This document shows, in pieces, positions 1 to 24,169 of a DNA stretch of 24,169 nucleotides; position 1 is the stretch's first letter, and each line of letters starts with the position of its first letter. Position numbers and translations under genes: made by a program. The notes under the pieces were generated by a model. It saw nothing but the letters and a program-made list of their open reading frames with translations. It did no database searches and was not told the DNA's origin. Source of the DNA: a virus. The stretch is from positions 1 through 24,169 of IMG/VR virus record IMGVR_UViG_3300037584_001452; one strand, 5' to 3'.

Positions 1-3000
1 CCTTCTAACCTTGCTCTAGCATCAGAGTATTTTTTAAAATCTTCTTTACCAGTAACATCTTCTATTTGTTTGTTAAACTCTTTGTTTAATCTAGTTGGTT
101 TATCAGCTATAGCTTGCTGTACATCTGATTTAACATCTATTTGATCTAATACGTTTTTTACTTGTTGAACGTTTAACAATGAGTCATCGGAAAAATAAAA
201 ATCATTATAACCTTCTGTAGCTTTTTCTAAAAACCAATCAGCTTTTGCTTGTGGATCACCGTTGCCTAAGCCAGTTATATTTGATATAGGTATATTTAAA
301 CCAATGTTTTTAAGAAACGTTTGTATTGCTTCTGCGGAAGCACCTGGTCTAGCTGTTACTACAAATATATCTTTTGGTCCAAATTTAGCTTGTTTTTTTC
401 TAGCCTCACTAACCATAGGTCCTTCTAATGTAGATATATCTACGTTTTCAAAATTACTAAAATCAAACTCAGCACCATTAGCAGTTAACTCTTCTGCTTG
501 CACAGCAAATTCACCAGCAGTTAATTCACCGGTTGTACCATCTGGCATTGTGTATTTAACCTTTTCTTTTGTTAGCGCTAGTGTGTCGTCAAAATCAAAA
601 GCACTTAATCCTTTTTCTTTTTTATCTACTTTTTGAGCATCAACTCTAACATCTTGTGAGTTTATTAAAGTTTGTTTTATTTGAGTAGCGTTTTGTTTTT
701 TACTAACAATATCTGCTGCGATTTCTACTGTTTTGTTTCTTGCTTGATCTTCTAGTTTTAATATATCTTGAACAGCTGGTGTTTGCATTAACTTTTCAAA
801 AGACTTTGGACTATCTAAATTAAAATTAGATTTATCACCTGTAACTTTTATATTAGCTGGTACAAAAGCTAGAGTTGGAGTTATATTACCATTTGCATCT
901 GTTCCAGATCTTTTAAATCTAAAAACCATGTCTACAGTGCCTTCAAGTTTAGGAACTGGTAGATTCAATGGATTTTCACCCATATAAAATAAACCTTGAC
1001 CTTGTATGTTTATATAGTATACAGGTGGTTGTTTTTTATTATATAATTCAGATATAACATCAGCACTAACTGTTTCTTTAGTAGTAGTTGCTTTTTGTAA
1101 ACCAGCTTTTTGAGCTTGCATCCAAGCTGTCTTTGGTATTTTTTTAGAACTAGTAGTTAAATCAACTCCTTGTTTTTTAATATCTTTAGCCCAAGCGGTT
1201 AATTTAGGTTTAGATTTTTTAACAATATTATCCATAACTGATTGAAGTTCTGGACTATATTTGTCATATGTAAATTTAAAATTACCTGTGTTAAAATCAT
1301 AAGTACCATTTACACTACTATATTGAGCATTGTCTAGTTTAGACTCACCTAAAAACTCAAAACCATTAAGTTCAAAAGCAAAGTCAAAGTTTCTATACCT
1401 ACCTTTTTCTGAAGGTTTTTTTAATATAACTTTTAAACCAGGAAATTTACTTTCCAACTCTATTGCGTTATTAATAATTAATTGTTCAAAAGCTTTATCT
1501 CTTTTTAAACCATCAGTTTCCATAACTTTTTCAACAAGATACTCAGTGTCTAATGTGTTATTTTCTAGACTTTCTTGTGTTATTTCTTGCTCAAAAGTAT
1601 TTTGTAAACTATCTGCTTCTTTTTTACTTAAACCTAAAGCTTTTCTTATACTATCAATACCAGCTTTTATAGACTTTACAATGTCTTTTGTTTTGCTATA
1701 AGTATCTTTAATTATATTTAAACCACTTTTTATTGCTTTGGCTACTTGATTAACCGGTAAACCAGCGTATAAAGTTCCAGCTTGATCTTCTATAAATGAA
1801 TCTACATTATCTATAGCTTCTTGTAATGTTTGCTCTACAATATCCTCTACAACATCTAGTGAAACATCTTCTTTAACTCTCTGATCAGCATCGGTTTGGA
1901 ATTGATCCATAAATTGGTCAGCGTTTAAATCAGAACCTTTTAACTCTAAAACATCATTAAGCTTATTCATAAAGTCAGCATCAGCTTTCATAGCTTGAAC
2001 TTCTTCTACAACCGCACCTTCAGCTAATATACTAAACAAAGATTGTGATCTTTTTTCATTAGCTTTAAAATAATCTTTTATTTCTTGTAATTTTTCTGGT
2101 GTGGTTTTAGGTATTCTAAAAACTTGTTTTTTAAAGTCGGTACGCTTACCATCTTTAATTTGTTTAGTAGGTGTTCTACCAACTTCTTCAATACCAAATA
2201 ATTTACCAAACCTACCTTTAATAGTAGCTAGCGGTAATGAGTTTATAAAGTCTTGATTAATAACATCGTCTACAAACTGATTATATTGTGGTGAACCAAA
2301 CCTACCTATTGCACCTTTGATTACGTTTCTAATTTCTTTTTGCTGAGTCTTTTTTATAATATCTTTTGCTACTATATCTGGACTAACACCTTTATCATTA
2401 ATTGATCTTATTATTTCATCTTTAACTTTAGCGTTTTGAGTTTCTCTTACTTCAGGTGTAAGTTTTTCTGCAACAACCTCTAGTTGTGATGGATATATTT
2501 TTGCTCTACCAGTTTCTTGAGGTGTAACATCTATATCAATTTCTTCAGCTACAACTTCTCTAGCTTCAGGTCTATCTAAAGTAGTTGCATCTTTTTGACC
2601 AATGTATTTATCATATATACCTTGTGCTTTTGGAGCAATGTTAGCAGTTACAAATGTGGAAAAAGATCCTTTATCTGGTGACCATCTATCCATTATACCC
2701 GAAAACTCTTTATTTATTTCAGCTACAGCATCTTCTCTAGCTATGTCACCTTTACGAGTATCAAACTTAATTGCAGCTAAACCTATTTTATTGTATTGAT
2801 CTAATAAAGCTTCTACATCTACAGCAGAAGGATCTTGCTGATATTGAGTAGCTAATTCATCTGCTTTTGGTGATGATTTTCTAGTTGGTAAAATACTCAT
2901 ACCTACTACATTAGCTCTTTCTGTTTCTACATCAGCTACTAATTCACCCAACCTACTATTTATTTCATTTACTCTATCAATATCCTGCGTTGTTAAAGCA

Positions 3001-4637
3001 GAATCATCAACTTGTTTTATTTTTTGTTGTAATTTATTTTTTTCAATTAACAAAGAAGCGGCTTCAACATTTTCGTTCAAACCTAAAGGTTTTAATTGTT
3101 GAGTAGCTTGAGTTACATCTCTAAAGTTTTCTTGTATACTATTAGCTTGTTCTTGATTTATTTTACCTAATTCTAAATCTTTAGTAACTTGTTGATCTAA
3201 TATTGTTTTAGCTTTTGGTGTTTGTGCTATTTTTAATTCTTCTAAACCACTAACTGGTTTTGATAAATCTACAGGTGTAGAATAAACTTCTGTAATATTA
3301 TTAACGTTAAAATCAGGATTTATTTTTGCAACACTTTTATTTATTTTATTAATAGCCATTGCTTCTTGAATACCGTTTTTAACTTGCATAACATTTATAG
3401 GACCAGCATATGTGGCACCACCACCAACACCTTGTATAAAAGCATCGTTAACTCCTTCAAACGGATCTTTACCGTTTATCATGTTTTGAGTTATTTGTGT
3501 AGCAACTTCCTCTATACCTTCACCTAATGCACCTACAGGAGCTCCTGCTTTTTTAAGAGCTTGTTCATACATTTCAATTAACCCGTTTCTAAATACTTTT
3601 TGTCCTTGCTGTCTACCTTCTTTTAGTAATATATCTTTATATACTTTACCTAAAGTTCCACTACCAATAGCAGAAAAAACTGTTTCAGCACCTGCTAAAC
3701 CTATTGCTTTAGCTGTTAAATCAAACTCACTAGCACCTGGATTTTCTTCTCTTAATCTTCTAAGTTCAGGTCCTAAAAACATAGGAGTTGAACCCGCTGC
3801 TAATTTAGGTATACTTGTAGCTGCTCCACCCATCATCATGCTCATGCTTACAGGCGTGCTTTCAGCTAAACCACTACCTAGCTGTTTAAAACCATCTGAC
3901 CAATTGCCTTTTTTAAAGTTTTCATAAATACCTTGAGTATCATAATTTTCATTATTCCAAATAGATTGTTCTTTACCTAGCTTTTCCGTTTCTTTTTGAT
4001 AAAACTCTAATAAAGGATTTGTTATACCAAACTCTTTTTTAAATTTTTCAGAACTTAATTCGTATTCTTTAGGTAAAATACCAGCGTCTACTAACCAGTT
4101 TTGTGGTGTAGAAAATATATCATAAAAACTTTCACCTAAACCAAACATCATCTCACCTAATGTTGTACTGCCTTTAGCTAAATCTACAGTGGCAAGTTTT
4201 TCTAAATAAGATTTTTTAGCTATTTTATCTTTTTCTATTTGTTCTTTATCTTGTACGCTTCTTAAAGCCGTATTGTGATCCTCAATAGATTTATTTAACT
4301 TAGTTAAAGTATCATTATACATTTTAATTCTATTAGGAGAATCCATAGCATCCATCTCCATATCTCCTCCAGATATTTGAATTAAATCAGTTTCTAGTTT
4401 ATTTATGTTGTTTTGAGAGTTTTTAAAATCAAACTCATCTGTGTTTATTTCAGGTTCTATAGGCTCTGTAGCTGAAGCAATAGTTAAAGGTATAGGTTTT
4501 TCTTCTACAACTTCTTCAACTTCCTCTTCAACCTGTGGTTGAGGATTATTTTTCTTCCATTCCTCTACTTTAGTATATATCTCTTCTTGAGATAAATTCT
4601 GATTCTGTAAAGAAATAACGTATTCTTGTAGAGTCAT
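1..4637 (-). CDS. Giant multidomain virion/polyvalent protein (partial, C-terminus outside window)
   Basis: The frame is open from an ATG at 4637 to the window edge: 1545 complete codons without a stop. The start directly follows the TAA of the upstream gene. Visible parts in order: a Glu-rich N-terminus (about 35-50); a Gly/Ala/Met-rich, possibly membrane-active stretch (about 245-285); a Gly-rich segment (about 375-415); a sigma-70 region-2-like motif, W652-SPDKGSFSTF-662; a Glu/Asp-rich helical region, then a YAGLPVN motif (about 925); a PD-(D/E)XK-like core, D1085 and E1098-S-K1100; and a HAD phosphatase with motif I D1348-F-D-D-T1352, motif II VVTARPG (1426-1432) and acidic motif FSDDS (1482-1486). 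Such giant chains at the end of late operons are known in phages as internal or 'polyvalent' proteins injected with DNA; that role here is inferred. The enzymatic activities are predicted from motifs only. Confidence 0.85.
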   Translation of the reverse strand, partial: MTLQEYVISLQNQNLSQEEIYTKVEEWKKNNPQPQVEEEVEEVVEEKPIPLTIASATEPIEPEINTDEFDFKNSQNNINKLETDLIQISGGDMEMDAMDSPNRIKMYNDTLTKLNKSIEDHNTALRSVQDKEQIEKDKIAKKSYLEKLATVDLAKGSTTLGEMMFGLGESFYDIFSTPQNWLVDAGILPKEYELSSEKFKKEFGITNPLLEFYQKETEKLGKEQSIWNNENYDTQGIYENFKKGNWSDGFKQLGSGLAESTPVSMSMMMGGAATSIPKLAAGSTPMFLGPELRRLREENPGASEFDLTAKAIGLAGAETVFSAIGSGTLGKVYKDILLKEGRQQGQKVFRNGLIEMYEQALKKAGAPVGALGEGIEEVATQITQNMINGKDPFEGVNDAFIQGVGGGATYAGPINVMQVKNGIQEAMAINKINKSVAKINPDFNVNNITEVYSTPVDLSKPVSGLEELKIAQTPKAKTILDQQVTKDLELGKINQEQANSIQENFRDVTQATQQLKPLGLNENVEAASLLIEKNKLQQKIKQVDDSALTTQDIDRVNEINSRLGELVADVETERANVVGMSILPTRKSSPKADELATQYQQDPSAVDVEALLDQYNKIGLAAIKFDTRKGDIAREDAVAEINKEFSGIMDRWSPDKGSFSTFVTANIAPKAQGIYDKYIGQKDATTLDRPEAREVVAEEIDIDVTPQETGRAKIYPSQLEVVAEKLTPEVRETQNAKVKDEIIRSINDKGVSPDIVAKDIIKKTQQKEIRNVIKGAIGRFGSPQYNQFVDDVINQDFINSLPLATIKGRFGKLFGIEEVGRTPTKQIKDGKRTDFKKQVFRIPKTTPEKLQEIKDYFKANEKRSQSLFSILAEGAVVEEVQAMKADADFMNKLNDVLELKGSDLNADQFMDQFQTDADQRVKEDVSLDVVEDIVEQTLQEAIDNVDSFIEDQAGTLYAGLPVNQVAKAIKSGLNIIKDTYSKTKDIVKSIKAGIDSIRKALGLSKKEADSLQNTFEQEITQESLENNTLDTEYLVEKVMETDGLKRDKAFEQLIINNAIELESKFPGLKVILKKPSEKGRYRNFDFAFELNGFEFLGESKLDNAQYSSVNGTYDFNTGNFKFTYDKYSPELQSVMDNIVKKSKPKLTAWAKDIKKQGVDLTTSSKKIPKTAWMQAQKAGLQKATTTKETVSADVISELYNKKQPPVYYINIQGQGLFYMGENPLNLPVPKLEGTVDMVFRFKRSGTDANGNITPTLAFVPANIKVTGDKSNFNLDSPKSFEKLMQTPAVQDILKLEDQARNKTVEIAADIVSKKQNATQIKQTLINSQDVRVDAQKVDKKEKGLSAFDFDDTLALTKEKVKYTMPDGTTGELTAGEFAVQAEELTANGAEFDFSNFENVDISTLEGPMVSEARKKQAKFGPKDIFVVTARPGASAEAIQTFLKNIGLNIPISNITGLGNGDPQAKADWFLEKATEGYNDFYFSDDSLLNVQQVKNVLDQIDVKSDVQQAIADKPTRLNKEFNKQIEDVTGKEDFKKYSDARARLE

Positions 4638-5741
4638 TTAACTTAATTTATTGTCTTGTAAGAACTTATCAGCTTTTGCTTTTTTACCTTCTTCTAAATC
4701 AAATACAGCTGCATCTGCTTGTACTGTTGGTATTTGATTTGTAGTAAATTGTTTTAAATAGTTATTCATAAAATACTCTTTATATTTAACCATAAATAAT
4801 TCTTTTTTATCTTGCATTAATGGCAAGTCTTTTTCATATGACCAAGCTACAAAACCAGCATTAGCGTTTTGAGCCATTTGATCGTCTTCTGATACACTAG
4901 TACCAGCACCAATAAACACATTCCATGCAGCGACTACTGATTGCTCAGAGCTTAGCATACCTGCAACTTCAGCGTTTATAAATGGAGTTACTTTTCTTTC
5001 AATTTTATCTAGATCAAATTTAAGTAAGTTTCTACCTTTACCCATACCTATATCTACAATTTCATAATCATAACTACCATCAGAATTTTTTAATACAAAT
5101 TCATCTGCTATTTTAGCACCTGGCATTAGTTCACCTGTTTCAGGATTACTAGATCCACCAGCCATAACACCAACTTCGCCTAATAATCTTAACATGTCTT
5201 TATTTATGTTAGGAGTTGTAGCTACTATATCTGTCCCTGACTCCATTAGAGCATCTAGAGCGTCACTATTTATTACAAATGGTTCATCTAGCATAGGACC
5301 TTCAAAAATCATCCTCTGTGATCCGTTTTCTAGTAGCTGTAAAGAAGCATTATAACCATCACTTTTAGCAAATGTAGGTTTACCAGTTAGTATTGCGTTA
5401 GCTACAGCGTAAGCATAGTTTTGATTAACATCATAGTACATGTCATTAGTAACTATAAGTTGAGATCCAATATTGGTTAAAAACTCTAATGATTTATTTG
5501 GAGCTTCCATTAAAAATTTTAATCTGTCTGTTTCGTATTTACAACCAGGCTCAATACATTGATTATTGTTTAAAGCTGTTTTTAATTCAGCATATACTTT
5601 ACCTGTATTTTCATAAGCTCTATCTAGTATAGCAAAATTATAATCAGCTGTGCTAGCTATATAAGCAGGGTTATAACCTAAAGCGTTGCTTTGGTTTAGT
5701 TGTTTTATAAACAAATTAATTTTTATATTTTTATCTTCCAT
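4638..5741 (-). CDS. Unknown virion-associated protein (367 aa), probable internal/cargo protein
   Basis: I do not recognise a family. The 367-aa product is acidic and soluble-looking, with no signal peptide or clear membrane segment. It contains one Cys pair near residues 62 and 66 (CIEPGC) and a charged, Lys-rich C-terminal end. The start ATG at 5741 lies 13 bases after the stop of the 219-aa gene, in an A/T-only leader. Its TAA abuts the ATG of the giant gene, so the two are probably translationally coupled. Its position between a likely ejection protein and the giant protein suggests an internal virion or ejected protein. That is inference from context only. The reading frame is certain; the role is not. 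Confidence 0.8.
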   Translation of the reverse strand: MEDKNIKINLFIKQLNQSNALGYNPAYIASTADYNFAILDRAYENTGKVYAELKTALNNNQCIEPGCKYETDRLKFLMEAPNKSLEFLTNIGSQLIVTNDMYYDVNQNYAYAVANAILTGKPTFAKSDGYNASLQLLENGSQRMIFEGPMLDEPFVINSDALDALMESGTDIVATTPNINKDMLRLLGEVGVMAGGSSNPETGELMPGAKIADEFVLKNSDGSYDYEIVDIGMGKGRNLLKFDLDKIERKVTPFINAEVAGMLSSEQSVVAAWNVFIGAGTSVSEDDQMAQNANAGFVAWSYEKDLPLMQDKKELFMVKYKEYFMNNYLKQFTTNQIPTVQADAAVFDLEEGKKAKADKFLQDNKLS

Positions 5742-5754
5742 TGTAATTTATTTA

Positions 5755-6414
5755 TTAATCCCAATCAGCACCACCTAGTATACTAGCCGCGGCACCAATA
5801 CCTCCTGTTAACGCTGCGGTTGAGTCAGCGCTTGCTTGAGCTGCTGCTCCACGTAAAGCACCAATTTGATTAGATAATCTATTAAGTTGTTGCATGTCTC
5901 TAGCTTCTTGAGCATTAAACATATATTGTTCACCTTGAACATCAGCCATTTGTTGTCTTTGAGCTTCTGCCATTCGTTGTCTTTGTAACGTAGCCTCACC
6001 TTGTAGTCTTTGTTTTTCATTAGCAGCTTCTTGCTGTTCTATATTGGCAGCTATACCTTTTTTACTTTGTAACGCAGCCTGTGCTAAAGCTGTAGCACCA
6101 CCAGCGCTACCACCAGTAGCTCTTATAGTATCTAACGTGTTAGCTAAAGCTATATCAGTTTGTTCCATTTGTATTTCAGTCGCTTTTGTAGCTACAGATA
6201 AATTAGCAAAAGGATTTGAAAGCATACTACTTAAATCAGTTATATTAGCATAAGGATCTGTTATCTCTTGTCTATTTTCTTCTAATTGATTTAGTTTATA
6301 TTCTAAACCACGAGCTTGTATCTCTCTATTTCTAGCCGCGCGCTTGGCTCTACTAGAACCGATAATACCACCGACTAAGCTTATTGCTCCACCTATTATT
6401 GCTGCTGCTGGCAT
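5755..6414 (-). CDS. Probable internal virion / DNA-ejection protein (glycine zipper plus coiled coil)
   Basis: The 219-aa product starts with a hydrophobic glycine-zipper helix (residues 4-20, AAAIIGGAISLVGGIIG) followed by a basic stretch (SSRAKRAARNR). A long Gln/Glu/Ala/Arg-rich helical region follows (about 30-185, with a Gly/Ala-rich hinge at 100-110), and the chain ends in a second Gly/Ala-rich hydrophobic tail (about 188-215). This architecture is typical of small podovirus internal proteins that are ejected and insert into membranes, such as T7 gp14-type proteins; no sequence homology is claimed. It lies 18 bases after the 496-aa nozzle gene and before two further probable cargo genes. 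Start chosen: the ATG at 6414, which puts the glycine zipper at the N-terminus. Confidence 0.72.
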   Translation of the reverse strand: MPAAAIIGGAISLVGGIIGSSRAKRAARNREIQARGLEYKLNQLEENRQEITDPYANITDLSSMLSNPFANLSVATKATEIQMEQTDIALANTLDTIRATGGSAGGATALAQAALQSKKGIAANIEQQEAANEKQRLQGEATLQRQRMAEAQRQQMADVQGEQYMFNAQEARDMQQLNRLSNQIGALRGAAAQASADSTAALTGGIGAAASILGGADWD

Positions 6415-6432
6415 AATGTTAAATTTTTATTA

Positions 6433-7923
6433 TTAATATCCATTGTTTGAATCAAATTTTGCTCCTACTGAAAATAATACTTTTGCACCACCAAGGTTTG
6501 TTACATTATCAGTTGAAAAAGTTGCTGTAGTATAATAACCTTTTATACCACTTATTGCGTCTCCAAATATTATTTCACCACTACTTGGAGCTGAGTTATT
6601 TATTACGTTTGCTACGTAGGCATTTTCTTTTCTATTAAACCCAGCATAATATCTTGGTAATGCTGGATCGCTAGTTCCTAAAGTTCCAGCGTAATTTGCT
6701 CTTGTAACAGGAGCACCACCAACTGGATTAAATACATATTCACCACCATAGTAACTTAATATAGATGTTATTGTATCATTATTGTTTTGATAAGTACTAG
6801 TTGAAGGGTTTATATCTTCACCTGTAGCTGTTGAAATTAAAGATCTTACTTCCCAACCATTACTTCCTTCGTAACTTATTGTACTAAAAGTTTTAGACAC
6901 TAGTGGTTCAGGATTAAATATAACTGTTATAGTACTTGCAAATGGAGTTGCTGATCCGTAAAAAACACCTCTTAAAACAGTTGGATCATAATGTTTGTAT
7001 AAACCTGTAGAGTTAGTGCTATAGAAATTATTTTTAATACTCATCATTTGATCTGGTCTATAATCAAATAAACTAGTCCAACCTTGAACACCTTCATCAT
7101 AAGTAACAGTGTTAAAATTTGGAGTAGGTGTATATAAATCACTTTGTTGAGTTGATAAAACGTATTGATCGTTATAAATATCCCAACCACCTATAGCAAA
7201 ACCAGAACTACCACCTAAATCTAAATTGTTTAATTCATCTCTAAAGAAGTCTCTCATACCTAATTGCGATATTTCAATTATACTACTACCTCTTAAAGAT
7301 AAAACTACGTTATTATTTTTATCTGTAAAATATTTATTATTACCGTATACGGCAAAGCTTTCTGGATTTTTACTAATACCATATTTACCCGGTATTGGTT
7401 GTATAACACCTATAACTAAATTAGTAGAAGTAACAGCTGGATTACCCTCAGCTGTAAAAATAGCATCTTTATCTATCAATGCTCTATTAACTTTAGTTTC
7501 TTGAAACACAAATAGATTTGTGTCTTCTGCGTATAATTTTTGTATTGAACCGTTTGCTGGGTCTGCTGCTTTTTCAATATCATCAGCGGTTGAAAACACG
7601 TTTGTGTTATTTATTCCTGTTCTAGAGTTGTATACGCCAGAATATATTAATGCGTTAAATCTTCTATAACCAGCAGGTTCTGCTTCTACTAAATAAGCTT
7701 TTGCTCCATAATCTACAGATGTATTATTAAAACCACCTCTAATTCTAGATTCTTCTAAGACATAATCATCTTCATCTGGACTACCAATAACTGTATTAGG
7801 ATATGATCCATTTAAAGAAGATGGTATTCCAAAAGAACCATTCCATATAGGATCGTCGCTTCCATCACTTACCTTCTTTAATATAAAAGAGTTAAAATAT
7901 TTTATTTCAATAGTTGCGCCCAT
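6433..7923 (-). CDS. Tail nozzle/muzzle C-terminal-type protein (496 aa)
   Basis: A beta-rich 496-aa protein with many Asn, Gly, Ser and Thr residues. The segment at 120-230 (KLYAEDTNLFVFQETKVNRA, GKYGISKNPESFAVYG, YFTDKNNNVVLSL, GMRDFFRD) reads like propeller blades of phage tail-nozzle proteins. The segment at 280-360 (GWTSLFDYRPDQM, LYKHYDP, FSTISYEGSNGWE) resembles the distal part of crAss-like and P22 gp10-like muzzle proteins; this is recognition from memory, not a search. It begins 18 bases after the 1440-aa gene. The ATG at 7923 is the first Met after the preceding stop and precedes all the conserved blades. I infer that the two proteins together form the tail nozzle, as one split chain or two partners. 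Confidence 0.7.
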   Translation of the reverse strand: MGATIEIKYFNSFILKKVSDGSDDPIWNGSFGIPSSLNGSYPNTVIGSPDEDDYVLEESRIRGGFNNTSVDYGAKAYLVEAEPAGYRRFNALIYSGVYNSRTGINNTNVFSTADDIEKAADPANGSIQKLYAEDTNLFVFQETKVNRALIDKDAIFTAEGNPAVTSTNLVIGVIQPIPGKYGISKNPESFAVYGNNKYFTDKNNNVVLSLRGSSIIEISQLGMRDFFRDELNNLDLGGSSGFAIGGWDIYNDQYVLSTQQSDLYTPTPNFNTVTYDEGVQGWTSLFDYRPDQMMSIKNNFYSTNSTGLYKHYDPTVLRGVFYGSATPFASTITVIFNPEPLVSKTFSTISYEGSNGWEVRSLISTATGEDINPSTSTYQNNNDTITSILSYYGGEYVFNPVGGAPVTRANYAGTLGTSDPALPRYYAGFNRKENAYVANVINNSAPSSGEIIFGDAISGIKGYYTTATFSTDNVTNLGGAKVLFSVGAKFDSNNGY

Positions 7924-7941
7924 ATTTTATGATTACATGTT

Positions 7942-10900
7942 TTATATTATTTCTACTGCATAAGCAGATATGTCTTCAGCTACAAACGTTCCAAGACCAC
8001 TATCAGCTCCACAATCATTACCTGAAAAAGGAGTTTGTGCTAAATATAAAGCTTCAGCTGCAGCAAAACTAGCTGCTGAAAAATACAAGGCGTTACCTTG
8101 TCCACCACCACTAGCTGGATTAGCATTAGTTTTATCTATAGTTATAGTTGTAGTACCATTAGATAATTGTTGAGTTGCATCATCTGGGTTTGTACACGGT
8201 ATTGCTCCGTAATAATAATATCCGTTTTCAGCTGTTATTGGAGATGCTGATATTTGAAACCTGACAACAGATTGCTCATTACAGTTATCTGGACTATCAC
8301 AAAAATATGTTGTTTTTTCGTAATTTGAAACATTGCTAGCTCTGTTTAAATTAACTTCATAAACTGAATTTATAGATTCACCAGCGTCTGCAAATTGCAA
8401 TGTTATATCGTAATCAGCTACGTCAATTGTAGGGCTTGCTATAAACAGTTTTGTTTGTATTTGATTAGCAACAACATTATTTGTTATAGTAAAATAATCG
8501 CTTAGTAATTCACCTTCTTCCAAAGCGCTACTATTTTTAGTTATATTTGTTATTGCAACATTATAATCTAATGTTCTTAGAGCTATATTGTTAGCTCCGT
8601 TGTGAGAATTAATAGTTGTTAAAGCGGTTGTAATCGTTCTATTTGTTGTCACAGGATTAGTACCTGCAGATGTTATCACAGGTTGAACATTACCTGGACC
8701 CACCGCATTGTTAGTTGCAGAAACAAAAACTTCAGATGTAACACCGTTATAAGTTGTTACAATTTTAAAAATAAAATTAAACAACCTAGCATTTTCATCA
8801 TTGCTAAAATAAACGTCTGAGTAATAATCAGCAGTTGTTGCTACCATAAAAGTAACAACAGTTGAACCTGGTGTTCCTGTTCTAGTTAACGTGAAATAAT
8901 CACTTACATCATTTCCAGGGTTATTATTATCTGTAACGCTGTCTATAGTTACATCTAACTGTGTTAAATTAATATCTACTGGATCACTTATATCTACACC
9001 AAATTGATCAACTACTTTAAAAGCATTAGCTAAAATATTACTTGTTGTTGCTAAACCTTCTGTCCAACCAGCTGTGTCAAAAGAATCTATACCCGCGCCA
9101 CCAGAACTCTCAGATAATATTAAAGAATTTAAATCTGATATTAAACCACTAGTTGTAGTTTCCCAATATATATCTAAACTAGATACTGTAGGAGTTGTTT
9201 CGTATACACTTAAATATTGTAAGCCAGGAACAGATAAATTACCTTGATTACTCGCCGCGTAACCAGGCGCAAAAGTTAATATATCGTCAGCTGATAAAGT
9301 AACAGCTTCTGATAATATTAAGGTAGGTGAACCAGCAGCATTAGCTATGTATATACCTTCTTTTAAACCAGGACCAGAAACAATCATATCGTTAGCAGGT
9401 GTGCCTTCAAGATTTTTTAAAGTAACACTAGTGTTATTATTAACCGGTGTGTTAACTAATCCACTAGCTACAGCATAGTTTGTAGAAGCTATTTGTCCTA
9501 TTTGATTTTCTGTACTTATTCTTGATATTAAAGGATTAGATTCATCTAAATAAAACTGTGGAAAATAATTTGGTCTTGGTGGATCAGTAGGATCATAATC
9601 AAACAAATCAGACATAGTAGATATTGTTGAAACTGTATCTGCTGTTCTACCTGGGTTGTATTGAGTATTTGCTTTACCTATATTAGTTGCAAATATAAAA
9701 CCAGCTGTACTAGTGTCATAAGTTATACTTGTAGCAGTGTTTTGAACTCTACCAAATAATCTAACTGAACTTCTATATTGTTTTTGATCGGGACCAACTT
9801 CAGTTAAATCTCTAGGTACTTTATTTATATTATCATTAATTAACACAGCGTGTGAAGTACTTGTTACTTCTTTTGTAAGATCTTCTGGGTAAGCCGCCAT
9901 TATACCAGGTAAATAAACATTGTAATATTCTTGCTCTGTTTGTTTAACTACTATTTTATATGAATACCAACCTAATGGATTATAATCAACACTACTAGTG
10001 TCATCATTATATAAACCTGGTGAATTAGCGTAACCACCACTTATAGGATTGTTAAATCTAATTTTTAAAGAATCACCTGGAAAACTTTCTTGAGTTGCAC
10101 TATCTTCTAAATACGCGGAATAAACTGTATCTCCAATAAAAGTTGAAGAACCAACAGTAACAGATTCTTTGTTGTTTGAAAGTATAACAGAAGACTGTCT
10201 ACCATATCTATCAGATAAAACAACACCTACTTGGTAATTTCTATTTTGTTTTAAAGAAGAGTTAGGGTATTCTACTTTACTAGTATTATCAGTTTCTGTT
10301 CCGGTGTCTTGGAAAACTAAAGCTTGACCAGCTACTAAAGTTACATTTTTATCTAATTTAATATTAGGTGTAGAATAACTAGTTACTTGACCTAAAGGAA
10401 AACCATTATAATCACCTGGGCTTGTAGTTGATGATGTCTTCCAGCCATACATTACATCTCCAACGCTAGGTGTTTCAGTACCAACTAATGTTACTGGAAT
10501 GTTTGTGCCGGCAGAATAAAAAGCACTAGCTGTAGACGTTGCTTTTGCGTTTATTACTTGAAAATTATTTTTGTCACTAGCCTGTACATTGTAATCTAAA
10601 GAACTTGGAGGTGTATGCTTGTTTTCAAAGTTAGCATATATAACTCTATTTCCAGATATTTCTTGAGCAAATGCTTTGACAGGTATTTTATCAAAAACTC
10701 TTAACAACTCACTGTCTGGTAATGTTCTAAATGGTTTTATAGAATTGTATTTATACTCATAAACTGATGGATTACCTATATAGACATATTGAGTAAATGC
10801 AGCAGGTGGAGAAGCTTGGTTTTTACTACAAGTTAAAACCCCAGTAGCAGCATTATAACTATTAACAAAAGAAAAATTAGCAACACCTGGTCCACTTATT

Positions 10901-12264
10901 AATTCACCTGTTTTAACTGTTCCTACTACGTTTATTAGGTTTAGTTTATCAGGTGCCGTAACTGGAGGGTTTCCTAACTGAGCTCTTGCAGATGAATTAA
11001 CTATATCTTCTATAGGTATTGTATCAATAACTCTAACAGCTATACCGTCTGATTCTTTATACAATATATCTATTTCTTTAATTTTTAATTTATCTTGTAA
11101 ACTAAATTTATTAAAAGGTAAAGGAATTATAAGTTTTATTTCATCAACTTTATTTTCTACAAATTCTACTATAGTAGATCTATAAGCAGCTGCTTGATCG
11201 TCTTTATCTATAGCAGGAGTTTCTTGTCTTACATACATGAAATAACCATCTTGCTTTGGTATAAAAGCAACTTGAGTAAACGGAGCCATTATAGAGTATT
11301 CATTATCATCAAATCTCCATCTATAACTAAATCTTACGAATTTATCTTCTAAATAAGCTGGATCACCTGCAAATAAACCATCATAATAAGGGTTAGCGTC
11401 TATTACTATTTCTGCACCAGCTGGAGTAGCAGGAGCACCTACACATGTTATTACACCTGTGCTAGAATTGTAAGAACTAACTGTCGCTGGTGTGTTAACA
11501 ATATTGGTTGTACTAGTTGCTATATAACTAATACTTTGCCCAGCAACAGGATTAACACCTTTAGCTGTAGAAGGTGTAACTGTTATGCTTGATCCAACAG
11601 AAGCACCCGGGGCTGTAGCTGTAAAACCAATAGGAGTAGTTTTACTAGTTACATCTTTCATTGTACTTTCGTACTTATCTGTACTTATTGCTGTAAAAGC
11701 ATTTTCATCTCTTTGTTGCCAAAGCTGTATAGCTTGGTAAGGATTATATTTTGCTACAGATATTTGATCTTCCGTAGTATAATATCTAGTATTATTTACA
11801 GCTCTTTCAATATTTATTTTTCTAGGTTGATTGCGATTATCTGTCCAAAACAATAAATTCTCTACTAAATTAACACCATATATAGGATATAATTGTGAAA
11901 AATTTAAAAAAGTATTAGAAAGAATTAAATCAACAAAAGTGTCTGTTAAAACATTATACTGATATATATGGTGATTAGAACCAATACCAGTTGGAACATA
12001 ATCTTCTGTTTTATTATCTGTTACAAATAAATAAATAAAATTATTAGCATCATCAGTAACCCAACCAATACACTTACTATTTGCTGGAAAAGTTAAACCT
12101 GTTATTTTATTACCTAAAACGTTTTCTAGTTCACCTACATCTGGACCTTCAGATTTACTAACCTGAACATTTCTTGCATCTCTATATTCTCCGTTTGGTA
12201 CTAAACGAGCATCTAGGTCTTTGTTTAATTTACCTTTAACAAAGGTGTTAACAACTTTTGCCAT
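7942..12264 (-). CDS. Large tail nozzle/muzzle protein with inserted beta domains (1440 aa)
   Basis: Residues 8-52 (FVKGKLNKDLDARLVPNGEY, then RDARNVQVS, GPDVGELENVLGN) match the signature at the head of many phage nozzle proteins ('lvpnGeyrdarNv'), which start a beta-propeller. Further blade-like strands run to about 200 (IYLFVTDN, LLFWTDNRNQPRKI). The body is interrupted by four similar small beta modules at about 216-291, 441-500, 578-652 and 935-1000. A C-terminal part (about 1095-1310) holds two diverged Ig/cadherin-like repeats, each with a SDYFT strand (1121-1125 and 1255-1259). The extreme C-terminus is Cys-containing (1322, 1328, 1357, 1418). It lies 6 bases downstream of the 410-aa connector gene. 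I infer that it forms the distal tail tube and carries surface-exposed adhesion domains. Confidence 0.78.
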   Translation of the reverse strand: MAKVVNTFVKGKLNKDLDARLVPNGEYRDARNVQVSKSEGPDVGELENVLGNKITGLTFPANSKCIGWVTDDANNFIYLFVTDNKTEDYVPTGIGSNHHIYQYNVLTDTFVDLILSNTFLNFSQLYPIYGVNLVENLLFWTDNRNQPRKINIERAVNNTRYYTTEDQISVAKYNPYQAIQLWQQRDENAFTAISTDKYESTMKDVTSKTTPIGFTATAPGASVGSSITVTPSTAKGVNPVAGQSISYIATSTTNIVNTPATVSSYNSSTGVITCVGAPATPAGAEIVIDANPYYDGLFAGDPAYLEDKFVRFSYRWRFDDNEYSIMAPFTQVAFIPKQDGYFMYVRQETPAIDKDDQAAAYRSTIVEFVENKVDEIKLIIPLPFNKFSLQDKLKIKEIDILYKESDGIAVRVIDTIPIEDIVNSSARAQLGNPPVTAPDKLNLINVVGTVKTGELISGPGVANFSFVNSYNAATGVLTCSKNQASPPAAFTQYVYIGNPSVYEYKYNSIKPFRTLPDSELLRVFDKIPVKAFAQEISGNRVIYANFENKHTPPSSLDYNVQASDKNNFQVINAKATSTASAFYSAGTNIPVTLVGTETPSVGDVMYGWKTSSTTSPGDYNGFPLGQVTSYSTPNIKLDKNVTLVAGQALVFQDTGTETDNTSKVEYPNSSLKQNRNYQVGVVLSDRYGRQSSVILSNNKESVTVGSSTFIGDTVYSAYLEDSATQESFPGDSLKIRFNNPISGGYANSPGLYNDDTSSVDYNPLGWYSYKIVVKQTEQEYYNVYLPGIMAAYPEDLTKEVTSTSHAVLINDNINKVPRDLTEVGPDQKQYRSSVRLFGRVQNTATSITYDTSTAGFIFATNIGKANTQYNPGRTADTVSTISTMSDLFDYDPTDPPRPNYFPQFYLDESNPLISRISTENQIGQIASTNYAVASGLVNTPVNNNTSVTLKNLEGTPANDMIVSGPGLKEGIYIANAAGSPTLILSEAVTLSADDILTFAPGYAASNQGNLSVPGLQYLSVYETTPTVSSLDIYWETTTSGLISDLNSLILSESSGGAGIDSFDTAGWTEGLATTSNILANAFKVVDQFGVDISDPVDINLTQLDVTIDSVTDNNNPGNDVSDYFTLTRTGTPGSTVVTFMVATTADYYSDVYFSNDENARLFNFIFKIVTTYNGVTSEVFVSATNNAVGPGNVQPVITSAGTNPVTTNRTITTALTTINSHNGANNIALRTLDYNVAITNITKNSSALEEGELLSDYFTITNNVVANQIQTKLFIASPTIDVADYDITLQFADAGESINSVYEVNLNRASNVSNYEKTTYFCDSPDNCNEQSVVRFQISASPITAENGYYYYGAIPCTNPDDATQQLSNGTTTITIDKTNANPASGGGQGNALYFSAASFAAAEALYLAQTPFSGNDCGADSGLGTFVAEDISAYAVEII
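9265..11619 (-). repeat. Four diverged small beta-module insertions within the nozzle gene
   Basis: Protein-level repeats, not DNA repeats. Copies lie at residues about 216-291 (11619-11394), 441-500 (10944-10765), 578-652 (10533-10309) and 935-1000 (9462-9265). Each contains most of the pattern: short strand, 'xxG(D/E)xxxGPGv' or equivalent turn, strand ending 'SYN..TGv/ tLxLs', then 'aGa/oxlxF'. Examples are GELISGPGV, SVGDVMYGW, NDMIVSGPGL and SYNSSTGVITC. Similar short beta modules are common inserts in marine phage structural proteins. Exact boundaries are approximate. Confidence 0.5.
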
Positions 12265-12270
12265 TAAATT

Positions 12271-13503
12271 TTAGTGTTTTATCCATTTAGATTTACCTCT
12301 CATAACTTGAGTTATTTCTTCAAGTTTAATATTTGATAATCTTATTTTAGCATTACGCAAAGCCGCGTATCTATCTTTTTTATATCTTTGAACCACGCCT
12401 TCTGATACATTAGCTCTTGTAGATAATATGTTATATGATATACTTTTATACATAGCTTCTTCAGCCATTTTAGGAACTTTAGTATCTAAGTCATAAGCAA
12501 GACCATCTGATATATATTCAAATACAATTAACCTACCTGCTAAATTACTAGAAAAACTAAATTTACCTTCTCTTTCATTTATACCAAACCAACCATTTAC
12601 TTGTGATCTTTGCGGGTCAAGACCATATAATCTACCCCAGTTCCATGGTCCATTTAAACTGTATAAATCTTGATTAGCAAAACCAAAATATTCAAAATCT
12701 GAATACCAACTAGAATTTAATAATCTAGTATTATTGCTTTTCCATCTTGATTCTGTTATCGATGTTCCTTCTAGATCTTCGCCAAAGTTATCTTGTGTTG
12801 GCACTCCTGTTCCGTCTTGTAATAAACTAGAATATGGATCAATAGTTAAATTATTAGCTGGATAAATAGGTCTTTTAACACCTAGTTCATCTATCCAAGA
12901 TAAGCTAACATAGTTAACATAGTCTTGAGGTATAATTAAAGACAAACTACTAGGTATTGTTAACTCTTGAGATCTAATACTTTTTAATGTATCATAACTA
13001 AATTCTTGTAGTGATCTTTTAGCAAAGAAAACAACATCAGACTTTTTACATGTTTGAATTAATTTACCATCACCAACGTAACCAACCATGTAGTTGTTTA
13101 CTATATCGTTTAGTTTTAAATATTGGTAACCACCGTAATTATCTTCTACAGCTTGACCATAAGCTTTTTCAGCAGCAGTAGTTCCGTACTTACCACCGTC
13201 TAATATTTTAAGTTGTACTACTATAAAAACACTTGCGCCAGGGTTACCTGTTATAGTTATTATGTTATTAACTACTGTGTAAGCAGCTGTATACTCTGTA
13301 AAAGTACCTGGTAAACCAGTAACGCTTGTATATACTTTAAAATTGTTTTTAGCATAATTTTCATTAGTAGGATCATAGCTACCAAAAACTAAATCAGTAT
13401 TGAAAGTTGTAGTAAATGCCTGCCCAGCTGTATTACCTACATCTCCTCTAAAGCCTTGTGAACCTTGATAATATTGCGCGTTAGTTTCTGTTATTTGTGA
13501 CAT
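12271..13503 (-). CDS. Head-tail connector / ring (adaptor) virion protein (410 aa)
   Basis: Residues about 1-125 form a beta-rich, Asn/Thr-rich domain (with FKVYTSVTGLPGTFTEYTAA and VQLKILDGGKYG). The conserved-looking core follows: LKLNDIVNNYMVGYVGDGKL (129-148), FFAKRSLQEFSYDTLKS (159-175) and a 'LIIPQDYVNYVSLSWID' segment (about 189-205). The C-terminus is basic and helical (MRGKSKWIKH). The core resembles ring/adaptor proteins found between portal and nozzle in marine and crAss-like podoviruses; this is recognition by memory. The first ATG overlaps the TAA of the 252-aa gene by one base (TAATG), which implies translational coupling. The N-terminal beta domain looks like an exposed decoration on the ring. 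Confidence 0.65.
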   Translation of the reverse strand: MSQITETNAQYYQGSQGFRGDVGNTAGQAFTTTFNTDLVFGSYDPTNENYAKNNFKVYTSVTGLPGTFTEYTAAYTVVNNIITITGNPGASVFIVVQLKILDGGKYGTTAAEKAYGQAVEDNYGGYQYLKLNDIVNNYMVGYVGDGKLIQTCKKSDVVFFAKRSLQEFSYDTLKSIRSQELTIPSSLSLIIPQDYVNYVSLSWIDELGVKRPIYPANNLTIDPYSSLLQDGTGVPTQDNFGEDLEGTSITESRWKSNNTRLLNSSWYSDFEYFGFANQDLYSLNGPWNWGRLYGLDPQRSQVNGWFGINEREGKFSFSSNLAGRLIVFEYISDGLAYDLDTKVPKMAEEAMYKSISYNILSTRANVSEGVVQRYKKDRYAALRNAKIRLSNIKLEEITQVMRGKSKWIKH

Positions 13504-14261
13504 TATGATTTTTCGTTTTGTTCAACCTTAGCAGCGTCTTGTGTAGCTACTTGAATTATTTCAGGATCTCTTATAATAACACCTGCGTATTTTAATATTC
13601 CTATAATTATATTAGTTTGTTCTGATGTGTCTAGTTGAAAATCAACTGAAGTAGCGCTATTATATAGGTATTGACCTAGTGTACCAGTTGTAAAAGCCCA
13701 ATTAGGATTTGTTGGGTTTACTATACAATTAGCTTTTACTACATCTGGTTTAGGTGATATTTTTAATAACACTTGTGGAGATGATCCTGCTGTTACTACA
13801 GCATTAGTTATATAAGCTAAAGGATATTGATTAGTAGGACTAGTTAGTTTTGATTTACTGACTTCAGTATATTCTTTTTTACTAGATACTTGAGTTACGG
13901 AATCGTATTGAGGATTTGTTGTATTGTAAGTAGATATTATTTCACCTATTCTATATAATGGTCTTGAACCACCATATATCCAACCTGTATTAGCTACATT
14001 ATAGGTAAAACTAGTTTCTTCTTCAAAAGGATACAGCTTATAAGCATTGTCTTTAAACATGTTAAAAAACTCTGTATCGTTTTGTGTATTGTTTTGATTT
14101 TGACGATTTAATTGATTGCCGTCAGGAAAATAAGATTCAAATATTTCTTGTTGTACCTGTACTGCTAAACTATTAAATTCAGCTGGTGGAATATAACCTC
14201 TTTGTTCTTTGTTTAAAATGTACAAGACTGTTGTGTATACTGTATTTATATTTACCGCCAT
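13503..14261 (-). CDS. Connector/ring virion protein (252 aa)
   Basis: The N-terminal segment INTVYTTVLYILNKEQRGYI, followed by PPAEFNSLAVQVQQEIFESYF (residues about 5-46), is a motif I associate with a small structural protein located between capsid and tail nozzle genes in marine Bacteroidota and crAss-like phages. Helices dominate the first 75 residues; the middle (about 80-215) is beta-rich, and a helix near the C-terminus contains IIIGILKYAGVIIRDPEI. There is no signal peptide. The ATG at 14261 follows an A-rich leader and a hairpin at 14283-14304. Its stop overlaps the 410-aa gene start, and the two probably form stacked rings on the portal. The exact family is not certain. Confidence 0.65.
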   Translation of the reverse strand: MAVNINTVYTTVLYILNKEQRGYIPPAEFNSLAVQVQQEIFESYFPDGNQLNRQNQNNTQNDTEFFNMFKDNAYKLYPFEEETSFTYNVANTGWIYGGSRPLYRIGEIISTYNTTNPQYDSVTQVSSKKEYTEVSKSKLTSPTNQYPLAYITNAVVTAGSSPQVLLKISPKPDVVKANCIVNPTNPNWAFTTGTLGQYLYNSATSVDFQLDTSEQTNIIIGILKYAGVIIRDPEIIQVATQDAAKVEQNEKS

Positions 14262-14282
14262 TATATTTTTTTATTATAACAC

Positions 14283-14304
14283 AGAGGTGACTTTCGCCAC
14301 CTCT
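14283..14304 (-). promoter_or_regulatory. Intergenic hairpin with GAAA (GNRA) tetraloop
   Basis: Read on the minus strand the RNA would be a 9-bp stem (arms AGAGGTGGC and GTCACCTCT, one G-U wobble) closed by a GAAA loop. It lies between the stop of the 273-aa gene (14321) and the ATG of the 252-aa gene (14261). No T-run follows it on the minus strand; the next bases are mixed A/T. It is therefore more likely an RNA-stability or processing element, or a weak pause, than a full intrinsic terminator. Confidence 0.6.
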
Positions 14305-14320
14305 ATATTATTATCACTTG

Positions 14321-15142
14321 TTAATTAAGTTTTTTATCTATAGATTTATAGATTTCTACACCTTCATCTGTTTTTAAGAAAGCAGCAAAGGCTGAATATG
14401 GATTTTCATCAAATGGAACATTCATAAGTTTTCTACCGTTTGATCCCCATGTAAATGTTCTTTGATCTTGAGATAATAGAATAATACCTTCTTCACTAGC
14501 TCTAATCGCTATATTTCTAAGCATTACATTTTCATCTTTTGCTAAGTCCATAAATAGTTTTGGATCTTGTTTAGCAAATAATAATATATCTCTCTTTAAT
14601 TCTTTAGAACTCATAGTGTTAACTTCAGAACCTTTTTCAACTCTTAAAATAGCTTCTGCTTGGTCAATATCTATGCTTCTTGCAGCGTTTAACGCTTCTA
14701 TTTCCATTTCTAAATCAACTAATTCATCTTGCGCTACAGCAACTGGTTTAAATTCATAATATATCTTGTTTTTCAACGGGTGATATAAACTTAATAGTTT
14801 TTGTAATGCAATGTTTTTAGCAGGTACTCTTAACTCACCATCTTGAAATCTAATGTGACCAAGAGTTACTTCACCTTTTTGTTCATCTACAAATGGACTA
14901 CTCATATTTGTAGCGTATCTTAATTCTCTTTGACTTTGAGTTTCAGAATCAAAATACAATAATGAGTGTTTTCTAGTATGTTTACCTGGTATAGTAAGTG
15001 TTAACGGTGACTTGTTACCTACTAAAAAGTAAATTCTATCTTTAACTTCCCAACCTTGTTTTTTAACTGGTTGTTCTTTTACTTGTGGTTTTTCTACCAC
15101 TGCTACTGTTTCTTCAACAACAGCTTTTTCTTTTTTTGCCAT
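14321..15142 (-). CDS. Head/neck-associated protein of unknown role (273 aa)
   Basis: Residues 1-30 are a charged Lys/Glu/Val/Gln low-complexity leader. A folded-looking domain follows (about 31-125: WEVKDRIYFLVGNKSPLTLT, HTRKHSLLYFD, LRYATNMSSPFVDE, LRVPAKNIALQKLLSLYHPL). After that comes an acidic helical region (138-200, DLEMEIEALNAARSIDIDQA) and a C-terminal part ending in DENPYSAFAAF-KTDEGVE. I have the impression that this protein recurs after the capsid gene in uncultured marine phages, but I cannot name a function; capsid vertex, neck or head-completion roles all fit the place. It is isolated from its neighbours by a terminator-like hairpin upstream and a second hairpin downstream, so it may have its own expression level. 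The ATG at 15142 is preceded by an A/T-only leader shared with the scaffold gene. Confidence 0.75.
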   Translation of the reverse strand: MAKKEKAVVEETVAVVEKPQVKEQPVKKQGWEVKDRIYFLVGNKSPLTLTIPGKHTRKHSLLYFDSETQSQRELRYATNMSSPFVDEQKGEVTLGHIRFQDGELRVPAKNIALQKLLSLYHPLKNKIYYEFKPVAVAQDELVDLEMEIEALNAARSIDIDQAEAILRVEKGSEVNTMSSKELKRDILLFAKQDPKLFMDLAKDENVMLRNIAIRASEEGIILLSQDQRTFTWGSNGRKLMNVPFDENPYSAFAAFLKTDEGVEIYKSIDKKLN

Positions 15143-15161
15143 AATATAATATAATTAAATA
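15143..15161 (-). promoter_or_regulatory. A/T-only leader, identical to that of the scaffold gene
   Basis: Together with the start codon, 15140-15161 is identical over 22 bases to 17919-17940 before the scaffold ATG. It contains no G or C and no Shine-Dalgarno. On the minus strand it reads TATTTAATTATATTATATT directly before ATG. It may act as a translation-initiation leader of the Bacteroidota kind, or hold a late-promoter -10-like box; the sequence alone does not decide. Confidence 0.45.
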
Positions 15162-15165
15162 GTTT

Positions 15166-15197
15166 AAAAAAATAATTACCCCTGCCCGAAGACAGGG
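15166..15197 (-). terminator. Intrinsic terminator after the major capsid gene (UUCG loop)
   Basis: On the minus strand CCCTGTC-TTCG-GGCAGGG (15197 down to 15180) forms a 7-bp stem, with one G-U pair, closed by a UUCG tetraloop. It is followed after seven bases by seven consecutive Ts (15172-15166). It starts 22 bases beyond the stop of the major capsid gene. The GC-rich stem stands out in this AT-rich DNA. It may terminate part of the transcripts and protect the 3' end of capsid mRNA. Confidence 0.75.
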
Positions 15198-15218
15198 ATA
15201 GTTATTATATTTGAATCA

Positions 15219-16688
15219 TTAGATTCCTTTGAATAATACAAAGTTGTTAGCAGCTTGAGTTACTAAACATCTTTCTGATAGGAAGTTAATTTCCATAGCA
15301 TCAAGAGTTGATGTAAACGCACCACCAGCAGAACCAGTTACCCAAGACTTCATTCTTCTGTCGTCAGCTTGAGAAGCTCTATAACGAACGTGTAAGAAAG
15401 GTCTTCTGATATTAGTTCCTAAGATTTGATCGTAAACAGTAGATGTTCCAGCAGGTACTAATACACCTTCGATTGAATTGATACCGTTAATCGCGCCTCT
15501 TGTAGAAGCATCGTTTAAGTATTTCCAATCAGTTTTGTAAAAGTCATAAGAACCTCTTCTGAATCCAGAGAAACCTAAGTTAAGCGCCATTTCTTCTGAG
15601 TTTTCAAATAAACCAAAAGCAACACCACCATTAAATCCTGCAGATATACCAGCTAGCATATCATCAAAATCTAAAGCTGTTTGTCTTTGTAAGAAAAGCA
15701 TGTTTTCTTCAATAGCACCTTGAGTATCTAGGTTTTTAAGGATAGCATCAAAATCAGTGATACCAGCAGCAGCAGTAAATCCTACTTCTACGTTACCTCT
15801 TGCTGAAATAGCAGCAAATAAACCTTCAGTACCTGGTAATTTCAAGTTTCCGTAATCCCCAGCAGCGTGAGCATTCTTTTCACCTTCAACACATACCATT
15901 TCTAGGTAGTCCTCGAATCTTAATCTAGTTTCAGATTCAGCTTTTAAATACCATAAGTATCCAGAAGCACCATCTTCAGTAGCAACTTCAACCCATCCGA
16001 TTTGAGCCATATCAGAACCATTAACGATGTATTGGTCTCTAATAATAACTGGAGAGTTGTTAAATTGAGTAAACGCAGGCTCAACACTAATTCTTACAGA
16101 ATCAGCACCAGTACCAGCAGTACTTCTACCTTTGCTATATGCAGAACCGTAAACAAATACTTTTAATCCAGTAGCTGTAAAACCTTGAGCGATCAAAGTA
16201 GTTACAGGATCAAAACATTGTACTACAACATTACCACCAGCACCTGGTGTAGTTGCTAATACGATACATTTAGCTTCTTTTCCTGTAGCAGGATCTAAAA
16301 CTACGATTGTATCGTTTACGCTCATTACGTTGTTTGCACCACCCGCAACTGTAAGAGTTGTAGGGTTTGTACCTACAGCACCTGCAGCAGCAGCACCTAC
16401 GCCGTCATATGCAATATGTAATCTATTTTGTTCTGACCAGATTACTTGATCACTTGTCATTGGCATTTCAGCGCCAACCATTCTTAAAAATCCAGATAAT
16501 GTTCTATTACCATAACGCTCTACTTCTTGTTCGTAAACCTCTGGTAAATATTGAGCAGCGAAATCTGAAAAGTTGTCTGGAACTGCACCACCACCACCAT
16601 TGTTAGTAAACTGTAAATAATTACTGTTTAGTAACTCTTGTTTTTGCGATGGTATAATTGATCCAAACTGTGGAGTTAATGTACCCAT
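15219..16688 (-). CDS. Major capsid protein (489 aa)
   Basis: Assigned mainly from context: it follows the scaffold gene directly (12-base gap), precedes the connector genes, and is the most strongly codon-biased gene here. I counted about 47% G+C in one 60-base line of the gene, against 22-30% in other genes. Length and composition fit an HK97-fold capsid protein. Features: a Gly-rich N-arm (30-34, GGGGA); an axial/E-loop region (about 40-95, FAAQYLPEVYEQEVERYGN, RTLSGFLRM, VIWSEQNRL); a beta-rich insertion (about 100-185); and a C-terminal P/A-domain with LHVRYRASQADDRR (432-445) and a terminal NFVLFKGI. No protease gene or cleavage site is evident. The ATG at 16688 follows an A/T leader without a Shine-Dalgarno sequence. 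Confidence 0.78.
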   Translation of the reverse strand: MGTLTPQFGSIIPSQKQELLNSNYLQFTNNGGGGAVPDNFSDFAAQYLPEVYEQEVERYGNRTLSGFLRMVGAEMPMTSDQVIWSEQNRLHIAYDGVGAAAAGAVGTNPTTLTVAGGANNVMSVNDTIVVLDPATGKEAKCIVLATTPGAGGNVVVQCFDPVTTLIAQGFTATGLKVFVYGSAYSKGRSTAGTGADSVRISVEPAFTQFNNSPVIIRDQYIVNGSDMAQIGWVEVATEDGASGYLWYLKAESETRLRFEDYLEMVCVEGEKNAHAAGDYGNLKLPGTEGLFAAISARGNVEVGFTAAAGITDFDAILKNLDTQGAIEENMLFLQRQTALDFDDMLAGISAGFNGGVAFGLFENSEEMALNLGFSGFRRGSYDFYKTDWKYLNDASTRGAINGINSIEGVLVPAGTSTVYDQILGTNIRRPFLHVRYRASQADDRRMKSWVTGSAGGAFTSTLDAMEINFLSERCLVTQAANNFVLFKGI

Positions 16689-16700
16689 AATTGTTTAATT

Positions 16701-17921
16701 TTAATTGTTAAATTTTCGTGTTTTAATTTTAAGTCGCGTAGAATCTGCACCACTAATTGATTTTACTTTCAAGCCACCAACGAAAACTTCACCTGTATTA
16801 CCTTCTCTTGCTTTTACATTAGAAAGATTTTTAGATTTGTTTACTACATCCTTTACGGCATCGGCTTTACCTTGTTCATAAAAATGATTAGCGATCTTAT
16901 CTACATTTTCAGCGGCATACATTGCTTTATGATAACCAGCTGGGTCTACCACATTACCATCGCCATCAAGGAACTTCCCTATGAGATTGTTAATATTTGA
17001 CTGGTTCTCTGCAACTTTATCACGATTTTGTATATTATACTTATACCTTTTTTCTCCAACTTGAAAATCAAAACCTTTGAAATCTTCGCTAAATAATTTT
17101 TTAGTTTTAAGTTTAAAATCTTCGTGTAATTGCTCAGCTTGTTCTTGCTGCTTGTTGTAACGGTTGAAAAAGTCCATAGCTTTTTGTTGTTCTTGATTAA
17201 CACCCGGTCTCATCTTGATCTCGTCGTAATACTTTTGTTTCAAGTCTTCCAAATAGTTTTTGGCTTTCGCAACTTCTTCTTTAAACGCAATTTTCTTTTT
17301 GCGTATATCTCTTTCCTCATCAACTTCTGAATCCCATGCAAAATCTTCTAAAATAAGATTTACATCTTCAGAATCTAAATGAGGTTTATTTTTTCTGTAA
17401 TATTCTTTTAACAATGCTTTCTCATCTACATTAGAATAGTCAGCGTTTAATCTAACATAATCTTCTACAGTACCTCCAGTTTCTTCCATAAATGAAACTA
17501 GTTTTTCTACATTTTCAGGTAATTGCTTACCAAGTACTTTTTCGTCTCTAATAGCTTCTTTAACTTCTGCTTCAACTTCTTTAACTTCAGCTTCAGTTAC
17601 TTCTTGGATCGGAGAAAACCCTTCAGTAGTCTCGTTGGACTCTTGTATAGGTTCTCCCACCTCTGCGCTATCTCCGGATGGTTCGCCCACAGGTACCTCC
17701 TTTGTTTCTCCGATTTGAATGGCATCGTCTTCTTGTTTTATTTCTTCTTTTTTAATTTCAACCTTTGTTATATTAGGCTCTACATCTACTAAAGGCTCTT
17801 TTAAATTAACCTTTGTTATTTCTTGTTCTTTGTTACCTAATTGCTTTGGTTTTTTTGGCTTTGACTTTATTTTAAAGTCACCCTCCTGTTTAACAGGTTC
17901 ATTTGTTTTTACTTCTGACAT
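16701..17921 (-). CDS. Capsid scaffolding protein (406 aa)
   Basis: The N-terminal 130 residues are disordered and strongly charged (Lys/Glu/Pro/Val-rich, including VGEPSGDSAEVGEPIQES at 78-95). A long acidic helical section follows (about 135-280, ENVEKLVSFMEETGGTVEDY, EEVAKAKNYLEDLKQKYYDE). The C-terminus (about 365-406) is basic (RLKIKTRKFNN), as expected for the capsid-binding end of a scaffold. Position between portal and major capsid genes supports this assignment. No homology was tested. It starts 27 bases downstream of the portal stop and has the same A/T leader as the 273-aa gene. Confidence 0.72.
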   Translation of the reverse strand: MSEVKTNEPVKQEGDFKIKSKPKKPKQLGNKEQEITKVNLKEPLVDVEPNITKVEIKKEEIKQEDDAIQIGETKEVPVGEPSGDSAEVGEPIQESNETTEGFSPIQEVTEAEVKEVEAEVKEAIRDEKVLGKQLPENVEKLVSFMEETGGTVEDYVRLNADYSNVDEKALLKEYYRKNKPHLDSEDVNLILEDFAWDSEVDEERDIRKKKIAFKEEVAKAKNYLEDLKQKYYDEIKMRPGVNQEQQKAMDFFNRYNKQQEQAEQLHEDFKLKTKKLFSEDFKGFDFQVGEKRYKYNIQNRDKVAENQSNINNLIGKFLDGDGNVVDPAGYHKAMYAAENVDKIANHFYEQGKADAVKDVVNKSKNLSNVKAREGNTGEVFVGGLKVKSISGADSTRLKIKTRKFNN

Positions 17922-17940
17922 AATATAATATAATTAAATA
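17922..17940 (-). promoter_or_regulatory. A/T-only leader before the scaffold gene
   Basis: Second copy of the 22-base sequence that includes the start codon (17919-17940 equals 15140-15161). It fills most of the 27-base gap between portal stop and scaffold start. No Shine-Dalgarno is present. Two identical leaders in one operon, in a genome where the other leaders differ from each other, suggest a shared control element or a recent duplication. Confidence 0.45.
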
Positions 17941-17948
17941 ATTAATAT

Positions 17949-20327
17949 TTACACCATTGGTGGTGTAGACTCTTGTTCAAAATTTATAGGAAGACCATCG
18001 TTTTTTCTTTGTGAAATCATTTCACTTTGTTGGCTTCCTTCCATTTTAATTCTTTTATCTTTTCTATCTTCTTTTTTGTTTTCTATTTGACTTCTAGACT
18101 GAACTTCTAAGTTTTTAAGCTCCATATCATTTTGATGTTGTTGCATCATTTTCTGTTGATCTAACTGAGCTTGTAATTGCATACGATCTTTTTCAAATTC
18201 ACTCTTAGCTTTTTCATATTCTACATTAGCACCAGATATAGCTTGTTGTTTTTGCACTTCTGCCATAGCTGTTTTCTCAGCAGTTTCTGCTTGCGCTGCT
18301 GCTTGAGCTTTTATGTTAGCTTGTTGATTAGCTTGATCTTGTTTAGCTTTTTGCTTACGTTTTACTTTTAACATTTGATTAGCTAATTTAAGATTTTTAA
18401 TCTGTCTTAAATCAATAGCATCTTCAACATCAATATTTTTAGCTTGTAAAGCTATTTGTATATTTGCTTCTAATTGTTGTTTTTCTTCTTCATCTGGTTC
18501 TAATTCTAAGAATATGCCAAAATCATGTAAGTTTAAATTAACAATTTCTTGTAATGTTTTAATATTAAAAGTTGATATAGAGTTTTGTAAAGCAGCTTTT
18601 GTAAGCGGAAACTCTAAAGCATCAGCTACTTTTAAGCTAATATTTTCTGCTAGTTTAAGAGTTAAAAATAAACTAGATTGTACAATATGTCTTGTAGCTA
18701 CATTAGATGCGTTAGCGGCTAACTTCTGTAATCCTACAAGCGTGTTACGATCAGGCAAACTACCATCTCTAGCTTCATTTAACCCTGTCACATCACGTAT
18801 CATTTGTAAATAGTACTGATATGTACTTATTAATGCTTGTATCTTAGCTTGACCACTACCTGATTGTAATTCTTGTATTGGTACTTTACCAGGATTCATA
18901 TCACCTTCTTGTGTAAGAGATCTACCAACAATACTACCAGTTTGAAAATACATATTTAATGCTTCTGCTGGATTATAATTTGTACCGTTACCAAGATCAA
19001 CCTCAGCAAGTCCGTCCATATCTAAATATACACCGTCTGGAACTACACGTGATATTACTTGTTGTAGTTTTAAATGAGTTAATTGAATCATATCAGCAAA
19101 TCCAATACATTTACTAACTATAGATTCTATTCTACCTTTGTAAATTCTAGGTGCGCAAATAGCATAATTCATTTTTACTTTAGTAGTATCAGCTAATGGT
19201 CTAGACATGTTTTCAGCTAGTTCCCATTTTAACATTGTATTAGTTCCTAATACTTTAGCACCACTATATAAAACCTCTATAGATCTTGACACTCTTTCAA
19301 AGTTATCGTTTTCTGGTGGATTAAATGTATCTGGCTTTTCAATAGCTTTCATTAATCCTTGATCTGTTTGCTTTATTTTAAATACTTGATTGTGATATGT
19401 TTTATAATCAAAATATAAAACCTGTACTGTATTAGCATCATAATCACCCCAACCTGTAATATAAGATCTATTACCAGGCATTGCCTGTATTCTTTTTAAT
19501 TCTTCTTCAGTTATACCTGGAAACTCTTTTTTAAGCTCTGGTATTGTAATAGCTTTTAATTCACCAACGTAGTATATATCTTCAAAGTTTGGATCCTCTG
19601 TATAAGAATAAACCATATAAGCTGGATCTACGTAATCTACAGTAATACCTTCAGCTGTATTAAAATTAGTTTTAGCAGCTGCAATACCGCAAACTGTTAA
19701 ATCCATATTTAATCTACGCTTAACTAAATCATATTTATTTTGAGCAAGTACAGATGATATAGCTTCTTCTTCTGCTATTTCTACACTTTGCTTGTATGAT
19801 AGTTGCATGTGTAACTCTAGTTCTTCTGGTGTTTCTGGTACAACTGTTGTGCTAGGTGTTTGATATAAATCAATACCTAAAGTTTGTTTTAAGTTATCTA
19901 AATATTCTTGAGATAACATGTCTTCATAAATTTTTGAAGCGTACTCAGTTCTTTTCTTTATAGAATTAGGATCTTGAGCGTAAGCCTTTATATCATAAGC
20001 TTTAGAAGATATACCATTTACAACTATATCAACAAATTTAGATAATATAGGAACAGGTTTCCAGTCTAAATTTAAATAAGACAAATCACCATTTATAGCT
20101 AATTCATCTTTATACTTTTGTATTGACTGCTCACCTCTAGCATATAATCTTAACTGATGAAAGTTATTCCAGTTAGTTAAGTATCTATTACCACTAGTCC
20201 TACCTTGTGAAAACCACTCTTGTTCAATAGCTTGAGCAACTTGCGTTCCATACTCTAAACTAGCTTTCTCTGCATCGCTCACTACCTGGCTTGGAAAAGG
20301 ACTATTAGTATTACTATATATATTCAT
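17949..20327 (-). CDS. Portal protein (792 aa)
   Basis: The dodecameric ring through which DNA is packaged. Support comes from motifs typical of podovirus/crAss-like portals: LRLYARGEQSIQKYKDEL (59-76), a LDWKPVPILSKFVDIVVNGI segment (87-106), YDIKAYAQDP (111-120), VCGIAAAKTNF (212-222), DYVDPAYMVY (231-240), and the tunnel-helix region VTGLNEARDG (513-522) with LQKLAANASNVATRHI (533-548). The last 130 residues (about 645-775) are a Gln/Lys/Glu-rich coiled coil, likely a barrel or internal extension. Its ATG abuts the TAA of the large terminase, so the two are coupled. At 792 aa it is larger than many portals (roughly 500-700 aa), mainly because of the coiled coil. Confidence 0.85.
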   Translation of the reverse strand: MNIYSNTNSPFPSQVVSDAEKASLEYGTQVAQAIEQEWFSQGRTSGNRYLTNWNNFHQLRLYARGEQSIQKYKDELAINGDLSYLNLDWKPVPILSKFVDIVVNGISSKAYDIKAYAQDPNSIKKRTEYASKIYEDMLSQEYLDNLKQTLGIDLYQTPSTTVVPETPEELELHMQLSYKQSVEIAEEEAISSVLAQNKYDLVKRRLNMDLTVCGIAAAKTNFNTAEGITVDYVDPAYMVYSYTEDPNFEDIYYVGELKAITIPELKKEFPGITEEELKRIQAMPGNRSYITGWGDYDANTVQVLYFDYKTYHNQVFKIKQTDQGLMKAIEKPDTFNPPENDNFERVSRSIEVLYSGAKVLGTNTMLKWELAENMSRPLADTTKVKMNYAICAPRIYKGRIESIVSKCIGFADMIQLTHLKLQQVISRVVPDGVYLDMDGLAEVDLGNGTNYNPAEALNMYFQTGSIVGRSLTQEGDMNPGKVPIQELQSGSGQAKIQALISTYQYYLQMIRDVTGLNEARDGSLPDRNTLVGLQKLAANASNVATRHIVQSSLFLTLKLAENISLKVADALEFPLTKAALQNSISTFNIKTLQEIVNLNLHDFGIFLELEPDEEEKQQLEANIQIALQAKNIDVEDAIDLRQIKNLKLANQMLKVKRKQKAKQDQANQQANIKAQAAAQAETAEKTAMAEVQKQQAISGANVEYEKAKSEFEKDRMQLQAQLDQQKMMQQHQNDMELKNLEVQSRSQIENKKEDRKDKRIKMEGSQQSEMISQRKNDGLPINFEQESTPPMV

Positions 20328-22547
20328 TTAACTTATAATTTTTGATGTCGTTCCTTTGTTGTTGTATCTTTTTATACCTAAATCAACAGGTTTTATTATT
20401 CGTTTAACGTTTGGCGCATATCTATGTTTATTGCAAGCCATTAAAGCTAAACCTGAACTAATAGAAGCATCATGTGTTGTTCTGTTGTTTATATTAAATT
20501 TTGCCCAGTCTTCTAGTGTTCTTTGAAAATACATATCACCATATCCAGTTTCTTTTAAACCAACATAATGTTCTATATATGTTTCAATAGCAGCTGCGTG
20601 AGCTTGTTTTATATCTTCACTAGAATTAGGTATTCCACCTATCTCTCTTTCTGTTACAGATAATTTATTTCTTTTTTTATCAGGTCTATTCATTGCGTAA
20701 CCTCTATAACCTCTACGTTTAAAATAATAAAGTAATCTAGGTTTGTTATTCTCTGCAAGTATTGGCATACCATAAAATACGCATGCCATAAGTACATCTT
20801 CAAAAAATATCTCTGCTGTTTGTGGTCTAGCTATATATTCTAAAAAGAAATGATTAGGTGGAGCATTCTCCATACTAAACTTTGTTAAACCATGTAAAGA
20901 TCCATTTGATCCTCTTTTATCTACAGTTCCTGATATATCGTAAGGGTCACAACCAAAAGCTCCCATATGCTCATTACCTGGGTAATTTACTCCATTTTTA
21001 ATATATCTTCTATTTTGAACTTGAATATCAGGTATCCAAGAAATTAAAAATCTACCTTGTCTATTTGGAATAAATATTACTTTAGTATCTTGCTCTCCGT
21101 TTTCCCACTGAAAACTACCTTTTGTAACACCTATACTATTTTTTAAATCTTCATTAAAATCTATTTGTTCATAAATTTTACCTAGATTAAATAAAGACTG
21201 TTTTGACTCATCTCTAAAAGCATGTTTAGTTGTACGAGGAAACTGTCTATAAAATTCATTTAAACCATCTTGGTCATCTTTTAAACCTTCAACTTCATTA
21301 TTCCAATACTCTATTACACCTAGATTTATTTTTCCTCCATCAGGTCCTGTAACGGATTTTTTTGGCGTATCGAATACAGGTAAGCCATAAGAATCAATGT
21401 ATCCTTCGTAGTTCCATTCCATAGGTATGAACAAACTATATAGTCCTGAGCGAGTCTGTCCATTGCTGTTTCTCTTAGTGACGTCTGAGTCATCATATAA
21501 TTTTTTAAAGTTTCTACCTCCTTTGTCTAACGCGTTTGATGTTGATCCCATCATACACTTACCAATAACTCTACTACCTAACCTGAGGGTGGTTTTCGTA
21601 ACACGCCAGTTGTTGAGGATGTTGTTCGGCTTTTCCCACTTGCCCGATTCATCATGTACGAGGAGTTTGAGTTTCTCCCCATCGTAGGAGTTGTCACCGG
21701 TGTTCTTCCAGTCGATGGTCGTGTCAAGTCCCTGTAATTCGTCCGCGGCGGTTTCGTCGGCCGAGGCGGTGAGCTTACGACGGGTGAACTTACTTGCGGG
21801 GACACGGTAGGCAAGTTCGGTCTTTGGACGGTCCATTCCGTCCTGGGTCGGTTTGAAAAAGAAGGGATAGTTAACTGATATGGGTACCACCTTATCGGTA
21901 AACATCTTCTTGGCATCAGGCCCAGACTTTGATAAAATACCATATCGTGAGTCGCTGGATATAGTTGCCAAGTTAACCACCTCTCCCGATGCCATGAATG
22001 AAAACCCAGAACGCCTGTTCTTAAGGTAACACATTCCATAGGATCGTATATCTGCTTTACAAGCTTCCCAGAAAATGAAGAATAATCTATTTGACTCCCG
22101 AAAGTCTGGTGCCCCGACATCAATTTTAGACCACTGCAAGTACATGTAGTGAGTACCAGTAAGATAAGTAGGATTGTTCTTGTTATAAAACCAAAAACCT
22201 TCCTCCCTACGGGTAAACTCATTATCGATGTAGTCATACCATTTTTCTTTAAAGTCTTGTGGATATTGCTTCCAATCAAAAACTGTTTTTATTTTACTAA
22301 GTGATTTAGGATATTCAGTTTTATTCCATTTGTTATTTTCAAACTTATGAATATTCTTAGCTTTTGGTAAAGCTATTTTAAGGTTTTGTATTTCATAAAC
22401 ATCACCTATAGTACCGTCTTTACTAATGACAACCATATCATGTTGTTCATTGTAACCATACTCCCATTTTTTTAATCTATTATATTTTTTAATAGTTTTA
22501 GGAGTTATATAATCATTTAATATTGTATATAAATTCTGCTCGTACAT
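20328..22547 (-). CDS. terL: Terminase large subunit (739 aa)
   Basis: ATP-driven DNA-packaging motor and nuclease. The N-terminal ATPase has a degenerate Walker A, KNRRSGFS (176-183), a Walker B, LKLLVHDE (293-300, with D299 and E300), and a coupling motif GSTSN (334-338). The C-terminal RNase H-like nuclease has acidic residues in GCDPYDISG (D534), AEN (E599) and HDASISSG (D693), the usual triad of large terminases. The length is slightly above the family norm. The ATG at 22547 overlaps the stop of the 91-aa gene by one base. The portion encoding residues about 100-322 is much richer in G+C than the rest, with a sharp edge near 21585; the reading frame stays intact across it. Confidence 0.93.
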   Translation of the reverse strand: MYEQNLYTILNDYITPKTIKKYNRLKKWEYGYNEQHDMVVISKDGTIGDVYEIQNLKIALPKAKNIHKFENNKWNKTEYPKSLSKIKTVFDWKQYPQDFKEKWYDYIDNEFTRREEGFWFYNKNNPTYLTGTHYMYLQWSKIDVGAPDFRESNRLFFIFWEACKADIRSYGMCYLKNRRSGFSFMASGEVVNLATISSDSRYGILSKSGPDAKKMFTDKVVPISVNYPFFFKPTQDGMDRPKTELAYRVPASKFTRRKLTASADETAADELQGLDTTIDWKNTGDNSYDGEKLKLLVHDESGKWEKPNNILNNWRVTKTTLRLGSRVIGKCMMGSTSNALDKGGRNFKKLYDDSDVTKRNSNGQTRSGLYSLFIPMEWNYEGYIDSYGLPVFDTPKKSVTGPDGGKINLGVIEYWNNEVEGLKDDQDGLNEFYRQFPRTTKHAFRDESKQSLFNLGKIYEQIDFNEDLKNSIGVTKGSFQWENGEQDTKVIFIPNRQGRFLISWIPDIQVQNRRYIKNGVNYPGNEHMGAFGCDPYDISGTVDKRGSNGSLHGLTKFSMENAPPNHFFLEYIARPQTAEIFFEDVLMACVFYGMPILAENNKPRLLYYFKRRGYRGYAMNRPDKKRNKLSVTEREIGGIPNSSEDIKQAHAAAIETYIEHYVGLKETGYGDMYFQRTLEDWAKFNINNRTTHDASISSGLALMACNKHRYAPNVKRIIKPVDLGIKRYNNKGTTSKIIS
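21585..22240 (-). other. GC-rich, codon-atypical patch inside the terminase gene
   Basis: By hand count, the 60-base lines starting at 21601, 21721 and 21781 hold 50%, 62% and 58% G+C, whereas 20341 and 22321 (same gene, either side) hold 27% and 22%. The left edge is sharp, within about 20 bases near 21580-21600; the right edge, near 22200-22250, is gradual. The encoded protein reads straight through and includes Walker A and Walker B. This suggests replacement of the ATPase core by homologous recombination with a higher-GC relative. Confidence 0.75.
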
Positions 22548-22822
22548 TACTTAGATCTTCCCTCAGCAAAACCTTTAAAATTAGTTTGCTTTTTATTTTC
22601 TTTAGGTTTATCTTCTAACATATTCTTTTCTTCTTCAATACGATTAAGTATTTCAAACGCATCGAATATAGCTAGCTTTTTTGTAGCAGCAGCATTTTTC
22701 AATCTATCTGCAGATATATCATCATCAGAATCTACAATAGGTTCTTTAGCAACCTTAATTAATTCCTTGACCGCTACTTGCCCAGCTTGGATTATATTTT
22801 TCTTCGTCTCCTTGGTGTTCAT
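22547..22822 (-). CDS. Small protein in the small-terminase position (91 aa)
   Basis: Helical, charged 91-aa protein. A Lys-rich N-terminus is followed by VKELIKVAKEPI, a short acidic DSDDD stretch, and the helix DRLKNAAATKKLAIFDAFEI (about 38-58). A Lys/Glu-rich C-terminal tail completes it. It directly precedes and overlaps the large terminase start by one base. Position and size fit a small terminase subunit or a related DNA-recognition partner, but I see no helix-turn-helix that would prove it. The first Met (22822) lies inside the end of the GroES-like gene, a 68-base overlap in another frame; there is no other Met before about residue 68, so this is the best start. Confidence 0.6.
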   Translation of the reverse strand: MNTKETKKNIIQAGQVAVKELIKVAKEPIVDSDDDISADRLKNAAATKKLAIFDAFEILNRIEEEKNMLEDKPKENKKQTNFKGFAEGRSK

Positions 22823-23372
22823 ATTTAATTACAATATCATTAGATTTCATACAGTATAATCGCTCTTTATCTACTAAAAACTCCCATTCACCGTTAGGTG
22901 TATACCCAACTACATCTCCCTGGTGTATTTCTAGTGCTTCTAACGAGCTATTACCATATTTTAATATACCTTTAAGCTTCTGTTCTTTATCAACTGTTAG
23001 AGAACTTTTGTCTTTTATAGGTTGAATAAAACAACGATCACCAAAACTATGCCAACCATCATTATTATTATATAAATAGATTTGATCTAAACTAACAAAA
23101 TATAAATCTTTTTTAAAAAAAGATCTACTTTGTTTCTTTTCACCTCTCATATCATAAAACGTTCTAAAAACATTTTGATGTATAACTAAAGTGTCACCTT
23201 TTTTTATATTAGTTTTAAAAGCAACTGGTGTTTCAATTACTTCTGCTAATCTATTTACAAACTTCCAAGATTCAATCTTAGTATTAACTACAAGTTTTTT
23301 ACCATCAACTTGTATTTCATTATTGTATCTATCACCAATTGGTTTTACAATAAAATCATATAAACTTCTCAT
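22755..23372 (-). CDS. Tandem GroES-like co-chaperonin protein (205 aa)
   Basis: Two halves of similar pattern. Half 1 (about 5-102) has FIVKPIGDR, FVNRLAEVIETP, IKKGDTLVIHQNV and KKDLYFVSLDQIYLY. Half 2 (about 108-190) has RCFIQPIKD, LKGILKYGN, EIHQGDVVGYTPNGEW and KERLYCMKSNDIVIKY. Each follows the GroES layout: first strand with 'xPl.DR', G..G turn, 'kvGD.V.f' strand, final 'y..v.e.DI.a..' strand. GroES is a ~97-aa ring subunit that caps GroEL; phages such as T4 (gp31) encode replacements needed for capsid folding. A double-domain chain would give a ring from fewer subunits. Chaperonin activity is inferred. The start overlaps the 75-aa gene stop by one base; the end overlaps the 91-aa gene. 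Confidence 0.7.
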   Translation of the reverse strand: MRSLYDFIVKPIGDRYNNEIQVDGKKLVVNTKIESWKFVNRLAEVIETPVAFKTNIKKGDTLVIHQNVFRTFYDMRGEKKQSRSFFKKDLYFVSLDQIYLYNNNDGWHSFGDRCFIQPIKDKSSLTVDKEQKLKGILKYGNSSLEALEIHQGDVVGYTPNGEWEFLVDKERLYCMKSNDIVIKYEHQGDEEKYNPSWASSGQGIN

Positions 23373-23599
23373 TAATACTCTAAATCGTACTCAACAGATA
23401 TTGACATGTTAGAATTAAATTTCTTCCATGGTAATACCTCATCGTTTTTCTTTATATAAATATTATAAGAACTGTCAGAAGTTTCAAACAGTATATGCGA
23501 TATTTCATGACCGCCATACACTTGCTGACCAACAGCGTAATGCATGGCGTCATTTTTATAGTCAGATCCAATACTGATCTTTCTTATATTACTATGCAT
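23372..23599 (-). CDS. Small conserved-looking phage protein of unknown function (75 aa)
   Basis: I choose the ATG at 23599 (MHSNIRKISIG) rather than the upstream Met at 23662, because the upstream part would lie wholly inside the coiled-coil gene in another frame. The chosen ATG overlaps that gene's stop by eight bases (ATGCATAG). The beta-rich sequence includes DAMHYAVGQQVYGG, SHILFET and YNIYIKKNDEVLPW-KKFN, ending acidic. I recognise no domain. It sits in front of the GroES-like gene, with a one-base overlap, and may act with it. Confidence 0.6.
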   Translation of the reverse strand: MHSNIRKISIGSDYKNDAMHYAVGQQVYGGHEISHILFETSDSSYNIYIKKNDEVLPWKKFNSNMSISVEYDLEY

Positions 23600-23834
23600 T
23601 TTCCTGCTCGTCCTTAATAGGCTCGTATGTTCCGTCAGACAAATTAATGCTAACTTTACCATACTCTTCTTCGAGTTCTTTTTTAGTCTTTTCTATTTCA
23701 CCTTCCAAGTTTTTTACTTCTTGAGCTAAATTAAGTTTTTGGATTTCTAATACACCCATTTGACTTAATACGGTTGTTAATTTTTGTTGTTGTTCAGTTA
23801 CTGCTTTTAACTGTTCTTCTTTAATTTTTGCCAT
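23592..23834 (-). CDS. Small coiled-coil protein (80 aa)
   Basis: Heptad-like charged helix over most of the chain (about 5-58: LKAVTEQQQKLTTVLSQ, LAQEVKNLEGEIEKTKKELE), then a short Asp/Glu-rich tail. There is no signal peptide or membrane segment. Function is unknown; the place between fibre and packaging genes suggests an assembly or trimerisation helper, which is only a guess. The ATG at 23834 follows an A/T leader and no Shine-Dalgarno. Confidence 0.65.
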   Translation of the reverse strand: MAKIKEEQLKAVTEQQQKLTTVLSQMGVLEIQKLNLAQEVKNLEGEIEKTKKELEEEYGKVSINLSDGTYEPIKDEQENA

Positions 23835-23902
23835 TTGAAATTTAATTTAATTTGTTAATATATTTCTATTTAAATAGTTACACTTATTATTATATTTTTA
23901 CA
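23835..23902 (-). other. Intergenic gap with a 12-base palindrome and a repeated heptamer
   Basis: This 68-base A/T-rich gap separates the fibre gene from the small coiled-coil gene. It holds the palindrome CTATTTAAATAG (23866-23877) and one complete copy of the heptamer TTACACT (23878-23884). A second copy (23898-23904) starts 20 bases away and overlaps the fibre stop codon. It is the only gap of this size on the right side and could house a promoter or operator for the late cluster; no clear -33/-7 Bacteroidota promoter could be recognised. Confidence 0.3.
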
Positions 23903-24169
23903 CTATTTACTTTTTAGTTCTTCTATTTCTGCTTTTAGTTCTTGTATTGATTTTACTAACAATGGTACTATTTTGGAATAATCTACACCTTGCATTTCTT
24001 CTGCATCCTTTTCTTCTGTTACAGCTTGTGGTAAAACCTCTTGCAGTTCGTGTGCTATTACACCATAAGACCTACTGTCATCTGATTTCCATTTAAAGTC
24101 ATAAACAAGTATTTTAGAAATCATATCTAATCCTACAAAGTCTTTTAAATCTTCTTTTAATCTATAATC
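23903..24169 (-). CDS. Tail fibre/spike C-terminus with S74 intramolecular chaperone (partial)
   Basis: Only the last 88 codons are in the window; the N-terminus lies beyond the right edge. The frame is open to the edge, so the internal Met at 24124 is not the true start. Visible motifs: DYRLKEDLKDFVG (first residues), YDFKWKSDDSRSYGVIAHEL (about 23-42), LPQAVTEE, VDYSKIVPLLVKSIQELKAE and a terminal coiled coil. This is the signature of the endosialidase-type chaperone domain (peptidase S74): it trimerises the fibre and then cuts itself off. The catalytic Ser, normally just before the D-x-RLK, would be one residue outside the window. Confidence 0.85.
   Translation of the reverse strand, partial: DYRLKEDLKDFVGLDMISKILVYDFKWKSDDSRSYGVIAHELQEVLPQAVTEEKDAEEMQGVDYSKIVPLLVKSIQELKAEIEELKSK

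Follow-up and report, generated by a model that had tools for sequence, protein, structure and literature searches.

A giant multi-module protein and probable virion component from a marine flavobacteriophage-like podovirus with a crAss-type tail

Polyvalent proteins, described in 2017 by Iyer et al. (PMC5512222), are phage polypeptides in which many enzyme-like domains of different kinds are joined and which are predicted to be co-injected with the DNA; processing by zincins is a stated theme of that work. The giant protein described here is encoded in a 24,169-nucleotide stretch of viral DNA (IMG/VR record IMGVR_UViG_3300037584_001452, positions 1 to 24,169; hereafter the window). It resembles polyvalent proteins in combining at least two unlike domains in one phage polypeptide, two of its three domains being assigned by motif or weak fold, and a zincin-type module occurs in most of its relatives (55/74), with none in the window. 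It differs from them in that it matches no catalogued domain by Pfam at threshold, and neither sigma nor HAD-family domains were found in the main text of PMC5512222. A literature search for a crAss-like giant protein with sigma, nuclease and HAD modules gave nothing specific. The initial annotation had suggested that the combination and order of the modules may be undescribed; the absence of a match in Pfam, NCBIfam, tblastn or the main text of PMC5512222 agrees with this, but proteins of the polyvalent kind have been known since 2017. What appears to be new is the set and order of modules, the exchange of a central slot and, in some relatives, a kinase placed within the HAD domain.

A counterpart by position is gp47 of crAss001 (262.5 kDa), a virion cargo protein identified by MS (PMC10172136). 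Both proteins follow a muzzle and two cargo proteins and are of similar size (2341 aa for gp47), but gp47 has no detectable homology to the giant protein and all module profiles were negative against it. The N-terminal domain looked like crAss001 gp47 and phi14:2 gp078 by eye, which neither profile comparison nor hhalign supported. By eye, gp47 (L090:21120-28145) also seems to contain a PD-(D/E)xK-like stretch and an HEAFH motif.

The giant gene is an ATG-initiated frame of 1545 codons on the minus strand (3..4637) with no stop up to the contig end; the window thus holds aa 1-1545 of about 2258. The long open frame first noted from the DNA was borne out, and the C-terminus sought by extension was supplied by L001, a record 97% identical to the window, in which the frame continues to a stop at 2258 aa. 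Codon differences between the two records are mostly synonymous (142 of 186, vs 44 non-synonymous), which identifies the frame as a gene under purifying selection. For the nuclease and HAD regions, with ratios of 22 synonymous to 2 non-synonymous and 27 to 1 respectively, the same comparison points to strong purifying selection. At threshold, the window protein matched no family in Pfam or NCBIfam, and tblastn against 50,697 phage records returned no match. The places first proposed for the three modules (residues 550-720, 1040-1130 and 1320-1520) agree with those found here (aa 607-715, 1030-1279 and 1346-1510). The N-terminal part had also been called hydrophobic; it is only mildly so (best 19-residue mean 1.19), and the peak of the full-length protein lies in the C-terminus beyond the window (1.58 at aa 2050).

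Scanning viral contigs for the HAD and C-terminal regions yielded 497 relatives from uncultured viral loci, the best 80 of which were kept for comparison; module counts refer to 74 sequences, namely 73 full-length relatives and the window fragment. The HAD motifs DxDxT, (T)AR and DD are present in 74/74, a count to be read knowing that the search patterns were taken from the HAD motifs and so selected for them, whereas the linked C-terminal region of 700 aa was not selected for and is present in 73/73 full-length relatives. By profile, the sigma-like module was found in 51/74, the zincin (motif HExLH...E) in 55/74, a central module termed Q_A in 51/74 and the nuclease of the window in 8/74. 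No zincin was found in the window's clade, HExxH being absent from P0001 and from the full-length relative. The content of the central slot varies even within the close clade: L012, L013 and the window share one nuclease type, L015, L016 and L018 have a diverged nuclease that is about 28% identical, and L014 has other content in common with L029 and L033. The HAD and C-terminal regions are kept while the central modules are swapped between lineages. The zincin alignment gave no useful match to PDB profiles. Q_A (for example aa 1396-1816 of P0005, from L005) has an invariant E-H, Q and R in 51/51 copies and looks like an enzyme. In L034 and L062 the giant gene seems to be shortened or split (ORFs of 912 and 1440 aa). 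Relatives L112-L118 lie in MAGs named Aliivibrio, Woesearchaeota, Ilumatobacteraceae and others, and are probably phage contigs binned into those MAGs.

All neighbouring genes described here are on the minus strand. Directly upstream of the giant gene lies an ORF for a 367-aa protein (4638..5741), and an ORF of 348-701 aa adjoins the giant gene in 75/75 loci examined; no known relative of the 367-aa protein was found. Across the 75 loci the distance between the upstream stop and the giant start is -7 to +31 bp. The next gene (5755..6414) encodes a 219-aa internal virion protein, a homologue of Cellulophaga phi40:1 gp099 (hhalign 96.6%, E 5e-10), which is structural by MS/MS according to its record annotation. 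The giant gene does follow two small genes, whose products had earlier been proposed to be internal virion proteins: the 219-aa product has a virion homologue, and the 367-aa product has no known relative. Farther upstream are the C-terminal part of the muzzle protein (crAss_MUZ_C; 6433..7923), its N-terminal part (7942..12264) and more genes for head and tail proteins. The two muzzle ORFs of the window match different parts of a single chain of crAss001 and phi14:2, and the muzzle ORF layout of G011 and G012 looks like this two-ORF arrangement.

The closest MCP and terminase are those of the uncultured phage MW202828 (47% and 62% identity), other near relatives being found in Maribacter phage Panino, Flavobacterium Elemovirus and Cellulophaga phi38:1-type phages. 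Judged by these relatives, the virus is a flavobacteriophage-like marine podovirus whose tail parts are of crAss type, and not a close crAssphage. The related 65.6-kb record G012 has direct terminal repeats and is therefore probably complete. A search with the crAss-type RNA polymerase of phi14:2, run without a positive control, found no match in 12 related records including G012; the result for G012 makes the host RNA polymerase a likely target.

Part of the case for virion delivery comes from the conserved N-terminal domain (aa 151-440; 3318..4187, minus strand). A profile of this domain built from the window's family matched giant terminal structural proteins of cultured phages, namely Panino CDS0069 (109 bits), phi38:1/phi40:1 gp101 (69 bits for phi38:1), Elemovirus elemoF gp18 (58 bits) and Cellulophaga phi13:2 gp127 (29 bits); reversed controls gave nothing comparable. 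These proteins share the operon position of the window protein, after the muzzle and internal proteins, as well as its N-terminal domain, which places it in the phi38:1/Elemovirus/Panino group of giant terminal virion proteins. In phi40:1, gp097-gp101, that is the giant and its four upstream neighbours, are annotated as structural by experimental MS/MS, and the gp101 gene is 99.7% identical in DNA to its phi38:1 counterpart. On these two grounds, homology and the structural status of the phi40:1 copy, packaging of the window protein in the virion and its delivery are probable. Delivery is also favoured by the place of its gene right behind those of the muzzle and internal proteins, with the giant start close to the upstream stop, and by the virion cargo protein gp47 at the corresponding place in crAss001. 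The cultured giants differ in that searches detected neither the sigma, nuclease and HAD modules nor the C-terminal region, so that the virion evidence is confined to the N-terminal domain; elemoF gp18 does contain the zincin, as do most family members. A proposed likeness between the C-terminal region and the Panino C-terminus was unsupported on comparison. The N-terminus of the Panino giant (L008:14899-20388) belongs to the family of the window protein; its label, tRNA methyltransferase, receives no support from Pfam. This label and that of the MW202828 giant (L124:741-12320, reticulocyte binding/rhoptry protein) look wrong. A conserved linker with the motif LLIEKNKLQQKI follows the N-terminal domain (aa 469-577; 2907..3233, minus strand) and is present in 35/74 sequences.

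The region aa 607-715 (2493..2819, minus strand) weakly resembles region 2 of sigma-70; the profile and the predicted fold are each weak and agree on both family and region. When a 33-row profile of the module was compared with the PDB, the three best matches were RNA polymerase sigma factors (weak E-values of 0.047-0.10), and the alignment covers region 2 including the FDP-KG-FSTY stretch. Pfam Sigma70_r2 was matched by one relative alone (E 0.0025). In the AlphaFold model (mean pLDDT 70) the sigma part reaches 45-60; VIA-align placed sigma-factor chains at ranks 1-21, many over 64 residues at 2.7-2.8 Å with Z about 5, which is weak for a small helical bundle. The module appears to share the three-helix arrangement and the FDP-KG-(F/W)STY signature with sigma-70 region 2 but lacks the WW pair of region 2.3. 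It is followed by a conserved helical module (aa 726-951; 1785..2462, minus strand; pLDDT mostly above 80) for which neither profile nor structure comparison found a known relative. Sigma region 4 was not found, the helical module gave no sigma match, and an alignment of the sigma and post-sigma parts together gave no useful match to PDB profiles.

The module at aa 1030-1279 (801..1550, minus strand) is PD-(D/E)xK-like by motif. E1051, D1085 and E1098-x-K1100, corresponding to the catalytic E, D and ExK, are invariant in eight rows from two diverged subclades, phrog_26930 matches the module (E 7e-9), and the model places the catalytic residues in a helix followed by three strands, in the order expected from the alpha-beta-beta-beta-alpha-beta core of PD-(D/E)xK nucleases. 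Foldseek and VIA-align with this model found no nuclease above background, the matches being limited to low-scoring PAS-like entries and a single CARF nuclease (Can2, Z 3.6). The nuclease alignment gave no useful match to PDB profiles, and a search for further copies gave only seven loci, all of the same clade.

The HAD phosphatase-like domain (aa 1346-1510; 108..602, minus strand) carries FDFDDT (1347-1352), TAR (1428-1430), K1465 and DD (1484-1485); the lysine is the same in every aligned sequence, which completes motifs I to IV. Pfam HAD PF12710 matched weakly in 6/33 members (best 0.0033), and a 462-kb phage has a match to the domain in the form of a separate gene (26% identity, E 2e-4). 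The HAD alignment gave no useful match to PDB profiles. In seven of the 74 sequences (L052, L054, L063, L065, L074, L076 and L078) a P-loop kinase is inserted in the HAD domain after motif I; in L052, whose giant ORF carries it at about aa 1490-1700, Pfam reports AAA_33 (E 2.7e-16) and Zeta_toxin (6.3e-12). It may be of the PNK or of the zeta-toxin type. These seven relatives resemble polynucleotide kinase-phosphatases of the T4 Pnk type in having a HAD phosphatase and a P-loop kinase in one chain, but differ in that the kinase sits within the HAD domain and is nearest to AAA_33/Zeta toxin by Pfam; the window protein has no kinase. The pairing suggests processing of polynucleotide ends and, since the kinase is inserted in the same HAD domain, the probable substrates of the phosphatase itself are nucleotides or the ends of nucleic acids.

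We favour, with some reservation, a model in which the window protein is an ejected giant polyvalent protein that combines a delivery scaffold with entry-phase effectors and is encoded by a marine, flavobacteriophage-like podovirus whose tail is of crAss type. As the last protein of the virion/ejection operon it would leave the virion with or ahead of the DNA, and the 219-aa internal protein would go with it. The delivery scaffold is inferred to consist of the N-terminal domain and the conserved C-terminal region; the sigma region-2-like module would probably dock on host RNA polymerase and redirect or block it. The PD-(D/E)xK-like nuclease would be a second effector of the entry phase and the HAD phosphatase a third, probably acting on nucleotides or nucleic-acid ends. 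If the effectors are in conflict with differing hosts, the exchange of the middle slot between lineages would be expected. The multi-effector chain delivered with the DNA, as first envisaged, is upheld as regards the several enzyme-like modules at the end of a virion operon and a delivery indicated by N-terminal homology, but the activities are assigned by motif only. We infer both the delivery of the window protein and every module activity.

Several other readings were weighed. The giant could be a precursor that is cleaved into separate proteins, either as the virion is assembled or once the chain has entered the cell; the zincin would do this in most relatives, and a different protease in the window's clade. 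The HExLH...E motif in 55/74 sequences and the zincin theme of polyvalent proteins fit such a scheme, which we regard as possible if somewhat doubtful given that the window's own clade lacks the zincin. That the sigma likeness is a chance similarity between three-helix bundles, the module serving to link or oligomerize, for example, seems rather unlikely: the E-values, pLDDT and Z are all low, but profile and structure comparison both choose region 2 of the same family, as does the single Pfam match. A protein with a mainly structural role in ejection, a channel or scaffold like T7 gp16 with inactive relics or binding domains in its middle, would account for the wide sharing of the N- and C-terminal regions and for cultured relatives that retain the giant gene with HAD, sigma and nuclease undetected. 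It is unlikely in view of the invariant catalytic residues (HAD in 74/74; E, D and ExK in every nuclease copy) and of the strong purifying selection on both regions. Finally, because the virion evidence comes from other branches, such as phi40:1, the protein might be a late cytoplasmic one that merely stands at the operon end; the N-terminus and position that it shares with phi40:1 gp101, a virion protein by MS/MS annotation, make this very improbable.

The ejected multi-effector protein can be given a more specific form, in which one virion-delivered chain captures host RNA polymerase through its sigma region-2 mimic and also cuts and heals nucleic acids by means of its nuclease and HAD phosphatase, joined in some relatives by the embedded kinase, in phages that perhaps lack their own virion RNA polymerase. 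This version is speculative, and we think it unlikely to hold in full.

Little is known of how podovirus-like phages seize control of a cell within the first minute, and functions have yet to be assigned to most of the proteins that are ejected along with the DNA. The family described here pairs a conserved chain for delivery with a slot for interchangeable effectors, is represented by hundreds of natural variants, and its cultured relatives (Cellulophaga phi38:1/phi40:1, Elemovirus and Panino) make delivery testable. If the model is true, ejecting a protein that carries a sigma-2-like module would let the phage take over host transcription directly.
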